Source: a virus | Direction: 5' to 3' (one strand) | Virus record (IMG/VR): IMGVR_UViG_3300030430_001000 | Span: 1-54,702 of that record | Length of the DNA stretch: 54,702 nt | Part shown: positions 1-54,702 of the stretch, piece after piece | How positions within the stretch are numbered: position 1 is the stretch's first letter | Layout of the letters: the number at the start of each line of letters is the position of its first letter | Translations under genes and position numbers: made by a program | Notes under the pieces: generated by a model | Told to the model about the DNA's origin: nothing | What the model saw: the letters and a program-made list of their open reading frames with translations, nothing else | Database searches by the model: none

Positions 1-100
1 AAAAGTGAAATGCCTTATATTTGTAAAGAAAAACAAAGAATATATAAACGAGAATACTATCAAAATAATAAAGAAAGAATACAAGAATATCGTAAGAACT
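1..100. repeat. Terminal overlap, left copy
   Basis: The first 100 bases recur at 54603-54702 with a single difference (c at 99, t at 54701). The copy holds the start of the HNH gene and the last bases before it. The simplest reading is a circular or circularly permuted genome whose assembly wrapped round; a short physical terminal repeat would look the same. Confidence 0.93.
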
Positions 101-723
101 ATAAGAAAAATAATTTAAAGAAAATACGAGAGATGGAAAAGAAATATCGTGAAAATAATAAAGATAAAATAAAAGAATATCGTGAAAATAATAAAGAAAA
201 ACAACGAGAATGGTATCAAAATAATAAAGAGAAAATATTAGAGTGGGAAAGAATATATAAACAAAAATATCGTAAAAAACATAGAGAAAAAGTACTAAAA
301 CAGGCTAAGAAATATCGTGAAAATAATAAAGAGAAAATACGAGAGTATCTAAAGGTATATACAAAAAAAAGGTACGCTACTGACCCTTGTTTTAAATTAA
401 GACATTCAATATCTGCTAGAGTTGGTAAAGAAATGAGAAAATATTTGACTACAAAAAAAGAAAGCTCTATCAACTATTTAGGTTGTAGTATGAAAAAATT
501 AAAAGAGCACTTAGAAAGTAAGTTTGATACCAATATGACATGGGATAACTGGTCTATACATGGTTGGCATATCGACCATATCATTCCTAGTAGTTCCTTT
601 GACTTAACAAAAGAAGAAGAACAAAAGAAATGCTTTCACTATACAAATCTACAACCCTTGTGGGCAAAAGACAACATGGCGAAAAGCAATAAATTAAATT
701 GGACAAAAGAGAAAGAAGAATAA
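10..723 (+). CDS. HNH endonuclease-like protein with repeat-rich basic N-terminus
   Basis: This 237-residue protein has two parts. Residues 12-120 are about seven imperfect copies of a 13-residue unit like KYRENNKEKIREY, rich in Lys, Glu and Asn, probably a charged helical rod or DNA-contacting region. Residues 180-230 form an HNH-type motif: W186-H-I-D-H190, C208-F-H, then TNLQPLWA and DNMAKSNK, the pattern seen in phage and giant-virus HNH proteins. The expected role is a DNA nick or double-strand cut, perhaps as a selfish element or in packaging. The ATG lies one base after the stop of the hydrolase gene across the circle junction, so it is translated as part of that operon. The target is unknown. 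The gene spans the contig ends, where its tandem repeats may have broken the assembly. Confidence 0.75.
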   Translation: MPYICKEKQRIYKREYYQNNKERIQEYRKNYKKNNLKKIREMEKKYRENNKDKIKEYRENNKEKQREWYQNNKEKILEWERIYKQKYRKKHREKVLKQAKKYRENNKEKIREYLKVYTKKRYATDPCFKLRHSISARVGKEMRKYLTTKKESSINYLGCSMKKLKEHLESKFDTNMTWDNWSIHGWHIDHIIPSSSFDLTKEEEQKKCFHYTNLQPLWAKDNMAKSNKLNWTKEKEE

Positions 724-725
724 GT

Positions 726-923
726 ATGAAAAGAAAACTAAAAGACTTACTAAACAGTCAAAAGAAAAAAAGAATTGATACAGCATTAGACACAGTATCA
801 AAGAAAGATGAAGACTATCAGCTTGATGACGATTTAGATGTATATATAGACATAGCTAACGGCAAAATACATTGGGAAGACTCTAATCGTTGGGATAAAA
901 AAGACTGGGAAGGTAAAAAATAA
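726..923 (+). CDS. Small charged protein of unknown function
   Basis: I do not recognise this 65-residue protein. It has a basic N-terminus (MKRKLKDLL, then QKKKR) and an acidic middle (residues 27-40, DEDYQLDDDLDVY), and it ends in a Trp- and Lys-rich tail. I chose ATG 726 over the in-frame TTG at 699 because 726 follows the upstream stop by two bases and has AAGAAG before it. The next gene starts directly after the stop, so the four genes from the HNH protein to the integrase look like one transcript. No enzyme motif is visible. Confidence 0.6.
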   Translation: MKRKLKDLLNSQKKKRIDTALDTVSKKDEDYQLDDDLDVYIDIANGKIHWEDSNRWDKKDWEGKK

Positions 924-1124
924 ATGAAAAATAAAGGCTATCACAATAAAGGTTTTATGTACGCAGTTATATTTATTATATTTGCAATGATACCTTTGCC
1001 ATTTTTTGTCAGTTGGTTAACTTGGGGTGACGACTTTATGAAACCTTTTATATCAATGAGTTTTCCTGACAGGTGTATTTATGAAGACAATAAACACAAC
1101 AAAGTGAACAGGTGTACAGAATGA
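924..1124 (+). CDS. Small single-pass membrane protein
   Basis: This 66-residue protein has one clear transmembrane stretch at about residues 11-32 (aliphatic and Phe-rich, ending with Trp). A short polar tail follows, with two Cys (C51, C64). It begins directly after the stop of the preceding gene, and its stop codon overlaps the integrase start (ATGA). Small membrane proteins in phage early regions often alter the host envelope or exclude other phages, but nothing in the sequence shows that here. Function unknown. Confidence 0.6.
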   Translation: MKNKGYHNKGFMYAVIFIIFAMIPLPFFVSWLTWGDDFMKPFISMSFPDRCIYEDNKHNKVNRCTE

Positions 1125-2242
1125 AACTACCAAAGTACGTACAAACAAAAAAATTAAAGTATGGAAGGATAGCTTATAGATACAATCCACCAAAAAAATA
1201 TATTGACAATGACGTTGTTTCTAGGTGCGAACTAGGAACAAATTTAGTTGCCGCTAAAGTAAAAGCATTAGAACTAAATAAAAAAATAAATGATTGGTGT
1301 GATAAATATGTCACTATTAAATCAATAGACAGTAAGTCAAAACTGTCAGACTTAATTGACATATATAAAAAATCTAACAATTACAATATGTTAAGAGATA
1401 AAACGAGAGGAGACTATGACTATCTATTAAAAGTTCTTGAGGAAACTGTAGGTGGTTTAAGGTTAAACAACATTACAACAAAGGTGGCAAAGAACTGCTA
1501 TGAAAAATGGACAGAAAGAGGAATACACTTAGCCAACCATACATGTGCTGTAGCAAATATACTGTTTAAGTATGGTGTACACATGGAACACATTGTTATT
1601 AATCCTTTTAGTACAATAAAACGCAGACAACCCAAGCAAAGAAAGACTGTGTGGACAAAAGAACAAGTCGTTGAGTTACTTAACGTGGCTTACAAAGACT
1701 TTACATATAGAAATATAGGTCTGATTGTACAAATGTCTTACGAATGGTGTCAAAGAATTGGTGACATGAGAATGTTAACGTGGGATAATATAGACTTTGA
1801 CAATTCTAAATTAGTACTTGAGCAATCTAAACGTAGAGCAGAAGTATTTTTACCTATCTCACAGGAACTATTAGAAATGCTCACACAACAGCATGAAGAC
1901 TTTGGCTTCCAACCCTACGTAGCACCTCAAACAAAGCCTTCAGGTGGCAAATATGAGCCGTACAGTATACATACAATAAGTAAAGTAGGTAGAAAGCTCA
2001 TGCAACTCGCAGGTATACCTGACAAATTACGTCTAATGGATTTAAGAAGGACAGGTACAACAGAAATGGTTGAAGCAGGTGTACCTTTAGGTCAAATAAT
2101 GGCAGTGACAGGACACACAAATCCACAGTCTGTAAAACCTTACATGAAAAATACTTTAACAAGTGCAAAAAATGCCTTGACAAAAAGAAACGCATCTGTA
2201 AAATACACTGTAAGTGTAAACAAAAGCAAGTGTAACACATGA
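1121..2242 (+). CDS. int: Tyrosine recombinase / phage integrase
   Basis: This 373-residue site-specific recombinase would integrate the phage chromosome by strand exchange at att sites. Residues 1-65 look like an arm-binding domain, 75-165 a SAM-like core-binding domain and 175-350 the catalytic domain. Visible active-site residues are Arg212 (CQRIGDMR), Arg309 in MDLRRTGTT, His332 in GHTNPQS and the nucleophile Tyr341 in KPYMK. The box II His position carries Met306. The start is ATG 1121, overlapping the previous stop; a GTG at 1112 in frame is less likely. The primase ATG overlaps its stop by 4 bp. The 3' end of the gene carries the first of a cluster of 13-bp palindromes. No excisionase or tRNA-like att core was recognised nearby. 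Confidence 0.93.
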   Translation: MKLPKYVQTKKLKYGRIAYRYNPPKKYIDNDVVSRCELGTNLVAAKVKALELNKKINDWCDKYVTIKSIDSKSKLSDLIDIYKKSNNYNMLRDKTRGDYDYLLKVLEETVGGLRLNNITTKVAKNCYEKWTERGIHLANHTCAVANILFKYGVHMEHIVINPFSTIKRRQPKQRKTVWTKEQVVELLNVAYKDFTYRNIGLIVQMSYEWCQRIGDMRMLTWDNIDFDNSKLVLEQSKRRAEVFLPISQELLEMLTQQHEDFGFQPYVAPQTKPSGGKYEPYSIHTISKVGRKLMQLAGIPDKLRLMDLRRTGTTEMVEAGVPLGQIMAVTGHTNPQSVKPYMKNTLTSAKNALTKRNASVKYTVSVNKSKCNT

Positions 2243-2399
2243 AAAATATAAAAAACACTTTAAATGAATTACACTTAAATGATAATGAAACTGTAAGAAT
2301 AAATTGTCCATTGTGTAAAGGACATAAAACATTTACAGTGTCTAAAGTATTAGGTAATCTACTTTGGAATTGTTACAGAGTTGGTTGCACTTTAAGTGG
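2205..2399. repeat. Cluster of 13-bp palindromes, integrase-primase boundary
   Basis: Five related sites were read by eye: 2205-2217 ACACTGTAAGTGT, 2255-2267 ACACTTTAAATGA, 2271-2283 ACACTTAAATGAT (half-site), 2329-2341 ACATTTACAGTGT and 2387-2399 GCACTTTAAGTGG. The last three steps are 16, 58 and 58 bp. The 2329 site is identical to 46159-46171, and the 2205 site is the exact reverse complement of 46096-46108. They lie inside coding sequence (integrase tail and primase zinc domain). They could be operators, replication iterons or integrase arm sites. Confidence 0.6.
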
Positions 2400-3057
2400 T
2401 AAGTCTAAAACAAATATGACTGCTACTGAAATTAAAAATAAGTTGTCTGTAGAGGGTGAGTCTAGTTTTCCTTCCCTAAGTTCCCTTTCCCTAGACTCAT
2501 CTCCTACAGATAATTTTTTTATGCCAGAACATGTTATAAAAGACGACATTAAAATAAAAACTTTTGTTGACAAATACAAATTACATAATCAAGAATTATA
2601 TTATGACGTTAAAGACAATAGAGTTGTGTTTCCAATAGTGCATGACTCAATAATTGTTGACGCTACAGGGCGTTCACTTGGAAATAAAAAACCTAAATGG
2701 TTGCGTTATGGAAAAAGTGACTTGCCTTTTGTTTTTGGACATGGTAGCGTCGCAGTAGTCGTTGAAGACTGTGTGAGTGCTTCAGTAATTGGTAATGAAG
2801 TATTCGTTGGGGTGGCTGTGTTGGGTACATCATTGCTGACTTCACACAAAAAGTACTTATCGCAGTTTTCAACGGCAATTATAGCCCTCGACCCTGACGC
2901 AATACCTAAGACACTACAATTTTTTAGAGAACTTACACCTTACGTTGACAGTGTAAGAGCTATGAAACTTGTTGACGATTTAAAATACAGAAACCCCACT
3001 GATTTAGAAAATTTAGACCAACACAGGAGATTAATTTATGGAACTGTCACTGATTAG
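2239..3057 (+). CDS. DNA primase (zinc-binding plus TOPRIM, T7 gp4A-like)
   Basis: This 272-residue enzyme makes RNA primers for lagging-strand synthesis. The N-terminal zinc-binding domain shows C23-x2-C26 and C45-x4-C50, which would select the template trinucleotide. The TOPRIM-type catalytic core follows, with Glu176 in VVVEDCVSA and D218-P-D220 in IIALDPDA holding the metals. It lacks a helicase half; the helicase is the next gene, overlapping by 20 bp. Splitting primase and helicase differs from T7 gp4, where both are one protein. ATG 2239 overlaps the integrase stop. The first 160 bases carry four copies of the 13-bp palindrome family. Confidence 0.85.
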   Translation: MKNIKNTLNELHLNDNETVRINCPLCKGHKTFTVSKVLGNLLWNCYRVGCTLSGKSKTNMTATEIKNKLSVEGESSFPSLSSLSLDSSPTDNFFMPEHVIKDDIKIKTFVDKYKLHNQELYYDVKDNRVVFPIVHDSIIVDATGRSLGNKKPKWLRYGKSDLPFVFGHGSVAVVVEDCVSASVIGNEVFVGVAVLGTSLLTSHKKYLSQFSTAIIALDPDAIPKTLQFFRELTPYVDSVRAMKLVDDLKYRNPTDLENLDQHRRLIYGTVTD

Positions 3058-4261
3058 AAGCTTGATGGACAAACAATTTTATGACGAACACCGAGGAGCA
3101 AAATGTCCTAACCGATTATTTACAAAGGACGTACAAAAAATAAAGTCTACGATTGACAATGCAATGCTGAGTTACAATCGAAGTGTAACACCTGACGAGA
3201 TTGAAGCCTTGTTTATATCAAACAATCCCACAATGTCTACGGCACAGAAAGTTTCTTACGAAGGTGTATTTCATAAAATTAAAAATGAAAAACCTTTAGG
3301 TTCAGATATAGCACAAGAAGTGTTATCTAAATTATTTCAACAAGTTATTGGTGAGGACATTGCAAACATTGGTTTTGAATACGTTAATGGCACAAACAAA
3401 AGTCTTGAACCTCTACGTCACATTATAGAAAATTATGGTGACGACTTCATACCTAATTTAAATATAGAATGGGATAACATTGAGATTGATAATCTACTAA
3501 AGAAAAATGAACTAGAAGCAAGATGGCACTTTAATATACCTAGTTTAATTAGAAAGATTGAAGGTGTAAATGCAGGTCATTTGATTGAAGTAGGTGCGAG
3601 ACCTAATACAGGTAAAACTTCATTTCATGCTAGTCTCATTGCTAGTCCAAAAGGATTTGCTTCTCAGGGTGCAAAATGTGTAGTGCTTTGTAATGAAGAG
3701 GCAACACATAGGGTAGGTGCAAGATACTTAACTGCTTCAAGTGGCATGACTATACATGAAGTAAGAGACAATCCTGCAAAAGCAAAAGCACTATATGAAC
3801 CAATTAAAAATAATATTAAATTAAAAGAGTCTACTGGTAGAGACATGTCTTGGGTAGAGAGTGTATGTAAATCATTCAGTCCTGACATTGTTATTTTAGA
3901 CATGGGCGATAAGTTTGCAAGAACGTCAGGATTTGCAAGGCAAGACGAAGCACTCAAAGCAAACGCAGTTCATGCACGTATGATAGCTAAACAACATAAC
4001 TGTGCTATCTTTTATATGTCACAATTAAGTGCTGAAGCTGAAGGTAAGGTCTTACTAAATCAAAGTATGATGGAAGGCAGTCGCACAGGAAAAGCTGCAG
4101 AGGCAGACTTGATGTTATTGATTGCTAAAAATCCTGTGGTTGAAGGTCAAGACGAAGAGGACAATCAAAGACATATTAATGTTGTTAAAAATAAATTGAC
4201 AGGTTGGCATGGAGTGATACACTGTGAATTAGAATATAAAACTGCGAGATACATAGCGTGA
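3038..4261 (+). CDS. Replicative DNA helicase (DnaB/gp4B-like)
   Basis: This 407-residue RecA-fold ATPase should be the hexameric replicative helicase that unwinds DNA ahead of the polymerase. The N-terminal 160 residues resemble a DnaB-type linker and helical domain. Walker A is at 186-194 (GARPNTGKT), followed by the IASPKGFASQ helix and the CNEE segment. Walker B is VILDMGD, with a YMSQLS segment after it. ATG 3038 has AGGAGA upstream and starts inside the primase gene, so translation is probably coupled. The gene order primase, helicase, nuclease, polymerase is a compact T7-style replication module. Confidence 0.88.
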   Translation: MELSLIRSLMDKQFYDEHRGAKCPNRLFTKDVQKIKSTIDNAMLSYNRSVTPDEIEALFISNNPTMSTAQKVSYEGVFHKIKNEKPLGSDIAQEVLSKLFQQVIGEDIANIGFEYVNGTNKSLEPLRHIIENYGDDFIPNLNIEWDNIEIDNLLKKNELEARWHFNIPSLIRKIEGVNAGHLIEVGARPNTGKTSFHASLIASPKGFASQGAKCVVLCNEEATHRVGARYLTASSGMTIHEVRDNPAKAKALYEPIKNNIKLKESTGRDMSWVESVCKSFSPDIVILDMGDKFARTSGFARQDEALKANAVHARMIAKQHNCAIFYMSQLSAEAEGKVLLNQSMMEGSRTGKAAEADLMLLIAKNPVVEGQDEEDNQRHINVVKNKLTGWHGVIHCELEYKTARYIA

Positions 4262-4725
4262 CAAAAAAAGAACAACTCGAATTGTTTGATTTAGAGCCGA
4301 GCAAAGAAGACAGGAAAAAGTTTGACATTGATTTTTCAAGAGACTTATCATTTGGAAAGGGCATGGAAGAAGAAATTGTTTCTATGTTTCAGAATAAAAA
4401 GATAGAAGTTAAATCTGAAAAAGGTATGTGGATTGATACAGGTAATATAGCCATTGAATATAAGTCTTACGGAAAACCATCTGGTATTGAAGCAACAGAA
4501 TCAGATTATTGGTTTCATAACCTGTGTGTAGATGGTGACATTTATGCAACACTTGTATTTAAAACTTCAACATTAAAAGAAATAGTTAAATCTTTAGACA
4601 GTAAAAGGTCTGTTAAAGGTGGAGACCACAACGCATCTTTTATGTATTTATTAAACTTACAAAAATTATTTTCAACTGACGCAATAAAAAAATATAGGAT
4701 AGATACAGATGAAAGTGACACTTGA
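4258..4725 (+). CDS. Predicted PD-(D/E)XK-type nuclease
   Basis: This 155-residue protein carries the pattern seen in small phage nucleases: E-V-K-S near residue 50, then W-I-D-T-G-N-I-A-I-E-Y-K-S, KPSGI and a T-x-S-D-Y-W box. The acidic and lysine residues are arranged like a PD-(D/E)XK active site. It would cut DNA, probably host DNA or replication intermediates. The start is GTG 4258, overlapping the helicase stop by 4 bp; no ATG fits near by. It overlaps the polymerase start by 17 bp. Family assignment is from motif memory; the exact substrate cannot be told. Confidence 0.6.
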   Translation: MTKKEQLELFDLEPSKEDRKKFDIDFSRDLSFGKGMEEEIVSMFQNKKIEVKSEKGMWIDTGNIAIEYKSYGKPSGIEATESDYWFHNLCVDGDIYATLVFKTSTLKEIVKSLDSKRSVKGGDHNASFMYLLNLQKLFSTDAIKKYRIDTDESDT

Positions 4726-6751
4726 CGTAGAAAATACAGTGACTCACCGTGATGGTAAAATTCACCTAGACCCATTTGAGCCAGACAATAGCTTGACAAT
4801 GGTAGGTATGCTTACTGAATATGGTGTTGAACATCTTGTAGTTTTTGACCATGAACAAGAAGAACCAACGCCAAGTGGCAAAGACTTTGTACAAAGTGTG
4901 TTAGATAAAACAACACTGTTAATTATGCATAATGCTTCACATGACTTATTATGGTTATGGGAGTGTGGTTTTAATTATGCTGGTGCTATATTTGACACAA
5001 TGTTAAATGCTTATGTCCAACAGCGAGGTTTGAAACAGTCACTTTCTTTAGAGGACTGTGCTGTTAGATACAACTTAGACACAAAGAAACAAGACACATT
5101 AAAACAGTACTTTAAAAAAGGTTACAGCACAAAGCAAATACCTATTGAAGAACTGTCAGAATATCTTTCTGCTGACTTACATGCAACACAACAATTAGCT
5201 AATATACTACAGGACAAATTAAACAATGAACACAAAGAATTAAAAAATGTAGCTGAGTTAACTGATAAGGTTGCAGTATGTTTAACAAAAATATATCAGC
5301 GTGGATTTACTGTAGACTTAAAAGAATTAGAAAACGTAAAAGAGTCTTTTGAGAAAGAACGTCAAACACTTATCAACGACTTAACACAAAGATGCAAAGA
5401 CTTAATGGGTGACTATCCTATTAACTTAAATAGTCCAGAGCAATTATCTTGGGTACTTTACAGTAAAAAACCATTGGATAAATCTACGTGGGCAAATAAC
5501 TTTGAAACTTATATGAATAAAAAAGATTTTGAAATACAAGTATCTCAACATTCTGAAGTGTTATATAAACAAAAAGCCTTACAATGTAGTGAGTGTTGGG
5601 GTGCAGGGTACATTAATAAAATTAAAAAAGATGGCACTCCATTTAAAAAGTCTAGTAAGTGCTCTGACTGTAAAGGTTTAGGTTACATATTTAAATCTGA
5701 TAAAAGTCAAATGGCAGGTTTAAAAATGAAAGCACCCTCTTCAAAGTGGGTTAGTGCAAATGGTTTTAGTACAAACAAAAACAATTTATTATTTCTTGAA
5801 CAATTAGCAAGGCAAAAAAAGTACACGGCAGCAGAAAGTTTTTTAAAAAATGTAAGAAGGTTATCTGCAGTTGAAACTTATTTATCAAGTTTTGTACAAG
5901 GCATAAACACTTACGTAAAACCTGACAAAAAACTTCATGTTAGATTGTTACAACACAGAACTAGCACAGGTAGATTTAGTGGTGCTGACCCTAACATGCA
6001 AAATATGCCAAGAGGAAATACCTTTCCTGTGAAAAAAGTTTTTATTTCAAGATGGACAGACGGACAGATATTAGAAGCTGACTTTGCACAACTTGAATTT
6101 AGGGTAGCTGCTTTTTTAGGTCAAGATAAAGTAGCTATTGAAGAAGTGTCAACAGGCTTTGACGTTCACAGCTACACTGCTAAAGTTATAACAGAAGCAG
6201 GACAAACAATAAGTAGACAAGAAGCAAAAGCACATACATTTGCACCTCTTTATGGTGCTAGTGGTTTTGGAAGAACACCTGCTGAAGCTACGTACTATAA
6301 ACAGTTTAATGATAAATATGAAGGCATAGCTGAATGGCACAATAAGTTAGCAAAACAGGCACTTAATGAGTACGTTATTACAACACCTTCAGGACGGCAA
6401 TTTTCTTTTCCAGACGTACAAAGAAAAAGTAATGGAACACCTACACAGTTTACACAAATAAAAAATTATCCTGTTCAGTCATTTGCAACTGCAGATATCG
6501 TGCCTATATCTTTACTATATATAGATAATAAACTTAAAGACATGCAAAGTTGTATAGTTAATACAGTACATGATTCAATCGTCATTGACGTGCACCCAAC
6601 TGAAGTAAAGCAAGTTATTGATATTATTAATGAAACAAATAATAATTTAAAAACTTTAATTGACAAAGAGTGGAATATTGATTTCAATGTTCCTTTATTA
6701 TTAGAGGCTAAGATTGGTTATAATTGGCTTGACACAAAAGACGTTGTGTGA
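4709..6751 (+). CDS. polA: DNA polymerase I (family A) with 3'-5' exonuclease and DnaJ-type zinc-finger insertion
   Basis: This 680-residue protein is the replicative polymerase. The exonuclease domain is intact: D6-x-E8, D79 in NASHDL, and Y152-x3-D156. Between exonuclease and polymerase, residues 290-330 carry two DnaJ-like repeats, C293SECWGAG and C318SDCKGLG, a four-Cys zinc site. This insertion is the hallmark described for phage HMO-2011. Polymerase motif A is D458FAQLEFR. Motif B is R503-x3-K507-x3-F511-x3-Y515G, and motif C is H621-D622. The residue equivalent to E. coli 762 is Phe511. ATG 4709 overlaps the nuclease gene. A 9-bp inverted repeat begins inside the last codons. Confidence 0.96.
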   Translation: MKVTLDVENTVTHRDGKIHLDPFEPDNSLTMVGMLTEYGVEHLVVFDHEQEEPTPSGKDFVQSVLDKTTLLIMHNASHDLLWLWECGFNYAGAIFDTMLNAYVQQRGLKQSLSLEDCAVRYNLDTKKQDTLKQYFKKGYSTKQIPIEELSEYLSADLHATQQLANILQDKLNNEHKELKNVAELTDKVAVCLTKIYQRGFTVDLKELENVKESFEKERQTLINDLTQRCKDLMGDYPINLNSPEQLSWVLYSKKPLDKSTWANNFETYMNKKDFEIQVSQHSEVLYKQKALQCSECWGAGYINKIKKDGTPFKKSSKCSDCKGLGYIFKSDKSQMAGLKMKAPSSKWVSANGFSTNKNNLLFLEQLARQKKYTAAESFLKNVRRLSAVETYLSSFVQGINTYVKPDKKLHVRLLQHRTSTGRFSGADPNMQNMPRGNTFPVKKVFISRWTDGQILEADFAQLEFRVAAFLGQDKVAIEEVSTGFDVHSYTAKVITEAGQTISRQEAKAHTFAPLYGASGFGRTPAEATYYKQFNDKYEGIAEWHNKLAKQALNEYVITTPSGRQFSFPDVQRKSNGTPTQFTQIKNYPVQSFATADIVPISLLYIDNKLKDMQSCIVNTVHDSIVIDVHPTEVKQVIDIINETNNNLKTLIDKEWNIDFNVPLLLEAKIGYNWLDTKDVV

Positions 6752-6781
6752 TATAACTAACCTCTTAAAAAATATATCACA
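6747..6781 (+). promoter_or_regulatory. Hairpin before a strong ribosome binding site
   Basis: TGTGATATA (6747-6755) pairs perfectly with TATATCACA (6773-6781) round a 17-nt loop. The distal arm touches AAGGAG (6781-6786), 6 nt before ATG 6793. No U-run follows, so it is not a classic terminator. It may be an RNase III processing or mRNA-stability hairpin, or may tune translation of the next gene. Confidence 0.5.
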
Positions 6782-6792
6782 AGGAGATATAA

Positions 6793-7707
6793 ATGAATAA
6801 TGATATTGTAAAAATAAATATTGATAATTATGACGCTATGGCTAAAGTAATGGGCATGGACACTGAAACAAATAGTGGCTCAGAGGACAGTAAAAAAAAT
6901 AATTTACCACGTTTAAAATTGTATCACTCAGCTATCATGGGTGAAAAAAATATAGACGGTAAGAAAACTAAAGTTGAGTTATTGTCTGGTGGTTCATACA
7001 GAATTGAAAAAGATAAAGAATATTTTTATGGTTCTTCAGCTACTGCTAGATTCTACTTGCAAAGATTTATGTATAAAAGATTTGTTCCTGCTTCAGGCAA
7101 GAATGATAGTCCTACATTTACTAAAACAATAATGGCAGATAGTTTAAAAAACGATTTAAAAGATACTAAGGGTGGTTTTAATTGTGGCAGACCCAATGGG
7201 TACATAAAAGATTTTGACTCTCTCGACGACAAAATTAAAAAATTAATCGTTGGTCCTACTTCAGCTAAAAGAACTAGAGTTTTGTTTGGTACAATAAAAC
7301 TAAATGAAGTAGTTGACGCTTTAGGTAATGACGCTAGTGATAGATTAGGCATTACACCTTTTATCTGGGAAGTAGATAATAAAGATGCTTTTAAATTAAT
7401 TGGAGAAGTGTATAACACATTTAAAAATAAACAGATATTACCTTTGCAACACGAAATTAAAATGACTTCAACTGAAGTACACGACGCAACAATCCCTCAT
7501 TACTTACCGAAACTTAATATTAATTTTAATAAAAAAATAGATATAACACAAAAAGACCAAGTTATGTTTGCTGACTTTATAGAGTGGGTAAATAGTTATA
7601 ATAAATATGTTTTTAGTGAATGGACTACCCATTCTAATAATGATGTTGATAAGGAATTAGTTGAAGAATTTATTGACATGGAAGACGGAATCCCAGTAGT
7701 ATCGTGA
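6793..7707 (+). CDS. Probable single-stranded DNA-binding protein
   Basis: This 304-residue protein sits directly after the polymerase and before two recombination nucleases, the usual slot for a phage ssDNA-binding protein. It ends in an acidic tail (DVDKELVEEFIDMEDG, residues 283-298), as SSB proteins do to recruit partners. The body is rich in Lys and aromatic residues and lacks an enzyme motif I can recognise. It has the strongest RBS in the arm (AAGGAGATATAA before ATG), as expected of an abundant protein. The call rests on position, tail and RBS, not on a recognised fold. Confidence 0.45.
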   Translation: MNNDIVKINIDNYDAMAKVMGMDTETNSGSEDSKKNNLPRLKLYHSAIMGEKNIDGKKTKVELLSGGSYRIEKDKEYFYGSSATARFYLQRFMYKRFVPASGKNDSPTFTKTIMADSLKNDLKDTKGGFNCGRPNGYIKDFDSLDDKIKKLIVGPTSAKRTRVLFGTIKLNEVVDALGNDASDRLGITPFIWEVDNKDAFKLIGEVYNTFKNKQILPLQHEIKMTSTEVHDATIPHYLPKLNINFNKKIDITQKDQVMFADFIEWVNSYNKYVFSEWTTHSNNDVDKELVEEFIDMEDGIPVVS

Positions 7708-8570
7708 ATCACCCTGCAGAACTTGCTATTCATCAGTATTTATCTGACGCTACAGATAGCAAGTCCTGTATGTCTGATGAAACTATTACACAAATATGTG
7801 ACGACATAAGAGAAGCATTAACAAAACAGTTTGGTTCTAATCAAGACAAAATAAAATTTAAAATAAGAATGTCTAACTTGGGTAGACCAACTTGCCAGTT
7901 ATGGTTTGAAAAAAACAAACCTGAAACAGCCCTACCTAAACCAAATACATTTGTAATGAATATGATGCTTGGTGATATTGTTGAAGCTATATTTAAAGGT
8001 ATTCTTAAAGAGTCAGGTGTAAGCTATACAAACTCAGAAAAAGTTTCATTACCTGTTAATGATGATACAGTAGAAGGAACGTATGACTTAATTATTAATG
8101 ATGCAGTTGACGATATTAAGTCTGCATCTGACTGGTCATACAAAAATAAATTTACAGACTGTGACACACTAAAAGATAAAGACTCATTTGGTTATGTGTC
8201 ACAGTTAGTTGGATACTCAGTTGCTGCCAAAAAGAAATTAGGTGGTTGGTGGGTCATTAACAAATCAAATGGCGAATTTAAATATGTTTCTGCTGACACA
8301 GTAGATATTGAAGAAGAGTTAAACAAAATAAAAAGCACACATAAAATAGTAACAGATAATAAATTTAAAAGATGTTACGAGGCAGAAGACGAATACTTTA
8401 GAGGTAAGCCCACAGGAAATAAGATATTAAATCGAGAATGTTTTTTTTGTCCATACAAGTTTTCTTGCTATGACAATTTACAAGAGTTACCTGCAGTGAA
8501 GTCTCAAGCTAAACAACCCAAGAAAGTTTTTTATGTTTCACTAGCAGAGGAATATACAGTTGGACGCTAA
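7704..8570 (+). CDS. RecB/Cas4-like PD-(D/E)XK exonuclease with Fe-S cysteines
   Basis: This 288-residue nuclease probably processes DNA ends in recombination or host DNA breakdown. The PD-(D/E)XK core is visible: EGTYD128LII, D137-I-K139, then YVSQLVGY, the Q-Y motif of RecB-type nucleases. Four cysteines fit a 4Fe-4S cluster as in Cas4 and AddB: C64 upstream, and C246-x2-C249-x5-C255 near the C-terminus (ECFFCPYKFSC). The start is GTG 7704, overlapping the preceding stop by 4 bp. It sits between the probable SSB and the endonuclease I homologue. Confidence 0.75.
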   Translation: MNHPAELAIHQYLSDATDSKSCMSDETITQICDDIREALTKQFGSNQDKIKFKIRMSNLGRPTCQLWFEKNKPETALPKPNTFVMNMMLGDIVEAIFKGILKESGVSYTNSEKVSLPVNDDTVEGTYDLIINDAVDDIKSASDWSYKNKFTDCDTLKDKDSFGYVSQLVGYSVAAKKKLGGWWVINKSNGEFKYVSADTVDIEEELNKIKSTHKIVTDNKFKRCYEAEDEYFRGKPTGNKILNRECFFCPYKFSCYDNLQELPAVKSQAKQPKKVFYVSLAEEYTVGR

Positions 8571-9018
8571 AAGATTTGCTTATGCTAGAAAGTATGGATA
8601 CAGAAGTGGTTTAGAACTAAAAGTAGCCGACTATTTAAAAACACAAAAAGTAAAATACAAGTATGAGTGTTTAAAGATAGAGTGGGAAGACCTTACGTAT
8701 CGAACCTATACACCAGACTTTGTTCTCAACAATGGAATTATTATAGAAACAAAAGGTATATTTACAGCGGCAGACAGAAAAAAACATTTATCAATAAAAA
8801 AACAACACCCAAAATTAGACATACGTTTTGTGTTTGAAAACAGTAATAAGAGACTGCGTAAAGGTGCTAAAACTAGATATTATCAATGGTGTATTAGATA
8901 TGACTTTGATTATTATGACAGAATAATTCCTGAAGAATGGTTAAAAGAAAAAGGTAAAGATAAACACCCAAAGTTTATTAAATTTTCTAGGCAAAAAATT
9001 AAAAGGAAGTTTAGATGA
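8560..9018 (+). CDS. Endonuclease I, Holliday-junction resolvase (T7 gp3-like)
   Basis: This 152-residue enzyme resolves branched DNA before packaging and can help degrade host DNA. It matches T7 endonuclease I along its length: RSGLE19, TPD53F, E63TK65 (the catalytic Glu-Asp-Glu-Lys set), DRKKHL, QHPKLDIRFVF, then KGAKTRYYQWC and IPEEWLKE. The start is TTG 8560, with AGAGGAA eight bases upstream. No ATG precedes the conserved region, so a TTG start is needed. It overlaps the upstream nuclease by 11 bp and the next gene by 4 bp. Confidence 0.92.
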   Translation: MDAKRFAYARKYGYRSGLELKVADYLKTQKVKYKYECLKIEWEDLTYRTYTPDFVLNNGIIIETKGIFTAADRKKHLSIKKQHPKLDIRFVFENSNKRLRKGAKTRYYQWCIRYDFDYYDRIIPEEWLKEKGKDKHPKFIKFSRQKIKRKFR

Positions 9019-9347
9019 AAGAACAAGACGATACATTAATTAGTATAAAACCAGAAGAGTACGTAATAAAACTTAAACCTATGTTAAATAAAAATAAAAA
9101 GTGGACAGGTGAAGTAAGAATTAGTGTAGTAGTTTCAGAAGATAATAATTTAGACGATAACGACTATTATAACATGCTGTATCTTGCTAATCTTGTAAGT
9201 GCTACAGCAAATGTTATGGAGGTAGATAAAAATTTTAGATACAGATTAATGAACTATGTAGACAATGAAGAAAAAGTAGCTAAAATAAAAAATAAAAACA
9301 ATGTAATATATTTAGATTTTAGTTCAGAAACAGAAGGTAACGCATGA
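9015..9347 (+). CDS. Conserved-looking small early protein, unknown
   Basis: This 110-residue acidic protein has predicted strands in residues 15-45 (YVIKLKP, then GEVRISVVV) and a helix at about 52-70 (YYNMLYLANLVSATANVM). I do not recognise a family. It overlaps the resolvase stop and the DUF3310 start by 4 bp each, so it belongs to the replication operon. No catalytic motif or metal site is visible. Confidence 0.6.
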   Translation: MKEQDDTLISIKPEEYVIKLKPMLNKNKKWTGEVRISVVVSEDNNLDDNDYYNMLYLANLVSATANVMEVDKNFRYRLMNYVDNEEKVAKIKNKNNVIYLDFSSETEGNA

Positions 9348-9574
9348 AAGAAGACGACATGGTGAATAGTCCACCACATTATAATAAAAGTGGCATAGAG
9401 TGTATAGACGCTATCAAAGCGTCAAATGAAGATGGGTTTGAATATTACTTACAAGGTAATATAATAAAATACATCTGGAGGTATCGTTATAAAAATGGTA
9501 TAGAAGATTTAAAAAAAGCAAGATGGTATCTCGATAGGCTTATAAACGAGAAACAAAATGAGAGTAAGAGTTAA
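9344..9574 (+). CDS. DUF3310 protein (phage nucleotide kinase-like family)
   Basis: This 76-residue protein shows the DUF3310 signature: V-N-S-P-P-H-Y near the start, then GIECIDAI, a YLQGNIIKYIWRYRYKNG helix and DLKKARWYLDRL. Members are common in phages of many kinds and are usually annotated as nucleotide kinase-like, though the biochemical role is not firmly established. It lies beside the ribonucleotide reductase, consistent with a link to nucleotide supply. ATG 9344 overlaps the preceding stop; Met6 is a possible alternative start. Confidence 0.85.
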   Translation: MKEDDMVNSPPHYNKSGIECIDAIKASNEDGFEYYLQGNIIKYIWRYRYKNGIEDLKKARWYLDRLINEKQNESKS

Positions 9575-9716
9575 CCTTGTGCTTGAAGTAGACGGAGAAG
9601 AATATCCGATTCCTGCAGACGGAATGGTACAAGAAGAGATTGAACAAAACATTGAAGATTGTATTTATGACATTGGTGGTTTAAAAATAAAATCTATTAA
9701 AACAAATATGGAGTGA
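9558..9716 (+). CDS. Small acidic early protein
   Basis: This is a 52-residue ORF from ATG 9558 to TGA 9716. It overlaps the DUF3310 gene by 17 bp and ends six bases before the reductase start. The protein begins with an alternating hydrophobic strand (MRVRVNLVLEVDGEEY) and continues with an acidic helix. This pattern is frequent in short phage accessory proteins placed beside nucleotide genes. Function unknown. The tight packing and the GGAG it supplies for the reductase support it as a real gene. Confidence 0.6.
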   Translation: MRVRVNLVLEVDGEEYPIPADGMVQEEIEQNIEDCIYDIGGLKIKSIKTNME

Positions 9717-9721
9717 TTGTA

Positions 9722-11629
9722 ATGAATAGTAATATGTTGCCGACTGACTATCAAAATTTTATTGCTGTATCGAGATACGCTAGATGGTTAGAAAAAGAAA
9801 ACAGAAGAGAGACTTGGGAAGAAACTGTTTCACGTTATGTTGAATACATGCACAGTAAAATAAAGTTTTCTCCAAAGGATAAGCGTGATATTGAACAAGC
9901 TATACTTGGACTAGAAGTTATGCCTAGTATGAGAGCCTTGATGACTGCAGGTAAGGCACTTGATAGAGACAACACGGCAGGTTACAACTGTTCTTATATT
10001 CCTGTTGACGACGTAAAAGCATTTGACGAGACAATGTACGTGCTTTTATGTGGCACTGGTGTAGGTTTTTCTGTTGAACGTGACTACATAAATAAACTTC
10101 CAGAAATACCAGAAACACTTATTGAAAGTTCTACAAATATTGTTGTTGAAGACAGTAAAGAAGGCTGGGCTAAATCACTAAGAGCTTTAATAGCACTGCT
10201 TTATGCAGGAGAAATACCTACGTTTGACGTTAGTAAAGTCAGACCTGCAGGTGCAAGACTAAAAATATTTGGTGGTAGGGCTAGTGGTCCTGCTCCTCTG
10301 GTTGACTTGTTTAAATTTACAATTAATCTTTTCAAACACAACACAGGTAGAAAGCTGTCTAGTTATGACTGCCATAGTTTAATGTGTAAGATTGGTGAGA
10401 TTGTTGTTGTTGGTGGTGTAAGAAGAAGTGCTATGATAAGTCTTAGTAATCTATCAGACCTACGCATGAGACAAGCCAAGTCTGGTGAATGGTGGTCAAC
10501 TGCACCACACATGGCACTGTCAAACAACTCTGTATGTTACACAGATAAACCAGATGCTGAAACATTTATGCGAGAGTTTACTTCTTTGATTGAGTCTAAG
10601 TCAGGTGAGAGAGGTATATTTAATCGAGTGTCAGCACAGAAACAAGCAAAGAAAAACGGAAGACGAGAAGGAGACTTTGCTTTTGGTACAAATCCATGTT
10701 CAGAGATAATACTAAGACCTCATCAGTTCTGTAATCTTACTGAAGTTGTTATACGTGCTACAGACACAAAACAATCTTTAGCAAAAAAAGTAAGACTAGC
10801 TACGATATTAGGCACAGCACAGTCAACACTAACTAAGTTTCCATATCTCCGTAAAATATGGAAAAATAACACAGAAGAAGAGCGACTTTTAGGAGTGTCT
10901 CTTACTGGCATCATGGATAACGTATTAACAAACGGAAAGAATATTGAATTAAGAAGTTTATTAAACTATTTAAAACAACAAGCTGTTGCTACAAATAAAG
11001 AGTACGCAGAAAAATGGAATATACCACAGTCAACAGCTATCACATGTTGCAAACCATCAGGAACTGTATCACAGTTATGCGACAGTGCTAGTGGAATACA
11101 CGCACGACACAGTGAGTACTACATTAGAACTGTTAGAGGTGACAACAAAGACCCACTCACTCAGTTTATGATTGAGCAAGGCATACCTAACGAACCATGT
11201 GTTAATAAACCTAAAGACACGACTGTGTTTAGTTTTCCTTTTAAGTCTCCAGATGGTTGTGTTACACGTAACGACATGTCTGCTATAGACCAGTTAACAA
11301 TGTGGTTGATTTATCAACAAGAATGGTGTGAACACAAGCCAAGTTGTACTGTAACTGTTCGTGATAACGAGTGGGTTGAGGTAGCAGCTTTTGTTTATAA
11401 GTACTTTGACGAGATGTCAGGTGTGTCTTTTTTACCACACTTTGACCATGTATATCAACAAGCACCTTATCAAGAATGTACAAAAAAAGAGTACGACGAA
11501 ATGAAAAGAACTCAAAAAAATATAAATTGGAAAAAATTATCTGAATATGAAGGTGAAGATACAACTTCAGGTAGTCAAACACTAGCCTGTAGTGGTGACG
11601 TTTGTGAAGTTGTAGATATAGGAGCATAG
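9722..11629 (+). CDS. nrdJ: Class II ribonucleotide reductase, adenosylcobalamin-dependent
   Basis: This 635-residue enzyme reduces ribonucleotides (probably triphosphates) to deoxyribonucleotides using vitamin B12. Key residues are visible: C90 in GYNCSYI and C337 in FCNLTEV as the reducible pair, N324-x-C326-x-E328 in TNPCSEI with C326 as thiyl-radical site, and the C-terminal redox pair C623-x4-C628. Its size fits the monomeric RTPR-like form. I moved the start from GTG 9713 to ATG 9722, which has GGAG nine bases upstream. The enzyme needs cobalamin, so the host must make or import it. It frees replication from the host dNTP supply. Confidence 0.95.
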   Translation: MNSNMLPTDYQNFIAVSRYARWLEKENRRETWEETVSRYVEYMHSKIKFSPKDKRDIEQAILGLEVMPSMRALMTAGKALDRDNTAGYNCSYIPVDDVKAFDETMYVLLCGTGVGFSVERDYINKLPEIPETLIESSTNIVVEDSKEGWAKSLRALIALLYAGEIPTFDVSKVRPAGARLKIFGGRASGPAPLVDLFKFTINLFKHNTGRKLSSYDCHSLMCKIGEIVVVGGVRRSAMISLSNLSDLRMRQAKSGEWWSTAPHMALSNNSVCYTDKPDAETFMREFTSLIESKSGERGIFNRVSAQKQAKKNGRREGDFAFGTNPCSEIILRPHQFCNLTEVVIRATDTKQSLAKKVRLATILGTAQSTLTKFPYLRKIWKNNTEEERLLGVSLTGIMDNVLTNGKNIELRSLLNYLKQQAVATNKEYAEKWNIPQSTAITCCKPSGTVSQLCDSASGIHARHSEYYIRTVRGDNKDPLTQFMIEQGIPNEPCVNKPKDTTVFSFPFKSPDGCVTRNDMSAIDQLTMWLIYQQEWCEHKPSCTVTVRDNEWVEVAAFVYKYFDEMSGVSFLPHFDHVYQQAPYQECTKKEYDEMKRTQKNINWKKLSEYEGEDTTSGSQTLACSGDVCEVVDIGA

Positions 11630-11631
11630 CA

Positions 11632-11856
11632 GTGAGAACAAATAAGAGAAGAGGCAGACTTGGAAAGTATGATGCACCTCTAGTGATACAGTATCAAAGA
11701 GGTGTTGACGACTTTTACAAGGGTAGAGTCTCCAATCCTTTTCATAAAGACACAATGCAGTTTAGAGAGTGGGAGCGTGGCTTTAACAAAGGATACTTTG
11801 AAAGACTAAGAAAGGTTAAACGATATGAGCAGGGCAGGTTTAACAAAACAGCATGA
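11632..11856 (+). CDS. Small basic protein, distantly Rmf-like
   Basis: This 74-residue basic protein starts at GTG 11632, two bases after the reductase stop. Its middle, QYQRGVDDFYKG then PFHKDTMQFREWERGFNKGY, has the layout of ribosome modulation factor (gly-rich turn, then R-x-W-x-x-G-F/W). The resemblance is weak and the Cys typical of Rmf is missing. If real, it would bind the 100S dimer interface or nucleic acid; otherwise it is a conserved phage protein of unknown role. It overlaps the MazG gene by 32 bp. Confidence 0.5.
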   Translation: MRTNKRRGRLGKYDAPLVIQYQRGVDDFYKGRVSNPFHKDTMQFREWERGFNKGYFERLRKVKRYEQGRFNKTA

Positions 11857-12235
11857 AAAAAAATTACAAGACGAAGTATATCAATGGTTAGAAAAAAAGT
11901 ATAATACAATGACATTTAATGAATATCAAAAGACAGCAATAACAACTGCTGTGTATCCACCCCAACATAGAATTTTATATCCTGCACTTGGACTGTCTGG
12001 AGAAGCAGGTGAAGTAGCAAACAAAGTTAAAAAGGTTGTAAGAGATGGCACAGGAAGTATGCCTGATGATTGGAAGGAACAGATTGGGAGTGAAATAGGC
12101 GACGTACTTTGGTACTGTGCTACACTTGCAAATGATTTAGGTTTATCGTTGAGTAGCATAGCTGAACAAAATCAAAAGAAACTACAAAGAAGAAAAGAAA
12201 AAGGCACAATACACGGCAGTGGTGACAGTCGCTAA
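11825..12235 (+). CDS. mazG: MazG-like nucleoside triphosphate pyrophosphohydrolase
   Basis: This 136-residue protein hydrolyses NTPs or (p)ppGpp-like nucleotides to monophosphates. In marine phages MazG is thought to tune host starvation signals or recycle nucleotides. The all-alpha MazG core is clear: TFNEYQKTA, LGLSGEAGEVANKVKKVVRD (Mg-binding E-x2-E) and EIGDVLWYCATLA (E-x2-D), followed by NQKKLQRRKEKG. ATG 11825 gives 28 extra residues; Met29 (11909) is where many homologues start but lacks a clear RBS. This is the last gene of the rightward arm. Its stop abuts the stop of the convergent ejection-protein gene. Confidence 0.88.
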   Translation: MSRAGLTKQHEKKLQDEVYQWLEKKYNTMTFNEYQKTAITTAVYPPQHRILYPALGLSGEAGEVANKVKKVVRDGTGSMPDDWKEQIGSEIGDVLWYCATLANDLGLSLSSIAEQNQKKLQRRKEKGTIHGSGDSR

Positions 12236-15200
12236 TTATTTTATTTTTTGTTTAACATTTTCTGTTATGGCATATAACGTATTTAAATCTTCTTTGTTAG
12301 TTAAATCAGGTTTCTTACCTTTATTAGCAACAAATTCAGTTAGAGCTAAAGACCTTTGTCTTTTATTTAACTTTCTAAAATTGTAAATTACCAAAAAAGA
12401 CTCTGGATTTTCACTTACAAAAGCACCTATCCTCTTTCTTGTTGGACTTATATTTTTTTTAATTTGTGAAATTGTTTGTTCAACTTGTGCTCTTGCTATT
12501 TTTGAAGTGTACGCTTTTTCTGTATAGACTCTTCTAAGATTTTCATTTTCATTATATTTTTTTCTAGCATCTCTTTCTGCACTTTTAGCTGTTTCAGCTA
12601 TAAGAGGAATGGATTGTTTTATAATTTTATTTTCAAAGTTTCTTATACTAGGCACTTTAGAATTACTGCCGATTCTAAAATTTTTAAATCCTAAACCCTC
12701 TAAGTACTCTCCGTCTTCACTATCTTTTTCTGCTACGTTTAAACCAAATAATTTAAAAAAAGGAGAACCTCTTTCTCTTGCTTCACCCTCTGCAAATACG
12801 TCTTGTCTTATTGGATTTTTTTCTGCTGTTTCTTTTTCACTTTCAAACAACTCTAAAAAACCTCTTGCTTTAAATGGTTTTGCAACGCTGTCATAAAAAG
12901 TTTCCATAGCGTCAAGTGTAGGGTCATTTCTAGTTTCTCTATACTCATCTCCAACTACACCAAAACCTCTAGCTACATCAACAACCTGACCTATTGGCAC
13001 TGCCCATGAAGATAAGTACTGACCAACAGCATTTCCTGCAGCTTTAGCTAATCTTTCGTCTGATATTAAGTCACCTTGACCAGAAAATAATTGTGCTATG
13101 TCTACTAACCCATCAATAATGCTAAGACCTACACCTGTTCTAACATTAGTTCCTAAAAAAGTTTCAACAAAATCTCTTGAGTTCCATCTTTCTGACCAAA
13201 AACCAAGTCCACCTTCATATATATTTTTTGCATTTTCTCCAAACCAAAGTAATTGTCTTAGTGGAAATTGTGGAGTTATATCTGCTTCCATAGTTTCGCC
13301 AACAGGTACTTTTTTATAGTCTGATGGTGCGTCAGCACTTGCTCTCCATTGAAAGGCAGCCATTCCTGCTGCGATACCAACAAAGTTTCTGCCTATTAGT
13401 TCCCTTTCTCTAGCCGTAAATCCTTTTCTTGCATCTATATCTTTTGTTTGTTCTAGCTCTAATCTTTCAACTATCTTCTGGTCTTTCTTTGTTTTTAAGT
13501 CTGGAACTTTTCCGTATTTTTTAAAGTATAGTTCTTCGCCTGTCCTACGTTTAGTTAAAGCGTCTGTTATTTTTCTTGTTAAAGGCAATGAAGCACCTGC
13601 ACCATATTGAGCCATTAACTCTATTGAATTAAACATAAAACGTGGGAAAGGTATAATTACAGTTAAACCATTTCTAGTAATAAAATTAGTGATTTGTCTG
13701 AAAGGTGTAAACTCAGGTTGTTTAGCGTAGGTTACGTCAAGTGATTTTTTAATTGCCTTTTCCATAATCTCTTCAAAACTATCAACCTTATCACCCTTTG
13801 TTCTAAACGACGGCGAGTTGTTTATTAACTTTAGCACGTTACCCTTTTTAAGTTCTTTAAATAAATCTACGTTCCATTGTTGATACAGTAATCTTTCTAA
13901 CTCACCAAAGAAAACACCTCTACGTACTGTAAATTCTTGCAGTCTATTTGGTGTATTTAACAAGTCAACAATATCTTCAGCAGTTGATAGTGTTTTTTCT
14001 AGTGCTCCTCTACTTGGGTCGTCACTACTTAGCCTTCCTCCTCTTCTTCTTATTTCATTTATTTGACCTAACAAGTCGTCTTCAAATTTTTTCATGCCTT
14101 CTTGATTAAATAATAAATCAGAAAATTGTTTAATGGAATAAGGATTTCTAAAAATATATTTCATTTGATTCATACTATTTTTAAAAGCTCTTCCACTTAC
14201 CAACTGTTTAGCACCAGACTGAAAACCATTTTCTGATATTTCTAATAGAACACTGTCCATTATATTTCCTATACCCTCTAATGGTACTCTAAATCCAGCA
14301 GAGCTAAAATTTCTTACGGCTGTAGGTATAGAAGAAACCATTATACCTCTTCTTAAATTTTCAATTCGTAAAAAAACTTCTTTAATTTTAGTTTGATTTT
14401 TTAGTATAGCTTCGGATTGTTTTCTTGACTTTAAATTTTTTGGTCTCATTCCTTCAATGTCTCTAAATTTTCTTAATAGCTTACCTGCATCTGAACCTAT
14501 ACCAACTGTGGCTAATATTAAATTTTCAAAAGTTAAACCTGTCTTTGTTAAAACGTCTAAAAGTTGTTCATCTTTTAATAACATTTCTTTTCCTTCAGGT
14601 CTAATAGCCACATTAAATATATTGTCTATTGTTCTTTTACCTTTAGAAAAGAATTTTTTTGTTTCTTTATTTTGTGCAAGTTCTGTAACTGTAGCCACAA
14701 CTTTATCAAGTAAATCTTCTCTTAGAAATGGTGTTAAAAACTCTTCTTGTGCAAACTCTATACCTGCTATGCCTTCATCAATTAATTCTCTTTGGCTTTG
14801 AGCAAACGATACAGGCTCTCCTTTTTCAGTTACAAATGTCTTTTTATCTTTTGCAACTTCTGTTAATGTTTCCTCTCTATACAATCTGATAAGTTTGTTA
14901 TCTATAAGTCCATCTTTATCTGATATTTTTTTACCTGAATTTTTTTCAAAAGATTTTACTAATTCTTTTTCTACTTCTTTACCTAACTTTGAAGCTCGTA
15001 AACTTTTTGTAAGTTCGTCTTGTTCTCTTTTTACTCTTCCTGTAGCTTCTACTGCCTCTTTGTAATTTAATTTTTTTTCTGCGTCTTTACGTGCGTCAGT
15101 AGAATTTTTTAATTTTTCTAAACCTGATAGTTTAAAGTCATTACCTTTAGGACCTTTAGTTATATTTTTATCTATAAATTCTTTAGTTTCTAAATCGTTT

Positions 15201-16156
15201 TTAGCTATTTGTTTTTTTGTTTCTTCGCTAACTTCACCCTTGACTGTAATTTCTTCTTTAGCTTTTCTTATAGTTTTTAAATTTCTTACTCCTTTTATGA
15301 GTAGTTCTAAAGCACCAGTTATTATTGCACCCTCTCCTGCGTTTCTCATTCTGTTTGCAAATTCAGAGTCGCTTTGGTCTGTCGCTAGATAATCTGTTAC
15401 TATATTTGTAGACCAGCCATTTGCTTTTAACACAGCAGATATGTTATCTTCATAGGGGTCAAACGCAATAGCGTCAGTTATTGAACCTCTAACCATTGTA
15501 TTTAAAATTTTATTTGTTGTAGAGGCTGTTTGTGCTAATTTTATAGGTGCTGTAAATATAAAACCAGTACCAAATTGAGCTATGGCACTGACTAAACTTC
15601 CTGTTGTTGATTCAAACTCGTCATTAATAACGTCTAAATTTTTTAAACCTAGTGAAACAGAATCTTTAGTTTTAAGTTTGCCGTCAGCAATGTATTTTTC
15701 TACTTGTTCTCTTGGTATATATTTAAAACTTTCACCATTTCCCCATATAAACCTACCTACATTTAATTTTTTTTCTAAGAAGTTAGTTATACTACCATAC
15801 GTAGAACCTATCTCATTAACAGCTCTTTCAGCACCAGCAGGTACGGCTTTTAAAATATCTTTAGACGTAGCAAAATCTTTTACGTCATTTAATATACTTC
15901 CAAATGTAGATTGATTTTCTTGTTCTTCTTCTGTTAATTCATTAGGGTTTATTTCTTCTGCTACTGAGTTAAACTGTTCTTGAATAACAGGACTAACATC
16001 TTCTTCTATTTTTTCAACAACATTAGAATAATACTTTTCTTCTTCTGTTAGTTTATCAGGTTTTATTAAGTTATTTACTTGAATATTTTTTGAACCTTCT
16101 TCTTCTTTTATTTTTTCAACAAAATTAGAATAATACTCTTCTTCTTCTTTATCCAT
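12236..16156 (-). CDS. Large internal virion / DNA-ejection protein
   Basis: This 1306-residue protein is the largest in the genome and last in the leftward arm, the place of T7 gp16-type ejection proteins. The N-terminus has two copies of a unit like YYSNxVEKIEEE (residues 8-20 and 42-54). Long Lys/Glu-rich helices fill residues 280-430. Two small hydrophobic stretches (about 190-215 and 880-900) could insert into membrane. No lytic transglycosylase motif was found, unlike T7 gp16. It probably travels inside the capsid and builds the channel for DNA delivery. The gene abuts the converging mazG stop with no spacer. Confidence 0.7.
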   Translation of the reverse strand: MDKEEEEYYSNFVEKIKEEEGSKNIQVNNLIKPDKLTEEEKYYSNVVEKIEEDVSPVIQEQFNSVAEEINPNELTEEEQENQSTFGSILNDVKDFATSKDILKAVPAGAERAVNEIGSTYGSITNFLEKKLNVGRFIWGNGESFKYIPREQVEKYIADGKLKTKDSVSLGLKNLDVINDEFESTTGSLVSAIAQFGTGFIFTAPIKLAQTASTTNKILNTMVRGSITDAIAFDPYEDNISAVLKANGWSTNIVTDYLATDQSDSEFANRMRNAGEGAIITGALELLIKGVRNLKTIRKAKEEITVKGEVSEETKKQIAKNDLETKEFIDKNITKGPKGNDFKLSGLEKLKNSTDARKDAEKKLNYKEAVEATGRVKREQDELTKSLRASKLGKEVEKELVKSFEKNSGKKISDKDGLIDNKLIRLYREETLTEVAKDKKTFVTEKGEPVSFAQSQRELIDEGIAGIEFAQEEFLTPFLREDLLDKVVATVTELAQNKETKKFFSKGKRTIDNIFNVAIRPEGKEMLLKDEQLLDVLTKTGLTFENLILATVGIGSDAGKLLRKFRDIEGMRPKNLKSRKQSEAILKNQTKIKEVFLRIENLRRGIMVSSIPTAVRNFSSAGFRVPLEGIGNIMDSVLLEISENGFQSGAKQLVSGRAFKNSMNQMKYIFRNPYSIKQFSDLLFNQEGMKKFEDDLLGQINEIRRRGGRLSSDDPSRGALEKTLSTAEDIVDLLNTPNRLQEFTVRRGVFFGELERLLYQQWNVDLFKELKKGNVLKLINNSPSFRTKGDKVDSFEEIMEKAIKKSLDVTYAKQPEFTPFRQITNFITRNGLTVIIPFPRFMFNSIELMAQYGAGASLPLTRKITDALTKRRTGEELYFKKYGKVPDLKTKKDQKIVERLELEQTKDIDARKGFTARERELIGRNFVGIAAGMAAFQWRASADAPSDYKKVPVGETMEADITPQFPLRQLLWFGENAKNIYEGGLGFWSERWNSRDFVETFLGTNVRTGVGLSIIDGLVDIAQLFSGQGDLISDERLAKAAGNAVGQYLSSWAVPIGQVVDVARGFGVVGDEYRETRNDPTLDAMETFYDSVAKPFKARGFLELFESEKETAEKNPIRQDVFAEGEARERGSPFFKLFGLNVAEKDSEDGEYLEGLGFKNFRIGSNSKVPSIRNFENKIIKQSIPLIAETAKSAERDARKKYNENENLRRVYTEKAYTSKIARAQVEQTISQIKKNISPTRKRIGAFVSENPESFLVIYNFRKLNKRQRSLALTEFVANKGKKPDLTNKEDLNTLYAITENVKQKIK

Positions 16157-16185
16157 TTGAAACCCCTAATTTTTAATTAATTATT

Positions 16186-17307
16186 TTAATTTTGTCTTTT
16201 TTGCAATATTGGCACATATTTATTTCCATCTTGTTTAAAAGTGTTATCTACACTTCCACCCCAAATATAAGTAAGCATACTATCTTCACCAAGAACTTTA
16301 AAACGAAATTTAATTATTGTTCCTTCTTTATACTCGTCATATAATTTTTTATTATTAATTGCGTGTTGATAAGGACTTATAAATGTATCACTAATATTTT
16401 CTTTTATGATTGGTTCTTTAACTATATTTGTATTATTTATATTATCATCAAAATATTTTTGCACCTGTATATTTATATTCTCTTTAATAACGCTTTGTGC
16501 TTTTAAAATAGCTGGGTCTTTTCCATATGCTTGACCTTGATGAAATCTTTCAAGTCTATCATAAGTATTTTGTAGAGCAAATAGCGTTCCTTTATTTTCA
16601 TCACCTTCTAAAGATTTTAAAATATTTGGTAGATTTCCAGAACTTATATCAAATTCTTCAGGCAATGATATAACACCTTGTAACATATTTGTAAACTGTG
16701 AATTAACAATTTTGTTTAATTTGTCTTGTCTTTCTGCACTCGCTGGTGTAAAAAATATTTCTTTTTCTAATTTAAAATTATTTAGTCTTAAAATTTCATT
16801 GCTAATTTCTTGTTTCTCTTCTTTACTTTTTGCGTTGAGATATGCAATATCCAATGTATCTAATTGGTCATCAATACTTTCATCATCTACTTTCGCAGGA
16901 ACAGGATTAAAACTTGCTACCGAAAGATTGTTAGGTCCGGGTGCTCCATTGTTATCTATAGTAAAAAATGTTTCAGGTAAAATAGATTCATCTACTGACC
17001 TTTCTATTATGTTTTCTCTAAGTTGTTCAGGCAGATTTAACATTGCCTCTGCATATAGTTTTGAATTTACAGCACCAGCACCTTTAAATAGTGTTAGATA
17101 TGAATTAAATTCTTTTTCTTTTTCTTTAAGATTTTCTTCTTCTTTTTTTTCTAATTCAAGTTCCAACTTATCTTTAAATAGTTCCAGATTCATGGACTGT
17201 TGCAAAGCCATTGCTTTTTTTCTTGCTTCCTCTTCATTTCTTTCTTCTGCACGAGCCGTTGCACCTCTTGCAAGACCTGCGAATACTGCGAGTACTGGAC
17301 TAACCAT
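16186..17307 (-). CDS. Probable internal virion protein
   Basis: This is a 373-residue protein. Residues 1-15 are apolar (SPVLAVFAGLARGA), followed by a long charged coiled-coil stretch at about 18-70 (RAEERNEEEARKKAMAL and Glu/Lys runs). The C-terminal third is mixed. It lies between the giant ejection protein and a smaller helical protein, matching the cluster of T7 internal core proteins. GGAG sits nine bases before ATG 17307. I do not recognise a family; the call rests on position and composition. Confidence 0.6.
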   Translation of the reverse strand: MVSPVLAVFAGLARGATARAEERNEEEARKKAMALQQSMNLELFKDKLELELEKKEEENLKEKEKEFNSYLTLFKGAGAVNSKLYAEAMLNLPEQLRENIIERSVDESILPETFFTIDNNGAPGPNNLSVASFNPVPAKVDDESIDDQLDTLDIAYLNAKSKEEKQEISNEILRLNNFKLEKEIFFTPASAERQDKLNKIVNSQFTNMLQGVISLPEEFDISSGNLPNILKSLEGDENKGTLFALQNTYDRLERFHQGQAYGKDPAILKAQSVIKENINIQVQKYFDDNINNTNIVKEPIIKENISDTFISPYQHAINNKKLYDEYKEGTIIKFRFKVLGEDSMLTYIWGGSVDNTFKQDGNKYVPILQKRQN

Positions 17308-17310
17308 TTG

Positions 17311-17847
17311 TTACATCTCCATTTGTTCTGTTATAGTTTTTCTAGCCATTAAACCTTTTGGCTGTTCTATTTCTCTATTTATTTCTAATGTTTCTTTTAC
17401 TTCTTCATTTTCTTTACTAGGCTTTTTTACTTCTTTTCTAAAATTATCAATTACTTTTTTAGTTAAAGCAGCATCAGAAATAGTATTGTCAAATGTTTCT
17501 TCAAATCCTGTAACGTATGTAATTTTATTTACGTCACCTATATACATAACCATCTCAGCTAACACAGGCAATACTAAATATCCCAAGTCAATACTGTGTA
17601 AACCTTGATATATAGACTGGTCTATAAGACTTTGTGCAATAGACCTAACACTAATATTTGAATCTAACAAACTAGAGATGTCTTTTTTTACTTGTTGCGT
17701 TGACATTTTTTCTGTGTAGTACAGTACAGCTTCATCAACACTCACTAGCTCTGGAGGTCTTTGCCAAGCAAACTTGCCAAGTTCATCTGTAAGACCCTCT
17801 CCGGGTATAGGAATTGAGTTTAACATTTTTTGTATACTATTTACCAT
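17311..17847 (-). CDS. Probable virion-associated protein
   Basis: This 178-residue protein was started at ATG 17847, which has GAGGAA ten bases upstream; an in-frame ATG at 17892 would overlap the previous gene by 56 bp. The N-terminus (MVNSIQKMLNSIPIPGEG) is amphipathic, residues 80-110 are helical and apolar, and the C-terminal 45 residues are charged (KKPSKENEEVKETLE). It overlaps the preceding gene by 11 bp. By position it is part of the ejection-protein cluster. Function unknown. Confidence 0.6.
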   Translation of the reverse strand: MVNSIQKMLNSIPIPGEGLTDELGKFAWQRPPELVSVDEAVLYYTEKMSTQQVKKDISSLLDSNISVRSIAQSLIDQSIYQGLHSIDLGYLVLPVLAEMVMYIGDVNKITYVTGFEETFDNTISDAALTKKVIDNFRKEVKKPSKENEEVKETLEINREIEQPKGLMARKTITEQMEM

Positions 17848-18073
17848 TTGATAATTCCTCACGTAATTTTCTAAATTGTTTAACGTATTCAACTACTTTC
17901 ATTAATGGTGTATTTTCAGAGTCGTCAATAATATTTTTATCAACACCACGACTAGTTCTATTTAACAGTCCTTTTGTTTCAGGTTCTGAAGCAGTAGTTT
18001 CTTTTGACATTTTAATAATTTTATTCACAGTGCTCACTGCTTTTCTAGCGTACTTTTCTTTTTTACTTGACAT
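17837..18073 (-). CDS. Small basic virion-cluster protein
   Basis: This 78-residue basic protein has a lysine-rich N-terminus (MSSKKEKYARKAV) and a helical C-terminus (LMKVVEYVKQFRKLREEL). It is packed between the two neighbouring virion-protein genes, overlapping the downstream gene by 11 bp, with AGGAG before its ATG. It could be a chaperone or minor structural protein. I do not recognise it. Confidence 0.55.
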   Translation of the reverse strand: MSSKKEKYARKAVSTVNKIIKMSKETTASEPETKGLLNRTSRGVDKNIIDDSENTPLMKVVEYVKQFRKLREELSNGK

Positions 18074-18089
18074 TTATTTTTCTCCTAGA

Positions 18090-20135
18090 TTATGAAAGTA
18101 TGTAACCAGCTGCTTGTGCAATATCCCCAAGAAAACTACTATTAGCTTGGTCACTTGCTATTTCTTTTTGACCTTCATTTATAAACTTTTGTAATTCTAA
18201 TCTATTTGCAGCGTCTGCAGCATTTTCTTGTGTTTCATGCACTCTTGCATTTTCATCTGCGTACTCTTGCCATAAGAACGAAAGCATTTGTGTTTGTAAT
18301 CCAAGCATGTTTTGTACATTTATTTCATTAGCTCTATTTATTGCAGCGTTATCTGCCGTAGCTATCTGTCTTCTCCATTGTGCATTTGACTGTGCTACAA
18401 CTAATTCATTTTGTGCATTAAATTGGTCTCTTTGATTTTCTATTTGTGTATTAAATTGACTAATAGCGTTTTCTTGACCTCTGTTAAACTGTTCCATTGC
18501 ATTTTTTTGTGCCGAATTAAATTGATTAACTTGAGTTTTTAAACTTTCAAAAAATTGATTAACTTGATTTTCGCTTTGTGCATTAAACTGTAGTGCTGCA
18601 TTTTCTGCAGACTGGTCAGACAATAAAGCATTTGCTCTTGTCTGTGCTTTAAATAATTCTATCTGTTGGTCTGAACTAAATTTTGTCATGTCTATTTGTA
18701 AAAAGTTTTGTGCGTTCATAACCTGTGCTTGTTGTCTGTTATTTAAATTAGCCATATCTAAATTAGCTAAAGCACTAGCCTCTGCCAATACGAGTGACTG
18801 TGCATTAGATAAATTTTGTAAATTCATAGTGTTTACAAGTCTACTATTTTCTAAAGCTATCTGTTGGTCTGCACTAAACTGCATATTTGCTATGTTTTCT
18901 ACTTTTGCTGCGTTAATAACTCTTGCCTGAAAAGCTTGGTCAAACTCTATTTGCATAAATTTAGCACGTTGTTCTGCCTTTACTAAAGCCATCTGTTGTT
19001 TATTCCCAGCTTCTATTTGTGCTATAGGCAATGACGCTTCCATTGCAGCCTGTACGATAGCTTGTCCTGCCATAGAGGAAGCTCCTAGTCCTCTTGCTGA
19101 CATCAAAGCTGTAGCTTTACGCATAGCACCTGCTGCCCATGAAGGTGTAGCACCACCCTCAAAATCTTGCATTAGTGTAGTAAGCTCATCTTTTATTGAC
19201 GCTGCTTGAACTTCTCCTGTACCAAAAGCCTGACCCACTCTTGTCTGGTCAACAACAGGTGTTTCGTCAACCATTTCACCTGCTGTTATAGTACGAGTTG
19301 GTGCGTCTTGTATTTTTTGTGCCTCTCCTTTTATGGCGTTTAAACCTGACACAGCACTAGTAAGTTGTTGTTCTGCTTTTACTTTAGCTTCTTCAGATAA
19401 AGTTAAATCTCCTTTGTTTATGTCGTCTAATAAATTTTTAATGCCTGTTTCTACTTTGTTTAAATCGTCAGTAATATCTATTGTTTTAGCTTGTGCTGCA
19501 GCAGACGTAGCGTCAGGCACAGTAGTTGTAGTAGCCGTTCCTGTTTTAGCTACTGCTGTAGGGTCGGTAGAACTTACTTGACCTGTGCTCTTGTCTATAA
19601 GTTGTTCAGGGTCTGCTTGTTCAGACAATAAACTGGGTGTAACTGTTGGAACTTTACCTTCTGCTAAACTTTCTGTTGTTTTTTTAATACCATCAGTTAA
19701 GTCAACTTCTGTATCAAAAGTTTGTAAATTTGTTTTGTCACCCACAGGCAAATTAGGCGTTGGGGTGGGTGTTGGAGTGGGTGTTGAAGCTGGTCGATAT
19801 TGTGGGAAAGCTTTATAAAAATTTTCTATAGCTTGTGTTGCGTCCATTTGATATACAGGTTGATTAGTCTGTCCAGTCTCTTGTCTATCTATAGCTGCTT
19901 GACCTACACCTTGAGCCATTTGCAGTGCTCTTCTTTGTTCTTCTGACATTACGTCAGTTCCCTGTTGTGCTTTTAGTACCATGCCTCCTGCGTACATTTT
20001 ATATCGTTCCATAAGAACCTGTTTAGATGGGTCACTCGCAAGAAACTCATTAAACTTTCCCATGCTACCAGTATAACCCATAGAACGAGCTATTCTTTCT
20101 CTTGCCTCTGGTTTAAAATCTATTTGTACTGCCAT
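18090..20135 (-). CDS. Virion structural protein with QFNAQ-type helical repeats
   Basis: This 681-residue protein has a folded N-terminus (residues 1-100, KPEARERIARSMGYTGSMGKFNEFL), a Pro-Thr spacer near 118-128 (PTPTPTPTPN) and a Ser/Thr-rich linker. A long Ala/Gln/Asn-rich helical region runs from about 330 to 640. There, short units such as QFNAQ, QFNRG and QFNTQ repeat every 11 or so residues, a coiled-coil rod. Similar proteins occur in marine podovirus ejection clusters. It is probably an inner core or tail-tip protein. AAGGAC precedes ATG 20135. Confidence 0.6.
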   Translation of the reverse strand: MAVQIDFKPEARERIARSMGYTGSMGKFNEFLASDPSKQVLMERYKMYAGGMVLKAQQGTDVMSEEQRRALQMAQGVGQAAIDRQETGQTNQPVYQMDATQAIENFYKAFPQYRPASTPTPTPTPTPNLPVGDKTNLQTFDTEVDLTDGIKKTTESLAEGKVPTVTPSLLSEQADPEQLIDKSTGQVSSTDPTAVAKTGTATTTTVPDATSAAAQAKTIDITDDLNKVETGIKNLLDDINKGDLTLSEEAKVKAEQQLTSAVSGLNAIKGEAQKIQDAPTRTITAGEMVDETPVVDQTRVGQAFGTGEVQAASIKDELTTLMQDFEGGATPSWAAGAMRKATALMSARGLGASSMAGQAIVQAAMEASLPIAQIEAGNKQQMALVKAEQRAKFMQIEFDQAFQARVINAAKVENIANMQFSADQQIALENSRLVNTMNLQNLSNAQSLVLAEASALANLDMANLNNRQQAQVMNAQNFLQIDMTKFSSDQQIELFKAQTRANALLSDQSAENAALQFNAQSENQVNQFFESLKTQVNQFNSAQKNAMEQFNRGQENAISQFNTQIENQRDQFNAQNELVVAQSNAQWRRQIATADNAAINRANEINVQNMLGLQTQMLSFLWQEYADENARVHETQENAADAANRLELQKFINEGQKEIASDQANSSFLGDIAQAAGYILS

Positions 20136-20138
20136 TGT

Positions 20139-20369
20139 TTAGTCCTTACTTAACACTCTATCTAATTTGTCTTCGACTCTATGCAAAGCGTCTACTACAA
20201 CTTTCATATCGTCACGCATTTCACTTCTTGTTACATAGTCTTCTCTTGTCCTGTTTAGTAAAATGTCAATGCGTTTAACTTCATTTAATAAATTACGAAA
20301 TGCCCAAAACGCTGGTGCTATTACTATAGTTAATATTACGTTCCAAAATAATATAGGATTTATTTCCAT
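20139..20369 (-). CDS. Small membrane protein with C-terminal coiled coil
   Basis: This 76-residue protein has an N-terminal transmembrane segment (residues 6-24, ILFWNVILTIVIAPAFWAF) and then a charged heptad-like helix (NEVKRIDILLNRT to VEDKLDRVL). Such proteins are conserved in marine phages beside tail genes, and holin-like or spanin-like roles have been suggested. A separate GTA-type holin exists at 41722-42123, so lysis is not the only option. It sits three bases after the gene upstream. Confidence 0.6.
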   Translation of the reverse strand: MEINPILFWNVILTIVIAPAFWAFRNLLNEVKRIDILLNRTREDYVTRSEMRDDMKVVVDALHRVEDKLDRVLSKD

Positions 20370-20371
20370 TG

Positions 20372-20830
20372 CTACGAGTCCTTTAAATATTTGGCAAATA
20401 ATATTATACCTACAGCACCTGCTACAAATATCAATACACCTGCAGTAACTGAAAGTATTGTCATTATTTGCTCTTTTCTTTGCATTGCAGCATACTTACT
20501 TTTTCTATGTTGTTCTTTTGCTTCTTTTCTAAACTGTTGAAATTTATTCCAACCAGACATACCACGACTGTCTATGATAACTTTTCTCAAATCTCTCTCA
20601 AAGTCTTTTGCCTTCTCATAGGCAATGTAAGATGAAAGTGGGTCGTTTTTATCGTTCTTCTTGTGTGCTTCTTTTGCTCCATCAATAAAAGAAAATAAAG
20701 AATTTATATCCTTGCTCATGGAAGAAATGTCTTTCCCAAGAGCAATGCCTTTCTTTATTGCAGTAAACGAAACTAGTGCTATCGATATAGGGTCTATTGT
20801 TCTATCTCCTTTAAGCTGTATATGTACCAT
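20372..20830 (-). CDS. Membrane-anchored tail-region protein; start uncertain
   Basis: This 152-residue protein has helical and basic residues 40-115 (EKAKDFERDLRKV, FRKEAKEQHRKSKY) and one transmembrane segment near 123-146. ATG 20830 lies inside the adhesin gene and has no clear RBS. A strong AAAGGAG at about 20806-20812 instead points to the ATA codon at 20797-20795, giving IDPISIALVSF; from memory, related proteins begin MIDP. Either the upstream ATG is used or ATA starts translation. Function unknown. Confidence 0.6.
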   Translation of the reverse strand: MVHIQLKGDRTIDPISIALVSFTAIKKGIALGKDISSMSKDINSLFSFIDGAKEAHKKNDKNDPLSSYIAYEKAKDFERDLRKVIIDSRGMSGWNKFQQFRKEAKEQHRKSKYAAMQRKEQIMTILSVTAGVLIFVAGAVGIILFAKYLKDS

Positions 20831-22214
20831 TTGATGTGAATGTTATTACTTTATAACTTCCATCAGTTGTTACTGTAGGGCTACCTGTTGTAGTGCCAGT
20901 ATAGTTTGCCGTAGGCACTCTAAGTATTACAACTCCAGAGCCACCTGCTCCACCAACATTACTGCTTACAGAACCACCTCCACCACCGCCAGTATTAGCT
21001 GTTCCAGCTTGTCCAGTTCCGTTCACGCCATTACCTCCACCTCCGTTTCCACCAGAACCCGGAGTACCTGCTAGGTGAGAAGCACCACCTCCACCACCAG
21101 CATAAGCTGTTGAACTACCAGTAATTGAGTTAGTTGCACCAGTACCCCCAGCACCCCCATAACTTCCTGTAGCATTTGACCCAGCAGCACCTGCTCCACC
21201 ACCACCAGCAGCGTAATAAGGTGAGCCTGTGTTGCCTCCATTGCCACCACCAGCATAGCCAGACGCAGAGCCATTGAGTGTGCCACCTGTACCTCCGTTA
21301 GTGGTACGTCCGTCACCAGCACCGCCTCCACCACCAGAACCAATACCTGATGTTAAACTTGCACCTGTTGATGCTCGTCCGTTTCCTCCATGAAATTGAG
21401 ATGAGTTATCAGTTGAGCCACCATAACCTCCTCCCCCAGCAGTTACTGTTGCAAATGAACCATCATTAGAGGCTAGTGTACTATCTGAACCAGCAGAAGC
21501 ATCAGTTGTGTTATAAGCTCCTCCTGCACCTCCAGCACCAACAGTAGCTGTCCAAACTGTTCCGTTATCAGAATTTACTCCTGTTCTATAAAGAAGTGCT
21601 CCTGCACCACCACCCCCTGATGATGCACCACCACCTCCACCAATTACAAGGTAATCAATAGAATAATTAAAAGCTAGTGATAATGTAGAGGTAGATGTAG
21701 CTACATGTACGCCGTCGTTAGCAATCGCTCGAAAAGTGAAGCTTCCTGCGTGAGCAGTATTGGTGCTTGGTGTTATAGTAAATCTATTAGTATTATCTCC
21801 AGTGCCTTGAGCTATAGATGCAATACTACCTAAGCCTGTCGTATCAAATGAATAGGTAATTGGAAACCCATCATTGTCGGCAGCAACAGGTGTTAGTACA
21901 GTTGCACTGCCATCAGTCGCTAGGCTGTAAGTTGTATTTAATGCAGTCGTAAATGTTGGTCCTTCGTTTGGTCCAAGATAAATCTCTTCCCAGCTACTTC
22001 CACTTCTCATATAAGCAGCTGGTACACTTGAACCATTTGCATCTAGCACATAAACTATGTCACCATTCGAAGGTGAGCTTATCGCATCTCTAGCAGTAAT
22101 ATCTGCGACTACTGTTACACCACCTCCACCACTTGCAGATAGACTTATCAAAGTATTTATTTGACTTGACCCTATTGAAGAAAGTGATGCAAAATCTCTA
22201 GCTCTACTACTCAT
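20811..22214 (-). CDS. Tail fibre / adhesin with glycine-rich domain
   Basis: This is a 467-residue protein. Residues 30-75 form a small phage-tail domain (ITARDAISSPSNGDIVYV, then SWEEIYLG). Residues 85-180 look cadherin-like, with D-N-D-G-F-P-I-T-Y and FRAIANDG. From IDYLVIGGGGG (about 186) to the end runs a glycine-rich domain with repeated GGGG and GGAGG and a closing SGVVILRVP strand. This architecture occurs in phage receptor-binding tips (polyglycine-helix sandwiches). It is one of a set of adhesion proteins between 20.8 and 27.9 kb and probably decides host range. Confidence 0.75.
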   Translation of the reverse strand: MSSRARDFASLSSIGSSQINTLISLSASGGGGVTVVADITARDAISSPSNGDIVYVLDANGSSVPAAYMRSGSSWEEIYLGPNEGPTFTTALNTTYSLATDGSATVLTPVAADNDGFPITYSFDTTGLGSIASIAQGTGDNTNRFTITPSTNTAHAGSFTFRAIANDGVHVATSTSTLSLAFNYSIDYLVIGGGGGASSGGGGAGALLYRTGVNSDNGTVWTATVGAGGAGGAYNTTDASAGSDSTLASNDGSFATVTAGGGGYGGSTDNSSQFHGGNGRASTGASLTSGIGSGGGGGAGDGRTTNGGTGGTLNGSASGYAGGGNGGNTGSPYYAAGGGGAGAAGSNATGSYGGAGGTGATNSITGSSTAYAGGGGGASHLAGTPGSGGNGGGGNGVNGTGQAGTANTGGGGGGSVSSNVGGAGGSGVVILRVPTANYTGTTTGSPTVTTDGSYKVITFTSNGTYTA

Positions 22215-22229
22215 ATTTCATACTCCTCA

Positions 22230-23066
22230 TTATGCTGCATATGTTATTTTAGGTCTGTTAGTTAAAGATTCATCATCTAGTAATTTAAATCCTCTACGCT
22301 CTGCAAATACTTTAGAATCGTTTGCCCATTTATCTGCACAAGCTTCTAACCATCTCATTGTCATTTCATGTGTTGGCTCTTTGCCATTCTTAACAAGTTC
22401 GTTTTCGGCTGATAAATAATTGTAAACTTCGAGTTGTGCTTGAGCACCATTAATACCCAAATCAAAAATATAAATCATATTACCCTCATCAATGCTACCT
22501 CCTCTTGGTCGAGCTGAGTTTAAGGCTTGTTTCATGCAAGTCATAATATGATATTTATATTCCTCTTTCTCGTACATTTCTTCTGTAATTTCGGTAACCC
22601 CAAGATGCTCAAGCAAACTTTCATATTGATTAATAAAAAAGTTCATCTTTCTTATTGCAGCTTGAACATTATTTTGAGCGTTTGCCAAACCTGTTTGAGC
22701 TTCAAATATCTTTACCTGTAGCATCTCTCTATCTAAATCATCTTTACACTTTAATAATTTTCTTTGTTTCTTTTTTATTTTTATCTTTTGTTTTTCCATA
22801 TTAATTTGAGCTTCTTGCAAAGCACTTTTTGTTTTTTCTATTTCAGCTAAAGAATGTTTGATTGAACGTATTGGTGTGATAGCTGTAACGTCAAGCATAA
22901 CATTCATAAACTGTGAGTGGGATTTATAAAAATTACTTGATGCTTGTTGTACGGCAGGCATTTTATCTTCTATGTTTTTTAACATAGTCCTATATTCAGG
23001 TTTTACATCTGTAAGTGTGTTTTCTAAATTTTTAACAGTTAAACTATTTTTCATACTATCCACCAT
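22230..23066 (-). CDS. Coiled-coil tail-region protein
   Basis: This 278-residue protein has a strong coiled coil at about residues 65-150 (SLAEIEKTKSALQEAQINM, KIKIKKKQRKLL, LANAQNNVQAAIRKM) and a globular C-terminus. It sits between adhesin genes and may be a fibre assembly factor or linker. ATG 23066 overlaps the previous gene by 11 bp; Met5 (23054), directly after that stop, is an alternative start. I recall similar proteins in marine phages but no assigned function. Confidence 0.55.
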   Translation of the reverse strand: MVDSMKNSLTVKNLENTLTDVKPEYRTMLKNIEDKMPAVQQASSNFYKSHSQFMNVMLDVTAITPIRSIKHSLAEIEKTKSALQEAQINMEKQKIKIKKKQRKLLKCKDDLDREMLQVKIFEAQTGLANAQNNVQAAIRKMNFFINQYESLLEHLGVTEITEEMYEKEEYKYHIMTCMKQALNSARPRGGSIDEGNMIYIFDLGINGAQAQLEVYNYLSAENELVKNGKEPTHEMTMRWLEACADKWANDSKVFAERRGFKLLDDESLTNRPKITYAA

Positions 23067-23400
23067 TTAAAGTTGTTAAGTCATTCCACATTTTTGTAGA
23101 AGCATCAGCAGGTACAAAATCTTCTTCACTTCCATCACTTGCTAGTTGTGTCCAACCTTTACCATTACTTGCTGTTGTAAGGTAAGTAGTTAAGTCGTCT
23201 TTACTAGCTATTTCTCCTTCTGATGTTGATATGTCAGCTCCATCATCTGCTATACCAAGCATAACATAATCTCTTGGACTAGCTGTGCCACTATCAAAAA
23301 CAGGGTACATTCCTCCTGTTCCTTGTGGCACACCAAACTTTAAATAAGTAGGTATTGTACCATTTGCCTCTAATCTATATTTTACTACTTTATATGCCAT
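23056..23400 (-). CDS. Small virion protein of the fibre cluster
   Basis: This 114-residue protein has beta-strand-like segments (MAYKVVKYRLEANGTIPTYL) and many small polar residues (DDGADISTSEGE). A basic first strand and Gly-rich turn suggest a fibre-associated structural subunit. Its start overlaps the preceding propeller gene's stop by one base, and the two are probably co-translated. No family name is certain. Confidence 0.55.
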   Translation of the reverse strand: MAYKVVKYRLEANGTIPTYLKFGVPQGTGGMYPVFDSGTASPRDYVMLGIADDGADISTSEGEIASKDDLTTYLTTASNGKGWTQLASDGSEEDFVPADASTKMWNDLTTLNGG

Positions 23401-24449
23401 TATTGAAGTCCTCCGTGTGCATTACTTGTTGCTCCAATACACTGTTTTTTAGCAGCTTGTAAATCTCCAAAATCAGTTGCGTTGCCAGTAGAGCCTATTG
23501 TTATGTAATCAATTATATTTAAATGAGTCGTTCCATAATCATCACTAGTACTTCCTATACCCCCAGCAAAAACACCTCTTGTTGCATTTGAAACTCCTCC
23601 AGTGTATTGCGATTTTCGTGTTAAATCACCAAAATCAGTTGCGTTACCTGTTGAGGCTATTGTTACATAATCTAAAACATTTTGTTTTGCAGTTCCACCT
23701 GAACTTCCACCAAGACCTCCAGCTAAAACTAACCTTGTTGAATTAGCTGCATCTCCTACCCCTTGTCTAAAAACGGATAGATTTCCAAAATCTGTTGCGT
23801 TTCCAGTAGATGCTATTGTTACATAATCTATAACATCAGTTCTATTTCCTAAAGTGTTCTGTCCTCCAGAAGTTATAGACCTTGTTGAATTAGACCCTCC
23901 TGCAGCTTGATTTCTGTTAACAGTTAAATCGCCAAAATCTGTTGCGTCTCCAGTAGATGCTATTGTTACATAATCTATAACATTTAATACAGAAGAAGAG
24001 TCTCTTCCTGCACTAAAAATAGCTCTTGTTGTACTCGCTCCTGCTGATTGATTAAAATAACGTCCAACTGTAAGGTCTCCAAAATCTCCTTGAGTTCCTA
24101 CATTTGACATATTGTAATATTGTATCTGATTAAACGGACTAGCATTTTGTCCACTTAAAACCAACGCTCTTGTTGTATTACTTGTAGACGCACCATCTCC
24201 TGCAGTAGACAAATCACCAAAATCTATGGCGTTTCCAGTAGTTGCTATTTGTACTCGGTCAATAGTAGCACTGTACCCTGAGGCATCTTCACCACCAGCC
24301 CAAAAACCTACATCACCAAGAGGTTGTTGCCAAGTTTCTCCTTGAGTATTTGTTAACGCTTCTTGTATCTGCCACACTCCACTAGAAGCAGTAGAGGTAG
24401 GTGTTTGTTCAGTAGCTGTTATATATCCACCTAGATAGCGAGTTGACAT
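23400..24449 (-). CDS. Beta-propeller adhesin with six repeats
   Basis: This 349-residue protein contains six repeats of about 50 residues, each with a core like IDYVTIASTGNATDFGDL, followed by a variable stretch and a T-R-x-V-x-A-G-G strand. Six units suggest a six-bladed, kelch-like propeller. The variable loops between constant cores are what one expects of a receptor-binding surface. It lies beside the fibre genes and likely binds host surface polymer. Repeats are visible at the DNA level too (a 'ccaaaatc(a/t)gttgcgtt' core), so unit loss and gain by recombination is possible. Confidence 0.7.
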   Translation of the reverse strand: MSTRYLGGYITATEQTPTSTASSGVWQIQEALTNTQGETWQQPLGDVGFWAGGEDASGYSATIDRVQIATTGNAIDFGDLSTAGDGASTSNTTRALVLSGQNASPFNQIQYYNMSNVGTQGDFGDLTVGRYFNQSAGASTTRAIFSAGRDSSSVLNVIDYVTIASTGDATDFGDLTVNRNQAAGGSNSTRSITSGGQNTLGNRTDVIDYVTIASTGNATDFGNLSVFRQGVGDAANSTRLVLAGGLGGSSGGTAKQNVLDYVTIASTGNATDFGDLTRKSQYTGGVSNATRGVFAGGIGSTSDDYGTTHLNIIDYITIGSTGNATDFGDLQAAKKQCIGATSNAHGGLQ

Positions 24450-24460
24450 TTAATTCTCCT

Positions 24461-24835
24461 TTAAGATAATTCTTCATATGTAATGTGACAAGTTAAATCA
24501 TTTCCTGCACTTGCTGTAACACCTATTGAAGTATCTTCTTCTAAATAGTAACCCATGTTTTTATCTATTACAACCAACGTAGCGTCAGCAGGAACAGATA
24601 TTGTTGAAGCAATAAGAACAGGTGTACCTGCTATATCGTCTTGAGGATAAATGCCTACTGTAATAGTAGCTGCATTTGTACCATCTACGTTTGCAACAAC
24701 AAGTGAATTTACTTTAATTACTTTTCCTGAACTTGCCGTGTTTTCTAATAATTTTGTAGCACTTGTACCAGTTAGTAACAGAGAATCTGATTTGGCTGTT
24801 ATTGTTGCTACATTGACTAAATTTGGTGCTGCCAT
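24461..24835 (-). CDS. Small beta-rich virion protein
   Basis: This 124-residue protein is Val/Thr/Ala-rich with alternating strands (VIKVNSLVVANVD, AATITVGIYP, LVVIDKNMGYYL). Its layout resembles the protein at 44701-45054 (terminal clamp, 'S-I/L-V-x-N/S-x-D-G/S' strand, then TITV), so the two may share a fold or be distant paralogues. A GGAG-type RBS precedes ATG 24835. It could be a fibre collar or decoration subunit. Confidence 0.6.
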   Translation of the reverse strand: MAAPNLVNVATITAKSDSLLLTGTSATKLLENTASSGKVIKVNSLVVANVDGTNAATITVGIYPQDDIAGTPVLIASTISVPADATLVVIDKNMGYYLEEDTSIGVTASAGNDLTCHITYEELS

Positions 24836-24848
24836 TTTTTACTCCTTT

Positions 24849-27800
24849 TTATCCAAAAATTAAAGCCATAGCGATTGCTTTTCCCTCATTTACTAATGTT
24901 CCTGTTGTATTTGGCAATGTGCTTACAACATTTCCAGTGTAATTTGCATGGGCAGGTGGCTGTAAAGTTACTTTGTGAGCATTAGAACTTTCACAATACA
25001 AATCAATTTTAGCTACAGCACCTGAATTACTTTTTAATTCAATCAAACCACCCTCTACCTCTAATGCTGTTAGATTTGATAGTGAACCACCTGTGATAGT
25101 TACATTGCTACTTGCTTGGGTTGCCATAGTGCCTAAACCTAAATTGGTTCTTGCTGTAGAAGCAGTAACATCTGATAAATTGTTTGATAGCTGTGCATAC
25201 CGAGCATCACTGCTAGTTTTAGTATAATGATTTGCAGAGTCAAAAGTAGAATATGCAACTGTCTGTAAGGAATCTCCTGAAGATGCAGCAGAACCTAAAG
25301 TTATAGTTGTTCCATTTGTTGCTGTAAAATCTGCTGGAGCTAATTTAACTCCATTTAAATATACATCTACAAAACCCACATCATACGTAGCAGGAAAAAC
25401 AGTGGTTGAGCCAGTATAAGTTCCAGCAGAAGTACCTACAGTAAAACTACCTCGTTCAGATGTAGAGTTAAGAGTTGACCCAGTCATATATGTTTTTACT
25501 GTCTGAACGGAGGTCATTCTCATTGTTCCGTTGTCGTTTATGAGTATGCCGTCGCCATCAGCTACTGCTGTTGTGCCTCTCGCTGTATCTCCATCTAGTA
25601 GATTTAGTTCTGCACCTGTAGCAGTTATTGCTGTACCTGCGTAGTTTAAATTACCTGCAGCAATATTTACTTCACCTGTGCCTTTAGGTGTAATATCAAT
25701 GTCTACATTACTATCGTCACCCATTGCTCCTATAACAACTGCACCACTTGTTGCTGCATTTGTTACTTCTAATGCATTTACGGCTGAACTTACAGTTTGA
25801 AACACTAAAGCCTCTGCACCATTTGCATCAGCTATAAAACCACCATCAGCGAATTTAGGTGCTGTTAGGGTTTTATTTGTTAGTGTTTTTGTTGTTCCAG
25901 CAAAATAGGTATCAAAAGTATCAACACTTGTTTGACGCATTGTACCATTATCATTTGTGACAATACCATCACCACCTGCAACTGCTGTTGTGCCAACACT
26001 TGTATCACCATCAGATGTAGTATTAATTTCTGCTCCTGTGGCACTTACACCCTCTACATTTTTATTTGCATCTACATATGCTTTAATACTTTGTTGTGTA
26101 ACTAACTTAGTTGCACTATTAGATGCCATGTCATCTTCATCAGCAATGTCTGTAATTGTTACAGTTCCATCAGATAAAGAACCAAAAGTTACTGTTCCTG
26201 TGGTTGTTATAGCAGACGAACCATTATTGATTGCACCAAATCCAGAAGTAATACTACCACTATCTAAAGCACCTACAGTTGTAGCTGCAGTGGTAACTAA
26301 ATTAGGCATAGCAGTTATTTCATCATCAAAATAAGCAGCTAAGTCTGTAACAGCTACTTGAACCATAGTACCATTGTCATTCAAAACAACTCTATCTGCA
26401 TCAACTATAGTTGTGCCAGTAGCACTTGTATCTCCGTCCATTATATTCAACTCGGCTGGAGTAGCTGAGATAGCTGTATTACTTGAGGCTGCAAGAACTG
26501 GAAGTGTTCCTGATTGATTAGGTAAGTTAATTGTTCTATCAGCCGTAGGGTCTACTATAGTTAGTGTAGTTTCATGTGCATCAGCAGTTGCTCCTTCAAA
26601 TACAATAGCATTTGCTGCATTCATTGTAACTGTGTCAACTACAGTTTGAGTTCCCTGCACTGTGAGATTGCCTGTAACTGTCAAGTTGTCGGCTACAGTA
26701 ACTTCAGAAGTTGTGTGTCCTATAGTTACAGGTACGCCACTTGTTTCTGTAGCAATCTTTAATGTTCCTGTAGAATTAGATATTAAAGAGTCTGTTCCAT
26801 CATGTTGTATTTGTAAGTCATCACCTGTACCTAATTTAATTATTGCAGAGTCTGGCATATCTAAATGACTAGTAGGACTGACAGTTCCTGCAAAAGTAAC
26901 ATTTGCTCCGTCAAACGTAGCTGATGTTGTTGAACCAGATTTAATTACAAGATTGCTACTACTATTTGTAAATGCACCATATTGTGTTCCGTCGTCTTTG
27001 AGTACAATATCTGCACCATCTGCATCTAGGTTAATATCTCCTGCCACATCTATAGTCATATCGCCAGATGATAATGCTATAGTTGTTCCGTCTATATTGA
27101 AGTCGTCAATATCAATACCACCATCAGCAGTAATTTTTCCTGTAACACCTAATGTGCTACTCATATCTACAGCACCATTTATATCTATGGTAGTTCCATT
27201 TATTTCTATTTCATTGTCAGATACTAAATCTAACACACCATCTGCTGATTGATGAATGTATGTTCCACTGTCTCCAAATTGTAACTGTCTTGTGCTATTT
27301 AATAAGACACCTGTATCTGCAACATGTGTTATCGTTACATCTTGGTCATCACCTAAATTAATAATACCACCATCAGCTAAAAATAAATCACTAAACTGTA
27401 AAGATGAAGTACCTAATGCAGCACCATCAGAGGTATCAGGAGCAAAGGCTGTAGTGGCAGTTATAGTCGTACCTTGCACTGTGCTTGAACCTGTAAATGC
27501 TCCTGTTACTCCTAGTGTTCCAGCTACAGTTGCATTTTCATCAACATCAAGTGTGTCTATATGTGCTGTTCCATTTAAAAATAAATCTTTATATTCTAAT
27601 GACGCTGTTCCTAAATCTATATCATTATTTGTTGTAGGTTTTATTGACCCATCTGCTATTACAACTTGTTCTGTTCCACCTATGTCAAAACGAATAATAT
27701 CTTCATCTGATGATTCTTCTACCTGTATTTTAGTGTCGCCATCAGCATCTGTGACCACAGTTATAGGACCACCCTCTGCAGCAGTTCCGTCATGGGAGTG

Positions 27801-27917
27801 ACCTGTTACATTGTGAAATGCATCAAGTATTTTATTAAATTCTGAATTTAAAGACGAGTGTTTTACTACAAGTCCTGATTGTATCTCTGATTCTTTTTGT
27901 CTAGTATATCCTGCCAT
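24849..27917 (-). CDS. Tail fibre protein
   Basis: This is a 1022-residue fibre. Residues 1-50 (QKESEIQSGLVVKHSSLNSEFNKILDAFH, then GHSHDG) look like the tail-attachment part. Residues 60-800 are beta-rich, with repeated Asp/Gly/Thr segments such as ITADGGIDIDDFNI and three TGAELN(L/T) xxDGDT units. The C-terminus (ALEVEGGLIELKS, then STLPNTTGTLVNEGKAI) is a common fibre ending. It is the main candidate for first host contact. The ATG overlaps the nozzle gene stop (TAATG). A C-terminal chaperone domain is not apparent. Confidence 0.82.
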   Translation of the reverse strand: MAGYTRQKESEIQSGLVVKHSSLNSEFNKILDAFHNVTGHSHDGTAAEGGPITVVTDADGDTKIQVEESSDEDIIRFDIGGTEQVVIADGSIKPTTNNDIDLGTASLEYKDLFLNGTAHIDTLDVDENATVAGTLGVTGAFTGSSTVQGTTITATTAFAPDTSDGAALGTSSLQFSDLFLADGGIINLGDDQDVTITHVADTGVLLNSTRQLQFGDSGTYIHQSADGVLDLVSDNEIEINGTTIDINGAVDMSSTLGVTGKITADGGIDIDDFNIDGTTIALSSGDMTIDVAGDINLDADGADIVLKDDGTQYGAFTNSSSNLVIKSGSTTSATFDGANVTFAGTVSPTSHLDMPDSAIIKLGTGDDLQIQHDGTDSLISNSTGTLKIATETSGVPVTIGHTTSEVTVADNLTVTGNLTVQGTQTVVDTVTMNAANAIVFEGATADAHETTLTIVDPTADRTINLPNQSGTLPVLAASSNTAISATPAELNIMDGDTSATGTTIVDADRVVLNDNGTMVQVAVTDLAAYFDDEITAMPNLVTTAATTVGALDSGSITSGFGAINNGSSAITTTGTVTFGSLSDGTVTITDIADEDDMASNSATKLVTQQSIKAYVDANKNVEGVSATGAEINTTSDGDTSVGTTAVAGGDGIVTNDNGTMRQTSVDTFDTYFAGTTKTLTNKTLTAPKFADGGFIADANGAEALVFQTVSSAVNALEVTNAATSGAVVIGAMGDDSNVDIDITPKGTGEVNIAAGNLNYAGTAITATGAELNLLDGDTARGTTAVADGDGILINDNGTMRMTSVQTVKTYMTGSTLNSTSERGSFTVGTSAGTYTGSTTVFPATYDVGFVDVYLNGVKLAPADFTATNGTTITLGSAASSGDSLQTVAYSTFDSANHYTKTSSDARYAQLSNNLSDVTASTARTNLGLGTMATQASSNVTITGGSLSNLTALEVEGGLIELKSNSGAVAKIDLYCESSNAHKVTLQPPAHANYTGNVVSTLPNTTGTLVNEGKAIAMALIFG

Positions 27918-29935
27918 TACCTTACATCTCCTATTCCATAAGTTACAGTATAACCTTGTATACTATGACTAGCATTTGTGTCGTTTGTTACATAGTTAAA
28001 TGAAACTGATTTACCTGAACCTGTAAATGTGCTTCTTTGCACTGGGGTGGGATTACCACTGTATACATCTGTTCCTGTATAATTTGCTATATTAGTTCCT
28101 GACGTATAAAAAGAAGCTGGGTTTTCATTTATTATAGATAAATCTGATGGATTTAAAATATCCGTATTATCATAATCATATGACACACCTAATGACAATG
28201 ATATTACTCCTTCTGCTATCATATAAGTAGAAATACTTTGAAAAGTTTTTCTTACTTCTGGGTCTTCCATATATATAAATGGAGTCTTATATATACTTAA
28301 AATATTACCAGTGTCAAATGAAGTGCCTGATTCTTGTCTAAATACTTTACCATCAGACTCTCCATGAATTATAAATTCATCTTGACCTAAATAACCACTT
28401 GCTGCACATGTACATTCAATTCCTGATAATGTACTAAATTCAAAACCATAGGCATTTCCTACCTGACGCAATGCACCTAATATACCTTGTGACTCAGAAG
28501 CTGAAAAGAAATATCTAAACTGTGACTTTCTTCTTATTATAACTGAAGATAATGTAGATAAAACTTCATTAGATAATACTGAATTTATTGTAGCTTGTAT
28601 ATTTTTTGACACTGTTTCTAAATTAACGTCACCAATTTTATTTGTGCCTGATATAGGTCTAATACCATCTGGTGCTAAAAATATTAAGTCACCACCTAAT
28701 TCTACCACACTATCTATTGCAAGGCAACCTAAATTTGAAGTAACTGTTTCTAAAACAAAATTTTCTGATACATTACCTGTTAACTTTTTTATATTATTTT
28801 GTCCAAATATGTACAGTACATTACGAAACTTTTTAATAGCAACTATGTCGTAACCTACATTTATGACTCCTGCACCATCAGCAGAACTAAAATTTCTTTC
28901 ATCTTCAGGTGCACTAAAATATAAATTTTGTTTTTCGTTCGGGTCTCCTGCTAGAAATAAATGGTTTTGAAAAGACTCTGATACAACAGGGTCTGATGGG
29001 GGTGAACTAAAATTAGTTGACGCTGCTGAAGCTGTAGCTGACTGAGATGAGTCACCTCCTGTTAATACGTTATTTGCAGAGTACGTTCCTGAAGTTACTT
29101 CTATTATTAAAAAGTCAGAACCCTTTGCAATTACTGTTCCTGACGTTGCTGCTGTGGCATCACTAGAACTTACGACTGAAGTTATTGCTTCTCCTACAGT
29201 AAAGTTTAGTCCAACGGCAGATGTTAATGTTACTTTTAGTCTTGTTAATATTTGTTTATATGTTGAGCCATCATATGTTGCTGCAGGATTAATACCATCT
29301 GTTAATACAATTTTAGGAGTACCAAAATTTAATTCTGAAAACCTAACTTTATCTACACCTGTCATTGTGGGTAAGCCACTTGTTGTAACTGCTGTCCAAC
29401 CTATAACAGTAGGTGTTGAAGTAAGTGCAGTGCTTGTTGAAAAACTATCATCAGATATTGCATTTCCATTTGTAAATACTGCTGATGGTAGCCTTCCAAA
29501 ATTTACAACAATAGTATTAGAATTTTTTGATATAAGAACTCCTGTAACTGATGTAACTGTACTAGCATCTCCTGCACTTGTTCTTTCTGTTATTGTTTGT
29601 CCTACAGTTAAATTAGCGTCTGACGCTACAGTAAATTGATGATAAAAATTCCAATGATGTAAATAGTTATTTCCTGACGAAGGTGTTCTACAACCAAACA
29701 CACCTTGATTTATACCATCAGAAACAAATAAACCTAGCACTGAACCTGTGCCTGTAATTGAATCAAAACTATGTGAATAACCACTTATCTTTCTATATCC
29801 ACCTTCTAAGTTTGGTTCATAGTTAATTAATTGTATAGCAGAACCTGTAAAAGAATCACCTAATGTTAAAACATCATTGCCTGTATTTAGTCCACCCTTA
29901 CATATAGATTTAAGTGTTCTTAGTGAATCTGCCAT
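27917..29935 (-). CDS. Tail tubular protein B / nozzle (stabilisation protein family)
   Basis: This 672-residue protein follows the adaptor gene as in T7 (gp11 then gp12) and P22-type phages. The N-terminus KSICKGGLNTGND and the segments INYEPNLEGGYRKISGY, DPNEKQNLYFSAPEDE, VGYDIVAIKKFRNVLYIFG and DLIFLAPDGIRPISGT are typical of the beta-propeller hub of tubular tail nozzles. It would form the distal tube below the adaptor ring and anchor fibres. AT-rich start two bases from the adaptor stop. Confidence 0.8.
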   Translation of the reverse strand: MADSLRTLKSICKGGLNTGNDVLTLGDSFTGSAIQLINYEPNLEGGYRKISGYSHSFDSITGTGSVLGLFVSDGINQGVFGCRTPSSGNNYLHHWNFYHQFTVASDANLTVGQTITERTSAGDASTVTSVTGVLISKNSNTIVVNFGRLPSAVFTNGNAISDDSFSTSTALTSTPTVIGWTAVTTSGLPTMTGVDKVRFSELNFGTPKIVLTDGINPAATYDGSTYKQILTRLKVTLTSAVGLNFTVGEAITSVVSSSDATAATSGTVIAKGSDFLIIEVTSGTYSANNVLTGGDSSQSATASAASTNFSSPPSDPVVSESFQNHLFLAGDPNEKQNLYFSAPEDERNFSSADGAGVINVGYDIVAIKKFRNVLYIFGQNNIKKLTGNVSENFVLETVTSNLGCLAIDSVVELGGDLIFLAPDGIRPISGTNKIGDVNLETVSKNIQATINSVLSNEVLSTLSSVIIRRKSQFRYFFSASESQGILGALRQVGNAYGFEFSTLSGIECTCAASGYLGQDEFIIHGESDGKVFRQESGTSFDTGNILSIYKTPFIYMEDPEVRKTFQSISTYMIAEGVISLSLGVSYDYDNTDILNPSDLSIINENPASFYTSGTNIANYTGTDVYSGNPTPVQRSTFTGSGKSVSFNYVTNDTNASHSIQGYTVTYGIGDVR

Positions 29936-29937
29936 AA

Positions 29938-30669
29938 TTAAAAATTATTATTTAATACATTTGTAGCAAATGCAGGTCTAACAATCATGGTAGACCTAAC
30001 CGATATTGGGTCATCTAGTAACAGCCTTCTCATTTTTTTAATACCTTCATTAAATTTAAGTTGATGTATTTGTGCACTCTGTTCATTTGAACGAAAACGC
30101 ATTAGATACACCATAGCACCATCTGTTACAATATATTTAAATCTGTCAGGTATAATCATTGTATCACTAAATAAAGTTAAATCATCTGGAAATTTAAAGT
30201 ACACATACTCTATAATATAAGAGTCATCTGGTATTGGCGTTACTCCAAATTTATTTTCTGCAGTTTGATATATTAAGTCAGGTGCAGTTCTTCCACCTGT
30301 ACCACTACTGTCTTCAATAGCTCTATATCTTTGTGTGTACTCTTCAAATGTTATAGTACGCAAAGCCTTCGCTGTATTTGACTTTGACTCTAGTGTTTTT
30401 AAATAAAATGTATCCCAATCAACACTTGCTAAATCTGTAGGAAAATCATACGTTCCTGTTCCTGCTGTTAGCGTTTGTGTTGTGGTTGTTTTTAAAAAAG
30501 GAAATTGATGTCCGTCTTGTAGTATTTCTCTAATAGAATTATTTACAGCGTCCTTTGCGATTGCCTGAACATTTGTTGCTGTAGAAAAATCACTACCTGA
30601 AGAATTTAATTGAACTTCATTTAATCTACGCAGTACATCATTGGTCAATGTTAAAAAGGTTGTTGCCAT
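29938..30669 (-). CDS. Tail tubular protein A / portal-tail adaptor
   Basis: This 243-residue protein is helical at the N-terminus (FLTLTNDVLRRLNEVQLNSS) and continues with AVNNSIREILQDGHQFPFLKTTTTQTL, a YDFPTDLASVDWDTFYL beta region and a C-terminal helix bundle (SAQIHQLKFNEGIKKMRRLL). This is the usual pattern of gp11-type adaptors, which form a ring under the portal and bind fibres. It lies between the capsid unit and the nozzle gene and follows a strong hairpin at 30693-30716. Confidence 0.8.
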   Translation of the reverse strand: MATTFLTLTNDVLRRLNEVQLNSSGSDFSTATNVQAIAKDAVNNSIREILQDGHQFPFLKTTTTQTLTAGTGTYDFPTDLASVDWDTFYLKTLESKSNTAKALRTITFEEYTQRYRAIEDSSGTGGRTAPDLIYQTAENKFGVTPIPDDSYIIEYVYFKFPDDLTLFSDTMIIPDRFKYIVTDGAMVYLMRFRSNEQSAQIHQLKFNEGIKKMRRLLLDDPISVRSTMIVRPAFATNVLNNNF

Positions 30670-30692
30670 ATTATATTCCTACTTGATATGTA

Positions 30693-30716
30693 ATGAGGAC
30701 AAGTTGCCTTGCCCTC
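30693..30716 (-). terminator. Strong hairpin with GNRA tetraloop after the decoration gene
   Basis: Read on the minus strand, TGAGGGCAAG pairs with CTTGTCCTCA over ten base pairs (one G-U) round a GCAA loop. There is no U-run after it, so it may slow polymerase or protect the 3' end of the capsid mRNA rather than fully terminate. A second small inverted repeat, GTTAG/CTAAC, lies just upstream at 30723-30738. Confidence 0.55.
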
Positions 30717-30727
30717 ACTATGTTAGT

Positions 30728-31258
30728 TTAAGCTAACTGGTCTCTATCAACCTCGTCAGCTAATTGCTGATGCTCTCCATTACAGTCAATAACACAAGCA
30801 TATACTCGTATTTTTCCTGCTGTAACGTCAGCAGATGAAGCAATCAACTTTATATCAATCGTATCTGTAGTAGATATAAATTGTGTAAAAGTAGATGCAG
30901 CACCTGTTGTTACATCATTAGCCTGTCCATTAGAACCCTCTGCTAAGAAGCCTGTTGAAGTAACGTCACCGCCATCAATGATATCGTCACCCTCTGCAAA
31001 ATCAATATCTACAGTTGGTGAAGAGCCATCAAAAGCTGTGAGTACTTCTGCTCCTGCAAAAAGCACTAAAGTACCTGCAGGTATTTCAAGTAACTGAAAG
31101 ATATCTCCATTTGTACAAGAATAGTCTGTTATCTTACTGATATCCAGAATGTTCTCTATCATACGCATAGAAGTACCATTTCTGTTAGCAGGAAGAGCAG
31201 CAATGGAATTTGAGTTTACACCTGCTGTTGAACTAGCAGTCATGTCAAAAGTAGCCAT
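30728..31258 (-). CDS. Probable head decoration protein
   Basis: This 176-residue acidic protein directly follows the capsid gene, the usual place of a decoration or capsid-stabilising protein. It is rich in Asp, Thr and Ser with beta-strand pattern (FQLLEIPAGTLVLFAGAEV, KIRVYACVIDC). It shares the capsid promoter and precedes a strong hairpin, so it should be abundant like the capsid. No family name is certain; position and composition support the call. Confidence 0.6.
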   Translation of the reverse strand: MATFDMTASSTAGVNSNSIAALPANRNGTSMRMIENILDISKITDYSCTNGDIFQLLEIPAGTLVLFAGAEVLTAFDGSSPTVDIDFAEGDDIIDGGDVTSTGFLAEGSNGQANDVTTGAASTFTQFISTTDTIDIKLIASSADVTAGKIRVYACVIDCNGEHQQLADEVDRDQLA

Positions 31259-31272
31259 ATTCTAATCCTCCT

Positions 31273-32334
31273 TTATATTGAAGAAACATATAAAGCCCTA
31301 GTCAATGCTTCAGGTCTTAATATTTTTCTTCCGTATAGATGCATTCCTCTTACAATATCTGCAAATGAATCTGGGTCACGATATGTTTCCGTTTTGTTGA
31401 TTTGCTCTGCAGATGCTACTGCTGATGAATGCCCTGCACAAATGACACCAAAATGAGTACTTCCTGTTGCAGTAGCTCCTGTTGGTCCATTACCTTTTGC
31501 AGGTAAATTGTTTGACATATACACTTTAAAGCCGTGTATATTATTAAAGATTAATCCATTTTGCAATCCTGAACCACCGAAGTCAGAGTCTAACAAACGT
31601 GAGTCCTCGTCCTTTAATAATTCAGCGAACACTGGGTCAATAACTAACCAACGTCCTTGAGTGTCAACAAACTGTTGGTCTAGTTTTCTTGACATTCTTG
31701 CAATAATAGATAATGGTGAAGCTTTAGCTGTAGTAGTATTTAAACTATCTCCACCTGCTCTTGGTACAGCCACAATAGAGTTTCCTGATGAACCCCCATT
31801 AAAGTCTGCTGCGTCTACTTGCATGGACGCTAACAATTCATCTGAACCTGCTGTTGATACAGCTTTTGTACCAGATACAGTTGTATTAGCTGCACTTGCT
31901 ACAGTGTTCAAAGCAGATTGTTTAAATCCACATAAATATCCAAGAACTTCTTGGTCGAATTGGTCTGCGAGTCGATATGCTGCTCTATCACTTGCAAGAC
32001 TTTGAAAGTTTATATGAGAATGTGCTTCCTCAATGTCGTCAACTTTAAAAGCATAATAGTTTGCTTTGTCAACAACAAGAGAAAAATCCTCGTCGTCAAG
32101 GTCTTGTGGAGTGATTTGAACACCTCTAGCATATTCTTTCACAGTGATTTCAGGTTCTTTGATAATCTTAACAGTATCTCCGAGTCCAGAAATCTCCCCA
32201 AAATAATCAGAGTTAGTGATAGCTTCCACAACAGATGACTTACGAAATGCAAGTTGCACCTGTTTGGAATAGATTACTGGAGAGAAATTGCCGTTAGGTA
32301 AATTACCATAACCTGCTGCTGTTTGAAAAGCCAT
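31273..32334 (-). CDS. Major capsid protein
   Basis: This 353-residue protein is probably the HK97-fold shell subunit. Features typical of podovirus capsids are visible: an N-terminal arm (NFSPVIYSKQVQLAFRKSSVVEAITN), GDTVKIIKEPEITVKEYARG, the DLDDEDFSLVVDKANYYAFKVDDIE segment, and RAAYRLADQFDQEVLGYL. It follows the scaffold gene, has its own promoter (32539-32566), a 200-nt leader and GGAGG before the start. No separate head protease was recognised in this genome. Confidence 0.88.
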   Translation of the reverse strand: MAFQTAAGYGNLPNGNFSPVIYSKQVQLAFRKSSVVEAITNSDYFGEISGLGDTVKIIKEPEITVKEYARGVQITPQDLDDEDFSLVVDKANYYAFKVDDIEEAHSHINFQSLASDRAAYRLADQFDQEVLGYLCGFKQSALNTVASAANTTVSGTKAVSTAGSDELLASMQVDAADFNGGSSGNSIVAVPRAGGDSLNTTTAKASPLSIIARMSRKLDQQFVDTQGRWLVIDPVFAELLKDEDSRLLDSDFGGSGLQNGLIFNNIHGFKVYMSNNLPAKGNGPTGATATGSTHFGVICAGHSSAVASAEQINKTETYRDPDSFADIVRGMHLYGRKILRPEALTRALYVSSI

Positions 32335-32574
32335 GTTATTCCTCCTTTAGCTTTATACAGATGCGAAACTACAATTCATTTTAGTGGCTAACTTGTGTAA
32401 GGTGCAGATAAAAAGTGTATGCCTACACTATTTAAATGGGCTTAACAATATTAGGTAAACTTAAACTGATTGACGTTTGCCAGTTTGTATGTGTAAGTGG
32501 TCATGCAGAGGTTACACACACATTATTATACATACTTAGTTATACGCATAAATTCTTTTTTGTCAACACTTTTT
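32335..32574 (-). promoter_or_regulatory. Leader of the capsid gene, 240 bp without a gene
   Basis: This gap between scaffold and capsid genes holds the capsid promoter at its upstream end. It also holds an inverted repeat AGTGTA-TGCC-TACACT at 32414-32429, followed on the minus strand by TTTT, and the GGAGG ribosome binding site next to the capsid ATG. No ORF of note was seen. Confidence 0.6.
32539..32566 (-). promoter_or_regulatory. Sigma70-type promoter for the capsid gene
   Basis: On the minus strand TTGACA (32566-32561) is followed after 16 bases by TATAAC (32544-32539). The start site should be near 32532, giving a leader of about 200 nt before the capsid ATG. Its -35 box is perfect; the -10 box has one mismatch. 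Confidence 0.65.
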
Positions 32575-33474
32575 TTAACGTGCACTACCAGAAAGGTCAT
32601 AAATAAACTTACCACTTCTAATTGCTTCCATAATAGAGTCTGCTTTCTTTTCGTATTCATTTGCTGTCATTTTCTGAACGTCTGACTCTTTTATAAAAGA
32701 TTTAGTTTCGTCTGCTTGTGGTGTGTTTCTTTCACCTTTCGTTGCTATAGATTTTGCTGCGTCTTTACTTGTTGACTTTTTACTTTTTGATATGCCTTTG
32801 TCTGCTTTGTATAAATCTATTGCCCTTGCTGCAGACCTAGCATCATTTTCATTTTCATATAGAGCGTCTTGCACCCATTTCGGTTGTGTTTCTGCCCAGT
32901 CGTGAAACTCGTCTGTTTCTTTTATTTCATTAAAATCTGGGTGATATTTTAATAATTCTGTTTCAGCTTTTTCTCTTGAAACATTTTGTTGCATTTCGTC
33001 TATTTGTTTTACACGTTTTTCAAGTGCGTCTGATTGCTCCTTTGCTTTTTTAATTGCTATCGTTTCTACTATAGATGCAATGTCAGGATATTGTTTTGTC
33101 CACTCTTCTATTTCTTCTTCAGAACTAGGTAACTTTATTTCTTTTTTTGTTGCTTCTTCGAGTTGTTTTTTAAGTTCTTCAAACTGTTTTTTATTTTCTT
33201 TATCTTTGTCTTGCATGTGTCTACGCAAATCACCATAGCGTTTTTTAAAAGTTTTTTCTTCTGCGCTAAGTTTTTCGTCAGACTCTTCAACGGACTTATT
33301 ATCAACTTGTTCAGTGCTGTCACTAGACTTTGCTTTATTTTCTTCAATAAGTTTAGCAAGTTCCTCTTCCTCTCTTTTTCTTTTTTCTTCATTGGTATAT
33401 TTTTGTCGTTTTAACACCATAGCTTTTGGTGGCTGATTGTCTTGTGATTTAGTTTCTGTTACTTGTTCGTTCAT
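32575..33474 (-). CDS. Scaffolding protein
   Basis: This 299-residue, highly charged helical protein lies directly upstream of the capsid gene. Residues 25-130 are almost all Lys/Glu helices (KRKREEEELAKLIEEN), then acidic. A basic C-terminal helix (EYEKKADSIMEAIRSGKFIYDL) would bind capsid subunits, as in T7 gp9 and P22 gp8. I chose ATG 33474, with AAAGGAGA upstream, over GTG 33510. It directs shell assembly and leaves before maturation. Confidence 0.8.
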   Translation of the reverse strand: MNEQVTETKSQDNQPPKAMVLKRQKYTNEEKRKREEEELAKLIEENKAKSSDSTEQVDNKSVEESDEKLSAEEKTFKKRYGDLRRHMQDKDKENKKQFEELKKQLEEATKKEIKLPSSEEEIEEWTKQYPDIASIVETIAIKKAKEQSDALEKRVKQIDEMQQNVSREKAETELLKYHPDFNEIKETDEFHDWAETQPKWVQDALYENENDARSAARAIDLYKADKGISKSKKSTSKDAAKSIATKGERNTPQADETKSFIKESDVQKMTANEYEKKADSIMEAIRSGKFIYDLSGSAR

Positions 33475-33553
33475 TTTATATTCTCCTTTTGGGGTAACTG
33501 TAGTCCACATCTACATGTGGGGAGTTAGTTGCCAATGGGGTGTAGTGTACTAT

Positions 33554-36061
33554 TTAATATTTTCTTTTCATAAGACCACCTTTTTTAAATCTTCCGAGGT
33601 CTTGTGGGGTAATTTTATTAGGCTTTGTTACCCCTATTCCTTCATCATAATACTTAAATGTTTCTTCTAATAAATCATTTTGTAATTCTTTATTATCAGG
33701 AAATAATCTTTTTATATAATCTATTATATTTTGTGCAGCAAATTTTTTATTTTTTTCAGATGATGTTTGTTGTCTATATTTTCTATCTCCTCTTTTTTCT
33801 GTTAGTGATGGTGAATCTCCAATTACAGGTAATGTTCCTGTTTCTTCTAGTGGTGAAGATAGTGTTGGTGAATCTCCTATTGCAGGTCCTGCTGATAATG
33901 ATGAGGGTAAATCTACTGTTCCTCTTAGTGATGAAGATAGTGTTGGTGGCACTGTATTTACATTCACTGCATCTGTGCCAAATGGAGCACCACCTGTAAG
34001 CTCAACTTCACCTGAGGGAGGAGGACTCATTGCACCTGTTTGAGTCGCTGTTTTTTGACCTATGTTTGCAGGTCTTGCTAGTGGTGTCTGTGGTTTTTCA
34101 GTAATTACTGCAGGACTAAGTGTTTTTCCCTTTTTAAAATTATCTAAACTTCTATTAATTAATTCTTTTTTTTCTGACAATTCTAATGGCAAACCTGCTA
34201 CTCTATTTTTTATGTCTTCTCCTGCCATCTTTAATCTTTCTGAAAAAGTTAAACCTTCTAAAGACTTATCAAAATTTGCAAGGGTTGCTTCTTGTTGGTT
34301 TTTTCTTTCTTGTCTTTTTGTAAGTCCTTTACGTCTTTTCTTTTTTAATCGTGCCTGTTCATTTGCAAATGCTTCAGGGTCAAGTGCACTTTCAAATAAC
34401 ATTCTACCTGTATTAGTATCTGCATATCTATTTATTGTTTCTTGTAAACCTATGTCTGCAATTTGTTTTTGAAAACCTTTAGTATTTTTTAATCTTTCAG
34501 CTTCAGAATTGGTAAGTCTACGTCCTTTGTAAAAAATACCAGACATACCTTCACTAACACCTTCATTTAAATCTGTGTCTTCTTCTTCCTGTTCAGGAGG
34601 TGCTGGAGTTAATTTTCCTTTAACAATATCTAATTTATTTGAGATAGGTCTGTCTAAATAGTCTACTGTAACTTCTACTTTATTTCCGTCTGCGTCTAAA
34701 TAATTTTTTTTGTAAAATTTATTTTTATCTCTTGTGCTTACAACGTCTGTGCCGTTACTCGCAGTCAAAACACCACCCTCAGACATTTCTTTTTTATCGT
34801 CTTTCTTTTCTTTTTTGTCACTTTCCATAACAATAATGTCAGTTACACCAAATGGTAAGTCGTCAGGTATTTCTGCTTCTTCAGAGTTGCCCATCTGACC
34901 CATCTTTTCCATTAACTTTAAACCCATCTTAGCTTCTTGTCTCATTTGCATTAATTTATTTAGTCCAATAAATCTAACAACGTCAGCAGGAAAAACAAAT
35001 TCACCTTCACTTAACATAGCAGGTATATCGTCACGCACCTCTTTTTTTAAAGAACCAGAAGGCACTTCATTACCAGACTCTTTGTCAATAGTTCCACCTT
35101 CGTCTTGAAGTCCTCCGTCTTGCATAAATGCCATTTCCATTTGTTCTTCCATTACTGTGCCTCCTTTATTAAATTTATATCTTACATCACTAGGGATAGC
35201 CACACCTGTTTGAGTTGGAACAGGTTGAGGAGCTTCTGATTTCTTCCAGTATTCAACTCCTTTAGCAAACACTCGGTCACCAATAACTGTTGCTTCTTTA
35301 GCACCCTTAACAGCTTGTCCTGTCTTTAAATCAATAAATAAGTGGTGTACTCCCGGATTAAAACCAATTTCTACTAAGTCTTCATCACTATCTAGTAGAT
35401 TCTTATTAGGTACATATTCACCATCTACAGACATAGCATTAAATTTACTTTTAGCTTCTGGGGTATCAATACCTTTTATTTTAGATGCAATTCCTGTTCT
35501 ACCAGTTTGACTTACACTAAAGACTACATTCTTAACTGTAGCGAAAGGCAAGTAAGATAAGGCTTTACCACTAAAAGAACCTTTGTGTAGTGTCTGAAGT
35601 TTATCCAAACCTTTAGGCATGTCAGGAATTTTAGAGTTTAGATTTAAGCGAATTCCTACTTTTGTACCTTCAGGCACTTCAGCATTCATAAGAGCATTTG
35701 CCCTAGTGTTTCCTGCTGTAGCATTCTTAGCTTTTTCTGTCATCTCAACAGCAATAGCTGCATCATATCTTTTTAGAAACTTACCATCTTGTAGTTTTTT
35801 GTTGATACCAATTTCTAATGGTTCAGAGGGTACTACATCAGGTTTTTTACTAACAACTGATGTTGTATCTGCAGGTGGTAAATCTGTGTCTACTAGTTTT
35901 TCTGTGTTGCTTTTAGGGTCAACAATTTTAATATCTTGCTCTTCTATATCTTTTATTTGTTGTTTTAATACATTATCATCTAACTGTTCTGTTTGTTGCA
36001 CAGTTTTTTTAGGAACTTGTTTTTTAATCACTTCTTTAAATAACTTACCTAGAACTGCCAT
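33554..36061 (-). CDS. Large structural protein of the head-portal region
   Basis: This 835-residue protein lies between the portal-associated and scaffold genes. Its middle has a stretch like GFNPGVHHLFIDLKTG and VIGDRVFAKGVEYW (about residues 235-280), reminiscent of modules in large phage polyproteins. A later motif, IPAMLSEGEFVFPADVVRFI then MRQEAKMGLKLM, is one I know from marine phage virion proteins. The C-terminal 200 residues are Pro/Ser-rich with repeats of IGDSP(T/S)L. Its role is uncertain: head protein, ejection cargo or scaffold helper. AAGGAC precedes ATG 36061. Confidence 0.6.
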   Translation of the reverse strand: MAVLGKLFKEVIKKQVPKKTVQQTEQLDDNVLKQQIKDIEEQDIKIVDPKSNTEKLVDTDLPPADTTSVVSKKPDVVPSEPLEIGINKKLQDGKFLKRYDAAIAVEMTEKAKNATAGNTRANALMNAEVPEGTKVGIRLNLNSKIPDMPKGLDKLQTLHKGSFSGKALSYLPFATVKNVVFSVSQTGRTGIASKIKGIDTPEAKSKFNAMSVDGEYVPNKNLLDSDEDLVEIGFNPGVHHLFIDLKTGQAVKGAKEATVIGDRVFAKGVEYWKKSEAPQPVPTQTGVAIPSDVRYKFNKGGTVMEEQMEMAFMQDGGLQDEGGTIDKESGNEVPSGSLKKEVRDDIPAMLSEGEFVFPADVVRFIGLNKLMQMRQEAKMGLKLMEKMGQMGNSEEAEIPDDLPFGVTDIIVMESDKKEKKDDKKEMSEGGVLTASNGTDVVSTRDKNKFYKKNYLDADGNKVEVTVDYLDRPISNKLDIVKGKLTPAPPEQEEEDTDLNEGVSEGMSGIFYKGRRLTNSEAERLKNTKGFQKQIADIGLQETINRYADTNTGRMLFESALDPEAFANEQARLKKKRRKGLTKRQERKNQQEATLANFDKSLEGLTFSERLKMAGEDIKNRVAGLPLELSEKKELINRSLDNFKKGKTLSPAVITEKPQTPLARPANIGQKTATQTGAMSPPPSGEVELTGGAPFGTDAVNVNTVPPTLSSSLRGTVDLPSSLSAGPAIGDSPTLSSPLEETGTLPVIGDSPSLTEKRGDRKYRQQTSSEKNKKFAAQNIIDYIKRLFPDNKELQNDLLEETFKYYDEGIGVTKPNKITPQDLGRFKKGGLMKRKY

Positions 36062-36266
36062 TTATTTCGTCCTTTAATTTTTTTAATGTACGTAATGTGT
36101 TTACAGAACCTTGTGACCTATTTAAAATAGTAACACTGTCTGTCTGTTCCATTATTCTGTGTTGTTCAGTAATTAAAAAATCTAAATACTTACTGAACTC
36201 TTCCCACTGGTGGTGATTGCTCACCAGTGCCTTGAGCTTCTTGAGGTGCTCCTGCTTGTTGTTCAT
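36045..36266 (-). CDS. Small helical protein after the portal gene
   Basis: This 73-residue helical protein (KKLKALVSNHHQWEEFSKYLDFLITEQH) starts at ATG 36266, with AAGGA ten bases upstream; a GTG at 36287 is also in frame. It overlaps the portal gene's 3' end by 77 bp in another frame and the next gene by 17 bp. Small helical proteins in this slot occur in related phages and may assist portal or head assembly. Function unknown. Confidence 0.55.
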   Translation of the reverse strand: MNNKQEHLKKLKALVSNHHQWEEFSKYLDFLITEQHRIMEQTDSVTILNRSQGSVNTLRTLKKLKDEINGSSR

Positions 36267-38331
36267 TACCTGTAAATCCTTGTTCACCGGGAGTTGGTGC
36301 TACTCCTGTTCCTATTGTGCCACCTCCTGCACCAGTTGGGTCATTTGGGTCTGCTCCTGCAGGTGGTTGTTGTTCTTGTTGGGGTGTTGTGTCAGGTCTC
36401 ATTGCTTTCATTAGTTCAGCTTGTATTGCTGCTTCGTTCATATTATTTGTTACTTTATCTGGGTCTAAGTCCATTGTCTTTGCAATTTCTCTAATAATAT
36501 ATTGAAACTTAGCAAAAGGTGCAAGTGCAGGATTAGAAGCAACTCCTAAAAACTGCATGAGTCTTTGACTACGCACTTCATTTGCCATTAAACTTTCTGT
36601 TCCTCTAGCTTTTATTTCTAAGTCACCCTGTATTTCTGGGTCAAAGTCAAACTGCATATTAAATTGAAAGAAACCCTCGCCTAAAGGTCTTAGTAAATAG
36701 TCATCTATATTTTTAATTACAGTTTTTATGTTACCACTTGCAGCGTTCATTAACATAGATATACCACTGGCTGTTCTTCCAACACCTGTAATACCTGTTT
36801 GCCCATGTGCAAAAGAAGGAAAGCCTGTGCTTTCGTCTGCTAATTGTCTAGCTTTATCAAACAACTGCATATTTTCGTTACTTACATTTGGAAACTTTGT
36901 ACCAAATATAGCTTGTCCGGGTGCACCTCCCTGTCTTCTAAATACTTTTCCGGGGTACACACTTAGGTCTTGTCCGGGCACTAAATTAGTTTCGTCCACT
37001 TCTATTAAAAGATTTCCTGACAACACGGCATTGTCAACTGCCATACGCATAAATCCGTTCATTAGTGTCTGTGTGTCGTCCATGTTTTCTGCAAGACCCA
37101 CACCAAAAAAACTATAGGGATTAAGTTCATAAGGTGCTGCCATGTAAGGTATCTTCATAGGCTTAAATGGGTTTAAAACCATTCTTATTAATTTATTATT
37201 ACAAATCCATACGTTTGCTTGTAGTTCGTCAAATGTTTGTAACTCCTCTGGTATCTCTATATCTTGTTCTTTCAGTAAACTTGTATCTACCATACCCCAA
37301 TATTCAAATACTTCAAATCTCTCAATGTAATGTGAGTCAGCGTAATCTCCTAAATCGTCTTCCCAATATTTTTTATTATAGTCTTCCCCCATTGCAATAC
37401 AGTCATCTATAACCTGACTTCTAAAGTATGGACGTTTTTTAAGTGCTCTTAATTGTGAACGAGACATCTTGTGTCTTTCAATAGCATATGTTGCTTCGTC
37501 CATGTTACTTGCGTCTGGGTCAGGATAAAAATTCCACACAGATACATTAGATAACTGTGGTATTGTTTTAAACTCTGGGTTGTAATCACCTTCTTCATTC
37601 CAGTTTGGATATTCTTTATCTACAGCAAAAGGTCCTTTCATTACACCAGTTCCAAACAACGCCATTTCAAAAGACGTAGTTCTTAAATGTTTGTTTGCAC
37701 CTGACTCTTGTAATTGGTCGTGTATTTTCTTTTGCATTTTTTTAGCTGCAATCATGGCAGGACTAAACGTAACTGAGGTAGGTGTTTGACCTGCACCCTG
37801 CTCTAGTCCATCTATGTCCTCTAATTTTTTAGATAAAGGACCTAGTTTATCATTTAAAGAAGTTTGTGTAGCACCAGCAGGAAAGTCCATGCCGTCACCT
37901 GCAAAACCATACGGACTTTCGTTTTCATCTTGTTTTATAGCGTCTGGTTTTTGTGGGTCAAAGTTTACATTTTCAACAACACCCTCTGGTAATTCTGTTG
38001 GCTCTACTGTTAAAGGAAATTTATTACCTGCAAATAAAACGTCAACAATTTGTCCGTAAGCAGCAAGTGTTTTTGTTTTTGTTACTTTTATAAACACCCT
38101 AGACTTTTCAGCTTCTGTAAATTGAATATCGGAACTATATAGACCTCTGTAATTTTTATAGGCTCTTAACCATCTTTGTTCGTCATTATATCTATAGTCT
38201 TCTGCTTTATGATATCTACCCATTACAAAAGGCACAATATTTTCTACGTCATAGTCCTGTTCATTTTCTTTTTCAGAGTCTGCCAACGATACAGCGTCGT
38301 CATCTATCATTACTTCATTTTCTTCTGCCAT
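36190..38331 (-). CDS. Portal protein
   Basis: This 713-residue protein is encoded just after the large terminase and is likely the dodecameric portal at the DNA entry vertex. The N-terminus is acidic. Residues 35-75 (MGRYHKAEDYRYNDEQRWLRAYKNYRG) and the core with SVWNFYPDPDASNMDEATYAIERHKMSRSQL are typical of podovirus portals. A wing/crown region and a Gln/Pro/Gly-rich tail (PQQEQQPPAGADPND) follow. The end overlaps the next small gene by 77 bp. Confidence 0.82.
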   Translation of the reverse strand: MAEENEVMIDDDAVSLADSEKENEQDYDVENIVPFVMGRYHKAEDYRYNDEQRWLRAYKNYRGLYSSDIQFTEAEKSRVFIKVTKTKTLAAYGQIVDVLFAGNKFPLTVEPTELPEGVVENVNFDPQKPDAIKQDENESPYGFAGDGMDFPAGATQTSLNDKLGPLSKKLEDIDGLEQGAGQTPTSVTFSPAMIAAKKMQKKIHDQLQESGANKHLRTTSFEMALFGTGVMKGPFAVDKEYPNWNEEGDYNPEFKTIPQLSNVSVWNFYPDPDASNMDEATYAIERHKMSRSQLRALKKRPYFRSQVIDDCIAMGEDYNKKYWEDDLGDYADSHYIERFEVFEYWGMVDTSLLKEQDIEIPEELQTFDELQANVWICNNKLIRMVLNPFKPMKIPYMAAPYELNPYSFFGVGLAENMDDTQTLMNGFMRMAVDNAVLSGNLLIEVDETNLVPGQDLSVYPGKVFRRQGGAPGQAIFGTKFPNVSNENMQLFDKARQLADESTGFPSFAHGQTGITGVGRTASGISMLMNAASGNIKTVIKNIDDYLLRPLGEGFFQFNMQFDFDPEIQGDLEIKARGTESLMANEVRSQRLMQFLGVASNPALAPFAKFQYIIREIAKTMDLDPDKVTNNMNEAAIQAELMKAMRPDTTPQQEQQPPAGADPNDPTGAGGGTIGTGVAPTPGEQGFTGNEQQAGAPQEAQGTGEQSPPVGRVQ

Positions 38332-38333
38332 AA

Positions 38334-38531
38334 TTAATTTTCCTTGTTTACGCAGTCTAATTGTATTCTATAGTACTCATTGCTTTCGTGTTTATTCCAG
38401 TTGTCTTCATTAATAATTTTATTACACTGCTCTAAAGTAAATAGTTCTTTTAGTATGTACTGATTACCTGTGTACACCCAGTCTTCTCCATTGTAACCCC
38501 ATATACTAATTAATAATAAATACATTTTCAT
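38334..38531 (-). CDS. Small protein with hydrophobic N-terminus
   Basis: This 65-residue protein is packed between the terminase and portal genes (3 bp to each). Residues 3-13 (MYLLLISIWGY) are apolar but short for a membrane span, perhaps a weak signal peptide. Two Cys (C36, C60) could pair outside the cytoplasm. Function unknown. Confidence 0.55.
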   Translation of the reverse strand: MKMYLLLISIWGYNGEDWVYTGNQYILKELFTLEQCNKIINEDNWNKHESNEYYRIQLDCVNKEN

Positions 38532-38533
38532 TT

Positions 38534-40093
38534 TTAATATCCAAATGTTTGGTCTGCGATTGGCATACTATTTGGTCTTGATGCGTGTGGGTCATAGTCA
38601 AAAATACTAAATCGTGGTCTTGACATAATACCATATCGTAGAGCGTCATACAAGTGGTCCTCTGAATTAGTGTCTATATCTTCAGGGTTCTTTTTATCCA
38701 ACGGAATAGCAGGTAACTGAGATATAAGATTAGTACAATTATTAAATATAACAAGTCGAGGCTCTTCTGTAAACTCGTCCACTTGTAGTCTTCTATGTAT
38801 TTCATTTTTACCTGCAACTCTTGACCCTTTACTTCTATCTGATTGTCTCCAACGACACCCTTTACTAATCATTTGCTCTGCTAATGAAGGTCCTGTATCT
38901 CCACGTTTATGCCATAAACTACTGTCTAGCACTCCGTATCGTATGTTTCCGTCTCCTGCTTCAGCTTCTAGTATCATGTCTGCTAAGTCCGTTGCAAGTA
39001 CTTTTGAAACATAAAGTTCTCTGTATACCACAAGTTGCTCACTAGGATTAACAGCAATCCAAACAACTGCAGACTTACTTCCATACCCATAGTCACATGC
39101 CCTAAACTTAACCCAATTATTAGGTATATTAAAAGGTTCAATAACATGTACGTCACGATTAAACTCAGTAAACGCTGCTCCTTCTTTAATATCCCAATCC
39201 CCATCAAGTAGTTGTCTTCTTTGTTGTTCAGGTAACGAAAGAAGCATTGCTTCATAATCTCCTTGTTCAGAGAGATATGGATTGTCAGTGAGTCTAGCTG
39301 GTATAAACCTACGTTTGAACAAAGCTTGACCTGCTTTTTTATGACCTGAAGGATATCGTAATGTTTCTCCTGTTTCAATATCTTTTGCCTCAAATGATTC
39401 TCCTGCAGGCGCAGGGTCAATAAACATTTTTTTTACCCAGTGATGACCCCTGCCTCCGGGGTTTGTTGTTGCTCTCATGTACACTGGTAAGTCTGGTGAT
39501 GTGCTTCTTAAACGTGACCTCATGTAATCCCAAGCAAAAGGTGTAGACCATTGTGTCAGTTCGTCAAATCCTATCCAACTAAATGCAAGTCCTTGATATC
39601 TTAATACGTCGTCGTCTCTGTCAAGATAGGATAGCCACAGTCTTGCACCTGACGGAGCTACCCATTGCATTTTTCTTTCAGACCATTTTATTCCTTTCCA
39701 GATTTTTGGGTATAGTTCTTGAGATTTGAATATAAGTTCACGTAACTCCTCCGTAGTGTGACGTAAAAGCAACCCACTAAAATGAGGGTGACCCATATAT
39801 CTAAGTGGGTCTGAAAGCATAGCATAAGATTTTCCACCACCTGCACTACCTCCATATAAAACCTCTCTTTCACTTGCAGCTAGAAAGTCTGTCTGAGGAC
39901 CTTCATTAGGTTTAAAAACAACATTGTAAGTTTCTTCAATAGGTAGTTGAGTACTAATACTAATGGACTGTTTTGTTTTCTTGGGTTGCACCTGTTCTTT
40001 CGGCTTCGATTTTCTTCGCTTTGGCGATAGCCTTTTCTGCATACTCTGCCCACTTGCGAATGCTTCTAGCTTGGTTCTTACGTTTTTTTTCAT
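38534..40093 (-). CDS. terL: Terminase large subunit
   Basis: This 519-residue motor packages DNA into the prohead. The ATPase shows Walker A at 81-89 (GGSAGGGKS) and Walker B at 173-178 (WIGFDE). The nuclease domain has D334 in FRACDYGYG, D390 in YGVLDSSLW and a late DHLYDALRYG. Residues 1-48 form a basic extension. The gene overlaps the upstream one by 134 bp (ATG 40093) or 83 bp (Met18, ATG 40042); either needs an unusually long overlap, since no later start precedes the conserved region. Confidence 0.95.
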   Translation of the reverse strand: MKKNVRTKLEAFASGQSMQKRLSPKRRKSKPKEQVQPKKTKQSISISTQLPIEETYNVVFKPNEGPQTDFLAASEREVLYGGSAGGGKSYAMLSDPLRYMGHPHFSGLLLRHTTEELRELIFKSQELYPKIWKGIKWSERKMQWVAPSGARLWLSYLDRDDDVLRYQGLAFSWIGFDELTQWSTPFAWDYMRSRLRSTSPDLPVYMRATTNPGGRGHHWVKKMFIDPAPAGESFEAKDIETGETLRYPSGHKKAGQALFKRRFIPARLTDNPYLSEQGDYEAMLLSLPEQQRRQLLDGDWDIKEGAAFTEFNRDVHVIEPFNIPNNWVKFRACDYGYGSKSAVVWIAVNPSEQLVVYRELYVSKVLATDLADMILEAEAGDGNIRYGVLDSSLWHKRGDTGPSLAEQMISKGCRWRQSDRSKGSRVAGKNEIHRRLQVDEFTEEPRLVIFNNCTNLISQLPAIPLDKKNPEDIDTNSEDHLYDALRYGIMSRPRFSIFDYDPHASRPNSMPIADQTFGY

Positions 40094-40376
40094 TATGTAT
40101 TCGTTTCCTTAAACCTACGTGAGAAATGTATCGTCCTGTTTGTGTTGTCAGCCAGTTTGCTACTTCACGAAATGAGTATTGTTTAACATAGTCTTTTGCC
40201 ATTTCGAGTTTATCAAGCTCATTTATAACAGGCTGTAATAGTTCAGGGTCTTTTTCGTCAACCACATAACCAAAAGGTATCTGCCTTGCTATTCGAGGTA
40301 TGGGTATCCACTCTTTATCTTCTTTTATATCTACTGGTTGTGGTAGTTCCCAACCTCCTAAACTTCTACTCGTCAT
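39960..40376 (-). CDS. Terminase-linked protein with HTH-like segment
   Basis: This 138-residue basic protein lies between the small and large terminase genes. Residues 85-115 (SFREVANWLTTQTGRYISHV then GLRKRI) look like a helix-turn-helix, and the C-terminus is a Lys/Ala-rich helix. Similar proteins lie beside terminases in marine phages. It may help the small subunit recognise packaging sites. It overlaps both neighbours, 11 bp upstream and 134 bp downstream. Confidence 0.6.
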   Translation of the reverse strand: MTSRSLGGWELPQPVDIKEDKEWIPIPRIARQIPFGYVVDEKDPELLQPVINELDKLEMAKDYVKQYSFREVANWLTTQTGRYISHVGLRKRIHNEKKRKNQARSIRKWAEYAEKAIAKAKKIEAERTGATQENKTVH

Positions 40377-40737
40377 CTTCTTTTGCCTTCGGTGGCATAA
40401 GCATTACTCCACCTGACGTTTCAACCTGCACCTTCTCTGTTTTAATCAAACCTGTTCGGTCTAATAACTCTTTTGCTGCCGACATCTTATCTCTAATACC
40501 AAGTTCTGTTGGGTCTAACAGTCCACCAGCTAATGCAACTGCAGCTTTTGGAGCATTACGAGCCATATAAGACTGTGTTGCTTCCATTATTTCCTCTTTT
40601 AAGCCATTTACTATTTCCGTTGTAGAACTTCCTTCTGCGTAACCTGCTAGTTTTTTTGCCATTACAACGTCTCCTGCAGCTCCGTCAAATAAAACTTGCA
40701 TAAACTTTTGTTGTTTTTCCGTTAATTGCCTAGCCAT
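40366..40737 (-). CDS. terS: Terminase small subunit
   Basis: This 123-residue helical protein begins LTEKQQKFMQVLFDGAAGDVV, with an AxxxAGYAE motif (residues 28-35) that matches the DNA-binding domain of small terminases. The middle helix contains IVNGLKEEIMEATQSYM, and the acidic tail (KAKEDDE) could contact TerL. It recognises concatemeric phage DNA for packaging and lies upstream of TerL with one gene between. Confidence 0.75.
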   Translation of the reverse strand: MARQLTEKQQKFMQVLFDGAAGDVVMAKKLAGYAEGSSTTEIVNGLKEEIMEATQSYMARNAPKAAVALAGGLLDPTELGIRDKMSAAKELLDRTGLIKTEKVQVETSGGVMLMPPKAKEDDE

Positions 40738-40937
40738 TATATTTGTTCTCCTATATTAAATCTTTGACACATAGGTTGAGTATACTGAAAAGATGGCACT
40801 AATTCTAATGTCTTTGCAGCGTCTGCAGCTACATGATAACACTGCTCTCTGGTGTTTGGTTTAATGTCACCTTTTGTAATAATTACACAAGAATCTGCAA
40901 ACATTGTTGTACACGTAATCACCATTGCTACCCACAT
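40737..40937 (-). CDS. Small secreted or membrane-linked protein
   Basis: This 66-residue protein has a signal-like N-terminus (MWVAMVITCTTMFADSC) and three further Cys or aromatic-rich positions. It lies between endolysin and small terminase; the next start overlaps its stop by one base. Outer-membrane spanin components often occupy this slot and are short lipoproteins, but I see no clear lipobox, so the role stays open. Confidence 0.55.
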   Translation of the reverse strand: MWVAMVITCTTMFADSCVIITKGDIKPNTREQCYHVAADAAKTLELVPSFQYTQPMCQRFNIGEQI

Positions 40938-40939
40938 AG

Positions 40940-41398
40940 TTACACACCACTTAATTCAAAATGAGGTCCGTCAATGAAAGGTCTTCTACCCTGACTTCTT
41001 CTCAGGTCAATATATTCATTCATTACTTCTTCCATACTTAAATTAGTATTTGCTATGTCTTCTACATGCCAAGCTGCACCCCAACGTATTTTTACGCCCT
41101 CTAGCTTTGCAGCTTCCTTCATAGCGTCTGCTATGTTGTCGTAGACACTCAGTTCCCATGAAGCCCTCCCTCCTACATACGCCATTAAGTCAACTGCTAA
41201 TCCGTCAATATGTTTTGACTTCATAGTTTGACTAGCACCTTTTTCTACTAAAGCTTTTTGCTCTTCAACTGTTCTCAATCCACATATAACTCCAAAGTCT
41301 ACTTCTGTTAATGTTATAGCTTTTTTAACAACCTTAACTAAGTTTTCGTTTACCCCTTTTAACTTTGATAGGCTCTTCTTTGATAGTTTGAACGTCAT
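40940..41398 (-). CDS. Endolysin, M15 L,D-type peptidase
   Basis: This 152-residue zinc peptidase should cut peptide stems of peptidoglycan (VanY/M15_4, like the T5 endolysin). Zinc ligands are visible: H63 and D70 in SKHIDGLAVD, and H146 in DGPHFEL. VICGLRTVEEQ is the usual N-terminal marker. It starts inside the upstream zinc-ribbon gene (65-bp overlap), with GAGG ten bases before ATG. It belongs to a lysis block with the GTA-type holin. Confidence 0.9.
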   Translation of the reverse strand: MTFKLSKKSLSKLKGVNENLVKVVKKAITLTEVDFGVICGLRTVEEQKALVEKGASQTMKSKHIDGLAVDLMAYVGGRASWELSVYDNIADAMKEAAKLEGVKIRWGAAWHVEDIANTNLSMEEVMNEYIDLRRSQGRRPFIDGPHFELSGV

Positions 41399-41555
41399 CT
41401 TTTTTTACCTCTTTATTTATTTTTTCAAATCTACGTCTATCTTCTTTTTCTTTACAGGGAAGACAAACACTATTTACTTTCCTAAACTTCTTTTTTTTAT
41501 ATGTGTATACGTCAAATACTTTAACAGGTTGTTTACAAATAGAACAACTAGGCAC
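41334..41555 (-). CDS. Small zinc-ribbon protein
   Basis: This 73-residue basic protein has C4-x2-C7 and C31-x2-C34 (SCSICKQP, VCLPCKEK), a typical four-Cys zinc site, then a Lys/Glu tail. The start is GTG 41555, sharing a base with the previous TAG. AAGGAC lies about eleven bases upstream. Nucleic-acid or protein binding is likely, but no function can be assigned. Confidence 0.6.
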   Translation of the reverse strand: MPSCSICKQPVKVFDVYTYKKKKFRKVNSVCLPCKEKEDRRRFEKINKEVKKDDVQTIKEEPIKVKRGKRKLS

Positions 41556-41725
41556 TAACTTTGTCCTTCAGCCTGTCCTTGCTTCTTTTTGTTTTCTGTT
41601 GTTCCGTATCTCTTTGTAACTTTACCACCTTTATACATTATAGTCATTCCTGTTACACTTTGTCTATTTGGTTTAGGCACACTATATACACTTCCTCCAA
41701 GCATCATTTTTTTCTTTTGTTTCAT
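41555..41725 (-). CDS. Small basic protein between holin and zinc ribbon
   Basis: This is a 56-residue ORF (start MKQKKKMMLGGSVYSVPKP, end KKKQGQAEGQS). Its ATG overlaps the holin stop (ATGA) and its stop touches the next start. The Lys/Gly-rich, low-complexity make-up resembles the other tiny basic proteins in this arm, such as the KMKAGGM repeat protein. Function unknown; the tight packing supports it as real. Confidence 0.55.
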   Translation of the reverse strand: MKQKKKMMLGGSVYSVPKPNRQSVTGMTIMYKGGKVTKRYGTTENKKKQGQAEGQS

Positions 41726-42123
41726 TTTGTTAGCCCTTTCTGCTTTTCATAAGTTCTTAAACCGCCAATCCCAAGCAATCCTCCTAACACAGGTAAAAGT
41801 GTAGACATATCAAACTCTGGAAGTTCAGGTATTTCTGCACCGAATAAAGCTGCAAAGAAGATTATGCAAGGTTGAAATATGTAATGGTAAAAAAAAACCA
41901 ACGCACACGTCCAACCAACTGCGGGTCGCCAACCGCCCTTAAATAAACTACCTGATTGTGCCTCAGCTTTATTTATTTCGAGTTGTGCCAATAAAGCTTG
42001 TTGAGCATGTTTATCAGCCATAGTGGCTAACTCATGTGCCATCTTGGCTTTTTGGTCTTTGTCTACAATTACTTTATCTAATATTTCTGTTGCTGGACCT
42101 ATTAGACTACCGAGTATACTCAT
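41722..42123 (-). CDS. Holin of the GTA three-transmembrane family
   Basis: This 133-residue membrane protein matches the GTA_holin_3TM pattern: an Ala/Gln/Glu-rich amphipathic N-terminus (ALLAQLEINKAEAQSGSLF), then GGWRPAVGWTCALVFFYHY. A Pro-rich turn and a last Gly/Leu helix (LLPVLGGLLGIGGLRTYEK) follow. It would permeabilise the inner membrane to release the endolysin encoded two genes on. I chose ATG 42123 (GGAGG upstream, overlapping the previous TGA) over ATG 42141. Confidence 0.85.
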   Translation of the reverse strand: MSILGSLIGPATEILDKVIVDKDQKAKMAHELATMADKHAQQALLAQLEINKAEAQSGSLFKGGWRPAVGWTCALVFFYHYIFQPCIIFFAALFGAEIPELPEFDMSTLLPVLGGLLGIGGLRTYEKQKGLTK

Positions 42124-42383
42124 GCTCCTCCACACATACAATCAGGATTACCACAACCTGTTGCTTTTTTATTTTCATCTGCTTTTGAAACTTTACTACC
42201 ATTTACATATAAACCAAACCAAGCAGCACCTGCACCCACAACAACAGACACAAAACCTGCTTGTGCGTTGTTGGGGTCAGATAAACTCATGAACCAATTA
42301 CAGGTTTGGTAAAACACAATCATGTACGCTAATATTAAAAGTCTGGGTATAATTCTCCAAGAGTCAAGTTTTTGTGATGTCAT
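42120..42383 (-). CDS. Two-pass membrane protein of the lysis block
   Basis: This 87-residue protein has two hydrophobic segments (about 12-32, IPRLLILAYMIVFYQTC, and 43-61, GFVSVVVGAGAAWFGLYV). The tail is Cys-rich (ATGCGNPDCMCGGA). It lies directly upstream of the holin with a 4-bp ATGA overlap. It might be an antiholin or second holin. The Cys motif resembles a metal-binding tail, but its role is unclear. Confidence 0.6.
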   Translation of the reverse strand: MTSQKLDSWRIIPRLLILAYMIVFYQTCNWFMSLSDPNNAQAGFVSVVVGAGAAWFGLYVNGSKVSKADENKKATGCGNPDCMCGGA

Positions 42384-42634
42384 TATCTAAACCTACTAGT
42401 TTTTTTGGCAACACTTTTGGGTTGCTTAACAAATTGTTTACCACTTGCCTTCCCTTTTCGTTTTGCCCTAGTTGTACGAGCATACTCACTATCACTAAGA
42501 GCAGCAATAGCCTTTGAAGGCAAGTATCGTTCTCCTGTAGCTTTTGGACCTTGTGTTGAAGGTTTGCCACTTTTAGTTCTCCATTTTTGTTTTGTCCAGT
42601 CTTTTAATGACTGTTGTGATTTTTTAAGTGCCAT
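42383..42634 (-). CDS. Conserved basic marine-phage protein
   Basis: This 83-residue, strongly basic protein has SLKDWTKQKWRTKSGKPSTQ, GERYLPSKAIAALSDSEYA and KGKASGKQFVKQPKSVAKKT. I recall this set of motifs from many marine phages and some giant viruses; the function is unknown to me. The arm carries several such small Lys-rich proteins, which might coat DNA or bind nucleic acid in the virion. It overlaps the next gene upstream by 11 bp. Confidence 0.7.
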   Translation of the reverse strand: MALKKSQQSLKDWTKQKWRTKSGKPSTQGPKATGERYLPSKAIAALSDSEYARTTRAKRKGKASGKQFVKQPKSVAKKTSRFR

Positions 42635-42977
42635 TTTTCTTTATTTTAACTAGTTTATAGCCTTTATCAGCAGCAGCTTTTTTGATTGCAGCTAGTGTCA
42701 TTTTAGTACCACCTTTAGTGGACACTCCACCAGCTTTCATCTTCATGCCACCTTTAGTAGACATACCACCAGCTTTCATTTTACCTACTCCGTCCATAGC
42801 AAATGTAGGTATCATCTTACCTGTTTTAGGGTCTCTTGACATTGGCATACCACCAGCTTTCATTTTCTTTCCACCTTTAGTAGACATACCTCCGTATCTC
42901 ATTTTCTTTCCACCTTTCGTGGACATACCCCCATACTTCATTTTCATACCACCTTTTGTTTTACTGTGTCTTGGCAT
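42624..42977 (-). CDS. Met/Gly/Lys repeat protein
   Basis: This 117-residue protein is built largely from about five repeats of a 12-13 residue unit, KMKxGGMSTKGG, broken in the middle by SRDPKTGKMIPTFAMDGVG. A short helical end follows (LAAIKKAAADKGYKLVKIKK). The DNA repeats (ccacctttagtagacatacc) explain it as a tandem amplification. Flexible, basic, Met-rich proteins are unusual; it may bind nucleic acid or the envelope. No family is recognised with certainty. Confidence 0.65.
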   Translation of the reverse strand: MPRHSKTKGGMKMKYGGMSTKGGKKMRYGGMSTKGGKKMKAGGMPMSRDPKTGKMIPTFAMDGVGKMKAGGMSTKGGMKMKAGGVSTKGGTKMTLAAIKKAAADKGYKLVKIKKNGT

Positions 42978-42978
42978 T

Positions 42979-43659
42979 TTAGTCTCCTTTGTTTTCTTTG
43001 TACAGATTGTTAAATGTTATCTCTGGGCTAAGATAACTGTCGTGTATCTCTGCTGAATGTAGATACTGACTTGGCTTAAAGTCAGGTGCACCCTCACCTG
43101 TTTGCCACAGAGCAGGACTCGTTGCTCTGACTCTGTTATTTGGAAGTGCAACAATGTTGCCTGTCCATTCTCCTGCGTCTGTTAACTGCAACACATGACT
43201 TTGTTTATGTTGTGCTGCGTCATCTGAAATATGACTTTCGGTATAGTCTACAGTAAATAAGTACTTAGCCTGATAAAACTCTCCGTCTATTTTACATATC
43301 CACGGACTAGAGCTGACCCTGTCTAAAACAACAACCGAGTGATGATGAGAACTACAATCCCACGGCTGTACTAAATGTGTTTCCATTCTAGCAGGAAACT
43401 GTTCGTGAGGCTCATCTGATACAAGTGCTGTAATTGGCATTCTTGCCCACATTGCACCCCCATGTATATTTTCACTGTCGTCAAAGTCACTTTCACAACC
43501 TGTAAACACAACCTGAAAACTTAAACATCTATCTGGTATTGTGTTCACTGCAATCGCTTTTGCGTGTAAAAATTCACCATGATATTTTTCATGGTTATGT
43601 GTAAACTCTTTTCGTACCCAACAATTAAAGTAGGGTACGTTACTCATTAAGTAGGGCAT
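42979..43659 (-). CDS. Conserved marine-phage virion-region protein
   Basis: This 226-residue protein begins MSNVPYFNCWVRKEFTHNH after a short lead. It has ARMPITALVSDEP, LVQPWDCSSHHHSVVVLDRV and YQAKYLFTVDYTES. I recall this arrangement from proteins common in marine phages of several types, with no known function. The His and Trp-rich centre could bind a metal or sugar. It sits between small basic genes in the lysis/late block. Confidence 0.65.
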   Translation of the reverse strand: MPYLMSNVPYFNCWVRKEFTHNHEKYHGEFLHAKAIAVNTIPDRCLSFQVVFTGCESDFDDSENIHGGAMWARMPITALVSDEPHEQFPARMETHLVQPWDCSSHHHSVVVLDRVSSSPWICKIDGEFYQAKYLFTVDYTESHISDDAAQHKQSHVLQLTDAGEWTGNIVALPNNRVRATSPALWQTGEGAPDFKPSQYLHSAEIHDSYLSPEITFNNLYKENKGD

Positions 43660-43958
43660 TAAACTTTATTCCTTTCGTGCTGTTTTTTCAACTGAAGTTT
43701 AGCCTGTTTAGATAGTCTGACCACTTCAGTCTTGCCCATAACTTTAGCACGTTGTTCCATCACAGTCAATATTTGTATTTTACGAGCATAAGGTTTTTTT
43801 ATTCGTTTAACCTTCGCTATTGTAGCTTTTGCGTCCTTGACTGTAGCGAACTTAATACCAACTGTGTCTTTTGGATTTTCGTCGGTATAGAGTCTTCTGT
43901 CACTTCCCTTTGGTTTTTTACCTGTTCCTACTTTAGGGTCAGGTTTTCTTTTTTTCAT
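43659..43958 (-). CDS. Conserved basic late protein
   Basis: This 99-residue basic protein has KKPKGSDRRLYTDENPKDTV followed by a helical half (ARKIQILTVMEQRAKVM). The first motif is one I know from marine-phage late regions, where it is always unassigned. Its last base overlaps the next start. Probably a minor virion protein or DNA-binding factor. Confidence 0.62.
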   Translation of the reverse strand: MKKRKPDPKVGTGKKPKGSDRRLYTDENPKDTVGIKFATVKDAKATIAKVKRIKKPYARKIQILTVMEQRAKVMGKTEVVRLSKQAKLQLKKQHERNKV

Positions 43959-43960
43959 AT

Positions 43961-44197
43961 TCAGTCCATGCCCATATTAGATTTGTACTCTTCATAGTAC
44001 GCTGGGTCACTCTTACCCCCAGAGCCATCTACTCCAAAGTTACACCCTATTAGCAATACAAACGCACCGATTGAAGCGTAACTAAAATAACGTAAAAACT
44101 TTTTAAATATTATGTACGCTTCTTCAGCTTGTTTTTGTGCTACGGCTTTTACGTCTAATTTAGGGTCTTCTTTTATTTCAACTCTGACAACTGGCAT
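43961..44197 (-). CDS. Small membrane protein
   Basis: This 78-residue protein has a charged N-terminus, one membrane segment at about 36-54 (YFSYASIGAFVLLIGCNFG) and a polar Gly/Asp tail. I use ATG 44197, directly after the upstream stop; a GTG at 44218 would overlap the gene by 20 bp. Function unknown. Confidence 0.55.
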   Translation of the reverse strand: MPVVRVEIKEDPKLDVKAVAQKQAEEAYIIFKKFLRYFSYASIGAFVLLIGCNFGVDGSGGKSDPAYYEEYKSNMGMD

Positions 44198-44198
44198 A

Positions 44199-44486
44199 TT
44201 AACTCTTATAACCTCCACCTGCAGCTTTATATTGTTTAGCTAACATCTGTGCTTTTCTTGCTGACCACTGTCCGGGTGCTCCACCCTTATTACTTGCTTT
44301 TATTCGATTAAATAAATTTTTACGCATGGTTGGTTTGGTGTAGTTACCAGCTTTGTTTACTGAGCTACCTTTATTTAATTTAAGTGCTGTCAGTGCTTTT
44401 GCTTGACCTGCATGTGCTTTACTTGCTTTCTTTAGTTTAGTTGCAACTTTCTTTATTGTTGTTTTTGCTTTCTTTACTTTGTTCAT
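44199..44486 (-). CDS. Lys/Ala-rich protein with conserved C-terminal motif
   Basis: This 95-residue, strongly basic protein has an N-terminus of Lys/Ala helix (KKAKTTIKKVATKLKKAS), histone-H1-like. The end carries NYTKPTMRKNLFNRIKAS, then GGAPGQWSARKAQMLAKQYK and a GGGY tail. I know the C-terminal motif from many marine phages, without function. It may bind DNA in the capsid or serve as a tag. Confidence 0.65.
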   Translation of the reverse strand: MNKVKKAKTTIKKVATKLKKASKAHAGQAKALTALKLNKGSSVNKAGNYTKPTMRKNLFNRIKASNKGGAPGQWSARKAQMLAKQYKAAGGGYKS

Positions 44487-44689
44487 TATGAAACTGCCTT
44501 TACTGCCACACTGGCGATAATTGCAAAAACGATAATAAAAATTATAATATTTACTAAACCAAATGTAGTGCCGTGCATAAAATTTACAAAGCTGTCTCTT
44601 TCATAAGCTTCGTTAATGTCTGGTGTTGTAGGGTCGTCTGCAATGTAGTGTCCTTTTTTGTTACGTGCTCTCTTTTTATTTTCTGCCAT
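44486..44689 (-). CDS. Small tail-anchored membrane protein
   Basis: This 67-residue protein has a basic N-terminus (KKRARNKKGHYIADDPTTPD) and a C-terminal membrane segment (about 44-64, LVNIIIFIIVFAIIASVAV). The N-terminal motif is familiar from marine-phage small proteins. Its last base overlaps the next gene's start. Role unknown; possibly a late membrane protein for lysis. Confidence 0.6.
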   Translation of the reverse strand: MAENKKRARNKKGHYIADDPTTPDINEAYERDSFVNFMHGTTFGLVNIIIFIIVFAIIASVAVKAVS

Positions 44690-44700
44690 TGTTACCTCTT

Positions 44701-45054
44701 TTAGTTAGTCGTTATCTTGGGTATTTCAAATAAAGAAGCAACAACGTGTAGTCTGTTTGCCGTTGCTGCCTGTACCTTTAAAATGTCTCCCGGTATTAAT
44801 ATCAAGTCCTTTGTTAGTAATTCAACTGTTGCGTTAGCACTCACAGCTTTTGTTTTAAATAAACTAAACACAGACCCTGCACTATTTACCAGTGTCACTG
44901 TTATCGTGTCTGCATTGCCACTGTCTTCCGATACAAGGATTGACTCTATGATTGCACTACGTCTACTGGGTGCACTGTACAGAGTAGTCAGGTTGTTTGT
45001 GGTCAGGTCAACCTTTGCATTTTCATATCCTGCTGTACTAATTACGTTTGCCAT
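44701..45054 (-). CDS. Beta-rich virion protein
   Basis: This 117-residue protein shows alternating strands (IIESILVSEDSGNADTITVT, VFSLFKTKAVSANATVELL, LIPGDILKVQAATANRLHVV). The sandwich-like layout is close to the fibre-cluster protein at 24461-24835; both carry a D-x(3-4)-ITV strand. It is probably a small structural or decoration subunit, placed oddly far from other structural genes. Confidence 0.6.
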   Translation of the reverse strand: MANVISTAGYENAKVDLTTNNLTTLYSAPSRRSAIIESILVSEDSGNADTITVTLVNSAGSVFSLFKTKAVSANATVELLTKDLILIPGDILKVQAATANRLHVVASLFEIPKITTN

Positions 45055-45540
45055 TTATTTTAGCTTTGGTCTTTTAGGTGGTGGAGAAGCCTTCGATAGT
45101 GTTCCTGAAGGTTTAGGTCTTTTAGGTGGTGGAGAAGCCTTTGTTATTGTTCCTGTCTTTTTTGTTTTTTCTTTTTGTTTCTGTTTTTCTTTCTCTTTTT
45201 CTTCTCTATAAACTTGTCTTAATAATTCTTCTATCCGTCCTTTTTGTTCACCTCGTTTTAAAGCATCTTCTATTCTTTTTTTGTTTCTGCCTTGAAGAAC
45301 TTTCTGTGTTCCTATAGTTCCAGCGGCAACACCTACACCAGCAGCAACACGTTGTCCTGCACGAAAAACTCTTTGACCTTTAGAAAAAGGTTTTATTTTA
45401 ACTTGTCCGGGTTTAGGTTTAGTTGTTATATCTCTTCCGTGTTTTTTAGCTTCATTGAAAGCTTTTTTACCAAATCGTGCTATCAACTTTGTTGCAGGTA
45501 TTCCTGCTCTTATAAGTGCTACTATTATAGGTACTGCCAT
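45055..45540 (-). CDS. Basic protein with C-terminal PPPKRPK repeats
   Basis: This is a 161-residue protein: amphipathic N-terminus (PIIVALIRAGIPATKLIARFG), a Gly/Ala-rich apolar stretch near 70-85, then a Lys/Glu coiled region (EEKEKEKQKQKEKTKK). Two copies of a 16-residue Pro/Lys repeat (K-A-S-P-P-P-K-R-P-K) close it. The repeat is a 26-bp direct DNA repeat (45067-45092 and 45116-45141). Function unknown; it resembles small nucleic-acid- or membrane-interacting late proteins. Confidence 0.6.
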   Translation of the reverse strand: MAVPIIVALIRAGIPATKLIARFGKKAFNEAKKHGRDITTKPKPGQVKIKPFSKGQRVFRAGQRVAAGVGVAAGTIGTQKVLQGRNKKRIEDALKRGEQKGRIEELLRQVYREEKEKEKQKQKEKTKKTGTITKASPPPKRPKPSGTLSKASPPPKRPKLK

Positions 45541-45552
45541 TTATGTATCTCC

Positions 45553-45837
45553 TTACCATTTTACTCTATGAGACCAGTACTTCGCTGACAGCTTCGTTGT
45601 TGCCTCGCCGTGTCTGGCATAATAACTTTTTCTACGTGCCTTGTCCTTCGCTGTCTTTGGATTTTTACCTGCACCTCGTACACCCTGCTGTCCAAAGCGT
45701 ATAAACTTGTACTTACCACTCTCAGATGCCATCACTTTATGTGATTTTGTTGGGTGGTCAGGGTCACGTTTAGCTTTGTTTACACCTTCAAGCCCTTCAG
45801 CTTTCATTTTGTTCTTGACACGTTCAGGAATTGCCAT
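45553..45837 (-). CDS. DUF6321-like conserved phage protein
   Basis: This 94-residue basic protein matches a family I recall as DUF6321: KSHKVMASESGKYKFIRFGQ, QGVRGAGKN, then RRKSYYARHGE and SAKYWSHRVKW. The last two motifs are highly conserved in cyanophages and other marine phages; the function is unknown. It overlaps the upstream gene by 14 bp and begins the late arm. Confidence 0.75.
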   Translation of the reverse strand: MAIPERVKNKMKAEGLEGVNKAKRDPDHPTKSHKVMASESGKYKFIRFGQQGVRGAGKNPKTAKDKARRKSYYARHGEATTKLSAKYWSHRVKW

Positions 45838-46036
45838 CTGTCCACCCTTCAGCCCTCATTGCTCTTTCTACATGCTTCAAAGAAAAAGACTTACCATAGT
45901 GTGCGTCCACTGCTTTCTTTACATAGAAGACATCACTGTGGGGAATATGTAATTTATCCAAATTATCTGTACGTAGTGCTTCATAGAAAGCTTCTAATAC
46001 ATTATCTGTACATAGTTTTACTGATTTTTTAGCCAT
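45824..46036 (-). CDS. First gene of the leftward arm; possible small regulator
   Basis: This 70-residue helical protein is closest to the leftward promoter. The end, FYVKKAVDAHYGKSFSLKHV then ERAMRAEGW, resembles a helix-turn-helix or winged-helix half, so a DNA-binding role is possible. ATG 46036 is chosen; TTG 46042 is in frame. Neither has a good RBS, hinting at weak or leader-controlled translation. If it binds the palindromes just upstream it would be an autoregulator, but this is a guess. Confidence 0.55.
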   Translation of the reverse strand: MAKKSVKLCTDNVLEAFYEALRTDNLDKLHIPHSDVFYVKKAVDAHYGKSFSLKHVERAMRAEGWTDGNS

Positions 46037-46060
46037 TGTCAAGTATTTTTAAAATAAAAA

Positions 46061-46184
46061 ACACTTTAAATGTACGTATTTTAATCTTTATAAGTACACT
46101 TACAGTGTTTACACTTAAAGTGTTTTCATTTAATGTGTTTTTTTATTATTTCTAGTGTACATTTACAGTGTACACTTTAAGTGA
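46061..46184. repeat. Cluster of six 13-bp palindromes downstream of the leftward promoter
   Basis: Sites: 46061-46073 ACACTTTAAATGT, 46096-46108 ACACTTACAGTGT, 46111-46123 ACACTTAAAGTGT, 46126-46138 TCATTTAATGTGT, 46159-46171 ACATTTACAGTGT and 46172-46184 ACACTTTAAGTGA. Three lie exactly 15 bp apart and the last two are adjacent. They fall about +20 to +143 from the predicted leftward start site, a fitting place for operators. The same family recurs at 2205-2399. Confidence 0.65.
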
Positions 46185-46210
46185 GTCCTAGTTTTTTTAG
46201 GGTATACATA

Positions 46211-46239
46211 ATTATATCATTTTTTTAATCCCTTGTCAA
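46211..46239 (-). promoter_or_regulatory. Near-perfect sigma70 promoter of the leftward arm
   Basis: On the minus strand TTGACA (46239-46234) is followed after exactly 17 bases by TATAAT (46216-46211). TG stands one base before the -10 box, as in extended -10 promoters. Transcription should start near 46204, giving a leader of about 165 nt that contains the palindromes. This should be a strong host-polymerase promoter for the late arm. Confidence 0.8.
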
Positions 46240-46720
46240 TACTTATTTTGTATATATTTAAAATAAATCAAACATTTTTATGAATAGTTGCAAATGTGTT
46301 ACAGTTAGTGTATGTGGTTAACAGTGAATTTTCCTAATCTGTGTATTTGTATGTACATATATACGCTAGGGGGTAGGGTGGCACTCGCAGAATGTTGCTT
46401 TTTTTCCTTTTTTTTTATTTTTTTTTCTTTCTTTTTTTAAAAAGTTTTTTCTTTTTATAAATGTTTTATACTTTTTTTAATTTATTATTTATTTTTATTG
46501 AGTATTTTTAAATTTATTAACTCATATATTATCAGTTACTCTTTAACGTCGATTAAAAGACTGTAATTTTTGAAGTGTAACGTTTAGCAATGACCATGCT
46601 CAATTTTTAAAAGTTAATGACACATTATATATATACAAAATTATGTGTTGTATTTTTGCAACAGTAAAAGCAGCTAAAACATTTTTTTTAAATTCAGTAC
46701 AAATTATTTAATTTTTTTTG

Positions 46721-46749
46721 TTGACACTTTTAATTAAAAGTTCTAATGC
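46721..46749 (+). promoter_or_regulatory. Candidate rightward promoter
   Basis: TTGACA (46721-46726) with a 17-base spacer to TAATGC (46744-46749), a weak -10 box, lies 32 bases before the first early gene. The -35 is perfect, but the -10 match is poor, so an activator or a different -10 may be used. Confidence 0.5.
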
Positions 46750-46781
46750 TTAATTATAAAAAATGAAAAGGAATGTTTACA

Positions 46782-47036
46782 ATGAATACATTAAAAGAAC
46801 TAGGTTTAACAGTAACCACATTAAAACAATTTAATAAGTTAGATAAAAACAGAAAAAATAAAATTAGATTTTTTCATAAAATTAGAAACAATAAACCAAC
46901 GATTAAAACTTATGAAATAGATACTGACTATGGTTACTGTAAAAAATATAATGTTTATCACATTAAAGATATTGAAGGTTTTTTAGGTGATAATTTAACT
47001 TTAAAACCTAATACTTTAATATGTTACTATAATTAA
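46782..47036 (+). CDS. First early gene, unknown
   Basis: This 84-residue, Lys/Asn-rich protein has mixed helix and strand (TVTTLKQFNKLDKNRKNK; YCKKYNVYHIKD). ATG 46782 has AAAGGAA nine bases upstream; the earlier ATG 46773 is too close to it. The leader AAAATGAAAAGGAA is nearly repeated before the next gene. First-position early proteins often take over host functions, but no motif shows what this one does. Confidence 0.55.
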   Translation: MNTLKELGLTVTTLKQFNKLDKNRKNKIRFFHKIRNNKPTIKTYEIDTDYGYCKKYNVYHIKDIEGFLGDNLTLKPNTLICYYN

Positions 47037-47065
47037 TTAATTTAAAATGAAAAGGAACTAATACA

Positions 47066-47476
47066 ATGAATACACAAAACACAATATCGAATGATGAATT
47101 AAAAGTATATGTATGTAATAAAAGAGAGGCAGTAATTATAGAAAATGAAATATTATTTAAAAAGAATAAGAAAAATATTAATTTTAAATTAGTTGGTAAT
47201 GAAAAGTATTTTTATGCGAATGAGTGTGCTATATTTACTAGAGAAGTTATGAAACATGGATTTTCAAAATTTGATTATCATAAAAACTTAAATCATTTAA
47301 ATGAAGATATCAAAAAATATGGAATATCTTTTCATAAATACTCAATTAATATTGGATATACTCAATATGGTACAGATTTAAAAAGATTTAAAAATAAAGA
47401 TGAATTACTAGGTTATGTTATTGGATATAATGAAGCTCTAAAAGATGAACTCACCGTATTAATGCAAGATAGATAA
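47066..47476 (+). CDS. Early protein sharing a duplicated N-terminal segment
   Basis: This 136-residue protein contains YVCNKREAVIIENE near residue 15. It is encoded by a 41-bp segment (47108-47148) repeated at 50015-50055 with one mismatch, where it is half of a zinc ribbon. Here the second Cys pair is missing, so the motif has been grafted on or its partner lost. The rest has Lys/Asn/Tyr-rich helices. Function unknown. A hairpin lies just after the stop. Confidence 0.55.
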   Translation: MNTQNTISNDELKVYVCNKREAVIIENEILFKKNKKNINFKLVGNEKYFYANECAIFTREVMKHGFSKFDYHKNLNHLNEDIKKYGISFHKYSINIGYTQYGTDLKRFKNKDELLGYVIGYNEALKDELTVLMQDR

Positions 47477-47483
47477 TTATTTT

Positions 47484-47509
47484 TTGAAGCATCTTTTTTG
47501 GTGCTTCAA
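47484..47509. terminator. Intergenic hairpin
   Basis: TTGAAGCATC (47484-47493) pairs with GGTGCTTCAA (47500-47509), including one G-U, round a T6 loop. No U-run follows on either strand, so termination would be weak; RNA processing is also possible. Confidence 0.4.
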
Positions 47510-47546
47510 TATGTAATTATTAACAAAAAAGGAAAGGAACTTAAAA

Positions 47547-48176
47547 ATGTATATAGAAGATGTAAATGAAATAAAACTTGAAGCACATAAGCGAAGTGAC
47601 TTAACAGGAATAATTGCCTTTACACTTGCCACAATTCAACAAGGATTGAGCACGTGCACACGTCAAGCAATGGACGTAAAACGTAACGGATACAATTCGA
47701 GTTCTTTGTGGGCTTTAAAGTCACAAGGTTTAAAATATGCAGTAGACAACAAAACTTTTTTATACAACAAGGCTATACATATTATAGAAAAGTATGGTTG
47801 TGAGAGTGAAGAAGCTATATTTGAAATACTAAAACTATTCTTTTTAATACCTAGTATTGGAATAGTAAAGGCAGGTTTTATTGCTCAAATGTTAGGTTTT
47901 AATATTAGTTGTTTAGATAGTCACAATTTAAAAAGATTGGGTTTAAAACAAACACATTTTAATGTAAATAAAAAAGCAAAAACAAAACTTATTGATAAAA
48001 AGATACGTGAATACATTACACTATGCCAGAAAAAAGGTAGTGAATATTGGTGGAATACGTGGTGCGAAAATGTGGCTGGAAACACGCATAATAAAAGTTT
48101 ACCAGATGCACAAGCAGTTTCAAGATATCATGTAGACACTGTTAATTTATTTTACGACGCAACGAAGGAGCTTTAA
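47547..48176 (+). CDS. HhH-GPD-like DNA-binding / base-excision protein
   Basis: This 209-residue protein has a helix-hairpin-helix-like segment LIPSIGIVKAGFIAQMLG (residues about 96-113), followed by CLDSHNLKRLG. This is the place of the catalytic Asp in HhH-GPD glycosylases (LPGVGxxTA... VDTHxxR). It may remove modified or mismatched bases, or only bind DNA. The C-terminus (SEYWWNTWCENVAG, DAQAVSRYHVDTV) is conserved-looking. AAAGGAA lies nine bases before ATG. The cytosine methyltransferase lies about 4 kb away in the same arm. Confidence 0.55.
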   Translation: MYIEDVNEIKLEAHKRSDLTGIIAFTLATIQQGLSTCTRQAMDVKRNGYNSSSLWALKSQGLKYAVDNKTFLYNKAIHIIEKYGCESEEAIFEILKLFFLIPSIGIVKAGFIAQMLGFNISCLDSHNLKRLGLKQTHFNVNKKAKTKLIDKKIREYITLCQKKGSEYWWNTWCENVAGNTHNKSLPDAQAVSRYHVDTVNLFYDATKEL

Positions 48177-48178
48177 AA

Positions 48179-48283
48179 ATGATATACAATATAATAATTA
48201 AAATCATGTACATACTTATGTACGCATTCACAACAATAAGTTTTATAGCTTTAATGATATTTTTACTAGCAATGGGAGGATAA
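48179..48283 (+). CDS. 34-residue membrane micropeptide
   Basis: ATG 48179 to TAA 48283 encodes a 34-residue, mostly apolar peptide (MIYNIIIKIMYILMYAF, ending LLAMGG). AAGGAG precedes it, and its last codons supply GGAGG for the next gene. Its 3' end (48235-48275) is copied at 50343-50383. Probably a membrane peptide; function unknown. Confidence 0.5.
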   Translation: MIYNIIIKIMYILMYAFTTISFIALMIFLLAMGG

Positions 48284-48286
48284 AAA

Positions 48287-48526
48287 ATGTATGTAATATA
48301 TAATCCTTTAGATAAAGGAAAGACTGTTAATTCACAAGCATATTATGAGCAGTTAGAAGGTTTTACTATAAAAAAATACTTAGGGGAAGATGCGGAGGGA
48401 TTCCCCGAATTTATTTTAACCAAGCCTAGATATGAAGATGTTAAAATTACAGTAAGTTCTGACCCAGAAGCTACTCATGGTGGGTATTTATTTATAATAA
48501 ATGTAGGAGATAAAAAAGGAGAATGA
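48287..48526 (+). CDS. Small early protein
   Basis: This 79-residue, mostly acidic protein begins MYVIYNPLDKGKTVNSQ and has predicted strands (FTIKKYLG; DVKITVSS). A 24-bp piece encoding YNPLDKGK recurs with two mismatches at 51216-51239, where it supplies a ribosome binding site. GGAGG of the preceding micropeptide serves its start. Function unknown. Confidence 0.55.
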   Translation: MYVIYNPLDKGKTVNSQAYYEQLEGFTIKKYLGEDAEGFPEFILTKPRYEDVKITVSSDPEATHGGYLFIINVGDKKGE

Positions 48527-48529
48527 AAA

Positions 48530-48685
48530 ATGACATTAACAGAAAAACAAATTATTCATATTTTAGATAATAACTTAATTGATACTTGTAACGAAAAAGA
48601 AAAAAAACAAGTATTTAATTTTGCCTTCGGTGAAGAATTTATAAAATCAAAAGACAAAGGCACATTAAAAGAATACGTAGAATAA
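48530..48685 (+). CDS. Small early protein (51 residues)
   Basis: ATG 48530 to TAA 48685, with the recurrent leader GGAGAATGAAAAATG. The protein (MTLTEKQIIHILDNNLIDT to GTLKEYVE) is helical and charged with a Phe-rich centre. No function can be assigned; the leader and packing support it as a real gene. Confidence 0.5.
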   Translation: MTLTEKQIIHILDNNLIDTCNEKEKKQVFNFAFGEEFIKSKDKGTLKEYVE

Positions 48686-48731
48686 TATTTTACAAATAGT
48701 TTTTGAAAATAAGAGAGAGGGAGAATGAAAA

Positions 48732-48893
48732 ATGGAAAACATAAAAGTTAAAGATAGTAAAAATGCAGAGCAAAATGTAAACCATGATTGTTGGGAGTAT
48801 CCAATGTACTATGAATTTTTTGTAGAAGGAGATACTCATAGATATCATGGTTACGAATGTGAAATATGCGGTAAATTATTACAAACAGGATAG
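48732..48893 (+). CDS. Small early protein with CxxC
   Basis: ATG 48732 to TAG 48893, 53 residues, again behind GGGAGAATGAAAAATG. C43-x2-C46 (YECEICGK) plus His and C20 (NHDCWEYP) could hold a zinc ion. Probably a tiny zinc-binding regulator or adaptor. About 130 gene-free bases follow, with only weak promoter-like elements. Confidence 0.5.
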   Translation: MENIKVKDSKNAEQNVNHDCWEYPMYYEFFVEGDTHRYHGYECEICGKLLQTG

Positions 48894-49023
48894 GTGATAT
48901 ATATGCAACACAATTAAAAAAAAGAAATAGAACATTTAATTTTTTTGTAGACAATGTAAGTAACTATTTTGTACAGTACGTACATACACAAAACATATTT
49001 AAAAAAATGGAAAGGAATATGAT

Positions 49024-49926
49024 ATGTTAGATTTTGTAAACAGTAATTATACTACATCAGAAACAATTTGGAACAGTGTAGAAAGTCAATTACCTGACGA
49101 CATTAAATTTTCTGTAGGCTATGAACCTACTAAAATGTACGGTAAAAGATACGTTATTAACAGAAGAAAAGATGAAGTCATTGGAATTGTAGGTGACAAA
49201 TTTAATACAGTAACACACTCAAAGTTTTTTGAAACTGTTGTAACACACGCAATACAAAAAGTAATTAGTTTAGGTATATCATTACATCTTTTAGAAAATA
49301 TGGAAGTGGTTTGTCAGACTGGTAGAAACAATGCTTTTGTTATGTTACAGTTAATTTTTCCTGACTGGAAATATGAAATTACCACACGTAATCACGCAAC
49401 CGATATTGCACAGAGATTTATTTTTCTACATGGTGTAGATGGTTTATGCTCTAATCAATTTTTTGGTGGTGCAATAGATATGTTCTGCTTAAATGGTCAA
49501 GTTTTAGGTGACTATGAAAAAGTTAGAAGAAAAAATACTACAGGTTTTTCTATTAAAAACTTTGGTTCTGAAGTGCAAGAATGTATTAAGTCATTTAATA
49601 ACAATGCAATTAAACTACAAAAATGGGCAGACAAAACACTTGACCACGTAAATGTAGAGGAAGTTGTTAAAAAGTTATTGAAGTCAGACAATAAAGCAGA
49701 AAAAATGTATGCTTTATATCGTCAAGAAGTTTCTAACAGAGGTAACAATATGTTTGCTCTGTATTCTGCACTAACTAATTACAGTTCGTATGCAGACACT
49801 AGAAATGGTTTTGCCCTTCGCAATACTTCTGGTGGTAGAAATGACACTCACAATATGTTTAAGCGAGAACTTGAAGTATCAAAATGGACACACTCAGATA
49901 CTTGGAAGTCACTTGAAGTAGCTTAA
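49024..49926 (+). CDS. DUF932 phage/plasmid-type protein
   Basis: This 300-residue protein matches the DUF932 family common in phages and plasmids: YEPTKMYGKRYVINRRKDE, IVGDKFNTVTHSKFFE, GRNNAFVMLQLIFPD, and GFSIKNFG, with a C-terminal NRGNNMFALYSALTNYSS. Function is unproven; members lie in early or antirestriction-like contexts. GGAAAGGAA precedes ATG 49024. Bases 49804-49839 near its 3' end are copied exactly into a downstream small gene. Confidence 0.8.
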   Translation: MLDFVNSNYTTSETIWNSVESQLPDDIKFSVGYEPTKMYGKRYVINRRKDEVIGIVGDKFNTVTHSKFFETVVTHAIQKVISLGISLHLLENMEVVCQTGRNNAFVMLQLIFPDWKYEITTRNHATDIAQRFIFLHGVDGLCSNQFFGGAIDMFCLNGQVLGDYEKVRRKNTTGFSIKNFGSEVQECIKSFNNNAIKLQKWADKTLDHVNVEEVVKKLLKSDNKAEKMYALYRQEVSNRGNNMFALYSALTNYSSYADTRNGFALRNTSGGRNDTHNMFKRELEVSKWTHSDTWKSLEVA

Positions 49927-49944
49927 TATTACACCCACCCATTA

Positions 49945-49974
49945 TGGAAGTGTTACAAAACTGTGGCACTTCCA
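49945..49974 (+). promoter_or_regulatory. Hairpin before the zinc-ribbon gene
   Basis: TGGAAGTG (49945-49952) pairs with CACTTCCA (49967-49974) round 14 bases and is directly followed by GAAAGGAA, the ribosome binding site. It may separate the DUF932 message from, or control translation of, the next gene. Confidence 0.4.
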
Positions 49975-49990
49975 GAAAGGAACATAATAA

Positions 49991-50125
49991 ATGACTACAC
50001 TTAAAACAATATGTTATGTATGTAATAAAAGAGAAGCAGTAATTATAGAAAATGATACAAACTATATCTGTGCGAAGTGTAAATTAAAAGAATGGTTTAA
50101 AGAAAAGGAGAATGAAAATGGCTAA
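49991..50125 (+). CDS. 44-residue zinc-ribbon protein
   Basis: ATG 49991 to TAA 50125. C8-x2-C11 (ICYVCNKRE) and C27-x2-C30 (YICAKCKLKE) form a compact four-Cys zinc site. Bases 50015-50055 repeat 47108-47148 with one mismatch. AAAGGAA precedes the start, and its 3' end carries the GGAG for the next gene, which it overlaps by 8 bp. Probably a nucleic-acid or protein binder. Confidence 0.6.
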   Translation: MTTLKTICYVCNKREAVIIENDTNYICAKCKLKEWFKEKENENG

Positions 50126-50423
50126 TAAGTACTACACAGTAGAATTAACAGAGAAACAATATAATCATATTCATAATGCTTTGAATTGTTATGAGCATGA
50201 TGTTCATATCGAAAAATTATCTGGGCAAATACAGTTGCATAATGCAACAGTTAAAGCTCTAGAAAACTATGGAGTAAGTTCTTGTAGGGAGAAAAAAAGA
50301 ATTGATACATTTTTTTTAAAAATAAAGAAAGAAAATCAAAATAATAAGTTTCGTAGCTTTGATGATATTTTTACTAGCAATGGTTTTGCCCTTCGCAATA
50401 CTTCTGGTGGTAGAGGAGAATGA
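50118..50423 (+). CDS. Chimeric small early protein
   Basis: This 101-residue protein starts at ATG 50118, seven bases after GGAG. Residues 1-75 are Lys/Asn/Tyr-rich helix. The last 25 residues come from two foreign pieces: 50343-50383 copies 48235-48275 (three mismatches), and 50379-50414 copies 49804-49839 of the DUF932 gene exactly, joined at a shared aatgg. Thus the protein ends NGFALRNTSGGRGE, like the middle of the DUF932 end. Function unknown. Confidence 0.55.
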   Translation: MANKYYTVELTEKQYNHIHNALNCYEHDVHIEKLSGQIQLHNATVKALENYGVSSCREKKRIDTFFLKIKKENQNNKFRSFDDIFTSNGFALRNTSGGRGE

Positions 50424-50425
50424 AA

Positions 50426-50623
50426 ATGACTAAGGATATAAATTTGATAGATGGTGACTACACACTTGTAGATGGGAGTGCATGGTTCACAGTCAATAAA
50501 TTTTCTGTGCGTATTCATTCGACAGACGAGGGAATTATCACCGACATTTTCGCAGTTGGTAAAGAAAACGAGAACGTTATTGCTTCTACCTATGCCTTCG
50601 ACCACGAGTGTGAGGAGGATTGA
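50426..50623 (+). CDS. Small acidic early protein
   Basis: This 65-residue protein is beta-rich and acidic (YTLVDGSAWFTVNKFSVRIH, GIITDIFAVGKEN). ATG 50426 has GGAG seven bases upstream within the recurrent GGAGAATGAAAATG leader; the ATG at 50420 is part of that leader. Acidic small early proteins sometimes mimic DNA, but no evidence for that is seen here. Confidence 0.5.
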   Translation: MTKDINLIDGDYTLVDGSAWFTVNKFSVRIHSTDEGIITDIFAVGKENENVIASTYAFDHECEED

Positions 50624-50625
50624 GA

Positions 50626-50940
50626 ATGAAAATGACTAATGATTATCAAAAAACTTTTTTTGCGAGATGCATTGAAGACCTAAAAATCCCAGAAGGTTGG
50701 GAAGATTGTAGTTGGGTCAATGATGCTTGCCCGAGCTTTTACACTAATGGGTATCAAATTTTTGTAGACCATGCAGACCCAAAACAAAGGGAAGTTGGAG
50801 AGGATTCTTTGAGATTTTCAATATTCCTAAAAGCTGAATATGGAGTCGGTGGTTGGTGTATTCAATCGGATGACATAGAAGAAATTATAAAAGAAACAAA
50901 GGTATCTATTCTTAATAGACCTAAAGAATTTAGTGTTTGA
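50626..50940 (+). CDS. Small early protein, unknown
   Basis: This 104-residue protein is acidic and Trp-rich (IPEGWEDCSWVNDACPSFY, GVGGWCIQSDDIEE). ATG 50626 has GAGGAGG about nine bases upstream; 50632 is an alternative. It belongs to the series of short genes with similar leaders. Three Cys might form a disulfide or metal site, but no family is recognised. Confidence 0.5.
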   Translation: MKMTNDYQKTFFARCIEDLKIPEGWEDCSWVNDACPSFYTNGYQIFVDHADPKQREVGEDSLRFSIFLKAEYGVGGWCIQSDDIEEIIKETKVSILNRPKEFSV

Positions 50941-50964
50941 AAATGAAGAATGGGAGAATGAAAA

Positions 50965-51198
50965 ATGTACGAGCAATTAAATAGACAATTCAAAGGAAGC
51001 GAATCTAAAGATGAGGAATGGTACAAACTTATTGAAATTGAAAATGACCCAACGAAAAAAAGAAATGAGAAAGTCGAGTTTTGTATATACATGAATAAAA
51101 TTTCTGACAATTCTTGGAGGTGGTTAGAAAAATCAAACGACAAAGAACTTGAAAGTGAATTTAATTATTGGACAGAAGAGATGAAACCATGCAGTTAA
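50965..51198 (+). CDS. Small charged early protein
   Basis: This 77-residue protein is charged and helical (EEWYKLIEIENDPTKKRNEK; KSNDKELESEFNYW). It follows the GGGAGAATGAAAAATG leader. Function unknown. Confidence 0.5.
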   Translation: MYEQLNRQFKGSESKDEEWYKLIEIENDPTKKRNEKVEFCIYMNKISDNSWRWLEKSNDKELESEFNYWTEEMKPCS

Positions 51199-51215
51199 TT
51201 TATAACAAATATTAT

Positions 51216-51239
51216 TATAATCCTTTAGGTAAAGGAGAG
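51216..51239 (+). repeat. Copied segment forming a leader and RBS
   Basis: The 24 bases repeat 48299-48322 with two mismatches. There they encode YNPLDKGK; here they precede the next gene and supply AAAGGAGAG as its ribosome binding site. A 30-codon reading frame (51189-51281) covers it but is probably not a gene. Confidence 0.5.
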
Positions 51240-51247
51240 GTTTATAA

Positions 51248-51520
51248 ATGTATAAATATATTATTACCTATCATAATTTAATTGAAGCTGAAAATATAGA
51301 TGATGCGTATGAGCAACACTCTATAGATAAAGATAACCTTAACAAGTTTTTTTTACAACGCATTACAAAAAAGTATGATACAACTAATGACAGTACGTTA
51401 AAGAGTATATTAAATAACTTGGTTGAACACTTATCAACAAAAGGAATTTATGAGAGAAAAGCAATACTAGACCTACCAATAGGTTACATTTTAAAAAGAA
51501 AGGAAAAAGAACATGAATAA
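51248..51520 (+). CDS. Small early protein, unknown
   Basis: This 90-residue helical protein has ITYHNLIEAENIDDAYEQH and LKSILNNLVEHLSTKGIYER. AAAGGAGAG is placed eight bases upstream. Its stop overlaps the next HNH gene by 8 bp. No function can be assigned. Confidence 0.55.
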   Translation: MYKYIITYHNLIEAENIDDAYEQHSIDKDNLNKFFLQRITKKYDTTNDSTLKSILNNLVEHLSTKGIYERKAILDLPIGYILKRKEKEHE

Positions 51521-51920
51521 AGACAACCCAAATTTAAAACGCATTACGTTATTAGCTGAAGATGAAAGATTTAAAACTGTACCATTACTATTTAATCTAA
51601 CTGAAGAACAGAATAAAGAATGGCAAGATAGATTTCTTATTAGTAATTATGGTAGGATTATAAGTAAAAAAAATGGCAAGTGTTTAAAGTTAGGTCAAAC
51701 TCAGAGAGGTAAGTACAAAATTTTTGCCACGAAAATTGGTGGTAGAACAAAGTCACAAAAAGTTATTGACGATAAACAAAAAGGTAAAGACTTATGTGTG
51801 CGTGTACATAGACTTGTAGCAATTAGTTTTATACCTAACACGAATGGTGAACTAAAAAACGTAGGACATTTAGATAAAGATAGAAATAATAATTCTGCTA
51901 GAAATTTATATTGGAAATAA
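51513..51920 (+). CDS. NUMOD4/HNH homing-type endonuclease, possibly truncated
   Basis: This 135-residue protein has a NUMOD4-like segment (NKEWQDRFLISNYGRIISKK, residues 34-53) followed by an HNH_3-type core (VHRLVAISFIPN, GHLDKDRNNNSARNLYW). Homologues usually continue past NLxW with further residues (CTxxEN). Here the reading frame stops right after NLYWK, so it may be shortened or inactive. It would nick DNA at a homing site. AAAGGAA lies before its ATG. Confidence 0.7.
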   Translation: MNKDNPNLKRITLLAEDERFKTVPLLFNLTEEQNKEWQDRFLISNYGRIISKKNGKCLKLGQTQRGKYKIFATKIGGRTKSQKVIDDKQKGKDLCVRVHRLVAISFIPNTNGELKNVGHLDKDRNNNSARNLYWK

Positions 51921-51922
51921 AA

Positions 51923-52021
51923 ATGAACATTAGAAATTTACAAGTACAGATTTTACTAGGTATTGTTATACTTGCGTACCTGTTTGAGAGATTTGTATAT
52001 AGCAGACTAAATTTATTTTAA
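51923..52021 (+). CDS. 32-residue membrane micropeptide
   Basis: ATG 51923 to TAA 52021 encodes a 32-residue peptide with one apolar helix (VQILLGIVILAYLF) and charged ends. It lies two bases after the HNH stop and 13 before the next gene. It may be a real membrane peptide; there is no other support. Confidence 0.4.
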   Translation: MNIRNLQVQILLGIVILAYLFERFVYSRLNLF

Positions 52022-52034
52022 TAAAGGAGAGGTT

Positions 52035-52265
52035 ATGGCAAATAAACAACTCTATGTGTGTGAGATATGTTCATCAAGCAATGTCGTATTTCATGCTGAA
52101 GTCATGTGGCATTGGGAACTACAGGACTTTATGGTTGTAGGTGAAACACAAAAAGCTAAATGTTTATCTTGTAATTCAAACATAAATGGCTTACTGTTAG
52201 AAACAAAGGAACTAAAGGAAAAGGAAAAAAGTTATGAAGAAATTAGTAGTCGTGTCGTTATGTGA
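52035..52265 (+). CDS. Small zinc-ribbon protein before the methyltransferase
   Basis: This 76-residue protein has C9-x2-C12 (YVCEICSSS) and C43-x2-C46 (AKCLSCNSN), a four-Cys zinc site, then a charged helix. AAAGGAGAG precedes ATG. It overlaps the cytosine methyltransferase by 32 bp, so translation may be coupled. Role unknown, probably nucleic-acid binding. Confidence 0.6.
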   Translation: MANKQLYVCEICSSSNVVFHAEVMWHWELQDFMVVGETQKAKCLSCNSNINGLLLETKELKEKEKSYEEISSRVVM

Positions 52266-53259
52266 CGGCATATCATGTGGACAAATAGCACTTAACAAAA
52301 TAGGATATGATTGGTTAGAGTACCATGCATTTGAAACAGACAAGTACGCAAGTGCCGTTGCAAAGTACAACAATAAATCAATGTATCAACATGGTGATGT
52401 AAGAAATTATCTAGGTGTATATGACAAATATTTGTATGCACGTAATGTAGATTTATTTTTATCTGGCTTTCCTTGTCAGCCGTACTCTGTAGCTTCAAAG
52501 AAGAGGTTAGGTACTGAAGACGAAAGAGATTTATCAACTATTGTATTTGACGCAATAAAACTATTCAGACCTAAGTATTTTTTGATAGAGAACGTGCCAA
52601 TGAAAAAGACAGACCAAGATAGAATCTCAAAAGAATTAGGTGTAGAACCTGTTGTTATCAACTCGGCTGATTTTTCTGCACAAAATCGCAAGAGATTATA
52701 TTGGACAAACATACCTGTTTCTAAATGGACAGACAAAGGCATTGTTTTAAATGATATTGTAGAGGAGGGTTTTGTTGACAGAAACAAGTCACATTGCCTA
52801 GACGCAAACTATCATAAAGGTGGAAATCTAAAAAGCTATTTTAATAAACATAGAAGACAACTTGTATTCAGCAACATGGAAACTTCAAAGTGTAAACAAG
52901 TCGGAGTAGCTGACTTAAAAGGACATGACATTTTAAAACGTGTATACTGTACTTCTGGTAAAGCACCTACTGTAAATGCCATGACAGGTGGAAACAGAGA
53001 ACCTAAGATTGTCTGTGGTTCTATTAAAAAAGACAATGTACTTGTTGACAATAAAAAGATGTATTGGAGAGCATTAACACCATTGGAATGTGAAAGACTA
53101 CAGACAATTCCTGACGGCTATACTTCAAAAGGTGACTTCAATATTACAACCATAGACACTGACGTAAAAGACATTAGCAACCATCAAAGATATAAACAGG
53201 TAGGTAATGGTTGGACAGTAGACGTTGTTGCACACATACTGAAAGGCATGAACGCATGA
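52234..53259 (+). CDS. C5-cytosine DNA methyltransferase (Dcm-like)
   Basis: This 341-residue enzyme adds a methyl group to C5 of cytosine from S-adenosylmethionine, probably to shield phage DNA from host restriction. Motif I is SLCDGISCGQIAL, motif IV is GFPCQPYS with the catalytic Cys, motif VI is IENVP and motif VIII is QNRKRLYW. Then come TPLECERLQTIPDGYT and the motif X QVGNGWTVDVVAHIL. No partner endonuclease lies beside it. It has the target-recognition region between VIII and IX (about residues 170-270). AAGGAAAA precedes ATG. Confidence 0.92.
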   Translation: MKKLVVVSLCDGISCGQIALNKIGYDWLEYHAFETDKYASAVAKYNNKSMYQHGDVRNYLGVYDKYLYARNVDLFLSGFPCQPYSVASKKRLGTEDERDLSTIVFDAIKLFRPKYFLIENVPMKKTDQDRISKELGVEPVVINSADFSAQNRKRLYWTNIPVSKWTDKGIVLNDIVEEGFVDRNKSHCLDANYHKGGNLKSYFNKHRRQLVFSNMETSKCKQVGVADLKGHDILKRVYCTSGKAPTVNAMTGGNREPKIVCGSIKKDNVLVDNKKMYWRALTPLECERLQTIPDGYTSKGDFNITTIDTDVKDISNHQRYKQVGNGWTVDVVAHILKGMNA

Positions 53260-53447
53260 TGAAAAATTCTGAACTGTTAAGGGAGAAATTTTTTAGTAGC
53301 TATCTTAAAAACTTTAAAGAAGGTTGTGAAGATGCTTTGAAAAATGGATATCAAACTGACTATAAAAAAGGTCATGGCTATGCAGAGGGTTACACGTTTG
53401 GTATAGAAATATTTATAGACATTATGGGATTTGACGAAGACGCATGA
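53256..53447 (+). CDS. Small helical protein after the methyltransferase
   Basis: This 63-residue protein starts at ATG 53256, overlapping the methyltransferase stop (ATGA). It has a helical layout (FFSSYLKNFKEGCEDALKNG) and a Gly/Tyr-rich HGYAEGYTFGIEIFIDIMG. It is co-translated with the methyltransferase, but no family is recognised. Confidence 0.55.
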   Translation: MMKNSELLREKFFSSYLKNFKEGCEDALKNGYQTDYKKGHGYAEGYTFGIEIFIDIMGFDEDA

Positions 53448-53620
53448 ACCTAGAGTATGTACGTAAAGAATTAGCTAACCCAAAAAGTAGAGACGTTATG
53501 AATTATTTACATAAAGAAGTAACACAAGGTTGGTTGGTTCTTTATTTACTACACGTAATGACACATGAGCAATACGACGATTTAAAAAGACGCATTAGAA
53601 AAAAGATTGGAGAGGTGTAA
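53444..53620 (+). CDS. Small helical early protein (58 residues)
   Basis: ATG 53444 to TAA 53620; the start overlaps the previous stop. The protein (LEYVRKELANPKSRDVMN, then WLVLYLLHVMTHEQYDDL) is helical and basic at the end. Function unknown; the chain of 1-4-bp overlaps here supports it. Confidence 0.55.
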   Translation: MNLEYVRKELANPKSRDVMNYLHKEVTQGWLVLYLLHVMTHEQYDDLKRRIRKKIGEV

Positions 53621-53820
53621 TGATTAAAAAAATAAATCCAGTAGCTAGAGATATGTTGAGGAACAGGAAAAGTCCACAAGTTGTTCCTGACAAAAAGAAA
53701 AACGTGAAGCCCAGCATTGAAGAAAGTCTTGAAGCATATCAGTCTTACTACAGTGATGACGACCCACATGACGAAATGTTACCACCATTAAAACCTAAGA
53801 AAAAAGGTAAAACAAAATGA
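53620..53820 (+). CDS. Small basic early protein
   Basis: This 66-residue protein has basic ends (PVARDMLRNRKSPQVVPDK; LKPKKKGKTK) and an acidic Tyr/Ser-rich middle (YQSYYSDDDPHDEM). GGAGAGG precedes ATG 53620, which shares its A with the previous stop. Function unknown. Confidence 0.55.
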   Translation: MIKKINPVARDMLRNRKSPQVVPDKKKNVKPSIEESLEAYQSYYSDDDPHDEMLPPLKPKKKGKTK

Positions 53821-54005
53821 CTGAGTTAGAACTTATTAGAAAAATTATACCACAACAATATAAAAAAACAAAAGAGTCTGTGATTTCACACAACTTATCA
53901 CCTTCAGTAATTAATCAAACAAGAAAGCAAAAAAACTTTGATGAGTTATTTAGATTGATTAAAGTAGAGGTTGAGTTGTCTACACAAAAAAGGAAAGTAA
54001 AATGA
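53817..54005 (+). CDS. Small helical early protein
   Basis: This 62-residue protein (ELIRKIIPQQYKKTKESVI, then QKNFDELFRLIKVEVELS) is basic and helical; it overlaps the previous stop by 4 bp (ATGA). No function recognised. Confidence 0.55.
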   Translation: MTELELIRKIIPQQYKKTKESVISHNLSPSVINQTRKQKNFDELFRLIKVEVELSTQKRKVK

Positions 54006-54175
54006 TAGCATCTGCACCCACAGTTTTTTATAGATACTATGTAGAATTTATTGACGACAATTCTCAATGGGAAGGTATTAAACATAGGGCAATGTATATG
54101 TACGCAACGAGTGAACTAAACGTCAAAGAAATATTAAAGGAGTATAGAGTTACTTTAATAGACAAAACAGATTAA
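54002..54175 (+). CDS. Small early protein (57 residues)
   Basis: ATG 54002 to TAA 54175, overlapping the previous stop by 4 bp. Aromatic-rich strands (TVFYRYYVEFIDDN; GIKHRAMYMYATSE) and a C-terminal helix. Function unknown, but it is packed in the operon. Confidence 0.55.
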   Translation: MIASAPTVFYRYYVEFIDDNSQWEGIKHRAMYMYATSELNVKEILKEYRVTLIDKTD

Positions 54176-54190
54176 TGAAAGGGGAACAAC

Positions 54191-54610
54191 ATGTTAACAA
54201 CAGGTTTAATTTGTCTAGCCATGAATGTATATTGGGAAGCTAGGTCACAAAGTACAGCAGGACAAGTGGCTGTCGCACAAGTAGTAATTAATAGAGTCAA
54301 CGACAGTAGATTTCCAGACAATATCTGTGACGTTGTTACGCAAGGTGTTAAACATGTAGGTTCTGATACACCTGTAAAACACAAGTGTCAATTTAGTTGG
54401 TATTGTGACGGCTTAAAGGACGAGCCTACTGACGACTCGGCATGGGCAAAGGCATTGGTGGTGGCAGTAACTGTACATGACGGCAAAACAATAGACATTT
54501 TAGATGGTGCTACACATTATCATGCGACCTCAGTAAATCCTGAGTGGGCAGTAACCAAAACAAAAACAACTCGCATTGACAATCACATATTTTATAGATG
54601 GGAAAAGTGA
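54191..54610 (+). CDS. SleB-type cell-wall hydrolase
   Basis: This 139-residue protein matches the SleB/CwlJ hydrolase domain: LAMNVYWEARSQSTAGQVAV (catalytic Glu16), AQVVINRVNDSRFPDNICDVV, CQFSWYCDG, and GATHYHATSVNPEW. It would cut peptidoglycan. It is odd in the early arm, far from the M15 endolysin; it might act in DNA entry, early wall remodelling or as a second lysin. The N-terminal apolar residues are too short for a full signal. AAGGGGAA precedes ATG. The HNH gene follows with one base between. Confidence 0.85.
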   Translation: MLTTGLICLAMNVYWEARSQSTAGQVAVAQVVINRVNDSRFPDNICDVVTQGVKHVGSDTPVKHKCQFSWYCDGLKDEPTDDSAWAKALVVAVTVHDGKTIDILDGATHYHATSVNPEWAVTKTKTTRIDNHIFYRWEK

Positions 54611-54702
54611 AATGCCTTATATTTGTAAAGAAAAACAAAGAATATATAAACGAGAATACTATCAAAATAATAAAGAAAGAATACAAGAATATCGTAAGAA
54701 TT
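54603..54702. repeat. Terminal overlap, right copy
   Basis: This repeats bases 1-100 with one difference near the end of the contig (54701 t against c at 99). It includes the stop of the SleB-type gene and the first 91 bases of the HNH gene. The unit length is 54,602 bp. Confidence 0.93.
54612..54702 (+). CDS. HNH gene, 5' part (partial, repeated from the left end)
   Basis: The reading frame beginning at ATG 54612 is the first 30 codons of the HNH protein gene that continues at the left end (10-723). It is the same gene, not a second copy. It reaches the window end within the first of its tandem repeats. Confidence 0.85.
   Translation, partial: MPYICKEKQRIYKREYYQNNKERIQEYRKN

Follow-up and report, generated by a model that had tools for sequence, protein, structure and literature searches.

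The question raised by this locus is why palindromes of one type occur within coding sequence at the integrase-primase boundary of a phage genome and occur again in the control region ahead of its late operon. In the original prediction these palindromes were proposed to be shared operators that couple late transcription with integrase or primase expression, and iterons or integrase arm sites were named as the alternatives. The window, which is the whole stretch of 54,702 nucleotides that was analysed (IMGVR_UViG_3300030430_001000), is the complete or near-complete genome, with terminal redundancy, of a marine podophage of the HMO-2011 type; phages of this type have been described as dominant and widespread in the ocean (PMC9038755). 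Its first and last 100 bases are identical at 99 of 100 positions and it is therefore fair to describe it as circular; on the circle the two clusters of palindromes are separated by about 10.6 kb, close to the 10.7 kb first given.

Palindromic sites in the genome

The window was assigned to the HMO-2011-type group on the presence of both the integrase-primase-helicase-polymerase A module and the late module. It shares with the described phages of this type (PMC9038755, PMC6918029) the integrase, the primase, the helicase, the polymerase A with a DnaJ-like motif and the late genes, all in equal order, and its integrase and primase are about 48-60% identical to those of Puniceispirillum phage HMO-2011 and of Roseobacter phages CRP-1 and CRP-345. 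The tyrosine integrase gene (1112-2242, plus strand) was recognised by PF00589 and by its phage homologues and the gene of the Toprim/zinc-ribbon type DNA primase (2239-3057, plus strand) by homology to the HMO-2011 and CRP primases, and the primase start codon overlaps the integrase stop codon. The late operon reads leftward and includes the genes of the endolysin (40940-41398), the large terminase (38534-40093), the portal (36190-38331) and the major head protein (31273-32334). Its first ORF (45824-46036, minus strand), coding for 70 amino acids with weak similarity to DUF7076, almost always adjoins the late array of sites described below. A ferredoxin-family match was also seen in the late operon (42979-43659) and the early region encodes a C-5 cytosine DNA methylase (52234-53259).

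The palindrome is of the type ACACT-N3-AGTGT and was sought with the pattern ACACTNNNAGTGT, allowing up to two mismatches. At the integrase-primase boundary it was found at 2205 with no mismatch, at 2255 and 2387 with two mismatches each and at 2329 with one, and in the control region it was found at 46061, 46096, 46111, 46159 and 46172. The first boundary site, the predicted operator O1 (ACACTGTAAGTGT, 2205-2217, plus strand), is a perfect dyad, and the predicted operator O3 (ACACTTTAAATGA, 2255-2267, plus strand) spans primase codons 6-10. Between O1 and the primase start lies a half-site, AAGTGT (2228-2233, plus strand), which is weak in the window itself and at whose place relatives have AAGTGATA or GAAAGTGATA. 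Further into the primase gene, all on the plus strand, are a weaker site that matches the pattern only if its centre is shortened to 2 nt (ACACTTAAATGA, 2271-2282) and the palindromes ACATTTACAGTGT (2329-2341), which encodes TFTV of the primase zinc ribbon, and GCACTTTAAGTGG (2387-2399). The control region carries five predicted operators: TCACTTAAAGTGT (46172-46184) and ACACTGTAAATGT (46159-46171), both read on the minus strand, the perfect dyads ACACTTAAAGTGT (46111-46123) and ACACTTACAGTGT (46096-46108), and ACACTTTAAATGT (46061-46073). The sites are spaced by 50, 74 and 58 nt at the boundary and by 35, 15, 48 and 13 nt in the late array. The palindromes first reported at the boundary are thus all present, the site at 2329-2341 is indeed identical to that at 46159-46171, and reverse complementing 46096-46108 gives 2205-2217, as claimed. 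The reported 19-base identity between O3 and the control region is real as well, except that its position was off by one base and is actually 2248-2266 and 46054-46072. This 19-mer is the longest exact word common to the control array and the rest of the genome, and the longest shared exact word for four other AT-rich intergenic chunks was at most 14.

Counting sites over the whole genome was dropped as evidence, since the 37 sites with up to two mismatches are no excess over the 43 +/- 6 found in shuffles, and information comes solely from how the sites cluster and where they lie. The boundary and the control region hold the two densest 200-bp clusters in the genome, and the three perfect matches in the genome all lie inside these clusters. 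When the codons of the window alone were shuffled synonymously, at least four sites were obtained in about 0.9% of the trials and at least two sites with no more than one mismatch in 0.5%. It is the comparison with relatives that provides the strong support.

Promoters next to the sites

The genome was scanned for promoters with at least 11 of the 12 consensus bases and a spacer of 16-18, and operator sites were sought within 60 nt after the -10 box. Eight near-consensus sigma70-type promoters were found and only two of these, the late and the primase promoter, have operator sites. The predicted late promoter, TTGACA-N17-TATAAT (46211-46239, minus strand), matches the consensus at 12/12 bases, as no other promoter in the genome does. 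It points towards the late operon, the leader of which (46061-46184) holds the five sites, the array beginning about 20 nt past the predicted start with the site at 46172-46184, and this promoter is also present in most control-region representatives. The predicted primase or replication promoter, TTGACA-N16-TAAAAT (2177-2204, plus strand), sits in the 3' end of the integrase gene and reads into the primase gene. Its -35 box, TTGACA (2177-2182), lies inside the integrase codons for A-L-T and is separated by 16 nt from the -10 box, TAAAAT (2199-2204). O1 follows this -10 box with no gap and its centre at 2211 coincides with the predicted +1, if the start is assumed to lie about 7 nt after the -10 box. 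In relatives the -10 box of the primase promoter reads TACAAT, TATAAT, TAAAAG or TATAAG at a spacing of 16-17 nt. Inverted-repeat sites are therefore found at promoters, as is to be looked for with a dimeric repressor.

Two other elements of the control region were noted. A probable rightward early promoter (46721-46747) has a perfect 16-bp palindrome, ACTTTTAATTAAAAGT (46726-46741), just past its TTGACA, and this palindrome may mark a different operator. The non-coding element GTGGTTAACA-N..-CCTAATCTGTGTATTTGTATGTACATATA (46313-46372) shows strong conservation across the control regions of many relatives and could be an early promoter, an origin or an attP core.

Comparison with relatives

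Within 100 bp of the primase start, on each side, the motif density in about 158 relatives was 0.40 per 100 bp, compared to about 0.07 elsewhere. The Leu codon that forms part of the -35 box in the A-L-T stretch of the integrase was TTG in 70 of 86 dereplicated relatives, against a background of 23%. In the synonymous tests, for which relatives of about 50% amino acid identity were used, the last 25 integrase codons had 34 sites where 9.4 were expected from the shuffle and the first 14 primase codons had 30 where 6.8 were expected, and the blocks neighbouring the integrase end and the primase start were at or near the shuffle expectation. Further downstream, primase codons 28-42 had 10 sites against 9.3 expected (z 0.3) and codons 42-56 had 5 against 1.5 (z 2.9), a weak signal. 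The z values treat the sequences as independent and are raised by their common descent. Per-column synonymous conservation in the primase gene was highest at 2254-2270, that is at the 2255 site, which lies inside the most synonymously constrained 5-codon window of the gene, and it was absent at 2329-2341 and 2387-2399 in these relatives. Conservation of wobble positions, which had been suggested as a check, is therefore borne out at 2255-2267 and, as a region, for the promoter with O1, whereas 2329-2341 and 2387-2399 fail or nearly fail it. That all four coding palindromes are operators was rejected for 2329 and is doubtful for 2387 on these tests; judged by the sequence comparison, both probably follow from the primase protein sequence, and the one at 2329-2341 is probably no selected operator. 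O1 as a universal perfect dyad was likewise rejected, as it is present in some clades only; clades that do not have a clean O1 dyad have a site further downstream or lack the internal promoter. At the helicase start no sites were found in the relatives. Half-sites at the polymerase start reached a z of 9 purely through codons shared within a clade, without any palindrome, and were rejected as a third locus because their source is a KLTLDVEN codon string shared by a clade.

The boundary is organised differently in some relatives. In one clade (L278-L282 and L286-L290) the integrase end reads CTCAACACA or similar instead of TTGACA, and the internal promoter is seemingly absent while the late array is kept. 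In L165 and L166 (CRP-2 and CRP-603) an HNH endonuclease gene lies between the integrase and primase genes, and ACACT-type sites are missing from the boundary and the late array alike.

To ask where else such units occur, 2.9 million viral contigs were scanned by DNA pattern only, with no protein information. The primase-type pattern, TTGACA-N16-TAnAAT-nCACTnnnAGTG, gave 21 matches and all 21 were at the integrase/primase boundary of the HMO-2011-type group. The late-type pattern matched one contig only when the spacing was fixed, and a variable gap was used instead. This gave 83 stretches, of which 80 were checked; 77 of these lay no more than 400 nt from the late ORF and were correctly oriented, one of the remaining three had a longer leader and two were at a contig end, and none of the 80 was located away from an HMO-2011-type late promoter. 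Since the sites at the boundary exceed the synonymous expectation and the pattern matches are confined to the boundary, the sites at 2205 and 2255 are, on this comparative evidence, genuine. In two relatives (L296 and L299) the integrase ends earlier and the coding -35 reads CTGACT, and TTGACA-N16-TATAAT-ACACTGTAAGTGT is found in the non-coding gap after the integrase stop and before the primase gene. Protein coding can hardly account for such an apparent move of the promoter-operator unit out of coding DNA. The same site is thus present at two promoters and is conserved as DNA, which is a further property to be looked for with a dimeric repressor.

The two loci were also compared for linked change by scoring the half-site balance, AAGTG versus AAATG or AACTA, in the 34 dereplicated genomes that have both regions. 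The half-site types of the control array and the boundary were correlated (rho 0.53, permutation p 0.001, n=34), and in twelve other windows rho was at most 0.40, two downstream windows giving 0.36-0.40. For example, the control array of L148 has CATATAAATG and its boundary sites are GCATTATAAATGC, AAAATGATA and TAAATGATT, with AATGA where relatives have AGTGA, and L284 and L287 have TAGTTAAACTA in the control region and TAGTATACT(A) at the boundary. A cruder test of own versus other similarity between boundary and control region was not significant (p 0.086, no better than the control windows), and the support from linked change is for this reason only moderate. What these comparisons indicate is that the half-site type changes together at the late and primase loci. 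The late arrays of L197, L200, L205, L207, L208 and L042 use another half-site (TAGTTAAACTA or TAGTTAAAACTA), which is an operator switch within the group.

A common regulator and its alternatives

The identity of the sites, the near-consensus promoters, the conservation beyond protein constraint and the exclusive pairing of promoter and site at two loci lead us to favour, with a probability of roughly 0.7, the explanation that both clusters are operators of one dimeric phage repressor that co-controls late and replication transcription. Of the coupling originally proposed, the part that concerns the primase is well supported by the promoters, the conservation and the half-site change. Coupling to integrase expression finds no support, because there are no sites upstream of the integrase gene, the boundary sites are at its 3' end and the promoter there reads into the primase gene.

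The same DNA anatomy would be expected, with the opposite sign or another source of the protein, if the sites bound a phage activator or a host regulator. That no phage repressor gene is recognisable speaks for this, and a host regulator would give equal linked changes at the two loci. However, O1 lies directly past the -10 box and the late array past +1, where activators normally do not bind, and the array is shared by phages that infect different hosts (SAR116, Roseobacter), with a type that changes between phage clades, so that we consider this explanation unlikely. A dyad on +1 and an array just past a consensus promoter are more readily reconciled with a dimeric repressor than with an activator, although late sites that start about 20 nt past the predicted start are less typical of an initiation repressor and count against it. 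It is very improbable that the sites act as RNA hairpins in leaders. The late array is in a transcribed leader and the arms show paired changes in some clades, but the left arm of O1 would be untranscribed because O1 is centred on the predicted +1, and stems of five A/U-rich pairs would be weak.

Both alternatives named originally, integrase arm sites and iterons, fit poorly. Arm-type sites near attP would agree with the position at the integrase 3' end, and the related CRP-3 integrates into tRNA-Met (PMC6918029). Such sites should all lie within an attP-sized interval by the core, whereas a larger and equally conserved cluster is found at the late promoter, at a distance of about 10.6 kb, both loci are locked to promoters and the sites are dyads; we regard arm sites as most improbable. 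Iterons of a replication origin beside the primase, to which the location at the start of the replication operon would be suited, are given as little credence by us, as the palindromes are irregularly spaced and are not direct repeats of a fixed period, it is the late promoter that has the stronger cluster, and the relocated unit of L296 and L299 keeps promoter and operator as a block.

How would a dimeric repressor act at these two loci? Since both promoters resemble host sigma70 promoters, something would have to keep them off early or in the lysogen. We infer that the promoter boxes are active and that a protein which is phage-encoded binds the sites and represses. A single dimeric regulator with sequence specificity, in all likelihood a repressor encoded by the phage, would act at two host-sigma70-type promoters. 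The late promoter would drive the leftward structural and packaging operon, and the primase-helicase-polymerase operon would be driven by the promoter within the last 25 integrase codons. Bound there to O1 at +1 and to O3 just inside the primase gene, the regulator would block initiation, and at the late promoter it would fill the array from about +20 to +150, so that escape or elongation would be blocked.

Operators of the lambda CI and P22 C2 type likewise consist of short inverted repeats, adjoining or overlapping promoters, that recur at two units of one phage. Unlike in those systems, the units here are the late and replication operons, one of the two promoters lies concealed within integrase codons, the late array is past +1 and no repressor gene is recognisable. 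The operators and stoperators of mycobacteriophage L5 are similar in that there are multiple 13-bp sites, some past a promoter, from which bound repressor could stop elongation (PMC9283540). The L5 sites are asymmetric, number more than twenty, are spread genome-wide and are bound by a monomer (PMC9283540), whereas the sites here are dyads and not asymmetric 13-mers oriented with transcription, and they form two clusters instead of being scattered in number, the genome-wide count (37 versus 43 expected) not being above chance. The late array is also carried by HMO-2011, CRP-1 and CRP-345. In the 2022 survey of HMO-2011-type phages (PMC9038755) no form of 'promoter', 'repressor' or 'palindrom' occurs, and a search of open-access papers gave none on promoters of the group, as judged by titles and abstracts; because of this silence the two-promoter operator set of HMO-2011-type phages is regarded as undescribed within that open-access literature. 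Some HMO-2011-type phages carry an integrase and their transcriptional control appears undescribed. One switch could restrain both replication and late genes, and should these phages be temperate, this would be the step that decides between lysis and lysogeny. The genome also offers a case of a promoter with its operator kept up within protein-coding DNA, and in two relatives moved outside it.

One operator family at two promoters is a concrete handle for finding the regulator. No clear helix-turn-helix or phage repressor gene could be recognised in the phage. The rightward early ORF at 47066-47473 was rejected as the regulator, since its helix-turn-helix-like match (E 0.02) is below the cut-off and it has no homologues in the compared relatives. 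The product of the first late ORF has three predicted helices at a pLDDT of 70, a weak model, and it was rejected as the regulator by fold because the PDB search gave no match (best E 2.7). Its residue 58 associates with operator type, being only among the top few columns and confounded by clade. That this 70-residue DUF7076-like protein is the regulator is unlikely. It would then represent a novel family of small DNA-binding proteins, repressing both the late promoter of its own operon and the replication promoter within the integrase gene, and residue 58 in the predicted last helix would determine its specificity and covary with operator type. As a separate observation, TTGACAATG (46034-46042), which has no obvious Shine-Dalgarno sequence and the ATG of which is the start of the first late ORF, is kept in nearly all relatives, the distant CRP-2 included.
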